Assembly: GCA_026636295.1 (NCBI GenBank)
Contig: CP089460.1
Location: 861,183-925,182 of the forward strand
Length of the DNA stretch: 64,000 nucleotides
Reading direction: 5' to 3'
Source: Medakamo hakoo
Taxonomy: Eukaryota > Chlorophyta > Trebouxiophyceae > Coccomyxaceae
The position numbers and the translations under genes are program-made. Within the stretch, counting starts at the first letter, position 1. Every line of letters starts with the position of its first letter. Positions 1-64,000 of this stretch are shown here, piece by piece. The notes beneath the pieces are model-generated. The model was not told the DNA's origin, did not search any database, and was given only the letters and a program-made list of their open reading frames with translations.

Positions 1-111
1 CATTCAAAACGTCCAGGCCGCGACAGCCCCGCGCGCTCCAGTCCAGTGGCGTCCTCACCCCCACCCCACCCCACCCACCCCCCACACACACCCCTCCGCC
101 CCATCCACCAG

Positions 112-3100
112 CGAGCTCTACACGCTCGAACACCTGCGCCGCCTGGCCACCTACCAGGCCGTCGGCCCCCTCCCCGACTCACACCCAAAGGTCTACTGCA
201 AGGACGTGCACGCCCAGCCCTGCGCCGCGTGCGCCACCTGCCACTTCTGCCGCCAGAAGACGGTCGACCCGAAGTCGTGGTGCCCGTGCGGCGCGGGCGC
301 CCGCCCGCCGCGCCCGGCGGGGCGGGGGCGGGGGCGGTGGTGCGGCCAGTGCCTGGCCAACCGCATGGGCCAAGCCCTGGAAGAAGTCCTGGCGGCGGCC
401 GCGCCCGGCGGGGCGGGGTGGCGGTGCCCGTGCTGCCTGGGGCTGTGCAACTGCTCCTCGCCCGGGTGCCTGCGCAAGCTGCACGGCCTCCGCGACACGG
501 GCCAGCTCGAATCGGAGGCGCGGGCGTACGGCTTCGCGTCCGTGGCGCACTACCTCGTCATCACCCAGCTGGCGGGTGAGGGGGAGGGCGGCGTCGGCGC
601 CGACCCGCCGCCGCTGCCGGCGGTGGCCGCGCTCGACGGCCCGCCGCTGCCTGGCAGCGCCGTCGTGCTCGCCGACGGCGACGCCCGCGCGCTCGCCGCC
701 GCTCGCGGGCGTGCTGCCGCCCGGGAGCGGGCCAAGCGGGCCGTCGCGGCCCAGCAGGCGGCGGTGCGGGCGGTGCTGGGGGATTTGCACGCGTTGGACG
801 TCGGCGGCGGTGGAGGGAGTGGGGGTGGTGGCGGTGGCGCGACCACCGCTGCCGCCGCCGCCGCCTCGGCCGCGACGGCCGCCGCCTGTCCGCCTCTCAT
901 CGCACCCGCCGCTCCCGAAGACCTGGGCTGGCACGCCCTGGACGAGGACGACGATGACGAGGAGGGGGACGACGACGACGGAGGGGTGGCGGCCGCCGCC
1001 GGTCCCGGGTCGCCGTCCGCCGCCGCTGCACCGCCGCCTTTCCCACGACCGCGGCCGCCACGCGTGCCTGCCGCCGAGCCTGCTGCCGCTTCCGCACCCC
1101 GGCCCGACCCGCCATCTGGCCTGCCGGCCACCGCGTCCTTCGCCGCCCGCGCCCAGGCGGCGCTGGGCGGGTTCGTGGTGGGTGGCGGCGGGCGGGGCGG
1201 GGCGGGCGAGCCGCCGCCCGCCCCCGCCCCGCGTGCACCCGCCCCGCCTCCTCCGACCGCCCTGCGCATCGATGGAGCGCTCATGGATGAAGGCGAGGAT
1301 GGCATGGACGACGACGGCGGCGCGCCTTGGAGCGCGGCGAGCGGGTGGGGCGGCGGCGGTGGGCGCGGGGACAGCGCGGCCGCCCCCGCCCCCGCCCGCC
1401 GCCGCGTCGGCGCGGCCGCCCCAGCCCTGCCCACCTTTGCGTCCGCGGGCGTGCGAGCCCGGCCGGCTGGGTTTGTGGTCGGGAGTGGGGGTGGTGGAGG
1501 CGGTGGCGGGCCGCGGCCGCGGTCGGCGGGCGGCGGTGGTGGTGGTGAGGCTGGCCCTCCGCAACAACCGGCTGCGCCCGCCCTGCCCGTGGCTCGGCCG
1601 TCGGGCGTGCAGGCACCCGCGCCGCCTCAGCCCGCCGCCCACCCGGCGCCGGCCGCGCCCGCCCCCCCTGCTCCCGCCGCCGCTGCCATGCCCGCCGCCG
1701 CCGCCTTTGCCCCTCCGCTCCCGCTCCCGCCCCCACCCGTGTCCGCGGGCGAGTATGGCGCCCTGCTCGCGCTGGCCCGCCAGGCCCTGGGCGCGTGGGG
1801 CTCGTCCGTCGCGGGCGACGCCTTGGGCGCGGCCGTCGCGGAGCTGCGGGCGTCCTTGCGTGCGCCCGTGGCCGTGCAGGATGATGGAGGGGGTGGGGGA
1901 GGCGCGCCCCGCCCCGCCTGCGCCCACGCCCTCACCGCCCAGGGCGCCCTGCGCGACGCGGCCGCCCTGCTAGCCGCGTACGCGGGCGCTGGACCGCCGT
2001 CCGACGCGGCGTACGAAGTCCCCGCCCGCCTCAGTGGGCGGGAGCCGTTTGCGGAGTGGGGCGGGAGCGGCGTGCTGGCCCGCACCGCCCTGCTGGGCGG
2101 CGCCCTGGCCGCGGCCGACGCCCTGGCCCGCCGGGCGTGCGACCCGGGCGCAGACGAACGGGACGCGGCCGCGCTGGCGGCCGGCGCGGCCGGCGTCGCC
2201 CGGTGCGTCCTGGGCTGGGTGGAGGCGCTGGTGGACGAGGCGGGCGCCGCCGCCGACGCGGCGGCGCGCCTGGGCCCGCTCGGCTGGGCTGGCGCCGCCC
2301 CCGCCCGCGTCGGCCCGCTCACCCTGGCGCCGGGCGACCCGGCGGATGCCGCCGCCGCCGCGCTGCGCGGCCTCCAAATCGGGGACGTCACGCTCGCGTG
2401 CCACGCGCTGGACTGGGCGGCCGCGCGGCTCGGAGGCCGGCGCGGTGCGGGGGGGCCGCACCCCTCCGCCGGCGGCTGCCCCCTCGCCGCCGCGCTGGCC
2501 TGCCCGTCCCTCGTGCGGCCGTTGCACCCGGCCCTGCCCGCCCACCGTGCCGTGCGGGAGCGGGCGCGGGCCGCGACGCACGCCCTGGTCGCCGCGGCGC
2601 GGGCGGACCTGGTGAGGAGCGGGGCTGGTCGCCCCGGCGCGACGCCTGCCACGCCCCTGCCGCCGTCCGTCCTCCGGGTCGCGGAGCTGGTCGCGGCCGT
2701 CGCCATTCCGGCCCTGGAAGCGGGCCTGGTGGCCGACTATCCCTTGCGCCGGTGTGGTGGCGGGTTCGGCGGCGGCGGCGGCGGCGGCGGAAACGCGGCA
2801 ACGACCGCCCTGCCGGGCGCGGCCCTGGCGGCCGCCGCCTCGGCTCGCGCCGGCCCCAAAGCCTGGCCGCCGTTGCCCTCCACCCCCACCCCGCCCGCGC
2901 CCGACGGCCTGGCATCCACGCGCGCCACGCTGTTGGCGGAATCGCACGGCTTCCTCGTGCTGACGGGGGCCGAGGCGCCGGGCACGCTGCTGGCGCGCGC
3001 GGCCGCGCCGTACTCGCCCGACCGCCTGTGGCGGGAGGCCGGGGCCGCCGCGCCGTACCGCGCCCTCGCCACGCACTACGCCGCTGTGGCCGCTCGTGTT

Positions 3101-6028
3101 GCGGCCGGGCCCCTGTTTGGCGGGGCGGCCGGCCTGGCAGGGCTGCGGCCGTGGCTCCGCTTTTGGCTGGCCGCGCTGGCAGAGCCGGGCGCGCGCGCCG
3201 CGGTGGCGGGCCTGACGGCTGCCCTGGCCGAAGCGCCCGGCGCGGCCTGGGCCTTTGCAGGGGCGGGCGACGTCACGCCCGCGCACCTGCTGGACGAGAA
3301 AAGCGCGCACGCCGCTCGCGCGGCGGTGGCGGGCGCGGTGCTGGGCGCCGTGCGCGCGCGGGAGGGGCCCGCGGCCGTGTCCGCCCTGGCCTGGGACCTG
3401 GCGCCCGTCCTGGCGCTGCGCGCCCGCGAAGCCGCCGCCGCCCGCCGGGCGCGTCGGTGGCGGGGCGGGGCGGTCGGCCTGTTGGCCGCCGCCGCCCGTG
3501 GCGCGGCGGCGGCCGACCCGTACAGGCGGGCGGGCGGCGGCGGCGGCAAGTCGCCGCTCGAGGCCGCGGTCGGCCTGTTGGCGGCCTGGGCGGGCGACGC
3601 GGCCGCGGATGCGCTGGACCTGGCGGCCGCGCGGACGGCGCGCACGGCGGCCGGGGCGGGAGGCGGCGGGCCGGCCGCCCCCGCCGCCGCCGCCGCCGTG
3701 CCCTCGGCCTCCGAGCTGGAGGCGGCCGCTTACCCGTCCGCCGTGTCCGCCACCGCGGCCGTCCTGCTGGCCGCGGGCGGCACGGACGGCGCCCCGCCTG
3801 CCTCCCTGGACTGCCTGGCGGTCCTGGCCGACGGCATGGCCGGGCGGGGTGGCGGGCGCGGGCCCGGCGGCGCGGGCGGGCTGGCGCCGCGTGCTGCGGC
3901 TGCGCTTGCGTCTGCGGGCGCGGCCGCGCTCGCTTCAGCGTCCGCCGGCCCGGCTCACAGCCCCCTGGCCCTGGCCCACCACCTCATTTCCGGCCCCTTG
4001 CGCCGCGCACTGGAAGCCTGCCACGTGCGTGGCTGCGCCGCCGCGGACGCTGGCGTGGCGGCGGCCCGGGTGACTGCCGCGCTCGTGTGCGAGCGGGGGT
4101 GGGCGGGCGGGGCGGACGCGCACGCCGGCCTGCGCACCCTGCTCCCGCCCGCCCTGGCGCCCTTCCTGGACGCGCTGTGTCCGGCCGGCGCGGCGCCCGG
4201 CGGGCCCGCCCTGCCCGCCCCAGCCCCGGCGGCGGCCGTGTTTGCCGGGTTGCGGGCGCTGCTGCGGGCGCACGGGGTGGTGGCCGGACCGGCGCCGGCC
4301 GCGCCGACCGACCCGCCGCCGCCGGCTCCTGCCTCCACCCTCAGCTACGTGGGTGGGCCGCTGGCGCGGGGGCAGCCGCTGCCGCCGGACCGTTTCGCGG
4401 GCGCACTCACCGCGTTCTGGCGGGCGGCGGCTGGCGCGGCCGCCGGCGTGGTTGTGTTTGCCCTCGGCGCCGAGGGCGGACCGTCCGACGACGCTGCCAT
4501 CCCACTCCTCACGCCGCACCGCGCCCGGGCGGCGCGTGGGGACCTGGCGGCTCTGTTAGGTGCGCCACGCCCGGCCCGCCCCACCGAAGCGAGCCTGCTG
4601 GCGGACGAGGGAGGCGGCGGCGGCGGCGGTGGTGGCGGCGGTGCGAGCACCGCCGCTCCATCCGGCGGCACCCGCCCGCCGCCCGACCCCACAGCGGCTG
4701 GCGAGCCGCCACCGCCGCCACCCGGCGACGCCGACTCTCCGGCCGCCCAAGCCGCCGCCTGGGCGGACGCGGCGGTCGAAGCGCTGGGCGTGGCGGCCGA
4801 CCTGGCCACTGCCGGGCGCCGGCCGGCCTGGGGGGAGGCCCTGCTTCTGGCCGTGCGGGCCGCGGTTGCCGACGCCGGCGGGCCGGCCGCCTCCCAGCCC
4901 GGTCCCCACCTGGCCCGCATCCTGGCCGCGTACGATGACGCGGCCACGGACGTGGCGGCGGGGTTGGACCCGAGCGGGGAGGATGGGCGGGTGTGGGCGC
5001 GGCTCGGCCGCAGCGGTGGGGGCGGGCGCACGCCGGCGCCGCCGCCCGACTCGACCGCCACCACCATTTCCACGCCCGCCGCCCTGGCCGCCGTCCCCAA
5101 GGGCGCGTGCCTCCCCGGTGCCCTGGACGGCGTGTGGGCGGTCGGCCCCGTCAAGCGCGGCGCGACCGCGGCCGGCCGGACCGGCGACGTCCGCTACCTC
5201 AACCTGCACTGGGGCGGGCCGGGCGGGCGCAAGGCCGCGGTCGTGTACTGGCCCGCGCCGCCGGTGGGCGGCGGCGAGGGGGCGTGCGCGTCCCCGCTGG
5301 ACGCGGACGTGGCGGCCCTGGGCGCGCTACCCGCCCCCGTGCGCGTGAGCGGGCTGGGCGTCGCGACGACAAAGGGGGCGGTGCCGATCCTCCAGGCGGG
5401 GCGCGGGGCGCGGATGGTCGGCCTGCCGCGGCCGGCGCTGCCTGCGGTCGGTCCGCCGGAGCCGGCGGCGCCCCGGCCGCGGCCGCGGGCGCCCCGGCTG
5501 CCGGTCGCGGGTGAGGGTGGTGGGGGAGAGGGTGGGGGAGAGGTCGCGCCGCGCGCGCCACCGCTGCCACCTCCACCGCCGCCCAGCCAGCCGTCGTCCC
5601 AACGCGTCGCCCGGGAGGAGGAGGAGGAGGAGGAGATGCCGCCGCCACCCCGCCCACCCCTCGCCGAGCTGGCGCCGGCGGACGTCGCGCACGCAGCTGC
5701 TCCGCGGGCGTCGACGCCGCCGCCCGCTCTCACCGAGCTGACGCCCGCCGCTTTCGCGCGCTTGACCGCTCCCCTCATCGCGGCCGGCCACGACCGGGGT
5801 GCCGCCGTGCGTGCCCTCATCGTCGTGCGTGGCCGGGCGGCGCGCGAGGATTTCCTGGCGGGCCGGCCGCTGCGGCCGCCGTGCGCGGATGGGGAAGGGG
5901 TGCTGGTCACGCGGGCGCTGGCGTACTTGGCGGGTGGTGGGGGTCGGGGTGGGGGCGGAGGTGGAGGGGGTGGGCAGCAGGTGGGTGGCCTGCCGCCGCC
6001 GCCGCCGCCGCCGCCGCACAATGCGTAG
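112..6028 (+). CDS. CDCA7/R1-type zinc-finger protein with very long low-complexity tail (5' partial)
   Basis: The visible exon follows an acceptor AG at 110-111 and runs unbroken to TAG at 6026-6028, about 1,971 residues. The first in-window methionine (206) is not the start, because the frame reads sensibly upstream of it (ELYTLEHLRRLATY); earlier exons lie off the left edge or within bases 1-45. Residues about 35-125 of the visible part match the zf-4CXXC_R1 domain of plant and animal CDCA7 proteins: CHFCRQKT, then WCGQCLANRMG, then CPCCLGLCNCS, and a closing TGQL...GF.SVAHYL. In that family the finger binds DNA or chromatin and works with HELLS/DDM1-type remodelers. The remaining ~1,850 residues are Ala/Gly/Pro-rich with acidic patches and helical Ala-rich stretches that I cannot assign. 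A 3-residue insertion separates CNCS from the next Cys. The finger call is firm; the single 5.9-kb exon rests on frame openness alone and could hide introns. Confidence 0.7.
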
Positions 6029-6166
6029 ATGGGACGGAGAGGGAGAGGTAGAAAGAAAAGAGAGGATGGAAAAAAAAAATGGGATGGATGGAGAGCATAG
6101 AGTGCAAAAAACGACGACAGGAGCACACAGAAGAAAAAAGAATCTCGCACACACACACACAGCATT

Positions 6167-6171
6167 TTACA
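6167..6171 (-). terminator. Putative TGTAA poly(A) signal of the peroxiredoxin gene
   Basis: On the minus strand TGTAA lies 134 nt past the peroxiredoxin stop. TGTAA is the usual polyadenylation element of chlorophyte nuclear genes. The motif is short, so chance occurrence is possible. Confidence 0.4.
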
Positions 6172-6305
6172 AGGCAGCGGAGAACAGGAGGGTGGCACGC
6201 CGCACGCTCCTTCCCCCCTTTTTTTTCCGCGCTTTGTTATTCTGCTTCATTTCACCCGGAAAAAAAGAACGCGTTTTTTCATCAAGCGCAACACCCCGCC
6301 CCACC

Positions 6306-7539
6306 TCACAGCGCCGAGAAGTAGTCCTTGGAGTCCTTGGGCGTCGGCTTCATGGTGGCGGCGCCAGGAGTCCAGCCCGCCGGGCACACCTCGTCCGGGT
6401 TGTTCTGGACGTGCTGCAGGGCCTGCAGGACGCGCAGCGTCTCGTCGACCGACCGGCCAAAGGCCAGGTTGTTGATGGTGCTGTGCTGGACGACGCCGTC
6501 CTTGTCGATGATGAACAGGCCGCGCAGGGCGACGCCGTCGGGCGACAGGACGCCGTACTCCTCCGCGATCGTGCGCTTCAGGTCGGACACCAGCGGGTAG
6601 GCCAGGTCGCCGACGCCGCCCTCCGTGCGTGGCGTCTGGATCCAGGCCAGGTGGGAGAACTGGGAGTCGACGGACACGCCCAGGACTTCCGTGTCCAGGG
6701 CCGCGAATTCTTTCATGCGGTCGGAGAAGGCCGTGATTTCGGTGGGGCAGACCTTTGGGGTGGGGGGGAGTGTTGGGGGCGGGAACTCGAATGAGTGATG
6801 GGATGGGGGATGGAAAAGCATCCCAGCCCTCTCCGCCCCCCTCGACGCCCCCTCCACCTCTCGAACAAAAAACTTACAAAAGTGAAGTCCAGCGGGTAGA
6901 AGAACAGGACGACGTACTTCTTGCCCTGTTGGTGGTTGTGCGGTTGTGCGTGCGTGTGCGTGAGTTTTGATGGACGGGAGAGGCTAGAAGGTTCAGCGAC
7001 CGCCGGTTGCGCGCCGCGCGTCTCGGTTTCCTTCCTTCCGTCCTCTCCACTTACCTTGTACTGGGACAGCGAAACCGGCACGAACTCCTGGTCAAAGACG
7101 GCTTCGGCCGTGAAGTCCGGGGCAGGGGAGCCGACGAGGGGAGCCTGTGCGGGAGGTGGGAGGGACGGGCGTGTGTGTGTGAGAGCGAATGGGGCTGCGC
7201 CACGCCGTTTGTGACGGCGACTTTTTTCCCGTCGACTTGCACGCTCGTGCACGGCTCACAGCCAGCTCATCAACCACAATGTGCTAGCCCAGCAAATTTT
7301 TTGAGCCCTCAAGCATGGCCATGACGGGTGATCACGCCGAGTGGGGACGCGGGTGGCCCGGCGTGCGGGCGATCGGCGCGGCACGCGAGCGGGGCCGTGA
7401 CCGCGCCGCAGACCATCGTCTCCAACTCTCAACTCACCGCCGCGCGGCAGACCAGGCCGCGGCGGGCCGAGCGGGCGGGCGCACGCGCACGGACGGCCGG
7501 GCGGGCGGTGGAGGACAGGGAGGCGCGGAGGGCCAGCAT
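6306..7539 (-). CDS. BAS1: Chloroplast 2-Cys peroxiredoxin
   Basis: Four exons on the minus strand (7539-7438, 7144-7055, 6925-6878, 6752-6306) give 228 residues; all junctions are GT-AG and in phase. Exon 1 encodes an Arg/Ala/Ser-rich plastid transit peptide ([14 protein letters not shown]..., ending near VCRAA). The mature protein starts [11 protein letters not shown] and carries the peroxidatic site FTFVCPTEI (Cys82; exons 3 and 4 join inside this motif) and the resolving site EVCPAGW (Cys203), followed by the YF-containing C-terminal helix of typical 2-Cys enzymes. The enzyme reduces H2O2 and alkyl hydroperoxides in the stroma using thioredoxin or NTRC. It is head-to-head with plastid ferredoxin, 177 bp apart. 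The family call is near certain; plastid location is inferred from the leader. Confidence 0.95.
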
Positions 7540-7716
7540 GGTTTTGTGGGAAGCGGGACGGGCGGAGAGAGAAGGGCCGTGGCTAGCTTTTTGCAGAGTG
7601 AAGCGCCGTGGTAGTAAAAAAAAAGAAAGCTGCACCCTCTCGGCGTCCCTCACACCACCATTCCCACCGCCCGCTGACAACTCCGTCCAACACCCCCGAC
7701 ACCCGCCCACACAACC
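7540..7716. promoter_or_regulatory. Shared divergent promoter, peroxiredoxin/ferredoxin
   Basis: The 177 bp between two divergent start codons must hold both 5' UTRs and both promoters. It contains a run of nine A near 7617 with a T5 tract upstream, and two CCGTGG-TAG-like direct copies, but no clear TATA box. Confidence 0.5.
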
Positions 7717-8987
<1,271 letters not shown>

Positions 8988-9879
8988 GCGGGGTGAACAC
9001 ACCCTCGCGCGGTGCTGCGGCTGCCTTTTTTTTTGAATGCGCATTCCCTTGAATGAGGAAAGCGGGAGTGGGAGGGCGGTGCTGTAGGCGTGGGGGCGCG
9101 GATTCCTTGTCTGCGTCCCTCGCCCGCATGCTACGCGCGCGCGAGAGGCGGGTGACAGGCAAAGGGTGTGCGGGGCAAGGAGCGGGCGCGCGCGCCTTCC
9201 CTTGTCCGCCCCCTTGCACTCTCCTGACCGCGTGTGTGTGCGCGTGCGCGCGCGCCCTTCCTCTTCCCTCTTTCTTCTTCTTTACAAACGACTCGCCGTC
9301 CGTCAAAAGAAGGAATGGGGGGGTGAGCTGTGCCTGGTGCGTGGTGTGTGCGCTGCGCGCCTTTGTCCCGTCCCCGGACGAGCACAGGCTCGCACGCACG
9401 GTGCGCGTGCATAGGCAATCATCACACCCCGGCCCTTTTGGACCGGTCCGGGCCGAATCCCATCCAAAAGGCGAAGAGATTTTCAAATGGAAAAAAAATG
9501 AGGGGGTGGGTGGGATGCGAGAGCGCGCCCGAGCGGGGGGTGGGGGTTTCCTTGTGGCCTGGGGACGGGGCGACGACAGGCGGTGAGGAGGGCTGGGTGG
9601 GTCTTTCCTCCCGCTGCCCCCCTCTCCGCCCGGTCGACCTGTCCGGCTCCTTGTAACACGCATCCTTTTCCGCGGGCGTCTCCCCGCCCCCCTCCCCCTC
9701 GGAAGAGAGAAAAAAAACTCGCGTCTCCAGAGCAGGCAACCCACCCCGGTCGCGCTGTTTCTCTCCTCGCGCCTGGGACTTGCTCTCCAGCAGCAGGCGA
9801 CCGCCCGCCGGCCCCGAGAGACTCTCGCCCCCACCCTCCCTCCCTCTCAAAGCAACGCACGCGCACATACCGCCCCCCG
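8988..9879. other. Convergent spacer after ferredoxin
   Basis: These 892 bp between two converging genes show no convincing coding frame. They contain TGTAG at 9083-9087 (candidate ferredoxin poly(A) element), alternating CG/TG tracts near 9225-9255, and a hairpin at 9434-9471 followed by locally A-rich sequence. Confidence 0.5.
9434..9471. repeat. 9-bp inverted repeat (hairpin)
   Basis: CCTTTTGGA and TCCAAAAGG form a perfect 9-bp stem around a 20-nt loop. It sits in a gene-free convergent spacer. No family was recognised. Confidence 0.45.
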
Positions 9880-11057
9880 TCACTTGCCACCCACCGCCCC
9901 GACACTCGCCGACGCGACGGCCGACGTCACCGTCAGCGCCGCCGTCAGCCCTCCCACAATGCCGGCGGGAGACAGCGTCGCCGCGCCCAGGTCCGCCGGC
10001 CAGGCAGGCGGCGGCCCGCCGGGCAGCCCCGGCAGCGGCAGGCCCACCGCCACGCTCTCGGCCGACGGGGCGGCGCGGCCACCGCCGGGCGAGGACACAA
10101 GGTACGGGCCGCAGTGCGCGTCCACCAGGACGGCCGGCGCGTCCGCCTCCAGGTCGCACCGGGCCGGCAGGAGGCGGGCCTTGGCCGACGGCGACGCGCA
10201 GCGCACCGGGTGTGGGGGCAGGGCGTCGGCCTCGCACCGGGCGCCGACGACGTCGACGACCAGGGCCGGGCCGCGGCACTGCGTGGGCATGCGCGCGCGA
10301 AAGGGGCGGGAGGGCGACGGGCCGCCATTGACGGACGACGGCAGTTTGAGGACGCGGGACGCGGAGCACTGGAAGGGGCCCGCCGGCGCGGCGGCGGCGG
10401 CGGCGGCGGAGCCGGAGCCCGTAGTGGCGGCGGCGGCGGCGGCGGGGGTGAGGCCGCCCGCGGCCGCCGACGCGGTCGCGGCCAGGCCGGCCGTGACGGA
10501 CGCGGACGCGCCGCCGCCGCCGCCAGGGGTGGGAGGGGGGCCTTCACCCTTGAGGAATTGGCCCAACCAGGTCTCCAGGTTGGTGGTCAAGGCTGCGGGT
10601 GAGGGGCAGGGGGCGCGGGGGTGAGAGGCGTGGCGCGCAGCGCGCGTGGACGGGGAGGGGGAGGGAGGGGGGCGGGTGTGTGGGTGGGTGGGCGTGGCGG
10701 TCGGCCAACCCTTCCGGCGCGCGCGGCCCCGAAAGGGGAGACGCACACCCTCCCCCCCTGTGCCCCCCGCACAAACACGCGCTGTCCCTCACCACACGTC
10801 GCGGTGACCACCTGCCCCAGCTCCGACACGGCCGAACTGGACGTGGCGGCCGTGCCACCCCGCCCGCCCAGGCGCTCCAGGAGCGCGCGCAGGGACGGCG
10901 AACAGCCGACGGCCGCGACGGCCGACCCGGCGGCCGCGGCCGCGTTCGCGCTGGCGCCGCGGGCCAGGGGCAGCCACCAGGGGGCGGACGGAGCCGCGGA
11001 CGCGGATGCCGCGACTGCAGCCAGCAGGGCCAAGGCCAGGACGGGAGACGGGCGCAT
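9880..11057 (-). CDS. Secreted Cys-containing protein of unknown function
   Basis: Two exons (11057-10793, 10592-9880) give 325 residues. The N-terminus MRPSPVLALALLAAVAASASA is a clear signal peptide. A second hydrophobic Ala/Val/Thr-rich stretch at the C-terminus (from about LSPAGIVGGLTAALTV to the end) could be a GPI-anchor signal or membrane tail. Between them are an Ala/Gly/Pro linker (about residues 105-165) and a Cys-containing segment with about seven Cys in 100 residues (PFQCSAS, PTQCRG, ARCEAD, VRCASP, ARCDLE, AHCGPY). The intron phase closes (G split across the junction). I do not recognise the family; a cell-surface role is inferred from topology only. It is divergent from the ceramide synthase gene. 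Confidence 0.65.
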
Positions 11058-11446
11058 GGGTGAAAATGAAGGAAGAGGACGGCGGGTGTGGCTGGCTGGC
11101 TGGCTGGCCAGGGGGGTCCAGTCTCTGTGGGGGGCCAGAGTCCCCTACAGAGCCCCGTTTGCGCGGCTGCCGACGTGCCTTTTTATTTTCTCCCCCCGCC
11201 TCGCCGCCCCGTGCGTGAGATCGATCTCCGCTGTCGGCCAGCCCACGCTCGCGCACAGGAGCCTTGTTCCGAGCCCTCACGCATCGCGCGTGACCGGAGC
11301 GCGGGGACGAGACGAGCGTGAGGGGCCGCATTCGCAGCGCCGCGAACGAAAGCGCACGCAAGCGCGACGGCCGGGCCCCTCCCCCGCGCACCCACTCCGC
11401 CCTGTGCCCTTTCCAACCGCCTCGCACGCACGCACGCACGCCCCAC
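11058..11446. promoter_or_regulatory. Divergent promoter region, secreted orphan/ceramide synthase
   Basis: These 389 bp hold GGCT tandem copies (about 11089-11106), an imperfect hairpin at 11123-11152 with 10-11 bp arms, and a perfect 12-bp palindrome at 11217-11228. No TATA box is evident. Confidence 0.45.
11217..11228. promoter_or_regulatory. 12-bp perfect palindrome in divergent promoter
   Basis: GAGATCGATCTC reads identically on both strands, as expected for a dimeric regulator site. It lies between two divergent genes; function is inference. Confidence 0.3.
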
Positions 11447-12949
11447 ATGGACCTGACCCGCCCCCGCTTCTACGCGGCCACCTTGGTCCGCGAACTCACC
11501 GACGCGGGCGCAGGCATCGCGTCCGCCGCGTCGGCCGCCCTAAAAAACGGCGACCCGCTGTCGTTGCTGGACAGCCGGCACGGCGTCTACGCCGCCGCGC
11601 TCGCCGCCACCGTCGCCTGGCCGGCCGTGCGGGCCGCGTTCACGGCGTGCATTTCAGACGTGCGTGTGCTTGACTGAAGAGTGTGGAGGAGCCGCGTGCG
11701 TGCTTTTCGGCTCCCAGCCCTCACACACCGCCCCTGCCCCCCAACCACACGACAGCCGCTCGGCCGGCGGGCCATCATCCGGCCCACGGCCGCGCCCGCC
11801 GCGACGTCGCGGAGAGGGAAAGCCAACGGCACCTCCTCCTCCAGACAGGTCGTCACGCCCACCCAGAAGCAGCTGGACCGCCTGTTCAAGTGGAATGGTG
11901 CGTGGTTGGGTGCGCGGGACGGGGGGGGGGGGAGAGGGCGGGTGGTGAGAGCAAAGGACACACAGCCTCACACAGTGACCACCCTCTCCCCCCCACCCCC
12001 ACCCCCCCACCCACATACAACCAAAACAGAGTCCGCCTGGAAGCTGGCGGTCTACGCGGCCTTTGTGACCGTCGCCATCGCCGCCACGTACAAGGACAAG
12101 TGAGTGAAGGCGGGGCAGGAGGAGGGCGGCGCGCGGGAAGCCGCGCGCGACGTGCGGCCCCCTCCGGCCTCTCTCACCCCCAACCCGGCCCGTCCACCCC
12201 GCCCCGGCACAGATTCTTCCTGCACACGCCCGACTTTTGGCGCGGCTGCTTCGCCTTCCCGCCCTGCAACTACAACCCGGGCCGGGGCATTGCCCTGCTG
12301 TACGTGTTTGAGCTCAGCTTTTACTTGCAGGTGAGCGTGGTGGCGGCGGCAGAGCACAAGCAAAGCAAGAGCAAAAGGCGTGTGGCTCCGTCCTAGCCCA
12401 TCCCCCACCTTCACCCCGCGCCCCACGCCCCTCCCCTCCCTCCCACTCGCTGTGCGTCAGGCCATCCCCGCCCTCGCCTTTTACGACGTCCGCCGCAAGG
12501 ATTTCGCCGAGCTCATGGCCCACCACATCGCGACGGTGGGGCTCGTGCTCTATTCCTGGCACGTCAACTTCTCGCGCGTCGGCGCGATGACGTTCCTGGC
12601 GCACGACACCAACGACATTTTCTTGGAGGGCGCCAAGCTGGCGCGGTACGCCCGCAATGAAGCCGCGGCGACGGGGCTGTTTGCCAGCTTTGCCGCCTCC
12701 TGGTTTGTGACCCGCCTCTTCTACTTCCCGGGCTGGATCATTTGGACGGCGTGGCACGACCCGGCGACGCGGATCGCGCTGCCGTACGGGATCGACCCCG
12801 ACCCGCACTTCATGGCCTTCCAGTCCATGCTCTTTTTCCTGTTGGCCCTGCACGCGTACTGGTCGTACCTGATCCTCAAAGTGCTGGCCAAGGCGCTGAA
12901 GGGCAAGGTGGAGGACGTGAGGGAGGACGACGACTCGGACAGTGATTGA
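11447..12949 (+). CDS. LAG1: Ceramide synthase (LAG1/TLC family)
   Basis: Five exons (11447-11659, 11756-11897, 12030-12099, 12213-12330, 12461-12949) encode 343 residues with every junction in phase. The TLC domain carries the Lag1 signature: YDVRRKDFAELMAHHIATV with the essential His pair at 202-203, then FLAHDTNDIFLEGAKLARY with the conserved acidic residues. Several hydrophobic helices precede and follow it, and the tail is acidic (EDVREDDDSDSD). The enzyme N-acylates sphingoid bases with acyl-CoA in the ER. No homeobox-like insert is present, as in plant and fungal forms. Confidence 0.95.
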
Positions 12950-13119
12950 GGGTGTGGGGGGTGGGGGCGGGCGGGTGAGGGGGTTGTAGGCGAGGAGGGT
13001 GCGCGCCGACCTGCTGCCTCTGCTCTCGTCCCTCCCCCTCACTCACGCGGCCCGCGGGCCTCTGGGGCACGGGACCGCCCGCCCAGGAAAGCACAGCGCC
13101 CCCTTCTCTTCAAACCCAA

Positions 13120-13124
13120 TTACA
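13120..13124 (-). terminator. Putative TGTAA poly(A) signal of ROMO1
   Basis: On the minus strand TGTAA occurs 61 nt past the ROMO1 stop, in the expected position for a chlorophyte polyadenylation element. Confidence 0.4.
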
Positions 13125-13185
13125 GACACACCGCTCAAAAAGAAAACGCCGCGCGCCGTCCCCACCCACCCCGCCTCCACCACAT

Positions 13186-13576
13186 TCAGTTCCCGCCCCG
13201 CCCGCAGTGCAGCAGGCTCCCCGCCCCCAAAAACAGCCCAAACACGGCCGCGCTCGACAGAGTCGTCTGGCCGATGTACCGGACTTTGTAAATGCCAGGC
13301 ACCTTGTACCGAAAAGCTTCGTACGTCCCGTACAGGGCGCCTGTCAGGTGTGGGGGGGGGAAAACAAAGGCAGGTGGGTGCCACTGAGAGGTGGGTGTGA
13401 TGGGGAGTGGGTTGCCTGGAGGACACAGACAGCAGGCCCGGCAGCACAACCGGCCCGCCCGCGGCCCTCCACCGCCCGCCCTCCCACTCCCCACACTTCT
13501 TACCAATAGATGCCCCGAGCGCCCCACCCACGCTGGCGCCGGTCATGACCCTGTTGGCGCACCGGGAGTCGACCAT
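13186..13576 (-). CDS. ROMO1: ROMO1/Mgr2-like mitochondrial inner-membrane protein
   Basis: Two exons (13576-13504, 13340-13186) give 75 residues. The sequence has two glycine-rich membrane helices: VMTGASVGGALGASIG, then RYIGQTTLSSAAVFGLFLGA ending SLLHCGR. This matches plant ROMO1 homologues, including the linking GTYEAFRYKVPG. Yeast Mgr2 and animal ROMO1 act at the TIM23 import channel and influence mitochondrial ROS. Two Cys near the ends (SRC and LHC) fit the family. Confidence 0.92.
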
Positions 13577-13897
13577 TTTGTTTGGCTGTGTGTGGCGAGC
13601 GAGCGAGGGCTGGCCAACAGAAAAAAGCCGTCTGGCGACGACGTACGCGGTCTGGCAATGAAAGTACAAAGCCTGACGCAGTGTGAGCAGTGTCCCGCGC
13701 CCGGCCCGGTGGGTGTGCGCACGGGTGTGCCGGCGGGCTTTCGTGTGTGGTGGCGCGGACCGAAAGAAGGTGTGAGTGTGCCGGCACACCAATGCCGTCG
13801 CTCTCACTGCCTCTTTCATCGGCCGTGCGAGAACAAGCTCTCATCGCTGCGGTCTTTTCCCCTCGACACGGCACCGCGTTTCAACTATCGGTCGGCC
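13577..13897. promoter_or_regulatory. Divergent promoter, ROMO1/small coiled-coil gene
   Basis: These 321 bp contain a perfect 14-bp palindrome GTGTGCCGGCACAC at 13776-13789, 108 bp before the + strand start. No TATA box is evident. Confidence 0.45.
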
Positions 13898-14335
13898 ATG
13901 CCGTCCACCAAGAAGCACAAGGCCAAGGTAGGCGTGTGTCGCTGAGCTTTTGGGAGAAAGGGCGCTGCACCGTGTGCGGTCGACCTGCCTCACGCATGCA
14001 CTCACGCGCTCTACCCTGTACCCTGCACATCCACCCAACAGCCCCTCCTGGACGGCCTGGCCTCGGAAGCGGACGAGCTGCAAAAGCTGGCGGCGGACAT
14101 GCGGGCCCGGCTGCGCAGCCTGGAGGTACGGATTTTGATGGAGTTTTTTTTTCTCCTTCGCCAACCTCTCTGTCCCTCTCTCTAACACGCTTTTTTTCTC
14201 ACGCCCACGACACAACAACAACAACAGTTTGAGGAGACCATCTTCCAGCAGGTCCTGGACCGCTTACTAGAGCGGGAGCGGCTGCAGGAGCGACAGGGGG
14301 GTGGTGGAGGGACTGCCGCGCCGGGTGCGGGCTGA
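13898..14335 (+). CDS. Small basic coiled-coil protein, unknown
   Basis: Three exons (13898-13927, 14042-14125, 14228-14335) give 73 residues: a Lys-rich N-terminus MPSTKKHKAK, a heptad-like helix (LLDGLASEADELQKLAAD to RLRSLE), then a second helix FEETIFQQVLDRLLERERLQERQ, and a Gly tail. Phases are all zero and both introns have clear pyrimidine tracts. The helices suggest a subunit of an oligomeric complex. I do not recognise the family. It is too small and too split for ORF-only gene finders. Confidence 0.7.
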
Positions 14336-14751
14336 ACGTGCACGCTTGCCTGGACAGATGGAACACTAGAGGACTGTAGCGGTTTTATAAGGGGAGGGTA
14401 GAAAAAAGGACAAGGACGGCACTGTTACAAATCGACGGCATCAGATGAAAGAGAACACTGAAACACAGAGAGAAAGAAGAGCGGCAGCTGCTCGGCGGCG
14501 GCGGCGAAAAAGAAAACAAGAGTGTGTGTGGGGGTGGGGTGGGGTGGGGTGGGGTGGGGTGGGGTGGGGTGGGGTGGGGTGGGGTGGGGTGGGGTGGGGT
14601 TGGGCGCCTGGGCCACGCAGCGGCCGGCCGTGCGCACGGCCGAGCCCTTCGACCAGCCACCCCGCCATACCACAGGCCCCCAGGAAGGCAACGCGCCAGC
14701 AAGCGGGGCGCGGGCCGTGGCACCGCGCGCGCGCAGCAGACTCCTCCGGCC
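14336..14751. other. Convergent spacer with G-rich satellite
   Basis: These 416 bp lie between two converging genes. They include TGTAG at 14375-14379, a plausible poly(A) element for the + strand gene, and the (GGGGT)14 array. Nothing coding was seen. Confidence 0.55.
14531..14600 (+). repeat. (GGGGT)14 perfect pentanucleotide array
   Basis: Fourteen uninterrupted GGGGT units occupy 70 bp. Every unit has a G4 run, so the + strand could form several stacked G-quadruplexes. Confidence 0.97.
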
Positions 14752-16709
14752 TCATCCACCCTTGCGCACGCCAGCGACCGCCGCCCTCCCCCGCGCCGTC
14801 GCGACCAGCGCCGACGGCGCCAGGCCCGGCACTGCGGCCGCTAAAGCCAGCAACGCGGTCCACGACGCTTCATCCCACCCGGCGTCACCGGACTTGGCCA
14901 GGGCCAGGCGGCCCGGGCCGAGGCCGCGCGCGGCTTGGACTGCGCCGCGGCCGGCGATCGCAGCGCACGCCGAGACGTCGTCGGGCGCGCTGCCGTCAGA
15001 CCCGCCGCCACGCCTCAGCACCAGGCCCGGGTTGGCGCGGGCGTCCAGCGAGGTCAGGGACGGCGCGGCGGCCAGCCAGGAGGGCAGGTGGACCAGGCCG
15101 CAGTGGGAGACGTCGAGGGCGCGGAGCGAGCCCGCGTGCCGGCCCAGGCTTTCGGGCAGGGCCGGCCCGACGCCCGGCCCACAGCCCGCCAGCGACAGGC
15201 GGGCCAGCCGGGGGGAGGCGGACAGGCCTGACGCGAGGGCGGCCAAGCCCGCCGCGCCCAGCGGCCGGCCCGACAGGTCGAGGTCGGTGAGGGCGGGGAG
15301 GCCGCCGGGCGGCAGCGGCGGGACAAACTCGCCCGCCCTCGGCGCGCCGCCGCCGCCGCCGCCCACGCCCGCCGCCAGGTCTTCCTCCATGGGCGCGTCC
15401 TCTTCAACCAGGCCCGGGCCTGAGAAGGCAGAGTCCGGGTCGGCGCCCAGGTCCAGGACGGACAGGGCGGGCAGGGCGGCCAGGGCGGCCGGCGGCGGGC
15501 CGCCCGGCGCGGCGCCGGCCAACAGCAGCGCGGTCAGGCCCGTCAGCGCGCCCACCCCCGCGCCCGCGTCCCCGCCGCAGTCCATGCCCGCGTTGCCGGA
15601 CAGGTCCAGGTGGGCCAGGGTCGTCAGGCGCGGGATGACGGGCGGGAGGGAGGTGAAGCCCAGGCGCGTGGCGGAGAGGTGGCGGAGGCTGTGGAACGGC
15701 GTGAGGGCGGGGCGGGGGGCAGGGAGGGTTAGGGTGTGTGTGTGCGCGTGGGAACAGAAAAAAGGGGGGGGGGCGCCCGCCCTCTTCCGCGCCTCCTTCC
15801 TCTCCCTCCCCCTCCTCTCTCTCTCTCTCTCTCTCGCACACCTGGCCAGGGCCGTCAGGTTGGCCGGCAGCGGCGGCGCGCCCACCCGGTCCCGGGCGCC
15901 CCCGGCACCGCCGTCCAGCCGCAGGGCGGTGAGGGCCGTCAGGCGGCCGAGGTCGGCCTCGCCCTCCGGCCACGCCGTCAGCCGGGCGCCGCGCAGGTCG
16001 AGCTCCAGGTCTGACAGGCGAGGCGAGACGGCGGCCGCGGCGGCGACGGGCGACAAGTCGTCCGCCGTGGCGGGCGGCGCGGCTTTGGGCGTCGGGTCCG
16101 TGTCCAGGCGCAGGGCCAGGCGGCGGAGCTGGGGCGGGTGGGTGGATGGAGGGGTGTGTGTGTGTGGCTGGGGTTGAGAGCGCGCCGCACGGACAGAGGG
16201 AGAGAGACAGAGACAGCAACCCGCTCCCACCACGCCTCTCCTCCACACCCGTACCTGGCCGCCGCGGGCTTCCAGCCACTTGCGGACGTCGGGCCCGCGC
16301 AGGCGGGCGCCCCGCCCGCCGCCAGCACTCCCAGCCGCTTCGGCGCGTGCCGACACGTCCACGTCCGTCCATAAAGCGGACGGTCCGGCCGCCGCGTCGC
16401 GCCATGCCTTACAGACGAGGGGGAGGACGGTGTGGCTGTTTTTTTGTTGGGGCGTGTGGTTTTGACGGGCGGGAGAGGTGTGAGGGAGGAGGGGGTTGGA
16501 GGAGAGGCAGGCGGGAGAGTGAGGGCGCGCGACGCGCATGGCCCTCACCGCGTCACAAACGGCAGGGACGCCCCAATGGCTTGCACCATCTCCGGCGGCA
16601 GGTCCACCCAGGGCGGAAAGTCTGGTCCGCCCTGGGAGGGCGGCAGGACGGCGGGCCGGCCCGGGGGTGGGGGCGGGGAGGGCGAGCGCTTGGGTGCGGC
16701 GTCGACCAT
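14752..16709 (-). CDS. F-box/leucine-rich-repeat protein
   Basis: Four exons (16709-16549, 16435-16255, 16128-15842, 15688-14752) encode 521 residues. An F-box spans the first junction: DLPPEMVQAIGASLPFV then VLPLVCKAWRDAAAGPSALWTDVDV. It is followed by about ten LRRs of form LTALRLDG, LAHLDLSGNAG, LTALLLAG, LSVLDLG, LTDLDLSG, LARLSLAGCG, LRALDVSHCG and LTSLDARAN. Such proteins act as substrate receptors of SCF ubiquitin ligases. An acidic loop (VEEDAPMEEDLAAG) and a Gly run interrupt the repeats. The C-terminal ~80 residues are Ala-rich. The frame stays open upstream of the chosen start to about 17294, but the F-box position and the ATG context favour 16709. Confidence 0.85.
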
Positions 16710-17771
16710 TGAGGAGCGGCCACAAGGACAACGGCCGGCTGGCGGGGAGGCGGACGCGGTGGCGCCGCAGTTTCGGCCCGCGCGCGGGTTCAGGGCGTCT
16801 GCAAGCAGCCCTGGCGGGCGCGGCAGGCGCGAAGGCAAGGCGCGCGGGCCCGGTGTGTGCCCCCCCCCCCGGAAACAAGAGAGGGCGAGGACTCGCAAGT
16901 GGCGGCGGGTGACCCCCGCCCCGCCCGCCAAGAGATGGAGCGCGCCTCCGTCCATGAGGGGTGTGGGAGCGCGGACTCCGCCGTCCCACGGCTCAAACGA
17001 GCCTGTAAAGTGTCCTGACTTGTCTGGGGAGGAATGGTGGCGAGAAAGCTGGGGGGCGGGGGCCGGCGACGGCCGCCGCTCCCATGGCTGGAACAGGAGA
17101 GCAGGCAAGGCAGGAGGCGCGAGGTCGACCAACCGCCAAGCGCGCTCACACCGAATTTCCGTGCGAGAGAGGTGCGTGCCTCCGCCCCTCCTTTCCCCCT
17201 TGCCTCCCTCACTCGCGCGTGTCCAGCATGTCCACAATCTATTTATGTGGGCGCGCGGGGCGTGCGAGCCCTTGGAGAGGCGGCCGGCGAGCATGGCGAC
17301 TCAGGGCGCGGCCAGCGAGCGCGCTGCGCGTGGCACGCGTGCGCGCACCACGATGACGCCGCCCAGCCGTGCATTAGCCGCGCGCGGGTCAGCCTGCTTA
17401 AGTTGCTGACCCGGCCCGGTGCCCGCGAAACGGGCTTGGGCCGTGACCCTGCCGTGGGCGGTGGCCATTTCTTTTTTCGGCGAGTGGGCATGCGTGTGCC
17501 GCGCGGCGCTCAGCCACCCCAAGAAACGCGCCGGCGGCGACGCTGCGTCCGCTTCTGAGCCCGCCTCCCCAGCGTGCTGCAGAGGACAGGACGCTGGTGG
17601 AGTCGAGGGACGAGCGTCTGGTGTTGTACCGGGCCTGGCGCGCCCTCCACCCGCCTCTTCTTGGACACACCACTCTCACGCACCCCCCCCGCCAAAAAAA
17701 ACACACACAGGCCCCACGACCCCTCTTTCCCTTTCTCCCGCCACAGCCAACACACCATCAAAACACCCACC
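16710..17771. other. Long divergent spacer
   Basis: The 1,062 bp between divergent starts show no frame with recognisable protein similarity, though the minus frame upstream of the F-box gene is open by chance to 17294. A TATTTATG-like AT island lies near 17238-17245. It probably holds two promoters and 5' UTRs. Confidence 0.45.
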
Positions 17772-18518
17772 ATGCGCCGCTCCGTCCTGGTGGCCGCCAT
17801 CGTCGCCGCCCTCGCGGCGTCGGCCGGCGCCCAGGCCGTGGGCGAGCAGCAGCAGGCGGCGGCGATGGTTGCCGCGCCTGCCGACGCGCCCGCCGCCGTC
17901 GCCGCGCCCGCGGAAGCCGCCGTCAACGCGGCCGACGCGGCCGTCGCCGAAGCGGCCGAGGGCAACGAAGCCGAAGCCGCGTCCGACGACGCGGCCGCGG
18001 CGGTGGACGACGCGGCCGCCGCCCAGGCCGCCGCGACGGAGGCCGCGACTGCCAACCTGCCGCTCCCCGCGCGCGCCGCCAACGCCCTGCCGGGCCTGAC
18101 CGTCCAGTCGCTCGCCGCCCTGCAGTCGGCCGCCGCGACCGTGCCCAAGCCCGCGACGGCCGAGGTGGCGGCCCTGGGCCAGTCCTTCGCCGACAAGGTC
18201 ACGGGCGCGTTCAACACGTTCAACTACTCGGCCGTCCCCTGGAACGCGATCGCGCACAAGGTCAACACCCAGGCCGACAAGGCGGCCAAGCAGGTGTACG
18301 CCAAGATCGAGAACAAGCTGCCGGCGGTGAACGAGACGGCCCTGGCCGCCAAGATTCAGGCGCCCGTGGAAAAGCTCAACCACACGGTCACGGCCGTCAA
18401 GCAAAAGGTGGCGGGCGCGATCGAGTGGGAGGCGCCCAAAAAGCTGAACGCGACGGTCAACGACCCCAAATTCAAGGACGCCATCAACAAGACGGTGAGT
18501 CGGGGTTGGTGGGGAGGG

Positions 18519-18563
<45 letters not shown>

Positions 18564-20520
18564 TGGGCGGGACGGCTGGATGAGAGAGAGGCGGCAGTCG
18601 CGCCTAGAAAAACACTCACCCCCTCCCCTCCCCTTCCCCCCCCCCCAAACAGCTCTTCCACCCCTTCTGGACGAAACCCGAGTTCAAGGCCCTCGTCCAG
18701 GACTCGCCCGTCAAAGTGACGTGGGCCACGCCCGCCGAAATCGAGAAGCGCGCCGCCGCCGCCGCGCAATCGGGCGCGGGCGAACAAAACATGTTCAACC
18801 AGGCGGCGTGGCAGGCGAACGATGTCCAGGCGCTGCCCGCGGGCGCAGCCGCTAAGGCGGGGTCGTCCGCCGTGCCGCAGACCATCGTCCTGTCCAAGAC
18901 CCTGGACGACGTCCGCGCCCTGGTCGCCCGCATCTCCGCGGGGCAGGGCCCCACCCAAGCCGAGGTGACCAAGGCGGTCGAGGTGGCCACGCCCGCCGTC
19001 TCGGAGCTGGCCGCGTCGGCCCAGCCCGCGATCGAGGCCGCGGCCGGCAAGGTGACGGCCTACCTCCAGAAAAAGGCGCCGGAAGTGGCGTCGCTGGTGT
19101 CCGCCCCCGCTGGCAAGGCCGGCGCCGCCCCGGCCCCCATCGACGTCTCGGCCGTCGGCGCGGAATTCAAGTCTTTCGCCCAAAAGGTCGCGCCCGGCGC
19201 GGTCGCGGCCGTCGGCGCGGCCAACCCGCAGGCCGGCGCCCAGCTGGCCGCCCTGGCCAAGTCGGCCGGCGTGGACGTCTCCAAAAACGCCGACCCGCTG
19301 AAGGTGGACGACATTGCCAAAGCCGTCGACGCCGTGGGCTCCAAGATCAACGCCACGGTCCAGGACCCGCACTTTGTGGACAAGGTAAGAAAGGAGGGGG
19401 GGTGGGGGCGTGGGGCGGGGTGGACAAAAAAAACCTGGGGGCGGCGCGTACCCCCCCCCCTCGCTCGTTTTTTTTTCCTCTCACGACGCACCGCCCGCCC
19501 TCTCCCCCCACACCCACCCTCCTGACGCGATAGGTCCAGGGCGTGCTGGGCAAGGTCAACGCCACGCTGGAAGCCAAGTGGAACAAGGTCATGGCCAACG
19601 GCGTGCCCAAACCCGCGGGCGCGAAGAAAGCGGCCGCGCCGCCCAAGGCCAAGCTGCCCGACCCGACCCCCGCCCTGGACGCCGTCCTGCCGCCGTCTTT
19701 CAAGGCCATCGTCACCCCGCCCTCCCGCCGCACCGACGCGGACAAGGTGGTGTACGACGACACGCTGGGCGCGGTCGTGAAGGTGTCGGAACAGGCGGAG
19801 CTGCGCAAAGAGTTTGAGGCCAACAAAGCGGCGACTGCGGCCGCGGAGAAGGAAGCCGAGAAGGCGCGCGCCGAAGCCGACGCCGAGATCGCGCGCACCA
19901 ACGAGGAGCTGGCGGCCCAAGCCAAAGAAGCGGCCGATGCGAAGGCGGAGCCGGTGCCGGAGGGCAAGGGCACGGCCGCGGTCGCCGCACCGAAAGCGGC
20001 CGCCGCGGCCGCCGCGCCCGCGCCGCCCAAGGCGAAGCCTGCTGCGCCCGCTGCTGCCAAACCCGCGGCCAAGACCGCCGCGCCCGCCCCCGCGTCCGCG
20101 CCCGCCAAAGGTGCGGATGTGGTGTCGTTCAAGCAGGCGCCCGCCCGCAACGCCACGATGCCCCCCAAGCTGGAGGTCCGTGGTGGTTGAGCCGGCGTGG
20201 TGTGTCGCGCACGCCGCTCCCGGCCTCCCGCGCCTCCCCTCTCACGCAGCCGCCCCCCCACCCCCCACCCCACTCCACACCAGGCGCTGGCCACTGAAGC
20301 GGGTGAGTGGGAGCGCGAGCTCCGGGCCAAGGTGAATGGCACGAAAGCCGCGGACCTGGCCGAGGAAGCCCTGGCCAAAGCCAACGCCAAGCTGGACGGC
20401 GTGATGAAGGCCGGGCGCAAACTCAGCCCGGACCTGTCCAAAGTGCGGGACAAGCTCAGCGAGGCGGACGCGAAAGCGGAGACGCTGACGGACGGGTTTA
20501 AAGTGAAGGGCGCGGAGTGA
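17772..20520 (+). CDS. Secreted Ala/Lys/Pro-rich glycoprotein with coiled coil
   Basis: Four exons (17772-18494, 18653-19384, 19534-20175, 20284-20520), all phase 0, give 777 residues. MRRSVLVAAIVAALAASAGAQA is a clean signal peptide. The chain is highly Ala-rich and carries nine N-glycosylation sequons (NYS, NET, NHT, NAT x4, NKT, NGT). A motif LNATVNDPKFKDAINKT recurs as INATVQDPHFVDKVQG and then VNATLEAKW, showing an internal repeat. A charged coiled coil (EAELRKEFEANKAATAAAEK-type, about residues 575-640) precedes an Ala/Pro/Lys linker like those of cell-wall proteins. No Cys was seen in the mature chain. Function unknown; an extracellular matrix or vacuolar role is inference. The last donor (GTCCGT) is weak. 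Confidence 0.75.
18523..18566. repeat. (GT)n microsatellite in an intron
   Basis: A nearly uninterrupted GT tract of about 20 units lies in intron 1 of the secreted glycoprotein gene. Confidence 0.9.
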
Positions 20521-21024
20521 GGGATGGATGGATGGATGGATGGATGAGGGGGGGCAGTGGGTTTCGGACACGCCCACCCATGGACGACGGAAAAAAACGG
20601 CGGTTCAATGCTGGCCGTCGGAGAATGAGAGAGAGAGAGAGAGGGAGTGGGCGTGGGCATGTGTGCGTGAGTGCCTTTTGCGTGAGTGAGAGTGAGAGTG
20701 CTTTTTTTTCTTGGAGGGTGGGAAACAAAACCGACGCGGGCCGCGAGTTCATGCGAGAGAGGGTGGGTGGGTTGGGTGGGGGAAAAACTGTGCGTGCGAC
20801 GTGCGTCCCCATTCCCACCTCGCACGCCTTGTGCCGTGCGTGGCTAGGGGGACGGGGAGCCCCCGTCGCCCCGCTTAAAAAGAGAGAGAGAGAGAAAGGC
20901 GTGCTTGTGTGTGTGAAAGCCCGTGGTCAAAAAACAAAACCAAAAATGCCTCATGGCTGTGCATGGGGGGGTCACACACGGCTCCCCACCCCGCCCCACC
21001 CACCCCTGGGCCCTCACGCCCCCC
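20521..21024. other. Convergent spacer with microsatellites
   Basis: These 504 bp between converging genes contain (GGAT)5 at about 20522-20544, (GA)n near 20629-20645 and again at 20881-20894. Nothing coding was seen. Confidence 0.55.
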
Positions 21025-22424
<1,400 letters not shown>

Positions 22425-25400
22425 ATGGCGAGCTTGAAGGAAGCGCACCTGTCGGCGGCCATCGCCTGGTCGCCGCTGGGACCTTACCTGGCCGCGGGCA
22501 CGGCTGCCGCGGGCGTGGACGCGTCCTTTTCGTCGGCGTCGGCACTCGAGGTGCGTGTCCGCATTGATGGCAAGCGTGGCACGGCAGGGTGGCGCGGCGG
22601 CTGATGCCGGCGCACGGCGGGCTGAGAGGCGGGGACGTATGGGCAGGCACCGGTCTTGCTGGACTCTGCAAGCGGCGCCTCTTCCCACCGCTGCGCCGCC
22701 TCAATGCACGCCGCTCGTTGGCTCTGCGCGCCATCGACGCGGCGCGCTGCCTTTTTTTCCCTGCTCTCTCCCCGTCTCACGCCCACGCGTCCACGCCCTC
22801 TCAAAACCACCAGGTCCTGGTCGTCGACCTGGCCAGCCCGACGCCGGACCTCCCTCGGGCGGGCCCGCCCGCCCCCGCCCCCGACCGGTTCACCCGGGTG
22901 GCGTGGGGCACGATCGGCGCCGACGGGCCGCACCCGGTGAGTTGTGTGTTTTTTCACGCGGTCGGCACGCCGTGCCGACAGCCAGAGGCATCCGCGTGCA
23001 GGGATGAGGAAGGAAGTGCCGTGCTGCCTGAGGACGTGGGGGCGCAGGGCGAGCAATGGACGCCAGGGCGCGCGCCCCCCCTGCCCGCACGCGCCGAGTT
23101 TCCAATGCCTCCCCCCCCCCCCGCCTGCGCGCTGTGCGGACGGCACCTCTCACCTCCCGTCCCGCTCTCACGCCTTCCGCCCTTCACCTCACCAGGAGGG
23201 CGTCATCGCCGGCGGCCTGGCTGACGGTACCATCGCCCTGTGGGACGGCGCTGGGCTCCTGGGAGGCGGCGGCGGCCACCACGCCCACGCGAATGGTGGG
23301 TCGGCCCGCCCGCCTGCGTCCCCGCTCGCCCGCCTGGCCCCACACGCTGGCGGTCCTGTCTCGGCCTTGTCCTTCAACGCCGGCTCGCCCAACCTCCTGG
23401 CCTCCGGCGGCCTGGACGGCGAGCTGCGCATCTGGGACGTGGCCGCGCCGGCGTCGCCGTCGCAGTACCCGCCGCTCCAGGCGGGGAGCGGGGGGGGCGG
23501 GGGGGGCGCCGCCGGCGCCGCCGCCGCGCGCGGCGGCGCGCACCCGGCCACCGCGCTGACCGCCCTGGCCTGGAACCCCAAAGTCCCGCACATCCTCGCG
23601 TCCGCGTCCGGCTCCGGGTCCGCGACGGTGTGGGACCTGAAGAAGCAGCGGCCCGTCATCGCGCTGACCGACGGGGCGGGGCGCATGCGCCGCCCGGGCG
23701 CGCTGGCCTGGGACCCGGCGTGCGCGACGCGCGTCGCCGTGGCCTGCGGCGACGACATGTGCCCGGCGGTGCAGGTGTGGGACTTGCGCCGCCCCGCCGC
23801 GCCGCTGGCTGAGCTGCTGGGCCACGCGAAAGGCGTCCTCGCGCTCGCCTGGTGCGAGGCGGACCCGGCCCTCCTCCTGTCCGGCGGCAAGGACGGCCGG
23901 GTCGGGCTGTGGGATGTCACCGGGCCCGGCGTGCTGTTGGGCGAAGTCTGGCCGGGCGGCGGGTCCGGCGGCGGCGGCGCCGTCGCGGACGTGGCGTGGA
24001 GCCCGCACGCGCCGGGCGTGTGGGCGGCCGCCGTGCTGGGCGGCGGGCCGGCGCCGGCGCCGCCCGCCCCCCACGCGTACGGCGCGCCCGCGGCCGCGCC
24101 GTCCGCCACCGGCTCCGTGGCCGTGTGCGGGACCGCCGCCTTCAGCCCGCCGCCCGAAGCGGGCGGCCCCGGGCGCCCCCTGGCCCGCGCGCCCGCCTGG
24201 CTCGCCCGCCCCGCGTCGGTCTGCACGGGCTTTGGCGGCCGCCTCGCCTCCGTCGCGTCCGCGCACCGGACGCTGGCCGACGGCACGGACGTGCCCGCCG
24301 GGTCCGTTGCCGTCCAGGCCGGGCTGGGGGCCGGCGCCGGCGCCGGCGCCGCCGCCGGCGTCCTGGCCTCCACGGCGGAAGCATTCCTGGACGGGGAGCT
24401 CGGCGCAGGCGACGCGGCCGCCCTGGCCGCGCTGTGCGCCGCGCGCGCGGCCGCCCCCGCGCCCGACGAAGGCGCGGCGGCCGCCCCGCCCTCGCCCTCC
24501 GACGCGGAAGCGGCGGAGGAGTGGGGCCTGCTGCGCTCCCTGTTCGAGTCGGACCCGCGGGCGGCCCTGTTGGCGCAGCTCGGCTTTGCCGACGCGCTGC
24601 CCGACGGCGGCGGCGGCGGCGGCGCCGGTGCCGGCGCACCTGGGACGCCCGACCAGCCCGCGCAGCACCCGGCGGACGACGCGCCTCCACCCCAGCCCGG
24701 CACGGCGGGCGGTGACCCGGCCCGGCGCCGGTCGTCGGCCGACGGCGCGGGCTTGGGAGGCGCGGACGACGCGTCCTTTTTCGAGGACGGCGGTGCGTCG
24801 TTTTTCGAGGCGCTGCCTGCGCTCCCGCCGGGCGGCGGCGCCGCGCCCGACGCCGGCACGCCCGGCGGCGCTCCCGCGTCCGGCCCCGCGGCCGCCGCCG
24901 CCACCCCACCGCCCGCCGCCTCCTTCTTGTCGCCACGCCCCTCGTCCGCGGGCGTGGCGGCGGGCGGGGACGACGGCCTGAGTGCTGAGGACGCGGCCAT
25001 CCAGCGCGCGCTGCTGGTCGGAAACTATGCCGCGGCCGTGGCCGCCGCCCTGGCCGCCGGCCGGGGCGCGGACGCCCTGCTCGCCGCCTCGCTCGGCGGC
25101 GGCGACCTGTGGGCCCGCACCGCGCTCGACGTCGGCCGCCGCGCCCCGCGCCCGTACACCCGCCTGTTGAAGGCCCTGGCGGACGGCGACTTGGCCGGGC
25201 TGGTCGCCGCGCGCCCGCTCGACGGCTGGCGCGGCACCCTGGCCGCGCTCGCCTCTTACGCCGCGCCCGACGCGTTCCCGGGCCTGTGCGATGCGCTGGC
25301 CCGCCGCGCCGCTGCGGCGGGCTTGGGTCACGCCGCCGCGTGCGCGTGGGTGTGCGCCGGCAACGTGGACGCGGCCGTCCGGCACTGGGCGGCCGGGCTG

Positions 25401-26939
25401 GGCGTCGTCGGGCTGGACAAGGGCGGCGGCGGCGGCGGCGGCGGAGGACCGCCGCCGCCGCCGCCCGGCCCGGCCGCGGACGCCGCCCTCCAAGCCGCCG
25501 TGGAACGGTCTCTCGTCCTGGGACTGGGCGCCGGGGCCGGGTCGCCGGCGCTGGACGCGCTTGTCGGCGCGTACGCGGACCGGCTGGCGGCCGACGGCGC
25601 GCCGGCCGCCGCGGCCCGCGTCCTCGCCCTCCTCCCGCCCTCGGCGGGGCCGGGGGGCGGCGGTGCGGGCGACGACCCGGCCGCCATCCTGCGTGACCGC
25701 CTGTACCGGTGCGGCGAGCCGGGCGTGCCCCGGGGCGGGGTCGCGCCGCCCTTCCCCTTTGACGGCCACGCCGCGGCCGCGGCCGCGCCGCCGCCGCCGC
25801 CGGCGGCGGCGGGGGGCGGCGGCGGTGGTGGGCCCGGCGCGCACGCGCCCGCGCCCGGCGCGGCTGCGCCCGCCGCCACCGCCGCCTTTGCGCCCGCCGC
25901 CACCGCCGCCTTTGCGCCCGCCGCCACGCCGTCTTCGCCCGCCACCGATGCGTTCTACCAGTCGCTGGCGTACACGACGTCGGGGGCGTACGGCTCGGTG
26001 CCGCCGCCGGCGCCGGCGGCTGCGCCTGCGCCCCGGCCAGCCCACCGCCCGCCGGCCGCGCCGGCCGCCGCGCCCGCGCCCGCCGCCGCGTTTGCTCCGG
26101 CGTCCGCCGCCGCCGCGTACGCGCCCGGCACGGTGCAGCAACAGCCGCCGGCGCCGACGCCGGCGCCGGCGCCGCCTCCCCCACCGCCGCCGCCTGCCGC
26201 GGCCTACGAAGCCGCCCGTCCGGCCTCCCAGCCGGCCTTCCAACCCGCGGCTGTGGCGGCGGCGGCGCCGCCGCCTCACGCGCCGCCGCCGCCGCAGCCT
26301 GCCGCACCTCCACCCGCCGTCTTCACGCCCGCGCCCGCCGCGCCCGGCATGGTACCCGCGCCCGGCGCGGCGGTGCCGGGAGCGGCGGGCGGGCTGTACG
26401 TGCCGGGCCGGCCGGCCGCCGCGCCGGGTGTGGCGGCAGCCGGTCCGCCGCCGACCGCGTTTGCGCCGCCACTGACCGCGTTTGCGCCGCCCCCGGCTCC
26501 TCAGCAGCCGCAGGCGCCGCAGCCCGTCGCTGCGGCTCCTCCACCGCCCCCACCCCCGCCGCCTGGCCCAGCCGGCCCGCCGCCCAACATCACCGTCGCC
26601 ACGGCCGACGTGTCGGCGGTGCCGCCAAACTTGGCAGGCGCGGTGCGCGCGCTGCGCGCGCTGCACGAGCGGTCGGCCGCGGCAGCAGCGGGCGCGCCGG
26701 GCAAGAAGCGGGAAGCCGACGACAACGCCCGCCGCCTGGGGGCCCTGTTCTGGCGGCTGAACGCGGGCGAGGTCAGCCCTCGTGTCGCCGGGGCGCTGGC
26801 GTCGTTGGGGTCTGCACTGGACGCGGGCGATTTCGGCGGTGCGGCCGGCATTGCGGCGCAGCTCGCTGAGAGCGACTGGGACGAGTGCGCTGGGTGGCTG
26901 ACGGCGTTGAAGCGGTTGGTGAAGGCCGGCGGGCGGTGA
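22425..26939 (+). CDS. SEC31: COPII outer-coat protein SEC31
   Basis: Exons 22425-22550, 22814-22936 and 23196-26939 encode 1,330 residues. The start MASLKEAHLSAAIAWSPLGP and the following WD repeats (GLADGTIALWD, SGGLDGELRIWDV, SGSATVWDLKKQRPVI, PAVQVWDLRR, SGGKDGRVGLWDV) match the N-terminal propeller of Sec31. An ancestral-coatomer alpha-solenoid follows (about residues 550-880, including AAIQRALLVGNYAAAVAAAL). Next comes a long Pro/Ala-rich linker with 24-bp tandem copies near 25874, where Sec23 and Sar1 contacts lie in known homologues, and a C-terminal helical domain (about 1255-1330). With Sec13 it forms the cage of ER-exit vesicles. Confidence 0.93.
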
Positions 26940-27174
26940 AGACTGGAAAGGGAGAGAGAGAAAACGGGGGCGGAGGGAGTGGAGGTGAGGGGGAGGTGAG
27001 GGGGGGAGGGATGGTGCGCGCGTGGGGGTGGGTGGGTGAAAGAGAGGGTGGGGCGGGGTGGGGGGAGGGCCCGGCGTGCTCGTGTGAGGAACGAAAACAT
27101 GAAAACAGTGTTGCGACACGGCCACCTCACCACGCCACGGCGCTGCCGCCGCCTCGGGCCGCGACACGGCCACC
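26940..27174. other. Convergent spacer, SEC31/GILT
   Basis: Purine-rich, GA- and GGT-repetitive sequence. One unit of a 48-bp tandem duplication lies at its right end. Confidence 0.5.
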
Positions 27175-27209
27175 TCACCACGCCACGGCGCTGCCGACGC
27201 CCCGGGCCG
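27114..27209. repeat. 48-bp tandem duplication spanning the GILT stop codon
   Basis: Units 27114-27161 and 27162-27209 match at 46 of 48 positions. The right unit contains the last coding codons and stop of the GILT-like gene; the left unit repeats them in its 3' UTR. Confidence 0.93.
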
Positions 27210-28207
27210 CGCCCACGCCACCGCCCCGCCGGCCCATGGCGAACGCTCCAGGCGCGATGTCGCGGCCGACCCCGACCGCGACGGGCGGCGGGGCTGTGCA
27301 CACCGCCGGGCGTTCCCCCCGGTACGCCGCGCACACCAGCGCCGCCAGGCTGGGGGCGGACGCGTCCCCTCCGATGGGCAGGCCGTCGACGACCAGCCAG
27401 GGCACGTACCGGTGCGGCGGGACCAGGCCCTCCGTCTGCGCTGCCGCGGCGCCAATCAGGGCCGCGCCTTTCGGCCCCGCCGCACACGCCGCCACGGCCG
27501 CCACCGTGTCCGCGTCCACCTTTTCGGCCAGGCACGTCTGGAACGCTTCCTTAACGGACGGGAAGGAGTCCTCGGCGCAGGTGATGACGTCCAGCCAAGG
27601 CGGGAGCGGGCGGGCCGGGGGCGGCGGGGGAGGAGGCGGTTGAGGCGGGCGCGGGCGCGGCCGGTGCGAGTGGTGGTGGTGGGCCGCCTCGACGCCGGGC
27701 CCACCGCTCAGTTCGGCCATCGTGCAGGCGTAGAGAGCATTCAGCGCGCACTCGTCCGGGCCGTGCTGGCAGGTGATATCACTCCCGTCCCGGCGCGCGT
27801 TGCCGTAGGGGATGAGGCGGAAGTCCAGGATGTCGGCGAGTTCGGAGGAGACGAGCGGGCGGGCGACCTGGTTGAGGGATGGTAGAGAGAGGGCGGTGGG
27901 AGTCGCTGGTGTGGCGGAGGTCGAAAAACCTAGCCGCCAAGGTGTTGGTCCCGTCGCGCGCGCGCGCGCGTTCCGGAACCCGCACTCCACTCACCTCGGT
28001 CAGCATCTTCGCACAGTACGGGCAGAGCGCTTCCGCGTACAGGTCCACTGCGACGCGCGGTGCGGCAGTGGCCGGCACGGCAATTGCGCTTGGCAGCAGC
28101 GCGATGGCCGGGCCATCGTACACGTCGCCCGCGGGTGGGGGGCGGGCCAGCGCCACGCACGAGAGGATAAATAGGGTCCCTAAAAGGGACCCATGCGCGG
28201 GCGCCAT
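27175..28207 (-). CDS. GILT-like lysosomal/secreted thiol reductase
   Basis: Two exons (28207-27995, 27867-27175) give 301 residues. A signal peptide (MAPAHGSLLGTLFILSCVALA) leads to the thioredoxin-like strand VDLYAEALCPYCAKML with a CPYC active site. The GILT signatures LIPYGNA and CQHGPDEC follow, then a Pro-rich loop, then YVPWLVVDG. GILT enzymes reduce protein disulfides in acidic vacuoles or outside the cell. A His-rich stretch (AAHHHHSHR) and a proline run interrupt the usual fold between about residues 115 and 140. The C-terminus is extended by a Gly/Ala-rich tail created partly by the 48-bp duplication. Confidence 0.92.
28174..28192. repeat. 7-bp inverted repeat in GILT exon 1
   Basis: GGGTCCC and GGGACCC flank a 5-nt TAAAA loop. 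It lies in the signal-peptide coding region close to the divergent start. Confidence 0.4.
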
Positions 28208-28361
28208 CACGGCGGCGTCGCGGGAAGGCGGAGAGTGTGCGCTGCGGACCGGTGGAATGATGGACGGAAGAATGAATTGCGACGCGAGCGTTCGGCCATC
28301 ACACACACACGAGTTCCGCGCAAAAACGGAAGAGAAGCGGCGCCCCGGCGGTGCAGAAGGG
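28208..28361. promoter_or_regulatory. Shared divergent promoter, GILT/homocysteine methyltransferase
   Basis: The 154 bp between the two start codons includes a CA tract near 28301-28310. No TATA box is seen. Confidence 0.5.
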
Positions 28362-29381
28362 ATGGCGCCCCGCCTCACCCTGCTCGACGGCTCCATCGGC
28401 CACCTGCTCAAACAGCAGAACATCCTGTCCCAAAGTGACGATTTCCTGCACGTCGCCCTCACCCCGGCCGGCCTTGACGCGGCGGCAGCGGCCGCTCGCG
28501 CCTACGCGTCCGCCGGCTGCACGGTGTTGACAGCCCCCAACTTTGGTGTGATACCAGCCAAACTGCAAAAGGCTGGTCGGAAGGATGAGGAGCTGGAAGG
28601 CCTGACGGCGGCGTGCGTGGCTGCCGTCAAGGCCGCGGCGTCGGCCTCGCCCACCGTCCAGGTCGCGGCGTCGACCTCGCCCACCGTCTGGGTCGCCGGT
28701 TGCCTCCCGCCCTTGGGCCCGGACTGCTACGCGCCCGCCCCGGCCGCCATCGCACAAAGAGCCCGCGATACTCAAGCCCGCATCGCTGGCGTGCTACTAG
28801 AAAGCGGAATCGACTTGTTCATCGCCGAAACGTGCTCGTGCACGGACGACGCGGCCGCCCTCCTTGCGGGCGCGGCCGACGCCGTGTCGAACAGCGGTCG
28901 CGCAACAACAGAGCCCATTCCACTGTGGATCGCATGGACGCTGGCCGACGGAGTCTGGCCGCCTCGCTTGCGCGGTGGCGAGCTGCTGGCCGACGCGGCG
29001 GTCGCGGCGGGGCTGGCGAGCAAACGCTTCCCGGCCATTTCGGTGACGGCCCAGCTCGTGAATTGCAGCGAGCCGGCGACCACGACGGCTGGGGTGCGGG
29101 TCCTGCGCACTGCGTTGCCGCCTGAAGTGGAGGTGGGCGCTTACGCAAACGGCTTTGGGACGACGACGAGCGAGTGGTTGCAAGGGAAGGCCAGCGGCGG
29201 CCGTGGGTGCGCGCAACAACCCTCCTCTTCGTCTTACGACGCCGACGGCATGATCACGCCCGCCGCGTACGCGGCCCTGGCTGTAGAGTGGATTGACCTG
29301 GGCGCGACCATCGTGGGCGGGTGTTGCGGGGTTGGGCCGGCCCACTTAGCGGCGGTGGCGGAAGCGGTGAAGAGCCTGTAG
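28362..29381 (+). CDS. HMT: Homocysteine S-methyltransferase
   Basis: A single exon of 339 residues. It opens with LTLLDGSIGHLLK (usual DGG-x-G region) and has APNFGVIP, the FIAETCSC strand, VTAQLVNCSEP with the first zinc Cys, and GATIVGGCCGVGPAHL with the paired zinc Cys. The TIM-barrel enzyme transfers a methyl group from S-methylmethionine or AdoMet to homocysteine to make methionine. The first motif reads DGSIG instead of DGGMG or DGGFA, a small deviation. A 30-bp tandem duplication (28631-28690) inserts ten residues in a surface loop. No targeting peptide is obvious, so a cytosolic enzyme is likely. Confidence 0.93.
   Translation: MAPRLTLLDGSIGHLLKQQNILSQSDDFLHVALTPAGLDAAAAAARAYASAGCTVLTAPNFGVIPAKLQKAGRKDEELEGLTAACVAAVKAAASASPTVQVAASTSPTVWVAGCLPPLGPDCYAPAPAAIAQRARDTQARIAGVLLESGIDLFIAETCSCTDDAAALLAGAADAVSNSGRATTEPIPLWIAWTLADGVWPPRLRGGELLADAAVAAGLASKRFPAISVTAQLVNCSEPATTTAGVRVLRTALPPEVEVGAYANGFGTTTSEWLQGKASGGRGCAQQPSSSSYDADGMITPAAYAALAVEWIDLGATIVGGCCGVGPAHLAAVAEAVKSL
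28631..28690 (+). repeat. 30-bp in-frame tandem duplication
   Basis: Two 30-bp units match at 26 of 30 positions and encode ASASPTVQV and ASTSPTVWV within the methyltransferase. The frame is kept. Confidence 0.9.
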
Positions 29382-29437
29382 CAAAAAAAAGGTGTTTGTT
29401 TTACTTCACGCACGCACGCGCACCGGTGCTCTCCCTA

Positions 29438-29442
29438 TTACA
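29438..29442 (-). terminator. Putative TGTAA poly(A) signal of the GH5 gene
   Basis: TGTAA on the minus strand lies 35 nt past the GH5 gene stop. Confidence 0.4.
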
Positions 29443-29477
29443 TACAGAAAAATGTGTTGTTCACGGACATTGTTTTC

Positions 29478-32400
29478 TCAGTGCAGGCCGCCGCGCGCGC
29501 TCACGACGGACACCACCTCCACCGGCCGGCCGCTGCCTTCCTCTTCCGCCTGGACGGTCGTTTCGACCTCACACGCCGCGCCGTTGATGGACACGGCCGT
29601 GGGGGCCAGGCTGCTGGACGATGATGAGGAGCCTGAGACGGCCAAAGCGACTGAGACAGTGTTGCTGGCGTGCGGCCAGAGCGCCGCGGCGTCGGCCGTC
29701 ACCAAGCCTGTCAGAGCCGTGGTCGCCGCCTCTCCACTCTCCTCGCTCACGGCCTCTCCACCCTCCATGCCGGCCGCCGCCAGCAAAGACGTGTAGGGCG
29801 GGCCCACCACACTCAACCGGTACGGCGGCAGAATGGCCGGGCTGCCTTTGTTGGACAGGCGGATGACGACCAGGCCGGCTGTCGAACCCTGGCCGTCGCC
29901 CGAGGCGGCCGGGCCGGATGCGGCGACCGACACGGCCGCCAGGCAGGCCGGCGGGGGTGGCGCGTCTTCGACTGCGGCGCTCTCCTGGCTGGGCGCGCCA
30001 CCCGGGCCCGCGGCGGCGGCGGCGGCATCCTGGGAGCTGGGCGTCCCTTCCATGCCCGCCGGCAGCGGGCCCGCCCACCCACCGCTCACGCTGGTGCGGT
30101 GGGCCGTGGGCGGCAGGAACCAGGGGGCCAAGCCCAGGCCGGACGTCAGGGCGGATATGAGGGGCCAGTGGATGGGCGGGAGGAGGGCTGACGGACCGGG
30201 CGCGGGTGGCGCGGCGGCCGCTTCGGCGAGGGGTTGCGCCGGCGGCGGCGGGGCGGGGGCGGCGCTGGAGAGGACGGGCGTGGCTGCTCCGCCGTCGCCG
30301 CCGACCCACGCGCCCCACACCCACCCAGCCAGCGGGGCGGTGGCGGGAGCCGCCCTCGCCTCATTGCAGGCGGGCAAGCCGCAGCCGGGCGACAGGGTCG
30401 CGATGCAGCGGGCGAGGGCGCGCGCCGCCGCCGCGTCGCGCAGGTCGGCGCAGACGGCGCCGAGGATGAGGGGGAAGCGGCGGCAGCCGCCCCCGCCGCC
30501 GCCGCCGCCCAGGCCGCACACGCCGGGCGAGTCAAGGTGGCCGAAAGCGGTGGGGATGAGGGACGCCGGGTCGGCGCCAGAGTCGCCCCGCACTTCCAGC
30601 CGCGGCGAGAGCGCGAAGCGCCGGCCCCAGCCGCGCGCGCCCGCCTCGGTCAGGAAGGCCGCGACGCCCGGGTCGTCGGCCGGGAAGCCTGCGCCGGGCA
30701 GCTCCTTCAGCCCCGCGCCCGCGGCCAGCAGCCACGCGCCCGGAGCAGCGGCCGCCACCGCGTCCATGGCGGACAGGTAGAGGCCGGGCAGGCCGGCCGA
30801 CCAGGTCAGGGCGAGCGCGTCCGGGTTGGCCAGCGGGCGGACCGCGAGGAAGCCGCCCGCCCCGCCGCCGCCGGCCACCGCTGCGTGCACGGCCGCGGCC
30901 ACGGTCGCCCAGGCGCTGACCCAGGCCGCCGGGTCGGACGCCGCGGGAGAGGCTGGGTCCGCGTCTTCCAAGACGACGGCCAGGCCGGACGCGGAGAGCG
31001 CGGCCGCGGCCGCGGCCAGGCGGTCCAGCGCCGGGGCAGACGACGCGCGGCCGTCGCCGCACAGGACGGCTGTCGCGGCGGACAGCGCTGCGTCCGCGGC
31101 CTCGCTCTTGTCGGACGGGAAGGACGTCCACCCGTCGGCCGCGGCGGTCGCGGCCGGGCCAGGCGGGCGGGTGGCGGCGGCGAGGGCGTCGGTGTTGTTG
31201 GCGGGTGGAGCGCACGGCGCGAGCCGGCCGCGCCCGCCGCCGCCGCCCGCCAGGACGGCCGCCAGGCTGAGCGGAAGGGTCACCGCCGTGAAGCCCAGCG
31301 CTTTCAGGCGGGCGACGCCGTCGCCCAAACTCTCATCTTCCAAGCCGGCGAGCGTGGCGGCCGGGCTGTCGAAGCCGGGCCAGGCGACGCCGCGCAGGGT
31401 GAGAGGCGGCGGCGCCTGGAGCGTGGGCGGGACGGCCGTGGATGAGCCGTCGTCGTCAAAGGGAGAGCCGGACGCGGTGGAGGAGGCGTTGGCACAGGCG
31501 CCCGCCACGACGGCTGCCGCGGCGGCACCCGCCCAATCGTCGTCGACGTCGCCCTCATCGACGCCCGTCCGCCGGATGGAGACCGGGCGCAGCGGCGAGC
31601 GCTGGCCGCCCGGCCCGCCGCCGCCGCCGCGCGCGTACCAGGGCACGGCGCCGCCCGCGGCCGCAAAGGAAACCTTGTTGAAATCTAAATTGAGCCATGA
31701 GCCGTCGACCAGGCCGTGGCCGCTGCCGCTGTTCCCGTTCCACGCCCAGAGGAACAGGCCGGAGACGCGGTTGTGGCGGCCGTCGGCGCCGTCCCCGCGC
31801 AGGGTCGCCCACTTGATCAAGTCCAGCTGCGTTTGGAGGTCGCGCGCGTCCGTGAACGCCGAGCCCGTCTCGCCGATGATCACGGGAAACCTGTGGCACG
31901 TCCCGCCCGAACAGAAGCCGTAGCGGTTGAGGTACCCGGCGCTGGAACTCAGGCGCCAGTAGAGCCCGCCTCCGACGCCCTCGTCCATGGACCCGCTCAC
32001 GCTGTAAGGGTACACGTGAGGTGCGGCGGCCACCTGGTTGACGTACGGCCGGCGGATCAGCGCGGACAGGAAAGGGCGCGGGTCGGACAGGCGGCGGCTG
32101 GACAGCAGCCCGTCCTCCGTCGCCAGGCCGTCGCCCCAGTTGCGTGCCAGCCCGTACTGGCCGCAGCCCTCAAACAGCATCACAAAACCCGGCCACACGG
32201 CGTGAATGGCGTCCATGGCTTGGAGGTACAGGTCGCCCGCGCCGGGCCCGCCGGCGCGGGCTTGCCAGGACAGGCCGGCCGCGTCGGGCTCGTTCATCAC
32301 GTCCAACAGCATCCTGCCCGCGGTGCGTGGGTAGCGGGAGACCAGGAGCCGGGCGAGGTCGGCCCACTGCCGCACCCAGCGGCCCGTGTCCTCCAGCGCC

Positions 32401-33681
32401 GACTGGTCCACGTTGAGCTGGTAGTCGAGCACGACGTAAAACCCGTTGCGCACGAGGTAGTCGGCCGTCCAGGCGAGGCGGTCCGCGACAGACACGCCGT
32501 GCGTGGGGACGTAGGAAGAACACACGCCCGGCGGGTTGGTGGCAAAGGCGGGGCCCGGGCGGGGAGCGCGGGCCAGCACGGAGGCGGGCGTGCCCGGCGG
32601 GGCGGTCGCCGCGGCCACGGTGCGTGGGGAGACGGCCGGACAGTTGCGCCGGGCGACCGGGCGGGGTGCGGCGCCGTACAGCTCTTTAAAAGAGAAAGGC
32701 AGGCGGACGGCGTTGAAGCCCAACAGCTGCAGGCGGTAGACGACGGTGGCGAAATCGCCGGTGAGGCCGTTGTTCCCCGCCCACAGGCCGTCGATGAATG
32801 TGGTGCTGGTGGAGGGGGGGGGGGGGTCGATGGGGGTGGGGTGGGGTGGGTGGGGTGTGGGAGAGACAGGGCCGCGCAACGCAGAGGCGGTGTGGGCCGG
32901 CAGGGCGCTCCCCCCCAACACAGGCCACTCACCCGCCGGGCGTGTCAAAGCCAAACACGTTCACGCCCGCCAAGTAGACGGCCGCCCCCGTGCGGGCGTC
33001 GATGAGCTGGCCCGCGCGCGTCGTGAGCGCTTTGACGGGCGCGGGCGCGTGGCCGCGGCCGCCCGCTGCTTCGGGCTCGGCGCGCTGGGAGTCCGGTTCG
33101 GCTTGCTGCCCAGGCGCCGCCAGGCCGTCGTCGTCGAACACGCCTTCTACGGCGTCGGGCTCGGCGCTCGCATTGGCCGGCAGGTCGGGCAGGAGAGGTT
33201 GCAGGGCCGAGGCGGCGCTGCTCGGCCGAGTGTCGGCGTCGCGCTGCTCCACGGCGCACGCCACGCCGGCCACGCTCACAGTCCATTCGCGCGGCTGGAC
33301 CTGTCCTGTCACCTCCACAATGGAGGACAGGGAAGTCGTGGCGCCGGCTGGCAGGGCCTGCCAGTAGTGGGACGCTGAGAGGGACAACAGGGTGGCGGCG
33401 GAGGTTGGAGGCGCCGCCTCGTCGGCGGCGCCGAGCGCGTCAAAGAGCGCCAGAATGCGCGCGCCCTCACCCAGCCCGCCCACGTCGGCAGACCATGGCA
33501 CGGGCAACGTGACGCCGCCGGCGTTTGTTACGTCTAAAGCCAGCGCGACGGCCGTGGCGTTGCCCGTCTTCCACAGCGGCGTCGCCGCGACGGACGCGGC
33601 GCATGCGAAAGGCGCGGCCGCGGGGCGGGGCGACGCGTGGGCGGCCGCCGCCGCACCCGCCAGGACTAGGGCGGCCAGCAT
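29478..33681 (-). CDS. Secreted double-GH5 protein: active glycanase domain plus pseudoenzyme domain
   Basis: Two exons (33681-32933, 32805-29478) encode 1,358 residues with a signal peptide MLAALVLAGAAAAAHA. Residues about 20-160 form a beta-rich Cys-bounded domain, possibly carbohydrate-binding. The first GH5 barrel (about 230-680) runs from YLAGVNVFGFD through RLPFSF to LLDVMNEPD (acid/base Glu422) and PVIIGETGSAF (nucleophile Glu562), ending LFLWAWNGNSG. After an acidic linker a second barrel (about 735-1130) repeats the same landmarks: LTLRGVAWPGFD, VTLPLSL, LANPDALALTW, PLILGAVC, GWVWGAW. Here the acid/base position is Asn910 and the nucleophile position is Ala1033. The C-terminal ~170 residues resemble the N-terminal beta domain. 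GH5 enzymes cut cellulose, mannan or related beta-glycans; substrate is not deducible here. Confidence 0.9.
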
Positions 33682-33940
33682 GTTGGCCGCCTTGGAAAGA
33701 ACGGAAAACGGTATTAGCGGTGGATGGGCGGGCTGCGAGCCCCGCCTCGTGTTCCCCTGTGCTGCGCGCTATACGTCTCCGTCTGACAGCCGGTCCAAGA
33801 AACGGGCTCGCCACTCACTCGTCTTGTGTTCCTCCGTCCATCTGTTTTTTCGGCAGCAAAAATTCGACGCATGCGCGCGCCCACACCCCACGCCGTCCAC
33901 CTGTGATCTGCCCATTCCTCCCCGCGCGGATCAATACACC
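33682..33940. promoter_or_regulatory. Divergent promoter, GH5 gene/PIF1
   Basis: 259 bp between divergent starts, with a T6 tract and A-rich patch near 33843-33865 but no TATA box. Confidence 0.4.
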
Positions 33941-35898
33941 ATGGTCCTGCACTGCACAGTGCGTTTGCTTTTTGGCGGGCGTGAAGGGGATGGGTTGCTG
34001 GTGGAGGCGCCCCCCCCCCTTGCTCAACCACCAAAAACAGTAACGAACAACATTCGCCTCCGCGCGCTCCCCGTCCACAGGCCCGCCTGGAATTCTTCGC
34101 CGCCTCATCCGCAGGCGGCCTAGGCGCGCCAGAGTCCTCGCGCACATTGAAATCCGTGGAAGTTTACGTCAGCGAAGGCGCAAGCCCGCCGCACCTGGTC
34201 CTTTCCACCCCGTCGTCCGTCGCGGCCGTGCTCCGCCTCCCGCTCGCGCCGCCGCTGTCCCTGGCCTGCGGCGGCATCCCGGCCGGGCGGCTGGGGCTCA
34301 CCTGGCCGCGCGTCAAATTGCACCCGGCATCCATTCGTGACCAGGGCATCGTGCTGATGCTGCGGGATGGAGACCCTGCCGCGACGGCGGCGCTGAAGCG
34401 AGCGGTGGTCGACGCGGTGGATGGCGCGGTGGCCAAAAAAAGGCGCCCGGGCCTGGCCCCAAGGCAGCAGCCGCTGTCCAAGCGCCCACGGTCCGCGTCT
34501 GGCGCTGACTTCACTCGTGCGACCCTGGCCACACCAAATCCGGCCCCACGCATCTTCAATCGCGCGTTCTTTGAGAGCGGCGGCCGGGTGGGAGGCGGTG
34601 GGCAGGGTGAGGCCGAGCCGCCGCCGCCGCCCGCCTCCGCTACCGAAATCCTGCCTCCCCTCTCGCCCGAACAGGCCGCCGTCCTGGCCGCCATCCTGCA
34701 AGGCACGTCAGTCTACTTCGGCGGCCCCGCGGGAACGGGCAAATCGCTCGTCCTCAAGTATCTTCTGGCGGCTTTACCCAAGCACTCGACGGCCGTCACA
34801 GCGCCGACGGCCCTGGCCGCGTCCGCCCTGGGCGGCACGACCATCCACGCCTGGGCCGGCATCGGGCGAGCCGACAGCGTCCAGGCCGCCATTGCGGCGG
34901 CCTGCAGGCCCGCCGCCGCCGCCCGGTGGCGGGCGGCGTCCGTGCTGGTCATCGACGAGGTCTCCATGCTGCCCGGCAGCCTGTTGGACCTGCTGGACGC
35001 GGCGGGGCGGGCCGCGCGCCGCTCCCCGTCCGCGCCCTTTGGCGGCCTCCAGCTGGTGGCGTGCGGCGATTTTGGCCAGCTCCCGCCCGTCGCGGGCGTG
35101 GGGGGCGCGCCGCGGACGTGGGCGTTCCAGGCGCGGGCCTGGGCGGACGCCATCCCGCTCTGCGCGACCCTAAAGACCGTCCACCGCCAGGCGGGCGACC
35201 CGGCCTTCATCGCCCTGCTCGGCCGCCTGCGGTGCGGCCGGGCCAGCGTCGCGGAGCTGGAGGACCTGCGCGCGCGCACGGCCCGCCCGCTGCCGTCCGA
35301 CGACGGCATCTTGCCCACAAACCTGCACACCCACCGCAAAGACGTGGAAGCGGTGAATGAAGCTGAGTTGAAAGCCCTAGAAGGCGAGGGCGTCACCCTG
35401 ACGGCGCTGGACGAGGGCGACGCGGGCGCGTGGGCCGGCGGGAACGGCCCCCCCCGCGCCCTGACGCTCAAGGTCGGCGCGCAGGTCGTCCTCACCCGCA
35501 ACGTGGACCCAGCCAGCGGGCTGGTCAACGGCGCGCGCGGCGTCGTCACGGCCTTCCGCGGCCGCGTTGTGCCTGTGCCTGTCGTCCGCTGGGGGTCGGG
35601 CACCGAGAGCGAGGTGCACCGCGCCCGCCACGCCCTCACCCTGGGCGGGCGCACGCTTGCCGTCCGCCTCCAAGTCCCGCTGGCCCTGGGCTGGGCGCTG
35701 TCCGTGCACAAGGCGCAGGGCATGACGCTCGACCGCGTGTGCGTGCGCCTGGACGGCGCGTTTGAGGCGGGGATGGCGTACGTGGCCCTGTCCCGCGTGC
35801 GGGGCGTGGCCGGGTTGAGGATGGTGGGCGGCGCCATTCCGCCCGCCGCTTTGGCGGCGGACCCGGAGGTGACAGCGTTTTATGACAGGCTGGGGTAG
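33941..35898 (+). CDS. PIF1: PIF1-family DNA helicase
   Basis: Exon 1 (33941-33958) supplies only MVLHCT; exon 2 (34081-35898) gives the rest, 611 residues in all. The helicase core shows Walker A GGPAGTGKS (about residue 221), [23 protein letters not shown] in two adjoining motifs, DEVSM (about 298), VACGDFGQLPPV, LKTVHRQ, GAQVVLTRNVD, VNGARGVV, and the closing VHKAQGMTLDRV and YVALSRVRG. PIF1 proteins are 5'-3' helicases that unwind G-quadruplexes, displace telomerase and maintain mitochondrial DNA. The N-terminal ~190 residues are family-specific, with a basic patch KKRRPGLAPRQQPLSKRPR that may be a nuclear signal. Confidence 0.95.
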
Positions 35899-36154
35899 GG
35901 GTGCAGTCGTAGGCGTAGAAGCGTGTAGGGGGTGGGGCAGGTGTGTAGTTTTGACGGCGGTTTTGAGATCAACGCAAGGTTTGATGGTTGGGCAGCGCAC
36001 AGAGAAAAAAGCGAGCGGGGTTAAATTTTCGATCCGCTCCCGCCGAGGAAACACAGGCGCGGCACCGCCCGTGGGCAGGCACTTCTGCACTTTACCCCCA
36101 AAGCGCACAACTGGCGTGCAGTTGCGTCAGCGGCGCAGGACGCGCGTCGAAATA

Positions 36155-37888
36155 ATGAACGCTGCAGCGCATGGGCTGCTGCGCGCAGCCGCGCTCTCAC
36201 CACCGTCCAGGCCGCGCCTACCCCTGCCGGCGGCCGCCCGCCGATGCGGGCGGCAGCCCAGGCAGGCGATGTGTCCACTGCATTCAGTGACCAAGGGACG
36301 ACAAGAGTTCCGGCGACCCGCACTGCCCGCGGAGAAAGAGGCTGCGCCACCTCGTCCGCCAACCCCGACCAGCGGCGACGAGGACGGAGCCGCAGCCGGT
36401 CCGGCCGGCCCGCCCGACGCGCCGCGCCCGCCCTGGTACTCGTCCCCGTACGACGCCGAGATCGCGGCCCTCGCCGGCCCCACGTTGGTCGCCCTGGCGG
36501 CCGACCCCATGCTGTCCATCGTGGACAGCATCTTTGCCGGCGCGCTCGGGCCAGGCCCGCTTGCGGCACTCGGCATCAACGCCGCCCTGTTCACCTTTGC
36601 GTTTGTGGTGTTCAACTTCCTGGCGTCGGCGACGACGCCGCTGGTCGCGGCGGCGGACGCGGCGGGGGACAGGGACGCGCTGGGCCGCGTCACGCTTGAC
36701 GCCGCCGCCCTCGCCCTGGGCCTGGGCAGCGCCGTCGCGGCCGCCCTGTGGCTGGGCGCCGACCCGGCGCTCGCCCTGATGGGCGCGCCGCCGCCCGGCA
36801 GCCCGGACCCAGACGGCGTGACGGCAGCCGCCAAATCCTACCTCATGTGGCGGGCCGGCGCCGCGCCCGCCGCGCTGGCCATGACGGCGGGCCAGGGCGT
36901 GTGCCGGGGGCTGAGGGACGGCAAGACGCCGCTCGCGATCGCGGCGGCCGCCAACGGCGCGCACGCGGTGCTGGCGCCGTCCCTCATGTTTGGCCCACTC
37001 CACATGGGCGTGGCCGGTGCCGCCGCTGCCACATTTGTCGCAGAGTGGGGCGCGGCGGCGGCGTACGGGCTGCTGCTGTGGCGGAGCCGGGACCGGCTGG
37101 GGCTGGACCCGTTTCCAGCGGGGTGGAGGTTGGGGCGTGGGGGCGGCGGCGGGCGGGACGGCGGCGCCGCCTCCTCGACTGCCGGTCCCTTTGCCGCGGC
37201 AGGCGGCGCTGTGCTGGCCCGGTCCGCGCTGCTGCTGGGCACAAAGACGCTGGCCGCCGCGTCCGCCGCCCGGCTGGGCACGGTCCCCATGGCCGCGCAC
37301 CAGGTGCTCATGCAGCTGTGGCTGCTCGCCTCCTTCGCCGTCGACTCCCTGGCCGTCTCGGGCCAGGCGTTGGTGGCGGGCGCGCTGGCGCGTGGAGACA
37401 AAGCCGGCGCCCGCGGCGTCGCGGACCGCCTGTTGCAGCTGGGCATTGCGGCGGGCGGTGGCTTGGCGGTCGCCCTCCTCGCCGGCGGCGGCCCCGCCCG
37501 CCGGCTCTTCACCACCGACCCCTCGGTCGACGCGGCCCTGGCGGCCCTCATGCCCCTGGCTGCTGGTGTGCTGCCGCTCAACGCCGCCGTGTACGTTTTA
37601 GACGGAGTGCTGCTGGGCGCGGGCGATTTCGCGTTCCTGGCGTTCGCCATGGCGGGCGCGGCGGGCGTGAGCGCGGCCGCGCTGCTCGCGGGGCCCGGCG
37701 CGGGCATCATCGCCGGCGGGTCCGACGCGTCGGCCGCCGACGCGCCGGGCCTGCTGTCCGGCCTGACGGGCGTGTGGGTCGCCCTGGTGGGGCTCATGGC
37801 CGCCCGGGCGGCCACGCTGGCGTGGCGGTTTCAAAGCGCGGCCGGCCCCGTCCCGCCGCTCGACAAACAGGATGGGAGACCAGGATAG
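36155..37888 (+). CDS. Plastid-type MATE efflux transporter
   Basis: One exon of 577 residues. The first ~90 residues are basic and low in acids (LLRAAALSPPSRPRLPLPAAARR), like a plastid leader, then Pro-rich. The MATE fold starts at YDAEIAALAGPTLVALAADPMLSIVDSIFAG, followed by about twelve hydrophobic helices in two bundles; the second bundle opens with LLLGTKTLAAASAARLGTVPMAAHQVLMQLW and SLAVSGQALVAGALARGD. This pattern is closest to plant EDS5/DETOX plastid-envelope members, which export small aromatic compounds using Na+ or H+ gradients. The start at 36155 is chosen because the leader follows it directly; the frame is open upstream. Confidence 0.88.
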   Translation: MNAAAHGLLRAAALSPPSRPRLPLPAAARRCGRQPRQAMCPLHSVTKGRQEFRRPALPAEKEAAPPRPPTPTSGDEDGAAAGPAGPPDAPRPPWYSSPYDAEIAALAGPTLVALAADPMLSIVDSIFAGALGPGPLAALGINAALFTFAFVVFNFLASATTPLVAAADAAGDRDALGRVTLDAAALALGLGSAVAAALWLGADPALALMGAPPPGSPDPDGVTAAAKSYLMWRAGAAPAALAMTAGQGVCRGLRDGKTPLAIAAAANGAHAVLAPSLMFGPLHMGVAGAAAATFVAEWGAAAAYGLLLWRSRDRLGLDPFPAGWRLGRGGGGGRDGGAASSTAGPFAAAGGAVLARSALLLGTKTLAAASAARLGTVPMAAHQVLMQLWLLASFAVDSLAVSGQALVAGALARGDKAGARGVADRLLQLGIAAGGGLAVALLAGGGPARRLFTTDPSVDAALAALMPLAAGVLPLNAAVYVLDGVLLGAGDFAFLAFAMAGAAGVSAAALLAGPGAGIIAGGSDASAADAPGLLSGLTGVWVALVGLMAARAATLAWRFQSAAGPVPPLDKQDGRPG

Positions 37889-37899
37889 AGCATTTTTAA

Positions 37900-37904
37900 T
37901 GTAG
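37900..37904 (+). terminator. Putative TGTAG poly(A) signal of the MATE gene
   Basis: A TGTAA-like TGTAG follows the MATE stop by 11 nt, inside a short AT-rich island. Confidence 0.35.
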
Positions 37905-38054
37905 CGCCCCGCGAGCTTTCGTTGCGTTTCGATGGCCGCGCACGCCTTTGTGTGCTCACACACACACACACACCCTCCTCTCCGTTTTCTTTCCTCCGGT
38001 TTCCTCCCCCGCCCACCGTCCCATCGGTGGGCACATCCCACCCCCCCTCACACC

Positions 38055-39964
38055 TCACTCGTCCTCGTCCTCCTCTTCCTCGCCCGCCGTCCCGTCCGCC
38101 CCGCTCCCCGGCGGACAACGAGCGGTGAAGTGGACGCGGACGATGGGGACCAGCTCGCCCAGCACCAGCACGCCGGCCGGCCCCCACGCCAGGTCTTCCC
38201 AGGCGAGCGCGCGGTGGAGGACCTCGACCTCGCCGTCCGGCAGCGGCAGGCCCAGCATCCGCATCCGGCGCAGCGGCAGGGGGCGGCGGACGCGCGCCCA
38301 CCGGTAGTGCGGCTGGCCGGGTCCCGCGGACGATCCGTCGCCATCCTCGGCGGCGCCGCTCGTCCCCGGACCGGGCGCGTCGACTTGGGACAGCTCGTAG
38401 CGCGTGTCGCGCGTTTCGAGCAGCAGGACGTGGGAGGCCAGGCGGGACGACGTCCACGCCCCGCGCTTCAGCCCGCGGTCCGCGACGGCGCCGACGGAGT
38501 ATTTCAGCCAGGGTTCGTTGGCCAGGCAGTATTGGAGGGCGACCTCCTGCAGCGCGCGAGCCCGGCGCTCGGACGCGGACGCGGACGCGCGCGTGGACAT
38601 GGACCGCACGGCCGCGACGGGTTTGAAGGTGGGCGCCGGCGCGGGCGCGCCGCCCGCGCACCGGCTCAGCTCCGCGGTCGCGCCCGACCGCAGCACCAGG
38701 TACGCCCGTTCCACCCGGTACGCGCACCCCGTGTCCGGGCGGACGCCCCAGCCGCGCGAGCGGACGGCGTTGCGGGAGGAGCCGACGTAGCGGGCCGCGG
38801 GCGGGAGCAGGGCCAGGACGGCCCGCACTTCCGCGACGCCGGGCGGGGGCGCCGCGAGCGCGTGCGAGTAGAAGCCCTGGTGCATCAACGCGGCGACGAC
38901 GTCGGAGTCGGAGGTGTACACGTCCGTGCCCCACAGCTGGCGGGCGCGGACCTGGCGGTTTTGGTTGGACGCCGCGTCGGCCGGGATGCGGACCTCGACC
39001 AGGGGCGGCGGCGTGGACGCGGGCGGGCCGCCGCCGCCGCCGCCCGGCTCGTCCGCCGGCATGTACTGGGCCAGCTCGGCCAGGGGCTCGCCTTCGCGGT
39101 AGCGCAGGACAGGCAGTTTCTCCTCTGTGCGGGCGTGTGGGTGGGCGTGCGTGTGTGTAACGGCAGGGCGTGAGGGAGGGTGCACGCGCGCGCGCGGGTG
39201 GGGTGGTGGGCGGGGGGGGAGGAGACGCTGGCGGGCTCGAGCCGGCATCGCCCTTTTTTCTCTGCGCCCACTTTGTGCTGTCGTTTCTCCCCACCCACCA
39301 ATCCTGTCATTCTCACCTTTCTGACGCAGGGCGGCTGCCTTAGCCCGGCGCTCCTGTGGGAGTGGGTTGGGCGAGGAGGAGAGGGCGGGAGGCGTGAGGG
39401 CGGCGCAAAGGGAAGGGGAGCAGCGCGCAGAGTCGGCGCGAAGTGTTCACGAAAAAAAAAAAACCGCTGGGGGAGGGGTTTCGAGGGGCTTGGCGGGCGA
39501 GGAACGCGCCGTTGGGCCGCGCGGTTCCCGTTCCAGACAGTTTCATACTGCCAGGCATCGAATGGGGCTAGAGTCGCGAGCGCACAACCCTCGCAGCCCG
39601 GCCGCCGACACGCGCACAACAGCTACAAGCACAGGGCAGGCCTTGTGCGGTCGTGGGCGCCGAGGAGCGCCGTGCCGAAGAAAACAAAAACCACGCCGGC
39701 GACAGCGTGGTAATCCGCGGCCGTCCACGCGCGTTTGGAGCCGCACTCGCCAGGCCTCGTAGCAAAGGCGGAGGCGTGGTGAGGCAGCGGGGCGTCGACG
39801 ATGCGACGGCAGGGGAGCCCGCTGCTCGATCATTCATGCCGCGAAAAAAAAAAGCAGGGACGGAGCGGGCAGCAGCGAAGCAGAAAAACTCTCACGCCCC
39901 AACGCACCTCCTCCGTCTCCTCGGCCGGCCGCTTGCCGTTGGCGTTCAGCATGGTGTCGGCCAT
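38055..39964 (-). CDS. RXT3: RXT3-like histone-deacetylase complex subunit
   Basis: Three exons (39964-39908, 39353-39317, 39124-38055) encode 387 residues. Exon 1 gives MADTMLNANGKRPAEETEE, the 37-nt exon 2 gives ERRAKAAALRQK, and exon 3 continues EEKLPVLRYREGEPL; phases close exactly. The Rxt3 core is VEVRIPADAA, RQLWGTDVYTSDSDVVAALMHQGFY and later ALQEVALQYCLANEPWLKYS, and the protein ends in an acidic EEEEDEDE tail. In fungi Rxt3 is part of the large Rpd3 histone deacetylase complex. It is head-to-head with a SET-domain gene. The Rxt3 name rests on recalled family motifs. Confidence 0.85.
39354..39907 (-). other. 554-bp intron 1 of RXT3
   Basis: A long intron between the first exon and a 37-nt second exon, with A-rich patches. 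Nothing coding was seen. Confidence 0.5.
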
Positions 39965-40302
39965 GGCAGCGTGCAGTGTTGGTCAGTCACAGAGGGTTGC
40001 GTGCACGCAAAGAGGAGGCGCCCTCTCGCTCGCACGAGAAATTTGAGAGGTAACGCGCAGCGACTGCCTGTGTTCGGATGGCTAGACAGCACGGCAGAGG
40101 CCGCGCACGCCTCTCGCTCCCTAGCCGGTCGGGTCCACGAGCGTCTCAGGCACACGAGCGTGCGTGTGATGGGTGGAACTGGACGTCCTGGGTCGCTAGC
40201 TGGCCGGCGAAACAAGTCTGCTCCGCCGTGTGTGTTGCTGCTCTGCCAGGCCGGGCCCCGCGCACGCGCACTGCGCTCTTCTCCTGCGCCGCCGCGTCGG
40301 CG
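39965..40302. promoter_or_regulatory. Divergent promoter, RXT3/SET gene
   Basis: 338 bp between divergent starts, less GC-rich than the flanks; no TATA box recognised. Confidence 0.4.
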
Positions 40303-41095
40303 ATGGCCGCCGACACGCCTGGCGGGCTGCCCGTCCCACCCCACGACGATGCCTCCACCTCTGCTCCTGCTCCAGGCCAAGGTGCGGCCTGGACAGTTAT
40401 CGCCACGCCGTACACGGGCGAGGCGCACGCGCGCGGTGAGTGACCGTGTTTTTTCTTGCGTGCGCTGCGCCCCCCTTCCAACCTAGCCATGCAAGAAGGG
40501 TGTTCGTGTCTGTTTCATCATGGGGCACGGCCCACTCCCCTCCCGATGAAAACCCCCGCCCAAACCCAGGCCTGGCCGCCCGCGTCTCCCTGCGCCGAGG
40601 CACCTGCATCGAAGTGGCGCCCTGCCTGGTCATCACAGCCGACGAGTACGAGTCCCACGGCAACGGCGTGCGCGCGCTGCGGGAGTACGCGTTTTCAGAC
40701 CCGGGCCGGAGTGGCGGTCACTTGCTGGCGCTGGGGTGTGGGTCCCTGTTCAACCACGCCCGCCGGCCCAAGTGAGTGTGTATGTGTGGGGAAGGGGGCG
40801 GCAGGGACGGGAGAGGGGGAACGCCCCTCCTTTTTCTCACACACGCGCGCGCGCACCTCCCCCCCCTCCCCCCCCCCTCCACAGCGTCGACTACCGCGTC
40901 GACTTTGCCGGCGCGCTCATCCGCTTTTACGCGGCCCGCGACATACGGGAGGGCGAAGAGCTGACCATCAGTTATGGGCACGTGTGGTGGGAGGAGGAGG
41001 GAGGCGGCGGGCGGGCCGAGCCCGGCCTGCCGCCCGCGCCGTCCCACGACCACATCGACCACGCCGACGCGTTCCTGGGCGCGATCGGATTGTGA
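40303..41095 (+). CDS. Small SET-domain protein (putative methyltransferase)
   Basis: Exons 40303-40435, 40570-40771 and 40885-41095 encode 181 residues. The SET core appears as GTCIEVAPCLVI, then LLALGCGSLFNHARRPNVDYRVDF (the NH motif), then IRFYAARDIREGEELTISYG (the catalytic Tyr and GEELT motif). There is no pre-SET or post-SET Cys cluster, so it belongs to the compact SET-only group whose substrates can be histone or non-histone lysines. The C-terminus has an acidic, Gly-rich tail with a HDHIDHADAF segment. Confidence 0.9.
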
Positions 41096-41273
41096 GGGGG
41101 CAGGCCGGAGAGGGGGTTACTGATTTGTGTTTGTATCTTTTTTTTTCTTCGCTAACAAAGGAGCAGCGCGCGCACATTCCGCACAGGGGGGGGACGATTC
41201 AAAATGAAGACACACACGCGCCGCGCTCGCCGCCGACCCGTCCATCCACATCTCCACCCACGCCACACCCACT

Positions 41274-41289
41274 CCCCCCCCCCCCCCCC
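41274..41289 (+). repeat. C16 homopolymer
   Basis: Sixteen consecutive C lie just before the THF1-side hairpin. Similar 16-18 nt G or C runs occur at 42092-42109, 45597-45612 and 58702-58717. Confidence 0.9.
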
Positions 41290-41320
41290 ATCCCCACCCC
41301 CGCGCGCCGGGGGTGGGGAT
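41290..41320. repeat. Perfect 12-bp stem hairpin downstream of THF1
   Basis: ATCCCCACCCCC and GGGGGTGGGGAT pair perfectly around a 7-nt GCGCGCC loop. It begins 36 nt past the THF1 stop on the minus strand, so it lies in the THF1 3' UTR or cleavage region. Confidence 0.8.
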
Positions 41321-41356
41321 CCCCACCCTCCACCCCACCTCCTCCTCGCCAGCAGT

Positions 41357-42971
41357 TCAAAGTTCACACGAGTACGAGTCGCCCGCCGCCGTCGGCCGGG
41401 TCGGCACCGGCTCCGTCACGCCGCCCGTGTCACCAGAAGACACGCTGCCACCGGCTTTGCCCGCGGCCCGCTCCGCCGCCTTGCGCCGCTCGCGCTCCAG
41501 CATTTCGCGCATCAGCTCCTTGGCGCCCGCCAGCTTGGACAGGACGGCCTTGTACGAGTTCAGGTCGCGACTGACGGCCGACTGCGGCACGCCCGCCGCG
41601 GCCACCAGGCCCTCCAGGGACTTGGGGTCCTTGGCGCCCGCCAGCTCCAGCAGGCGGAACAGGCCGACCGCGGTGAACTTGGAGTAGTACGCCCTGCCGC
41701 CCGCCGCCCGGTCGGCCAGGGCGGCCAGCGCGGCGCCGCCGGCGCCAGAGGACGCGTCCGGCGCGAGCAGGGCGGCCGTGTTGCCGGCCAGGCCCCGGGC
41801 CCAGGCCTCGAGGGCGCCGGCGTCGGCCCGGTACTTGCCCACGTCCTCGCCCAGCGCGCCCAGGTAGGCCGCTTCCACGCCCTCCCGCTCGCCTGACGGC
41901 AGGCCCTCCAAGATCTGGTCCAGGACGGCCATGACGCCCAGGGCGTAGACCTGTTGGAGGAGGGGCGGGGTGTTTTGGGGGTGAGCCTTTTGCGCGAGGC
42001 ACGGGCGGCGGTGGGTGCGGCCCGTTGCCTTGTGGCGCGCGACCCAGCACCCACGCCCGCCTGCTCTCCCTCCCCCCTCCCCCTCTCTCCGCCCCCCCCC
42101 CCCCCCCCCGCCTCACCTGGTCGTACGCGTACGCGACGTTGTACTTGATCAGGTGGTGCTGGACCAGCAGCTCCTGGACGACGGGCGTGTACAGGGCCGG
42201 CAAAGGTTTGCGGTAGGCCTTGTAAAAAGCGGCTTTCGTGTCGGAGACGGTGGGCGGGGCGAAGGGGGCCGGGGCCGCAGCTGAGGGAGTGGTGGACGTC
42301 GGGCAGACAGGGTGTGAGGGGAGGGCGCGACGGTGAGCCGGGACCTTCCCCCGTCCAGGGCACGCTCCCACGGCGGTGAGGCCGTGGTACGGTCCACATC
42401 GCGCCTCGACGTGGCCGCGCACGCGCGAAAGGACAGAGGGCGGCGGCCGGGCGCGCGTGGAGGGGGCGGCCTGCGGCCCTCCCCGCTCAAGCGCGCGGGT
42501 CCCCCTCCCACCACCCACTCTCCACCAACCACAAAAAACACGCACCAGCCACGCGCACGGTCGCACGGCGAGGGCAGGTCCGCGCCCGGACGGGGGCGGG
42601 GACGGTGCTGTAGACGAGGGCATGGGTGGGGCGAGGGACGAAAGGTGAGCCGGGCTTGCTTCGATGCCTCCGTAGCGGGCGCAGGCGGAGACACACGCGC
42701 GGCGCAGACAGGAGCGCCGGCGGTGGAGAGAGTGAAAGGCGGACGGGGGAGAGACTCATCCGTGCTCTCCCAGCCCCACCCTCCCCTCCGACCCGCCCAC
42801 ATTGGGCCTGGCCGCCCCGCACCCGGGCGCGGAAGGGCGTGGAAGAGGGGTGCGGGCTGCGGGTTTGGGCTTGCCAAGCCGATTTAGGCAGCAACACGAG
42901 AGAAAAGCTCACCTCACGCCGCGGGCCAGCGGGGCGACGCCAGTCCGGGGGGACAGCATGTAGGCGTGCAT
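41357..42971 (-). CDS. THF1: Thylakoid formation 1 / Psb29
   Basis: Four exons (42971-42913, 42607-42546, 42280-42117, 41950-41357) give 292 residues. Exons 1-2 encode the transit peptide (MHAYMLSPRTGVAPLARG, then TCPRRATVRVA). The mature protein has the Psb29 signature TVSDTKAAFYKAYRKPLPAL, VVQELLVQHHLIKYNVAYAYD and LGVMAVLDQILEGLP, then a long helical region. The Ser-rich C-terminus follows a coiled coil (ELMREMLERERRKAAERAAG). THF1 is a thylakoid protein needed for thylakoid biogenesis and PSII/FtsH turnover in plants and cyanobacteria. Exon 2 was found from phase and leader composition, not similarity, so it is the least certain part. Intron 3 contains C18. Confidence 0.93.
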
Positions 42972-43260
42972 TCTCTCTGACGAGGAGGGGCGCGCGGCGT
43001 GTGAAGAAGGGAGGCGCGAGGGCAGTGCGCGCGGGACAGAGGGAAAAAGAAGAGTGAGCGAGGGAGAGGGGGAGTGTGGGGTTGGGAGGGGAGAGGGGCA
43101 CCGACCACCAACCATCCCATGCATCAGCTGTCGCCTCCGTGGCCGGCTGCCCAACCAAAGGGCTGGGCAGCCTGCACCAGCCTGGTGGCCGCGCGCGCAA
43201 CCCCAACACGCACAGCCGGCCGGCTTCACATGCCTGAGAACACGCGCACAGGTCAATCCT

Positions 43261-44211
43261 TCACTGATACAGGCTCGCCCGCTCCCCCCGGCTGGCCACG
43301 GCGGCACGGACCAGCCCCTCCAGTTCGCCCCGCCCCACGCCCGCGGCGGCGGCGGCGGCGGAACCCGCGGCCGCCGCCCGCGCGCCGGCCGCCGCGCCCA
43401 AGGCCAGCGCCGGTGGAATGATGGCGACCAGGCCGTCCACGTCCGCCGGGTCGGAAATGGGCTCGCCGTCCTTGAGGCCGAGCGTGAGGATGGACAGGGC
43501 GTCGACCGCCAGGGCGGCTTGGACCGCCAGGCTCGCTGCCGGGCGGGGGCCAAACTTGAGGCCCGCCAGCGCGGCGTCCCGGGCCTGGCTGAAGCGTTCG
43601 ACCTCAATCTCCAGGTCTTGCGTGACGGCCAGGCGGCGGGCGGAGCGCATGATGTCGCGCGCCGGGACGAGGCCCCCTCCACCCGTCGTCGCCATCCACA
43701 GGCACAGGTTGACGTTGCGGGGCTGGCCCGGCTTGCCGTGGCGGGTCGCCCAGTCGGTGAGCGCGGACGCCAGCGGGCCCATGGAGGAGGTGGACGGGCG
43801 GGACGCGCCCGGCGGCGGGCTGCTGTCCGCGTCCTGCAACGCCCGGCAAAACTCGGGGTAGGCCAGCTCATCCCACCCCACGCCGCCGCCCGGGGCGGCC
43901 AGGCGGGACAGGAGGCCGACGACGGGCAGGCCGCCCTGGATGGTGCGGCCCAGGCGGCGGGCGGCGTCGAAGAGGCTGGCGCGGGGGCGGGGGTGGAGAG
44001 GCGGGGTGGGGGGCGGGTGAGGCGAGGGGGTGGGTGGGGGGTGGGGCGGGCGGGCGGCGGCGAGACAGTGCGGTGAACAAAGAACGCACCCGCCGCCACC
44101 GGACGCGTTGGCGTGCACTTGACGTGGCGTGGAAGGGCAGCGCCGACGGCTGGCCGTCCGACTAGGCGCAAGCCGCGGGCCGGCGGGCTGGGACTGGAGA
44201 GTGGGCGGCAT
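43261..44211 (-). CDS. Conserved plastid-type protein of unknown function
   Basis: Two exons (44211-44090, 43975-43261) encode 278 residues. The N-terminus (MPPTLQSQPAGPRLAPSRT, then SRRRCPSTPRQVHANAS) looks like a plastid transit peptide. The mature region begins GRTIQGGLPVVGLLSRLAAP, with GVGWDELAYPEFCRAL, then LCLWMATTGGGGLVPARDI and LAVTQDLEIEVERFSQARDA. I recall this order from conserved plant plastid proteins but cannot name one with confidence; a photosystem-assembly role is a weak guess. It has no membrane helix and ends with an Ala-rich segment. Divergent from the Tim17/22-SAM gene (248 bp). Confidence 0.7.
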   Translation of the reverse strand: MPPTLQSQPAGPRLAPSRTASRRRCPSTPRQVHANASGGGGCVLCSPHCLAAARPPHPPPTPSPHPPPTPPLHPRPRASLFDAARRLGRTIQGGLPVVGLLSRLAAPGGGVGWDELAYPEFCRALQDADSSPPPGASRPSTSSMGPLASALTDWATRHGKPGQPRNVNLCLWMATTGGGGLVPARDIMRSARRLAVTQDLEIEVERFSQARDAALAGLKFGPRPAASLAVQAALAVDALSILTLGLKDGEPISDPADVDGLVAIIPPALALGAAAGARAAAAGSAAAAAAGVGRGELEGLVRAAVASRGERASLYQ

Positions 44212-44459
44212 GTTGCTTGTTCGGTGCGCACCGTCCGTTTTGGAGAGTGCAGGCCCCCCCCGGCCAGGCTCGGCGGCGGTGGGGGGACCCTCCCATTCGG
44301 CTGTTCCGCGCTCGCGCTGCGAGCGTGTGTGTGTGTCTTGTGCGCGCCCTGCCGGCCCGCCTTCCCCTTTCCACGCACCCCACACCCACCCCGCCGAGTC
44401 CGCACTCCACCCAGTTTATCGCACGCGCAAGCGCCCGATCGAGCACTCACCAAACAAAC

Positions 44460-45470
44460 ATGGCGCCCGTCCTGTCCATCGACGGCGAAGCAGCCATCGC
44501 GACGCTCAAGCGCGACTGGCGCTCGCCCAAAAAAATTGGGGCTGCGCTGGACGCGTGGGCCAAGACGCAGCACCCGGCGCTGGAGGTGGCGCTGGCGACG
44601 ATTGCCGGGTCGGGCCAGGTGCGGGCTGGGAGTTGGTGTGTGGGAGGTGGCGGGCTTGGCTGCTGCTCGACGGCGACGGCCGGCGGACAGCGACCACCCC
44701 GCCCGGCACCCCGCTGGCGTCGAGCGCACAAAAAAAAAAAAAAAAACTCACACGCAGCCGGCCCCCCTCCCCCTCTCCCGCGCTCCCACGACCTCCAACA
44801 GGGCGCCTTCCTGGGCGGGGCCATGGGCTTCCTCACCAAGACCGACCCGGCGGCGCCCCCGCCCCCCGCCCTGGGCGGCGCGGACATGGCCAAACAGATG
44901 GCGGCGCTCCAGGCGGGGGGGCCGTGGGTGCAAGCCCGCAACTTCGCGGTGATGACGGGCGTGAATGCGGGCCTGGCGGCGGCGTACCGCCTGGCGACGG
45001 GCAAGGAAGACGTGGTGGGGACGATGGTCGCGGCCTTTGGGTCGGGCGCCGCCTTTTCGCTGGTCTCGGGCATGGGCGGCGCGGGCGGCCCCGTCCAGGG
45101 CGCGGTGACGACCGGCATGGCCTTTGCCCTGTTCCAGGGCCTGTTCCACCAGATCGGGGCGGCCTGGTCGGGCGGGTCCGGGGACAAGGCCGCGGACGCG
45201 GCCGCGTACGCCCGGGGCGCGTACATGCTGCGCACGCTGGGCATGGCCAAGTACGAAAAGGCCATCAAGAAAGCGCAGCTGACGGACTCGACGCTGCTGC
45301 TGTGGACGGAGGCGGCGCTGGCGGATGCCCGCATTCCGCCCGGGCCGCGCCTGCTGATCCTGGCGCACCTGGACCAGTACCGGCACGGCGGGCGGCGCGG
45401 GGCGGAGGCCGGGCCGCCGCCGCCGCCGCCCGAACCCATCGAACCGCCGCCCAAGGTTTTGCGCCGGTGA
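44460..45470 (+). CDS. Tim17/22-family protein with C-terminal SAM-like domain (HP20/HP30 type)
   Basis: Exons 44460-44618 and 44802-45470 give 275 residues. Four hydrophobic, Gly-rich helices typical of Tim17/Tim22/Tim23 proteins appear: VALATIAGSGQGAFLGGAMGF, FAVMTGVNAGLAAAYR, VVGTMVAAFGSGAAFSLVSG and PVQGAVTTGMAFALFQGLF. They are followed by a SAM-like helical bundle (AQLTDSTLLLWTEAALADARIPPGPRLLILAHLDQY). In Arabidopsis HP20/HP30 have this architecture and occur in the chloroplast inner envelope and mitochondria, helping import proteins without cleavable presequences. No cleavable leader is seen here, consistent with that group. Confidence 0.85.
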   Translation: MAPVLSIDGEAAIATLKRDWRSPKKIGAALDAWAKTQHPALEVALATIAGSGQVRAGSWCVGGGGLGCCSTATAGGQRPPRPAPRWRRAHKKKKKNSHAAGPPPPLPRSHDLQQGAFLGGAMGFLTKTDPAAPPPPALGGADMAKQMAALQAGGPWVQARNFAVMTGVNAGLAAAYRLATGKEDVVGTMVAAFGSGAAFSLVSGMGGAGGPVQGAVTTGMAFALFQGLFHQIGAAWSGGSGDKAADAAAYARGAYMLRTLGMAKYEKAIKKAQLTDSTLLLWTEAALADARIPPGPRLLILAHLDQYRHGGRRGAEAGPPPPPPEPIEPPPKVLRR

Positions 45471-45825
45471 AAAAGCGGGGGTGGGGGGGTGGGGGTGGGA
45501 GAATAAGGCGGGCCGACTGTGGGACAGGGGGGGCTGCGTTTCGTGTGAGGAGGGCGAGCAAGTGAAAGCACTTACCATTCCGTGCGCCGTTTTTTTGGGG
45601 GGGGGGGGGGGGAGCGAAGGTTGAGAGCAGGTCAGGCGGGTGGGCGCACCAGACCTTCATCCGGGCGTGAGGCACGAGAGCCGCGGCCGCGTCGCGCGCC
45701 ACCCACACCCACCCGCCCACGCCTCCGCTCCCCTGTGCGTGCGCGCACAGCAGCTCGCCTCCACCCCACCCCGCCCGTCACTCGAGCCAGCGCGCACGCC
45801 CTCGCCGTCCCTCCACACACTCTCC
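45471..45825. other. Tandem spacer with G16 run
   Basis: 355 bp between two + strand genes, containing TTTTTTT followed by 16 G at 45597-45612. It probably holds the promoter of the RING gene. Nothing coding was seen. Confidence 0.5.
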
Positions 45826-46220
45826 ATGGGCGCATCGGCGTCGCGCCCGCGCCCGCGGCCCGCGGACGACGCGCCTCCGCCGCCCGGCTTCAACCCGGCG
45901 ACGGGTCGGTACGAGGTGGAGGTGCAGCCGCAACAGCCGCAGTACCAGGTGAGTTGGGTCGGCGCGGGGCGTGCGAGGCGTTTGCAAGCCGTTGCGCGGG
46001 CCCGCGCTCTCGCTACCTGGCGCGCGTGCCCTGTGTTCGCTCCCCCCCTGTCCCCCTCCCCCACCCCCTCTCCCCCGCCCCCGCCCATCCTCCGCAGTTC
46101 GCCGGCGGCTATGCGCACCACCCGCCCGGACCGGGCTATTACGCGGCCGCGGGCGGCGGGTACGCGTTCACGCCCGTGCACGGTGGTGGCGGTGCGCGGC
46201 CGCCGCCGGCGCCGCACCAC

Positions 46221-46258
<38 letters not shown>

Positions 46259-47333
46259 CGCCCCTGCCTCGTCCGTCACGCAAACAGCCACCATCCGCAA
46301 TGCTGTCAACCTGAAAAAGTCAACCCTGCGCCTGGTCCAGCAACCGGGCGGGCGGCTGGGCGTCGCCTTCACCTTTGACGCGACCGCGCCCGCGGCCGTC
46401 TCGGTCTTTTTCGGGGCGGCGGAAGACCCGGGGCGGCGGTGCGCGCTCGTGTGTGCTGCGCCGCCTGCGCGGGCGGCGTTGTACCCCAAGGGCCTGGGGC
46501 ACGCGTTTCCTCCGCCGGCGTCAAAGGACGGAGACGAGGACGGCTCGCCAGCCACTGGGCTGGCGTCGGGCGCGGCCGCCGCGCCCGACGCCAGCCCAGC
46601 CGCGGCCGCGAGCCTGTCGGAAGACAGCGCCCGCGCCCTGGCGGCCTTGCCGGCCGCGGGCGCGGGCGCACCGCCGCCCCGGACAGCGCCCGCCGCCCCT
46701 GGCCCGGGCCCGGCCCACGCCCTGGTCATCCGGCTGGAAGCCCTGACGCCCGCGGGCGCGGACGCGGGCCTCGACCTGTCCACCCTCACGCCCGGTGGGC
46801 CGCACGCCGACGGCGTGCAGTCGCAGACGACCTTTGCGGCCCTGGTCCCGGACCCGGCGTCGCCCGGTGGCGTGCGGCCGCGTGTCCTCACCCAGAAAAT
46901 CTGGGTGGGTGGCGTGAGTTACGAGCTCCAAGAAATTTATGGGATGGAAGGCGGGGGTGGTGGTGGTGGGGGTGGTGGGGGTGGCGAGCCGGGGCGCTCG
47001 CCAGCGGCTGCGGCGGCGACGCCCGCCCCGCCCACCGCCTCCGCGTCCACGGCCGGCCCGGCGTCCGCGGCCTCCGAAGACGACCGCCTGTGCGTCATTT
47101 GTTTGACGGACCCACGCGACACGACAGCACTGCCCTGCCGCCACATGTGCATGTGCCACGCCTGCGCGCGCGCTCTGAGAGCACAGTCGTCGCGGTGCCC
47201 CATTTGCCGGCATTACGTGGAGAGCCTGTTGCACATCCGGCTCGCGCCGGCTGCTGCGGGTGGTGGAGGAGGTGGGGAGGGCGGGGGTGGAGGGGAGAGT
47301 GGTGGTGGTGGTGGGCAGGCGGCGCTGGTTTAG
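45826..47333 (+). CDS. RING E3 ubiquitin ligase, LOG2/MGRN1 type
   Basis: Exons 45826-45948 and 46098-47333 encode 452 residues. MGASASRP is a good N-myristoylation signal. After a Pro-rich region come the DAR2-like beta domain (VNLKKSTLRLV..., LGVAFTFDATAPAAVSVFFGA) and TFAALVPDP to GVSYELQEIYGMEG, then a C3HC4 RING: CVICLTDPRDTTALPCRHMCMC, CACAR-like HACARALR and CPICRHYVESLLHIRL. This order is that of plant LOG2-like and animal MGRN1/RNF157 ligases, which act at membranes on transporters. The linker between the domains is expanded by Ala/Pro/Gly repeats, and the C-terminus is Gly-rich. Confidence 0.92.
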
Positions 47334-47653
47334 AGGGTTGTTGCCACGGAAGAATTTGCGCGAAACGCGCGCTGTGTGGGGTCCCCGCGTACGCGTGGTG
47401 TGTGCTCCCCATCCCAAAGGCATGTGTGCGCGCGTTGCTGTTTGTGTTGCAAGCGTTCCCTACCGTTTTCTCTCTCCCTCTTTCCATCCGACCCCTGTCT
47501 CACTCCCCCCAAGGCTTTCTCGCCCAAAAAAGAATGGGTTGTCTCTCTCTCTCTCTCTCTCTCTCCCTCTCTCTCTCTCTCTCCTCGTTCCGTCCCGTCC
47601 TCTCTCTTTCTCTCCCCACCTCTCTCTTTCACACACACACACACACAAACACA

Positions 47654-47692
<39 letters not shown>

Positions 47693-47698
47693 ACGTTT
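47334..47698. other. Convergent spacer of CT and CA microsatellites
   Basis: A (CT)n tract at about 47542-47583 and a (CA)n tract with CAAA interruptions at about 47630-47694 fill most of the gap between two converging stop codons. The CHD1 stop directly abuts the CA tract. Confidence 0.85.
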
Positions 47699-47903
47699 TC
47701 ATTCAGGAGGGTCTGCGGGCTCGGCCGGCGGCGCGGGCGGCGGGGCAGGCTCGACAGGCGGGTCGACCGCCGCCACGACGGTCTGCGCGGCCACAGGCTC
47801 AGCGGCAGCCGGCGGGGGCGGCGGCGCGACCTCCGCCGGCTCCGGCGCGGCAGGAAGCGGCGGTGGCGGCGGCGCGACCTCCGCCGGCTCCGGCGCGGCA
47901 GGA

Positions 47904-47941
<38 letters not shown>

Positions 47942-48195
47942 CGCCGCCTCCACGGCCTGCTCCTCCTTTGGCGGCGGCGGACCGGCGGCGGCGGGCGGCT
48001 CAGCCCCCGCCACCCGCGCGCGCTTGGCCTCGTCGTCGTCGCCTTCTGGTTCAGAGAGCGCCCGCTTCACAGCCACAGCCGGCGCGCCACCGGGCTCGGC
48101 CGACGGCGCGCCGCCCGGCCCGGCGCTGACGCCGCGGCTGGGCCCGGCGCTGACGCCACGGCTGGGCCCGCCCGCGGGCGTCGCGCCACCGCTCG

Positions 48196-48226
<31 letters not shown>

Positions 48227-49677
48227 CGCCCGCTTGTCCGCGGCCACCATTTTCCGGAACAGGCCCAAAATCCGCGTTTCCAAGTGCGTGCCGCGCGGCA
48301 GGTGTTCCAGGCCGGGCGCGTTGGCCGGTTCTTTGGCATGTTTTTCTTGGGCCGCTTGCGCGAGCTTCTCGCCCAGGCCCAGCCGGTCGTCGGCCGCCAT
48401 GGCCGCCCACCGCCCGATGCCATGGAAGTGCGCGCCCAGCAGCAGCTTGGCGTCGTCCGCCTCCGTCCAGCCGGCGGGCGGGCCCCACTTGGGCGGGGCG
48501 AGCGACGAGTCGGACCCGGAGAGCGTGAACTGGCGCACCGGGTCGTCCAGCGCCGCCAGGCGGGCCGCAAGCGCGCGGCCGCCGTCGTGGCGCAGGATGA
48601 TGTCCAGGGGCTTGGCCGCCGCCCCGTACCAGTCGAGCGTCGGGTCCGCCGACGGCTTGTGAGCGGCCAGGACGGCCCGGCACTCGGCGATGAGGCCGGC
48701 CAGCAGGGCCCGCCGCTGGGGGGCGGTGTACTTCTCAAACCCGCCCCCGACCTCGGCCGTCATGGTGTCCAGGCGGTCGGGCGTGCAGTACCGCCGCACC
48801 GCCCGGACAAACAGGCCCGCGTCCCGGCGGGAGGCCGTGCGCGGCCACTTGGGCTTGCGAGGGGCCGGGCGACCCACCGCGGCCGCGGCGCGGGCGGCGT
48901 CGACGGCGGCCGCGGCGGCGGCCATGACTTCGGCCTCGTCTTCGGGCAGGGGGGGCGGGAAGTCGACGACCCGCTTGGCCGCGTCCACGACGGGCGGGCC
49001 CGGCGCGCCGCCGGGCCCGCCGTGCGCCGCCAGGGCCGCGTTGTTGCCCATCATGCGGGATTCCCGGCGGCGCTCGCGTTCGCGTTCGCGCCGGCGGTCG
49101 CGGGCGGCGCCGGCACCCCCGCCGGCCGCGCGCCGGTAAAACTCGTCGTCCGACGACGACGACCCCTCATCCGACGACAGGCCGGAAATGCCGGCGGACC
49201 CGCCGCGCCGGGCCGCCGCTTCCATGGCTTCCACGGTCTTCAGGCGGGCCGCCCGAATGCCCAGCTCCCCACCGCCGGCTTCTTCATCGGGCGGGCGTTC
49301 GTCCTTGGGCACGATGCGCGCCCAGAACGCGGCGTCGTCCTCGGCCATCGCCTGGTCAAACGTCGCGACGGAGAAGGAGGCCAGCAGCTCGTTGCCGGGC
49401 GGGACGCCGGAGGGTCCGGCGGCCGACGCGCCGCCGCCGCCGTCACCGCCGCCGGCCGCTTCCGGGTTGGAGTCCATGACTTCGGCCCGGGCCAGGATGG
49501 CGTCCAGGTCTTCGGACAGCAGCGCGCGCTCGGCCGCGGCCTTGGCCGCGTCGTCTTCCTTGAAGATGGCTTCCGCCCCAAACCGCAGGATGGCCGCCAT
49601 CTCGTCCTTGGAGAATTCTTTGGCGGCGGCGGCGTCGGAGAAGACGGGGGCGGCCGACGACGACGGTTCGGCGTTGG

Positions 49678-49708
<31 letters not shown>

Positions 49709-52700
49709 GCGCCCGGACGTGTCCATGCGCTGGATGACCAGGTGGTCGAGCACCATCTTTTTCTTGGCCCGCTCCAGGATGTCTTCCTCCACGGACCCGG
49801 ACGTCAGGAACCGGTAGATGTTGACGGACTCCGTCTGGCCGATGCGGTGGGCCCGGGACATGGCCTGGAAATCGTTCTGCGGGTTCCAGTCCGAGTCGAA
49901 GATGATGACGGTGTCGGCCGTCGCGAGGTTGATGCCTAAGCCGCCAGCGCGCGTGGACAGCAGGAAACAAAAGTCGCGGGAGCCGGGCTCGTTGAAGTGT
50001 TCCATGGCCGCGTGGCGCAGGGGGGCGGGCGTCGACCCGTCCAGGCGCTGGTGCAGGAAGCCGCGCAGGCGGCAGTAGTCGGCGATGATGTCGAGCATGC
50101 GCACCATCTGGGAGAAGATGAGGACGCGGTGCCCCGTGTCCTTGAGGCGGACGAGCAGCTTGTCCAGGAGCACCATCTTGCCGGACGTCAGCACCAGGCG
50201 GTCGAGCTCTTCCTGGTGGGCGGCCGCGACGGCAGCGGCGGTCGGACCGGACGGGTCGTCCGCGGACACGGCGCCCGCCGTGGGCGGCGCCGCGCCGGCC
50301 GCCGTCGTCGTGACCCGGTACTCCGCCTCGGCCGACTCGAACAGGAACGGGTGGTTGCACGTCTTTTTCAGTTCGGTGATGATGTTGAGCAGGGAGACCT
50401 GGCCCGCGCCCTTGGTGCCCTGCGGTGGTGGTGGTGGTGGTGTGAAGGCGGGGGTGGGTGTGGGAGGGTGGTGCGGGGAGAAGGAGGGGAGGGCGTCGTG
50501 AGGGGGGCAGGGAGATGGGGGCGGTGGGTCTCCTCCCCCCATCCCCTCACAATCCCAGTGTCACACGCACCCGGTTGAGGTCTTTGAAGTTGCGCGTCAG
50601 GATCCAGCGGTAGTACCGCTTCTGCAGGGGCGTCATGCCCACGCGCAGGATGCGCTCGGACTTGGGCGGCAGGCTCTTCTCCACGTCCTTGATGACGCGG
50701 CGCAGCAGGTGCGGGCGCAGGACGCCGTGGAGCTGGGTGACCTGGGCCGCGGTCAGCGGCGCGGGCGGGGCGCCCTTGGAGGTGGCCACCCCGCCGCCGC
50801 CGCCCGACTTGTCGCCGTACTCCCGGTCAAAGGCGTCGGCGTCATCGAATTTGGCGGGTTCCAGGAAGTGGAGCAGGGCCCACAGCTCGCGCAGCGAGTT
50901 TTGGAGGGGCGTGCCCGTGACGAGCAGCTTGTTGCGGAAGTGCATGGACCCCAGGCCCCGGTACAGGGCGGCGTCCGCGTTTTTCAGGCGGTGCGCCTCG
51001 TCCACGACCAGGTACGCCCACCGGATGCGGGCCAGGTGGGCGGCGTCCTTGAGGACGAGCTCGTACGTCGTGACGAGGACGTCGAAGCGCGTCGTGCGCG
51101 GCGGGCGCAGGGCGACGTCCCGCCCCGCGCCCGCCACGGCCGCCGCGGCCGCGCCCTGGACGCCCGCCATGCCCGTGAACTCGTAGTGCCGGATCACTTC
51201 CCGGGACCGGGTGTCGCCCACGTACACGACGGAGTTGGCGGACGGCAGCCACTTGCGCAGCTCGCGGATCCAGTTGGGGACGGTGGACAGGGGGACGACG
51301 ACGAGGAAGGGGCCGCCGATGGACGCTTCCTCGCGGAGGAAGCCGAGGATGGAGACGCACTGGACGGTCTGTGGGCGGGGTGGGGAGGGAGGGTGGGTGT
51401 GGTGGGTGTGGAGCGAGGGTAATGGAACAGGGAGAGGGAGGGGCGCGGCCCCCCTGCCCATCCCCACCCCCATTCGCCAGTGGGCACGCTCTCCCCAGGC
51501 GCCCGTCTCTCTCCCCCTCCCCCCTCCCTCCCCCCTCCCCGCTGCCTGACCTTGCCCAGGCCCATCTCGTCCGCCAGGATGACGTTGGTGTCCTTGGACC
51601 AAGAGTACATCAGCCAGTTGAGGCCCTGCAGCTGGTAGTCGCGCAGCTTGCCGCACGTCAAATAGTCGGGCTGGGCGGCCAGGGCGCGCGCGCCGCCGCG
51701 CGCGTCAAAGCGCGCACGCGCCTGTTCGACCGACAGCGTCGGCTCGCGCAGGCGGGCTTCCCGGGCGGCGTAGTCTTCCAGGGCCTCCGGCCCGCCCGTG
51801 GCGGCCGCGACATTGGCTTCCGCCTCCCACGTGCACTCGGCGTAGGGCAGGGACCGCCACTTGACCAGCACCTGGCGCGCGCCGGCCGGCTTGCCGCCCG
51901 GGTCGGGGTCGGCGACCGCGCGCACGACGCGCTCGACGCACGACCGCTCCACCGCCGCCTCCTCCTCCATGGCCGCCTGGACGTCGGCCCACTCGGCTTG
52001 CTCGCGCGTCATGTGCGGGCGGGCCGCCGCCAGCTCGTCGGCCTTGCGCATGTAGTTGAGGACGCGCTTGTAGCCGGGGAGTTGGGAGAGCGTCGCCCGC
52101 GTGTCCCACGAGCAGTGCAGGTACGAGTACCGCCGCCACTTGACCTTGAACTCGACGCCGCCCCAGTAGTCGTCCGGGTCGACCGGGTCGGGCGGCGGGG
52201 AGGCGGGCGGCGGGTCGTTGATCCCGCCGACGGGCGGGCCCGACCCGATGGGGCGGTGCGCAAGGACGACTTCGACCTCGTCGTCCAGGTCCGGGCGGGG
52301 CTGGCCGGGCTCGATGAAGGCGGGCACGGCCTCCAGCCGGCGGGCGGCGGCGCGGGCGGCGGCGCCGGCCGATCCGTCCGAGTCGTCGTCGTCGTCGTCG
52401 TCCGAGCCGCGGCGGGAGGAGCCGGCACGGCTGGCCGAGCGGCCGCCGGCCGAGCCGGCGCGCGCGCCGCCGCGGCCGCGGCCGCGGCCGCGGCCACGCC
52501 CACGGCCACGGCCACCGCCAATGGGGTTGCGGGACCGGGGCGGCGCAAAGTCGACGTCATCGTCGTCCTTGGCGGCCGTCGCCGCCCAGGCGCGGGCGGG
52601 CGCGGCCAGCGGGCGGCCCCGGCCGCGCGGCGCGCGCGGCGCGCCCGGCTTGCGCGTGCCCGACCGCCGCTTCTTTGGTGGGGGCGGACCGGGGGCGGTG

Positions 52701-53161
52701 GGGTGGTGGCCGTCGCCGTGCGCCTGGCCGCCGCCGCCGCCGCCGCCGCCTTCTTCCTCAAACTCGTCCATGCCCGGCTCCACGTACGCGCCGGGCTTGG
52801 CGGCGGCCGCCCGGCGCGGGCGGGCGGACGCGCGCGGGCCGGCGCCGGCCAGGGCGGCCGCGAGGGCCGCGTCGCGGGACGTGTCCGGCGGCGGGGGTGG
52901 CGGGGGCGGGGGCGCACCGCCCCCGCCGTAGGCGGGCGGCGCGACGGCCGCCGCAGCGGCGGCCAGGCCACCGGGCGGCGGCCAGGCCGGCGGCGGCGCG
53001 CCCGCCACAGTTGGCGGCGGGGCGAGCGGGCCGGCCGCCAACAGGGCCGCGCGCGCGCGCTCGGCCGCCGCCGCCGCGTCTTCCGGCGGGATGGACGGCG
53101 GGTAGGCGGTCGGTGGCGGGGCCGGGGCGGGGACGCCGCCAGGGCTGTAGGTGCGTGGCAT
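47699..53161 (-). CDS. CHD1: CHD1-type chromatin remodeler
   Basis: Three exons (53161-51551, 51368-50571, 50419-47699) give 1,709 residues. An Ala/Pro-rich and RG-repeat N-terminus ([16 protein letters not shown]) with KKRRSGTRK precedes two chromodomains: [18 protein letters not shown] (about 337) and [18 protein letters not shown] (about 433). The SNF2 ATPase follows: [28 protein letters not shown] with the intron inside Walker A, DEAH at about 660, TGTPLQN, then [32 protein letters not shown] and [18 protein letters not shown]-like DNA-binding region comes next ([20 protein letters not shown] and [19 protein letters not shown]). The tail is a low-complexity Pro/Glu/Ala repeat. CHD1 slides and spaces nucleosomes during transcription. 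The start at 53161 is the first Met before recognisable sequence. Confidence 0.93.
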
Positions 53162-54556
53162 GCGGGGCGGTGGCACGGGCGTGAGGATGGGGACGGTGGA
53201 ACACAAAAGAACGGGGAGGGAGGGCGGAGGGCGGGAGCCCAGTGCGCGCGCGGCAAGATCGGTGAGCGCCGCCCTCCACGCGCGAGGGTCGCCGCGCCGG
53301 CCCGCGCGCGCATCCCGCGCTCCTGCCCGTGTCTGGCCCGACCAGATGAGGGGCGGGACGAGTGGACTCGCCGGGCGCAGCGCGGTTGGGACCGCCGCGT
53401 CCCCTCCCTGCCGCACCGCGCTCCCCAATTCCCCCTTGCGCAATAGAAAAAACGCCAACCGCACTCACCCATCCGTGTGCTGCCCGTCAGCCATGGCGTG
53501 TCAGAGCGCGCTGGTGTGCGGGGACAGGAGCGTGAGAGGCTTTGTGCGCCCACGCCGGGGCTGTGCTGGGGCGAGGCGTGAGCCTTCTGCGCCCCTCCCG
53601 CGCCGCACGAAAAAAAGATGCGCGGTGTGAGACAGAAAACCGCGCGTGCGGCCGCTGCCCTGCTCCCGGGCGGGTGCTGGGCGGGTGCGGGCGGTCGGCC
53701 GAGGAGAGGGTGTTGTGCGAGCTGCGTGTGCGCGCAGCGTGCCGGCCGCGATTTTTTGAGGCGGCGGGGGGCCCTGGCTCCCTTTCGTTGGTCTGGGCTC
53801 GCTCCCTCGCCGCCTCTCACTGGAGGGCGGCCGCCTCAAACGCACAGCCGAGTTTGTTTGTCCCCAACTCGATTGGCGCGGCGCCTCCCTGCCGCGCATC
53901 CATCGCTCCCCTTCCCCCGTCTTTTCCACCCAGGTGCGCACTGCGAGCATGGAACTGTCCGCCCGCGCATTGGTCGCGGCTTTGCAAGGCTCAGGTCGGG
54001 CCCGGCGCGGCCCCTGAACTTGGCACGGCACCGTGGCGCGGGAGCTTCTGCGCCGCCGCCGGTGCCCTGTGCGGTCACCGCGCGCGTGAGGACGCCCTCA
54101 AATCCCGACCTGCGCCCTGTCGGACGCTGGCTGAGACCGTGCTGCGCCGCTGGCCGTGGCGGCGGCGCGGCCAGGCGCGCCCGCGCGGGCCGTGCGGTGG
54201 CCTGTGCCTGGTCCCCTCCGTCGCCGCGTGCGCGCAAGGCCGGGGAGGCGACGGCCTCGCCGCATTCGCGCGCGCACCCGCGCGCCGGTGCGGCCTGCCC
54301 GTCCGCCGCCCCGTTGGAGAGGGGCTCAAGACCGACGGCCTGCCGCCCGGAGTGGCGCGTGCGATTTTGGGCGGCCCCGCCCGCCGATTTTGGGAGCCCT
54401 GGCTGCAGCCCGGCGCCCGCGCCCGGCGCGAGGGCGCCCCCGCTGCTGCGCGCCTCCCCCTCCCTGACCAAAGGTCCCCCCCTCCTTGACCCACACGCAG
54501 GCACCCCCGCGCCCCCGCCCCCTCCCGGGCACGCACCCGACCCACAGACAGACACC
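53162..54556. other. Long divergent spacer, CHD1/H+-ATPase
   Basis: 1,395 bp with several chance-open frames but no recognised protein. A good donor (CAG|GTGCGC near 53933) and an acceptor (CACGCAG near 54500) could bound a 5' UTR intron of the H+-ATPase gene. No TATA box is seen. Confidence 0.45.
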
Positions 54557-57500
54557 ATGGGCGTCGACGACGAGCACGGCCCGGTCGTCGACGACTCGTT
54601 CGTCTACTCGACGGGCCTGACGTCGGCTGGTGCGTGGGGGAGGAGCGGGGGGGAGTGAGTGTTGGGGTGGGGGCGCGGCCCTAAAACTTGAGGGTGCTCG
54701 TGCGCCGCCCTTGCCCTCGCGTGGCCTCACCCGCGCCCACCCCTCCCCACCTGCCTCCCTTCTCACCCACAGAGGCCGAAAAGCTGCTGGAAGTCCACGG
54801 CCGCAATGAGCTGGAAGAGAAAAAGACGCCCAAGTGAGTGTTTTTTTTGCGTCGTCGCGGCGCGCGAGCCGCCGGGCGTCGTGCGGCCCACGTGCGCGGG
54901 GTGCCCCCCCCCCCCCCACCCCACCCCACCCTCACCACACACACACACTCACCGCCCCAACCACTCCCTTGCCCTTTTTTCCCTTTCCCCGCCTCCTCCT
55001 GCGCAGATGGCTGATCTACCTCAAGCTGGTGCGTTTTATGTGTGGCCCACAGGCAGAGAGAGGCACACAGTTGGTGGTCCCCCGCGCCCCACACACACAC
55101 GACCCCACCCCCTTCTCACCCGCTTTTTTTTTCCGGCGCACCCTCCCTCTCCCCCCACCCACACCCACTCGCACAGCTCATCATGCCCATGCCCATCATG
55201 ATCTGGCTGGCCGTCATCGTGGAGATCGCCATCTTCAACTGGATCGACATGGCCATCCTGCTGGCCATCCAGTTCATCAATGCGACGATCGGCTGGTACG
55301 AGACGGTCAAGGCCGGCGACGCGGTCGCCGCCCTGAAAGCCTCGCTCAAGCCGCAGGCGACGGTGAAGCGGGACGGCGCCTGGTCCAACATCGACGCGGC
55401 CCTGGTCGTCCCCGGCGACCTGGTCCTGCTGGCGTCCGGGTCGGCCGTCCCCGCCGACTGCGTCGTCAACGAGGGCCAGATCGATTGCGACCAGTCGGCG
55501 CTGACGGGCGAGTCGCTGCCCGTCACGCTGAAGAAGGGGTTCCCCGCCCAGATGGGGTCGACCGTCGTGCGGGGCGAAGTCAACGCGACCGTCCGCCACA
55601 CGGGCAAGGACACGTTCTTCGGCCGCACGGCCATGCTGCTGCAACAGACGGAGTCGCTGGGCAACCTGCAAAAGGTGCTGATGCGCATCGTCATCTCGCT
55701 GTCCGTCCTGTCCCTGACGCTGTGCGCCATCGTCCTGATCTACCTGCTGGTCCGCAAGGAGCACTTCAAGACCGCGCTGTCGTTTGTCGTCGTCCTCCTG
55801 GTCGCGTCCATCCCCATCGCCATCGAGATCGTGTCGACGACGACGCTGGCCCTGGGCTCGCGCCAGCTGTCCGGGCACGGCGCCATCGTCGCCAAGCTGA
55901 CGGCCATCGAGGAGATGGCGGGCATGAACATGCTGTGCTCGGACAAGACGGGCACGTTGACGCTCAACAAGATGGTCATCCAGGACGACTGCCCGACGTG
56001 GATGCCCGGCTTTGGCATGAAGGAGACGCTGCAGCACGCGGCCATGGCCGCCAAGTGGTGGGAGCCGCCGCGCGACGCGCTGGACACGATGACGCTTGGG
56101 GCGGCGGACCTGGAGGCGCTGAAGCCGTACAAGGTGAGCAGAGAGAGGGGCTGGGGGTGGCTGGAGGGGGTGTTCAGGGCGCGGACAGAGGCGAAGCGCG
56201 CGCGCCGCCATCCCTCACTCACCTCTCACTCACCCCATCCATCCATACCCTCCCCTCCCCACACCCCACCCACACACACACGCCCGCACACAGCACCTCG
56301 ACTTCATGCCCTTTGACCCGACCGTCAAGCGCACGGAAGCCACCATCGAAGGCCCCGAAGGCCAGTTCAAGGTCACCAAGGGCGCGACGCACATCATCCT
56401 GGACCTGTGCTCCAACAAGGACGCGATCCACGACGAGGTCGACGCCAAGGTGACGGAGTACGGCCTGCGCGGCATCCGGTGCATGGCCGTCGCCAAGACG
56501 GAGCCGGCCAAGACCCTGCCGTCCAAGGATGTCTGGAAGTTCATCGGCGTCCTGACCTTCCTGGACCCGCCGCGCGAGGACACCAAGCAAACGATCGAGG
56601 AGGCGATGGAGAACGGCGTCGACGTCAAGATGGTGACGGGCGACAACGTGCTCATCGCCCGCGAGACGGCGCGCGTGCTGGGCATGGGCACCAACATCGC
56701 CACGACGGAGGGCCTGCCCGTCATGGGCCCCAACGGCGAGGTGCCCAAAGACCTGGACAAGTTTGCGGGCAAGATCATCGAGTCGGACGGCTTTGCCCAG
56801 GTCTTCCCCGAGCACAAGTACCTGATCGTGGAAGCCCTGCGCCAGGCGGGCTTCGCCACCGGCATGACGGGCGACGGTGTCAACGACGCGCCCGCCCTGA
56901 AGCGGGCGGACGTGGGCATCGCCGTGTCGGGCGCGACCGACGCGGCGCGCGCGGCCGCCGACATTGTGCTGACCGAGCCGGGCCTCAACACGGTCGTCCA
57001 CGCCCTCATCATCGCCCGCCAGATCTTCCGGCGCATCAACAACTTCATCAACTACCGGGTGGCGGCCACGCTCCAGCTGCTGTGCTTCTTCTTCGTCGCC
57101 GTCTTTGCGTTCCCGCCCAACAAGTACCAGCCCGCGGGCGCGGCCGCCACGGGCCTGCCCCTGGTGCCGGGCGCGGGCGGCAAGATTTCCATCGAGGAAC
57201 GCCACACCGTCCAGGTCGAAAACATCAAGACCCAGGGCGTGTGGCCCCACTTCTTCCAGATCCCGGTGCTCATGCTCATGCTGATCACGGTGCTGAACGA
57301 CGGCACGCTGATCGCCATCGGCTACGACAACGTCATCCCCTCGCCGCGCCCGGACAAGTGGAACCTGCGCGCCGTCTTCTTCATTGCGTCCGTGCTGGGC
57401 GGCGTCGCCATGCTGTCCTCGCTCCTGCTCCTGTGGGGCGCCCTGGACCAGCGCCTCGTCGACGGCGCCGTCAAGCCGGGCCCGCTGTTCCGGGCGTTTG

Positions 57501-58300
57501 GCCTGCCCGCCATGCCGTACGAGAAAATCATCACCGCCATCTACCTGAAAGTCTCCATCTCCGACTTTTTGACCCTGTTCTCCTCCCGCACGACCTCCTG
57601 GTTCTGGACGTCCATGCCGGCCTTGCCGCTGCTGGCCGCCGCCTGCGTCGCGCTGTTCACGTCCACCATGCTCGGCACCTTCTGGCCGGGCGTCAACCTG
57701 GAAGGCCTGCCCGTCACCGGCCTGGCCAACAAAAACCTGACGACCGAGCCGGCGTACGCGGCGTACCGCCTGTGGCCGCTGTGGGTGTGGATCTACTGCG
57801 TGGTCTGGTGGTTTGTCCAGGACGCGGCCAAGGTCGCGGCCTGGCGGTTCCTGTACCGGTTCGACGTCTTCCAGGTCGCGACGGGCGCGATGGTCAACAT
57901 GCGCGGCGCGTCGCGGTTCAAGGACAAGCGCCACCCGCTGGCCCGCGTGTCCGCGGGGCTGGTGGAAGAGAAGCTGCTGGACAAGAAGCTGGCCAACGCG
58001 GAAGCGGCCATGGCGTCCGACCCGGCCGCCCGGGCGGGCATGGCGCTCGCCCGCACGTCGCTCGGCCGCGGGGCGGACGGCCGCGGCCGCTCGGCCGAGG
58101 AAGTGCGCCGCGCCTTTGAACGCGTGTCCGCCGGCATGCTGCCCGAGACCCAGGCCCAGGCCGCCGCGCACATGGACCAGGTCCGCCGGGCGACGGAGTC
58201 CTTGCAGCGCGTGTCGGCCGCGTACGCGCGCCAGTCGATGGAAGGGCCGATCCAGCGCGGCGTGGAGGAGGCCGGCAAAAACGCGCTGGACAAGCTGTGA
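54557..58300 (+). CDS. PMA1: Plasma-membrane H+-ATPase (P-type, IIIA)
   Basis: Five exons (54557-54629, 54773-54833, 55007-55028, 55177-56133, 56294-58300) encode 1,039 residues; exon 3 is a 22-nt microexon. The cation-transporter N-terminus (EAEKLLEVHGRNELEEKKTPKW) leads to helices 1-2, the actuator TGES (162-165), helix 4 with VASIPIAIEI, the phosphorylation site CSDKTGTLTLNK (Asp308), the nucleotide domain KGATHII and FLDPPRED, and TGDGVNDAPALK (about 565). Helices 5-10 follow. The long C-terminal region (about 120 residues) is charged and helical, ending ...NALDKL, without the penultimate Thr of plant pumps that binds 14-3-3. It pumps protons out to energise nutrient uptake. Confidence 0.95.
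55007..55028 (+). other. 22-nt microexon of the H+-ATPase gene
   Basis: It encodes the last bases of Lys plus WLIYLKL, at the start of transmembrane helix 1. Donor GTGCGT and acceptor GCGCAG flank it, and phases close on both sides. Confidence 0.85.
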
Positions 58301-58355
58301 GGTGGTGTGTGTGCCCGCCCCCTGTGTGAGGGGGCGGGTGGAGAGAGAGGGGGGG

Positions 58356-58361
58356 AATAAA
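58356..58361 (+). terminator. Putative AATAAA poly(A) signal
   Basis: A canonical AATAAA sits 56 nt after the H+-ATPase stop. Other genes in the window instead show TGTAA or TGTAG. Confidence 0.4.
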
Positions 58362-58440
58362 GGCCACCACCCAGCGGGCGCGCTCACGCCGCGGCGGCGG
58401 TGGGCGGGGCGGGGCGGCGCCTGTGCGTGCTCCGCCCGCT

Positions 58441-58459
58441 GCCCGCCGCCGCGGCGGGC
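58441..58459 (+). repeat. GC hairpin followed by a T9 tract
   Basis: GCCCGCCGC and GCGGCGGGC can pair, with TTTTTTTTT at 58463-58471. It looks like an intrinsic terminator, but nuclear Pol II genes do not use these; it may instead be a Pol III stop or coincidence. Confidence 0.4.
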
Positions 58460-58812
58460 GGCTTTTTTTTTGGAGAGAGGGGGGAGAGGGGGGGGGGAGG
58501 GCGGGGAGCGTGCGCGCTGCTGCGGCATTTTTTTTCCTCGTGGGCATGGGAACAAGGTGGTGTGGGGGTGACAACGTCGTTTGGGTCTTTTTTACGGGGG
58601 AGGGAGAGAGAGAGAATGGGTGGGTGTATCACAAGACAAAAAACAAGGCGGCCGCCCTTGGTGGCGTCGTTTTTTTCATGTGTGTGTGTCGGGAGGGCGG
58701 AGGGGGGGGGGGGGGGGTCTGCCAGGCGCGAGCACTGTGCTGTTTTCGGAGAGGCCTGCCTGTGCCCCTCCCCCTTCAAAACCCCCTCCGCGCGACGCAC
58801 ACGCACCCGACC

Positions 58813-60182
58813 ATGCAGGCCGCCCTGCACTCCCGGCCATTGGTGAGTGATGGACAGCCCTTGGGGAGGCGGGTTGACGGCCAGAGACGGCGAGCGGTGG
58901 CCGCGGCGGGCGTGCGGCGGGAGACGTGGCTAGGTCCTCTGGCGACGCAGACGCGGCGGCGGCGGCGCACGTTTTTCTCGCCCGGACGCTCACGCCCCTC
59001 CCTCCCACCCCACCATCCCAGGCCTCCGTCTCGCACATTGCGGGCACGCCCCTGTTGGCGGCTGCACGGCCGGCGGCCGCGCTCCGCCGGCCTGCCCGCT
59101 GCGCGGTGTCCGTCTCCGCGTCGGCGGCGCAGCCCGCCGCCGCGCCGGCCGCCGCTGAAGGCGACCGCATGCGCCTGCACAACATCGCGCCCCAGCCGGG
59201 GTCCCGCCGGGCGGCCAAGCGCAAGGGTCGTGGCCATGCTGCGGGCCAGGTAGGTTTGGCGGCCTGAGACTGGGGAGGTGGGCGACAGAGGCGCGCGACA
59301 GGCTGAGCCGTCGGGCTGCAGCCCGACGGCCCGACGGCCACACAAACCGAGCGGGCGTCCTTGGAGGCGGGCGGCGCGTGAGCTGGGCAGCTTGTTTGCG
59401 CCCTGCCCCGCCTTGTCAGGTAGTGCAGGTGCATGTGCACCTGCCAGCCTGAAAATGGCCGGCGTCCGCCCCTTCCTTCACCCACCGACGGCCGTCTCAC
59501 GCGGTACCCAATCGAACACAAAACACTCCCACACTCCGACAGGGCGCGTCTTGCGGTTTCGGCATGCGCGGCCAGAAGTCGCGGGCCGGCTCGGGCGTCC
59601 GCCCGGGCTTTGAGGGCGGCCAGACGCCGCTGTACCGGCGCATGCCTAAACTGCGCGGCATTGCGGGCGGTACGTTTGGGACGGAAGGGGGGGGGGATAG
59701 ACACACTCGCGAGGGCGAGCGGAGCCCGCCGACCCGCCTGCCTCCAGCACCCGACCAGCACCAGGGACGCACTCCCCCCCACGCCTCCTCCTCACACCAC
59801 CACGCCTCCACCCAATCCCAACCCCACAGGCATGTCCGCGGGCGTGCCGCGCTACTTCACCGTCAACGTGTCGCAGCTGGAGGCGGAATGCGCGGCGGGC
59901 GCGGACGTCGACGCGGCGTCGCTGGGCCGCCTGACGGAAGCGACGGGCGCGGCCGGCAAGCTGCCGCTGAAAGTGCTGGGCGACGGTGAGATCTCGAAAG
60001 CGATCACTGTTCGCGCGGCCGCTTTTTCGGCGTCTGCGGCGGCCAAGATTGAGGCGGCGGGCGGCAAGGCGGTGGTTGTGCCCGTGAAAGAGAAGTGGGT
60101 GCGGCCGGACCGCAAGGCCAAGGCCGCGGCCAAGGCCGGTGGTGGAGAGGCTGCGGCCGAGCCTGCGACTGCTGAAGAGTGA
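58813..60182 (+). CDS. RPL15: Plastid ribosomal protein L15 (uL15c)
   Basis: Four exons (58813-58842, 59022-59249, 59543-59669, 59830-60182) give 245 residues. The first ~65 residues are a Ser/Ala/Arg plastid leader ([20 protein letters not shown], then [14 protein letters not shown]). The mature protein has the uL15 signatures [59 protein letters not shown] and [35 protein letters not shown]. It binds 23S rRNA early in assembly of the 50S subunit. The C-terminal extension is Lys/Ala/Glu-rich. The bacterial-type sequence plus the leader indicates the plastid; a mitochondrial destination is less likely but possible. Confidence 0.93.
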
Positions 60183-60484
60183 GCTGAGGGTGGGGAGGGA
60201 GTCGGGCCGGCGACGGCCCGGTCGTGCGTCCTCCTTTTCGTGTGTGGGGGGTGAGTGAGGAGAGGTGGTGGGTGGGCGGGCGGGGGCGGGGCGGGGGTGT
60301 GAACACCGAACAAAAAACTGCCACATGATTTTCAAAACAGCACCACCGGCGCCGGCACACTGAGGACTGGGTGACAGTGCAGCCGGCGGCGGGCGGGCGG
60401 GCGGGCGGTGACGGGTGTGGGCGTGGGGACGGTGGTACGCGTTTCCTGTTTGGCTGGTCGCACCTGCGCTTTTTCTGCCTCTCA
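60183..60484. other. Convergent spacer downstream of L15
   Basis: 302 bp with a (GGGC)n stretch near 60388-60406. Nothing coding was seen. Confidence 0.5.
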
Positions 60485-61525
60485 CTAAACCCGCGTCACG
60501 CACAGCACGCACGCGCTCTCCCCATCGCCTACCCACGCGGTCCGCTCCAAGCGCACGCCTCTGCCTGCGCCCGCCGCCAAGACGGACGCGTCGGCTGAGC
60601 AGCACGCCGCGGCCAGGAAGGGCAGCCCCCCACCACCGCCCGCGCCGACGGCCTCCAGCGCGGACGCGTACACGCACGGCCCGGGCAGCGTGAGCGTGGT
60701 GGACGCGTCCCCGGCGTCCAGGCGGGCAGCAGGCGCCGCTCCACCCCAGTCGGCGCGCAGTGCGGGCAGGCGACGGGCCGCCGTCCGGTAGGGGTCGAGC
60801 GACAGCGCGGCCGCGGCGGCGAGCAGCGCGCGCGCGCCGGGCGCCGCGGCCGAGCCCAGGTGTTCGGCGAGGATGGACGCGGTCGCGCCGTCGTCGCGCA
60901 GGAGGGGGCGCAGCACGGCCACGGTCGCGCCGGCCAGGGCCGCGGCCTGGGCGTGCGCCCGGGCGCGCGAGTCCAGGCGGGACGGGGTGGACACCCCCGC
61001 CGCGGCCGCCAGCCCGCCCAGCAGGTCGGCCTCCAGCCCCGCGGCCTTGGCGGCCACCGCGCCCGTCACCAGGTCGTCCCGGCCCACCAGGGACGGGTGG
61101 GCGCCCTGGCACCGGCCGGCCAGGCCGGCCATCCACGAGTCCCGGGCCTTGGACGCCAGCCAGGCCGATGCCGCGGGCCACCGGTCCAGCCAGTGGGGTG
61201 GTGGGCGGCGGAGGGGGGGTGGGGTGGGGGCGGAGTGCCTGTCGCGGGCCGGGGCGGAGACGTGCAGCGAGCGTGACGACGCCCCGCCCGGACGGTGAGC
61301 AGCAGCGGACCCGCCGCGGGAAGGCGCCCAGGCTGTTCCGTCCGCGCCGCTGCCGTCGGGCGGCGGCGCGCGGCCGCGAGTGGTCGGAGTGGGGCACGCG
61401 CGCAGCGCGGCGTGCACCCCAAAGGCGCGTCGGACACCGCCCACACCACCGCTGGCTTGCGCGCGCAACAGGATGGCCAGACCCCGGACCCGTCGCCTGG
61501 CTGTGCCGGCAGCGCAGGCCAGCAT
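60485..61525 (-). CDS. Organelle-targeted protein, unknown (weakly ATC-hydrolase-like)
   Basis: A single exon of 346 residues starting at 61525. The first ~110 residues are Arg-rich without acidic residues for a long stretch (MLACAAGTARRRVRGLAILLRAQ), typical of a mitochondrial or plastid leader. The body starts about WLDRWPAASAWLASKARDSWM. It ends with a Cys-containing segment (FLAAACCSADASVL, GVRLERTAWVGDGESACVLCV). This ending loosely recalls the L-2-amino-thiazoline-4-carboxylate hydrolase fold, but I would not rely on it. The start could be later, since the leader is poorly constrained. Divergent from the dynein light chain gene (175 bp). Confidence 0.55.
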   Translation of the reverse strand: MLACAAGTARRRVRGLAILLRAQASGGVGGVRRAFGVHAALRACPTPTTRGRAPPPDGSGADGTAWAPSRGGSAAAHRPGGASSRSLHVSAPARDRHSAPTPPPLRRPPPHWLDRWPAASAWLASKARDSWMAGLAGRCQGAHPSLVGRDDLVTGAVAAKAAGLEADLLGGLAAAAGVSTPSRLDSRARAHAQAAALAGATVAVLRPLLRDDGATASILAEHLGSAAAPGARALLAAAAALSLDPYRTAARRLPALRADWGGAAPAARLDAGDASTTLTLPGPCVYASALEAVGAGGGGGLPFLAAACCSADASVLAAGAGRGVRLERTAWVGDGESACVLCVTRV

Positions 61526-61700
61526 CACTTTTGGGAGCGCGGCGCGGAATAAAAAAGAGAATGGGGTGTGGGCGCTGCGCGCCGCCCCTTGGCCTCCCCA
61601 CGCCCTTGCACACACACACACACACAGACCACAGCCCCCTTTCCTCTGCCTCTCACGCGCGCGCGCGCGCTCGCCAAAAAAGCCCTTCCCGCCCACAGCC
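61526..61700. promoter_or_regulatory. Divergent promoter, unknown protein/dynein light chain
   Basis: 175 bp with an ATAAAAAAG island near 61549-61557 and a CA tract at about 61608-61626. A GCCCACAG just before the + start could be a 5' UTR splice acceptor. Confidence 0.4.
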
Positions 61701-62081
61701 ATGCCGGCGCCTTCGACCGACGGCACCCAGCCCGCCCACACACCCCTGGTCTGCAAGGCCGACGTCGGGGCCGCTGTCGCCGCTGCCGCCGCCGCCGCCG
61801 GCCTGACCCCTCCCACGCCCGGCGTCCCCACCACGCCCTACGACCCGGCCCGCGCCCAGGCCGTCGCGGATGAGCTGACCAGGGGCACGTTGAGCCGGCT
61901 GGCCGGGCTGGGCCGGCCGTTGAAGTGGGTGGTCAGCGTGTCCGTCGCGGAAGGCGGCTCGGGCGGCGGGACGCACGTCGGCGCCGCGGTGAGCGCGGAG
62001 GAGGACGACGGCGGCGGGAGCTGGGGCGTGGGCGGGGATGGGCTGGAAGGCGTGGTGAGCGTGTGGTGGGTGCGGGTGTAG
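61701..62081 (+). CDS. DYNLT: Dynein light chain, Tctex1 family
   Basis: One exon of 126 residues. After a ~45-residue Pro/Ala-rich N-terminus the Tctex1 core appears: AQAVADELTRGTLSRLAGLGRPLKWVVSVSVAEG, then GTHVGAAVSAEEDDGGGSWGVGGDGLEGVVSVWWVRV. The helix-helix-strand pattern and the K-W/Y-V-V-S/T strand are the landmarks of DYNLT proteins, which dimerise on dynein intermediate chains in axonemal or cytoplasmic dynein. The usual H-T-A-S core reads THVGAA. Land plants that lack motile sperm have lost dynein, so a functional gene implies a dynein-bearing lineage. Confidence 0.82.
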   Translation: MPAPSTDGTQPAHTPLVCKADVGAAVAAAAAAAGLTPPTPGVPTTPYDPARAQAVADELTRGTLSRLAGLGRPLKWVVSVSVAEGGSGGGTHVGAAVSAEEDDGGGSWGVGGDGLEGVVSVWWVRV

Positions 62082-62573
62082 GAAACGGCGCGTGGACGGG
62101 GATGCGGTGTGAGGAGACGGTACGGTGCGGCGGTGGCAAAAAAAGGGCAGGGAGCGGACGTGCGGGGGCGAGCCAGGTTGGGCAGGCACAAGAGAGCGGG
62201 CCGGCTCAGCTGGCTGGCCGTGGGGCACGGGGATTGGCCGTCGCTGTTTGTCATGGTCCACGAGGCAAGGCGCGGGTCCACAGCTGCTTGGGATGGGGCG
62301 TCCGGAGGACGGTCACGTCGCCTGGTGGCCCCGTCAGCCGTCTTCCCGCATCGCCCGGGCTCGGGGCCGGAGGAGGTCGACCGCGCAGAGGGTTGGGGCC
62401 TGGCGCCGCCGCTGCTTCACTCTCGAGAAAAAGCACGCACACGTGCGCGCCTCCCCCCTCTCCGACACGCATGGCTGCCACACCCACGCCCGACTGAGCC
62501 CGCCCGGCTAGTCGAACGCATCCCCTGAAGCCGCGCCGCGCACGGGCGCGCGTGCTCCTCGCATCTAGAACGC
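62082..62573. other. Tandem spacer before the last gene
   Basis: 492 bp with no recognised coding or repeated sequence; presumed promoter of the subtelomeric gene. Confidence 0.4.
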
Positions 62574-63740
62574 ATGGCGTCGTCATCTTCATCCTCGTCC
62601 GCCTCCTCCTCGGACAGCGAGGACGACCGCCCGCCGCCGCCGCTGCCTCCAGACCTAGAGCATGTGGCGCGCATGTTGGCGGGCGAGGTGGCGGTGCCGG
62701 CAGGCGGGCGTGGCCGCGGCCGCGGGCGCGGGCAGCCGGGCGCACGGCGCCATCGACCCCCGCCGCCGCCACGACCTGCCCCACCACCTCCCGACCCGCA
62801 CGCGGATCCAGGGCCGCTGTCGACGCCGGCCGCCGCCCACTGCTCCGCCTGCGATTGCTGGGTGCCGCGAGGCGGTGGCTCCTGGGCTGGCCACGTCGCC
62901 GGCATCCGCCACCGCCGCACCGTGCTCAGCCTGCGCCTGACCGGCCGGCGCGACGCGGTCGTCGTGTCGGCCTTTGAGCCCGACCCGGGCTGGCGGGCGC
63001 GGCAGCGGCGACGGCGGGCTGCCTCACCCGACGGCGACACGGCCGCCCTGCACACGGCCTGCATGAAAGAGCTGCTGCGGCACGCTGGGCTGACGGACGG
63101 GGGCGGGCGCGTGGCAGAGCGGTTGAGCGGCGACCGGCTGGCGGACGCGGGGGACATGGTGACGGCCGCGTTTGAGGCGGGGAGGAGCGGGCACGTCGTC
63201 CTGCCCGGCGCGACGCCGGCGGTCATTGCGGCGGCGGCTGGCGCGGTGCGGGGTGGGCGGCGGCCCCGGTGTGCGGGGGCGGCCTGGGATCTGACGGTGT
63301 TGCCGGCGGAGCCGCACCCGCTGGACTTGGCAGCCACGACGGCCGGGCTGTGCCTGTTGGCAGACGCGCTCCGCGCCGAACCGGCGGGCTTGACTGGGCT
63401 GTGCGTCGACGCGTCGCCGTGGGCGTCGGCCGACGAGCCGCGCCCCGACCAGGCGGCGCGCCTGTGGGGCCTGGTCCTGCGCCGCTTTGCCGAGTCGCTG
63501 TGGGCCAACGGCACGCTGGCCAGGCTGGAGGTCCGCGTGCCCGTGTCCCGGGAGGGAGACGCGGACGCCCTACGCCGGGCCGGGCGGGAGGCAGGGCCGG
63601 CGCGGCGGCTGGCGGTGGCGAGCGCGGGGCACAGAAAGGCGGCGCGCGTGTGCGGGCTGTACGTCTTGCCGCTGGAGGTGCTGGGCGCGGTCATGGACGT
63701 GGCGATACGGCGGGGTGGGTGCGAGGTGGTGGGCGTGTAG
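62574..63740 (+). CDS. Subtelomeric zinc-finger protein, unknown
   Basis: A single exon of 388 residues. An N-terminal Ser/acidic stretch (MASSSSSSSASSSDSEDD) and an RG/Pro-rich segment ([13 protein letters not shown]) precede a single U1/C2H2-like finger: CSACDCW ... GHVAGIRHRR (about residues 89-114), with C-x2-C and H-x5-H spacing. The C-terminal ~240 residues form an alternating helix-strand pattern (VVLPGATPAVIAAAAGAV, AWDLTVLPA, LVLRRFAESLWANGTLARLE) that I do not recognise. The RG box and finger suggest RNA or splicing-related binding, by inference. It is the last gene before the telomere. Confidence 0.72.
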   Translation: MASSSSSSSASSSDSEDDRPPPPLPPDLEHVARMLAGEVAVPAGGRGRGRGRGQPGARRHRPPPPPRPAPPPPDPHADPGPLSTPAAAHCSACDCWVPRGGGSWAGHVAGIRHRRTVLSLRLTGRRDAVVVSAFEPDPGWRARQRRRRAASPDGDTAALHTACMKELLRHAGLTDGGGRVAERLSGDRLADAGDMVTAAFEAGRSGHVVLPGATPAVIAAAAGAVRGGRRPRCAGAAWDLTVLPAEPHPLDLAATTAGLCLLADALRAEPAGLTGLCVDASPWASADEPRPDQAARLWGLVLRRFAESLWANGTLARLEVRVPVSREGDADALRRAGREAGPARRLAVASAGHRKAARVCGLYVLPLEVLGAVMDVAIRRGGCEVVGV

Positions 63741-63816
63741 ACGGGTGGGGGATGGACGGCGTCCGAGTTGGTTTTCGATTTTTGGCGGCGGAGACCAGCC
63801 CAGGGTTTTAGTTTTT

Positions 63817-64000
63817 GGGTTAGGGTTAGGGTTAGGGTTAGGGTTAGGGTTAGGGTTAGGGTTAGGGTTAGGGTTAGGTTAGGGTTAGGGTTAGGGTTAG
63901 GGTTAGGGTTAGGGTTAGGGTTAGGGTTAGGGTTAGGGTTAGGGTTAGGGTTAGGGTTAGGGTTAGGGTTAGGGTTAGGGTTAGGGTTAGGGTTAGGGTT
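63817..64000 (+). repeat. Right telomere, (TTAGGG)n
   Basis: About 30 head-to-tail TTAGGG units run to the window end, G-rich strand 5'->3' outward, as at a right chromosome end. One unit is TTAGG (63874-63878). No degenerate or subtelomeric satellite separates it from the last gene. Confidence 0.98.

Follow-up and report, generated by a model that had tools for sequence, protein, structure and literature searches.

An intact and a conserved dead GH5 half in one predicted glucanase of the green alga Medakamo hakoo

Gene structure and terminal domains

The window analysed, a stretch of 64,000 nucleotides from contig CP089460.1 of Medakamo hakoo, carries on its minus strand a gene whose product, as judged from its sequence, is probably a secreted algal beta-1,4-glucanase. 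Splicing of 33681-32933 to 32805-29478 at a GT-AG junction yields a frame of 1358 amino acids with zero internal stops, and the protein continues over the joint in the same way as its Coccomyxa homologs (GVNVFGFDTPGGTTFIDGLW versus GINWFGFETGTTFLDGLW). By eye, approximately the first 16 residues resemble a signal peptide. The local GC content is 73%, at which long chance frames are common. In the second barrel the GC contents of the three codon positions are 0.78/0.70/0.92, a pattern typical of coding sequence. Mapped RNA-seq reads of Medakamo are described in PMC9871001.

The protein consists of two cellulase-type halves whose domain orders mirror each other, CBM2-GH5 (intact) and then GH5*-CBM2* (dead), and we are almost certain that it combines an intact GH5 with a conserved dead GH5 half (Table 1). 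Profile-profile comparisons, which show that the two barrels are homologous and that the two terminal beta domains are so as well, confirm the B-GH5-GH5*-B order proposed in a sequence-only reading of this DNA. Its placement of the catalytic sites was also right, with MNEPD starting at residue 420, IGETG at 560, LANPD at 908 and LGAVC at 1031 (E422, E562, N910 and A1033).

Table 1 Features of the gene and its predicted product (positions within the window)
Feature	Positions	Strand	Basis or conservation
Exon 1, aa 1-249 and two bases of codon 250	32933..33681	-	ATG-started open frame, GT-AG junction
Predicted intron GTGAGT...CAG, 127 bp	32806..32932	-	Sequence; homolog continuity across the joint
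Exon 2, remainder of codon 250, aa 251-1358, stop	29478..32805	-	
N-terminal CBM2-like domain, aa 25-148	33238..33609	-	hhalign to C-terminal domain, E 1.5e-21; CBM2 profile match
Barrel 1, GH5 with both catalytic Glu, aa 219-643	31626..33027, intron-interrupted	-	Pfam Cellulase, active-site residues
Glu422, acid/base (NEP)	32289..32291	-	Glu in 17/17 first or intact barrels
Glu562, nucleophile (GETG)	31869..31871	-	Glu in 16/16 first or intact barrels that have a residue here (only gap: Coccomyxa gene model P0005)
Barrel 2, GH5-derived TIM barrel without catalytic residues, aa 715-1151	30102..31412	-	Profile homology, predicted fold
Glu863	30966..30968	-	Glu in 11/11 fully dead second barrels; Asp in 16/16 first barrels with letters
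Asn910 at acid/base position	30825..30827	-	N 6, D 5 among 11 second barrels
Ala1033 at nucleophile position	30456..30458	-	A4 S3 D2 T1 G1 among 11, no Glu
CGLPAC insertion, aa 1058-1063	30366..30383	-	Fully dead second barrels only; CGLP-x-C in 11/11
C-terminal CBM2-like domain, aa 1203-1334	29553..29948	-	Foldseek; Trp columns

The similarity of the terminal domains to each other (best of 20 shuffles, E 0.11) is accompanied by a match of a profile of six family domains to the CBM2 of C. fimi (1exg; E 6.7e-6). Foldseek retrieved 6qfs_B (E 2.5e-5) and 3ndy_E (E 9.6e-6), hits that we ascribe to the C-terminal domain, as this is the only beta sandwich in the models. Pfam CBM_2 gave no match in the Medakamo protein; it stayed below the cut-off in four of seven relatives, was absent in the other three, and exceeded the cut-off in three of six others. 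The motifs that the earlier reading regarded as common to both domains hold in part: the P-x-P turn is PVP in one domain but PPY in the other, and the end motif, written as Cys-Val-Glu, is in fact C-x-V-E (CAVE, CEVE).

Three coplanar Trp residues on the binding face are presumably the cellulose contacts, with the same role as in C. fimi CBM2a. The N-terminal domain has Trp at contact positions W1 and W3 and Leu at W2, whereas the C-terminal domain has lost all three (G, A, A). CBM2 modules such as those of C. fimi (1EXG/6QFS) and C. cellulovorans EngD (3NDY) match the terminal domains in fold and profile, but the C-terminal algal copy lacks all three contact aromatics. The loss of these presumed contacts is found in C-terminal domains of tandem proteins and not in those of relatives without a dead barrel, W1 being Trp in 0 of 14 tandem domains. 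The Trp count covers all C-terminal domains that the domain scan showed, 14 from tandem proteins and 17 others, after a first count on 13 and 11; P0006 has no C-terminal domain match and that of P0020 is partial.

Intact and degenerate barrels

The GH5 active site is taken here to consist of eight residues, which besides the catalytic Glu pair are Arg, His, Asn, His, Tyr and Trp. Barrel 1 possesses R284, N421, H513, Y515 and W605 of this list, but the strand-3 position that is usually His in GH5 is Gln379, as it is Gln in 13 of the 16 first or intact barrels that have a residue in this column, so that activity of barrel 1 is presumed rather than certain. With the exon-2 frame, which misses the first strand, Pfam Cellulase gave E 7.1e-5 and 22.9 bits against a cut-off of 23.5, a threshold that was passed by six of the seven relatives scanned.

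The best fold and PDB sequence matches are GH5 endoglucanases near GH5_1: EGPh of Pyrococcus horikoshii (2ZUN/3AXX), E1 of Acidothermus (1ECE), the major endoglucanase of Xanthomonas (4TUF) and a metagenomic enzyme (8FC0). Of these, 2ZUN is named as the GH5_1 representative in Table 1 of PMC3526467. Barrel 1 shares both catalytic Glu residues with these enzymes but has Gln for the usual His; in barrel 2 neither catalytic Glu and almost none of the first-shell residues are left, and here two barrels occur in one chain.

Homology of the barrels extends over their whole length. Comparison of a profile of nine first barrels with one of eleven second barrels gave E 4.5e-69, and widening the first profile to 17 rows gave E 3.5e-73, with 0.063 for the best of 20 column shuffles of the widened comparison. 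The alignments match MNEPD to LANPD and IGETG to LGAVC. Chance similarity was rejected on the basis of the 20 shuffles and of unrelated-domain controls (E 0.17 and 0.79). Residues 715-1151 are predicted to form a TIM barrel, as the sequence-only reading had supposed, with the (beta/alpha)8 fold of GH5, and the best fold matches of the models are GH5 structures. The AF2 models had mean pLDDT values of 70.0 (first) and 57.5 (second, barrel 2 plus C-terminal domain), and since the second is weaker, statements on the fold are based mainly on the first.

The loss of catalytic residues is a property of the group rather than of the Medakamo sequence, as Glu is present at either catalytic site in none of the 11 second barrels and the proposed double loss is thus conserved throughout. 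Displacement of a catalytic Glu to a neighbouring position was considered and rejected, since the residues conserved among the 11 aligned second barrels include no Glu near either site. The equivalents of Arg284, Asn421 and His513 have disappeared as well, and that of Tyr515 in 10 of 11. Of 59 positions that are near-invariant in active barrels, 14, Trp473 among them, survive in a single second barrel or in none, which makes a glycan cleft of the old type unlikely in barrel 2.

Other positions have become or remained fixed, with 37 of 366 comparable columns fully invariant among second barrels. Trp1083 is kept in 11/11, and invariants specific to barrel 2 are Glu863, CGLP-x-C and Trp1078. The string CGLP occurs in 10 of the 73 fetched proteins, which are exactly the ten relatives with a fully dead second barrel. 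Four other tandem proteins have Ser, Ser, Gln and Gln at the Glu863 position and lack CGLP, so these features mark the fully dead group only. The acid/base position stays N or D, even though parsimony calls for four exchanges between N and D on a tree of 11 rows in which two forks are left open. In each of the 36 protein pairs, conservation is nevertheless lower in barrel 2 than in barrel 1, a pattern that partly relaxed selection would also give; barrel 2 is rich in Ala and Gly, with a GC2 of 0.70 as compared to 0.55 in barrel 1.

Relatives and origin

The set of second barrels comprises the Medakamo protein and 10 of 18 proteins from the first search (P0001, P0002, P0004, P0005, P0006, P0007, P0010, P0013, P0015 and P0018). 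The other eight were excluded: P0003 has two intact barrels, P0011, P0012, P0014, P0016 and P0017 have one barrel, and P0008 and P0009 could not be aligned past barrel 1. Among 55 further proteins, the domain scan identified four as tandem (P0019, P0020, P0024 and P0026), and 11 of the other 51 were included in the tree with 14 second-barrel rows. The trees omit the incomplete B1_P0013 and B2_P0015, and two Coccomyxa gene models have local gaps in the alignment.

The sequence-only reading knew of no described protein of this exact design. It is not a one-off, since distinct database entries from Coccomyxa, Trebouxia and JGI/ENA share this domain order, and less decayed versions, in which the second barrel is in a half-way state, occur in Trebouxia and Apatococcus. 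The second barrels of P0024 and P0026 have gaps at the strand-6 and strand-7 sites and retain only Trp of the active-site residues. One deposited name reads 'probable major extracellular endoglucanase at N-terminal half'. When the barrel-2 region of P0005 was used as query, 7993 candidates were scored, of which P0003, P0004 and P0005 were the only matches, and NCBIfam gave no match for the three proteins scanned. No other dead second barrel was seen in the four Medakamo paralogs that were read (two in stretch L012, one each in L016 and L018, out of ten PF00150-picked stretches searched); each has one barrel with NEPD and a Glu in the nucleophile motif (ETG, EVG, EFG, ETS), the minus-strand paralog of L012 being incomplete at the stretch end. 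In the open PMC literature, none of the matches listed deals with a GH5 tandem of one live and one dead copy or with the algal protein itself.

Between the Coccomyxa and Medakamo lineages, identity of the second barrels is only about 30%. In both trees (10 and 14 rows of second barrels), a branch with a support of 100/100 has the second barrels together on its one side. A recent duplication inside Medakamo is ruled out by this grouping of second barrels from different sources. Long-branch attraction and skewed composition have perhaps helped the second barrels to group. Had one internal duplication followed the single-barrel forms, first and second barrels should together form one clade; this topology was rejected (p-AU 2.4e-5), a rejection that is unsafe given the long branches and skewed composition. 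Thus, of the earlier proposal that a duplication was followed by conversion of one copy to a pseudoenzyme, the second part stands, by homology, predicted fold and the 11/11 second barrels, whereas the first is not separable from a fusion: the origin may be either an internal duplication or a fusion of two neighbouring cellulase genes.

Possible role of the dead half

A study on Coccomyxa C-169 lists 22 cellulase-family proteins and predicts cellulose in the wall (PMC3446292). The live half would cut beta-1,4-glucan of the alga's own wall, during growth or daughter-cell release. Since the dead copy is kept in relatives, it probably has a job other than cutting, and a live GH5 half held in the wall by a non-catalytic partner module is, taken as a whole, a proposal that we consider about as likely to be right as wrong. 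The loss of contact Trp residues in the CBM2 next to the dead barrel argues against ordinary cellulose binding. The dead half would most likely hold or position the live half by binding something besides crystalline cellulose, possibly another wall polymer or a wall protein. The contact is predicted at the mouth of the formerly active barrel, since Glu863, Asn/Asp910 and Trp1083 stay fixed there; non-catalytic binding through this mouth is plausible, if slightly short of an even chance.

Non-catalytic GH5 modules have precedents (PMC3526467). The Xanthomonas GH5*-expansin-CBM63 proteins (which arise from GH5_1), GH5_30 and Rsi24C-GH5 resemble barrel 2 in combining a GH5 fold with incomplete catalytic machinery, and Rsi24C-GH5 of C. 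thermocellum, a cellulose sensor without the acid/base, binds crystalline cellulose. The dead modules described in that paper are joined to a lipoprotein extension, to an anti-sigma factor, or to an expansin together with CBM63, whereas the algal one has an intact GH5 and a CBM2 missing its contacts as fusion partners. Tandem arrangements with an inactive ligand-binding copy are also described (PMC7828330) for Klotho (GH1-like) and PgaB (CE4-related, C-terminal copy inactive), which differ in enzyme family, host and ligand and for which no homology is claimed.

More tentatively, GH5*-CBM2* could be a new type of module for wall binding or regulation in algae: an entire cellulase, blade as well as cellulose grip, would have turned into a receptor or scaffold specific to some non-cellulosic component of the wall. 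It would have a site of its own (Glu863, Asn/Asp910, Trp1078/1083, CGLPAC) and would have been retained since before the Coccomyxa-Medakamo split. If so, Trebouxia and Apatococcus would represent an earlier step, in which the acid/base is lost and the nucleophile Glu is still there.

The dead half could instead serve as a protein-protein interface, with an inhibitor, some protein of the wall or the live half as partner and with no glycan ligand. The joint loss of cleft residues and CBM2 contact Trp with retention of the fold, the new two-Cys CGLP-x-C insertion in 11/11 and the precedent of Klotho, whose inactive tandem domains bind a protein ligand (PMC7828330), are compatible with such a scaffold or regulator, but it has no known partner and no interface is readable from models without an inter-domain error map; we regard it as rather unlikely. 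We would be surprised if the dead half were a slowly decaying leftover, a ligand-free spacer kept since its removal would unfold or destabilise the protein. The lower conservation of barrel 2, its Ala/Gly-rich composition and GC2, and the gaps of P0024 and P0026 would fit such decay, yet a leftover does not readily account for fully invariant barrel-2-specific residues, the N/D restriction at the old acid/base site, or retention in both the Coccomyxa and Medakamo lineages at about 30% identity. That barrel 2 acts on a different bond through a newly formed catalytic centre, e.g. Glu863 with Asp/Asn910, seems very improbable: Glu863 and Trp1083 are kept and residue 910 is N or D in 11/11, and PMC3526467 leaves 'alternate mechanisms' open for such modules, but residue 910 is Asn in six of 11, the nucleophile site has no conserved second carboxylate, and the other active-site equivalents listed above are gone. 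An artefact of assembly, splicing or a chance open frame, which the high GC content and the two gapped Coccomyxa models might suggest, has a negligible chance, being refuted in substance by the same domain order in separate sequences and by the coding-type codon-position GC throughout barrel 2.

Pseudoenzyme domains are common. What is special here is that an intact and a dead copy are present in one chain, with apparent intermediates of decay in relatives, and that a neighbouring binding module loses residues in parallel with the dead barrel. Automatic naming counts such proteins as plain cellulases, which is a warning for annotation. The finding is also relevant to the control that walled microalgae exert over their own cellulases.

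Catalytic residues and presumed cellulose-contact sites

The tandem GH5 protein of Medakamo hakoo (family Coccomyxaceae, class Trebouxiophyceae) joins a live half (CBM2-GH5) to a dead half (GH5*-CBM2*), and its spliced translation of 1358 aa has the catalytic landmarks (Glu422 and Glu562 in barrel 1, Asn910 and Ala1033 in barrel 2) at the residue numbers assigned in the sequence-only reading. The loss of both catalytic Glu noticed there is conserved in relatives, the alignment having Glu at neither site in 11/11 second barrels. Eight aligned positions, which we take to be the GH5 active-site set, were compared in 17 first or intact barrels and 11 second barrels, gaps being left out of the first/intact-barrel counts.

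Residues at eight active-site positions
Position	First or intact barrels	Second barrels (n=11)
Arg	Arg 16/16	Lys 8, Thr 2, gap 1
Strand-3 His	Gln 13/16, His 3/16	Ala 8, Ser 2, Gly 1
Asn before acid/base	Asn 17/17	Ala 9, Gly 2
Acid/base	Glu 17/17	Asn 6, Asp 5, Glu 0
Strand-6 His	His 17/17	His 0
Strand-6 Tyr	Tyr 17/17	Tyr 1
Nucleophile	Glu 16/16	Ala 4, Ser 3, Asp 2, Thr 1, Gly 1, Glu 0
Strand-8 Trp	Trp 15/16, Phe 1/16	Trp 11

The acid/base site is restricted to Asn or Asp (11/11), for which parsimony on a small tree with two open forks counts four changes. According to their PDB titles, 3QHN and 3QHM are variants of the Pyrococcus enzyme, E201A and E342A respectively. In 36/36 protein pairs barrel 2 shows lower conservation than barrel 1 (31% versus 50% identity between the window and C. 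subellipsoidea). Nevertheless, 37 of 366 comparable columns are fully invariant in second barrels, next to 59 of 377 in active barrels. Among the invariants peculiar to barrel 2 are Glu863, whose column is Asp in all 16 active barrels with letters there, Trp1078, and an insertion reading P-x-CGLP-[AS]-C.

A profile of six terminal domains matches the CBM2 of C. fimi (1exg, E 6.7e-6) and that of EngD, Foldseek agrees with this assignment, and in the alignment to 1exg columns W2 and W3 coincide with the Trp of QAW and that of APW. W1, W2 and W3 are presumably the cellulose-contact Trp of CBM2. Among relatives that have no dead barrel, each is Trp in 16/17 C-terminal domains (the odd one at W2 being Phe). 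N-terminal domains of tandem proteins (n=6) have W1 in 6/6, Trp (2) or Phe (3) at W2 and W3 in 5/6, while their C-terminal domains (n=14) have W1 in 0/14, an aromatic residue at W2 (F, F, W, Y) in 4/14 and W3 in 7/14, the window's own carrying G, A and A. The dead barrel and adjoining CBM have thus lost function-bearing residues together, the N-terminal CBM and barrel 1 mostly having kept theirs.

Gene model and setting

The window belongs to an assembly of 16 contigs (15.64 Mb), and the M. hakoo nuclear genome was described as 16 contigs with an N50 of 1,246,908 and 72.7% GC (PMC9871001). Since GC is so high (73.2% in the window, with 53 open frames of at least 150 aa between 24 and 40 kb), an open frame by itself is weak evidence of coding. 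That the tandem GH5 frame is coding is indicated by its conservation elsewhere and by GC at the three codon positions (0.78/0.70/0.92 in barrel 2). Among the six neighbouring frames checked, none encodes a carbohydrate enzyme.

Features of the tandem GH5 gene and its neighbours
Feature	Position	Strand
WD40 protein (Sec31-like by eye)	22944-26936	+
GILT thiol reductase	27178-27990	-
Homocysteine S-methyltransferase	27879-29378	+
Tandem GH5 gene, exon 2	32805-29478	-
Tandem GH5 gene, intron (GT-AG)	32932-32806	-
Tandem GH5 gene, exon 1	33681-32933	-
PIF1 helicase	34147-35895	+
MATE transporter	35882-37885	+
Rxt3-domain protein	38058-39248	-

Relatives and origin of the tandem

A profile search gave 55 further proteins, four of them with the tandem design. 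In the second barrels of P0019 (Trebouxia sp.) and P0020 (Apatococcus) the acid/base residue has become Tyr and Asp, respectively, and the strand-6 pair is gone, as is CGLP; the Glu863 column is Ser, and Glu is still present in the nucleophile motif (EVG and EFG), as would fit an earlier step in a gradual decay. P0024 and P0026 have second barrels with gaps at the strand-6 and strand-7 sites, replacements at the others apart from Trp, and Gln in the Glu863 column. In the unrooted tree, where dead domains have long branches, the 14 second barrels all fall on the same side of a branch that has 100/100 support. A joint clade of first and second barrels, as needed for a single internal duplication after single-barrel forms, was rejected (p-AU 2.4e-5), but long branches and skewed composition make this rejection unsafe, and the tandem may stem from either duplication or fusion.

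The 1786-aa P0003 (Elliptochloris bilobata WJX81_004175) reads CBM2-GH5-CBM2, an LTP-like stretch (by eye) and CBM2-GH5-CBM2, and each barrel has its two catalytic Glu. Either the gene model has fused neighbouring genes or this is an intact tandem, and it shows how two adjoining units could become joined to give the design seen in the window. Of two Coccomyxa gene models, P0005 misses the barrel-1 nucleophile segment and P0004 the strand-8 Trp segment; because each has what the other misses, these gaps look like local gene-model errors, not dead first barrels. Elsewhere in Medakamo, L012 (G000:C6:1071000-1080900) holds a divergent pair of paralogs, both with NEPD and with Glu in the nucleophile motif, CBM2-like matches flanking the single barrel of the plus-strand one (CBM2-GH5-CBM2). 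The GH5 gene at L009 (G000:C5:122500-132400), to which the family profile of the tandem protein gives only a weak match, has a C-terminal domain that passes the Pfam cut-offs of both CBM49 and CBM_2. Two close relatives with a single barrel, P0025 and P0035, carry the labels of Chlamydiales and Deltaproteobacteria MAGs; they are either bacterial clade members (gene transfer) or mis-binned algal contigs.

Relatives of the tandem protein are present in sequence databases, and no paper on a tandem live/dead GH5 design was found among the matches listed in the open PMC literature. Inactive GH5 modules were described in 2012, one group arising out of GH5_1 (PMC3526467), and other enzyme families include tandems in which a copy is inactive (PMC7828330).

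Possible roles of the two halves

The live half would likely hydrolyse beta-1,4-glucan of the wall, since 22 of the 24 GH5_1 enzymes characterised are reported to be endoglucanases (PMC3526467), C. subellipsoidea encodes 22 proteins of the cellulase family and is predicted to have cellulose in its wall (PMC3446292), and division in Trebouxiophyceae such as Chlorella is by autospores (PMC12868012), for which wall control is needed. Gln379, at the strand-3 His position of barrel 1, calls for caution on this hydrolase role. For the dead half there is a GH5 precedent, a sensor module that has lost its acid/base residue and binds crystalline cellulose (PMC3526467). Cellulose is an unlikely ligand here because cleft residues and CBM2 Trp are lost, and the dead half would more probably bind a protein or some other component of the wall.
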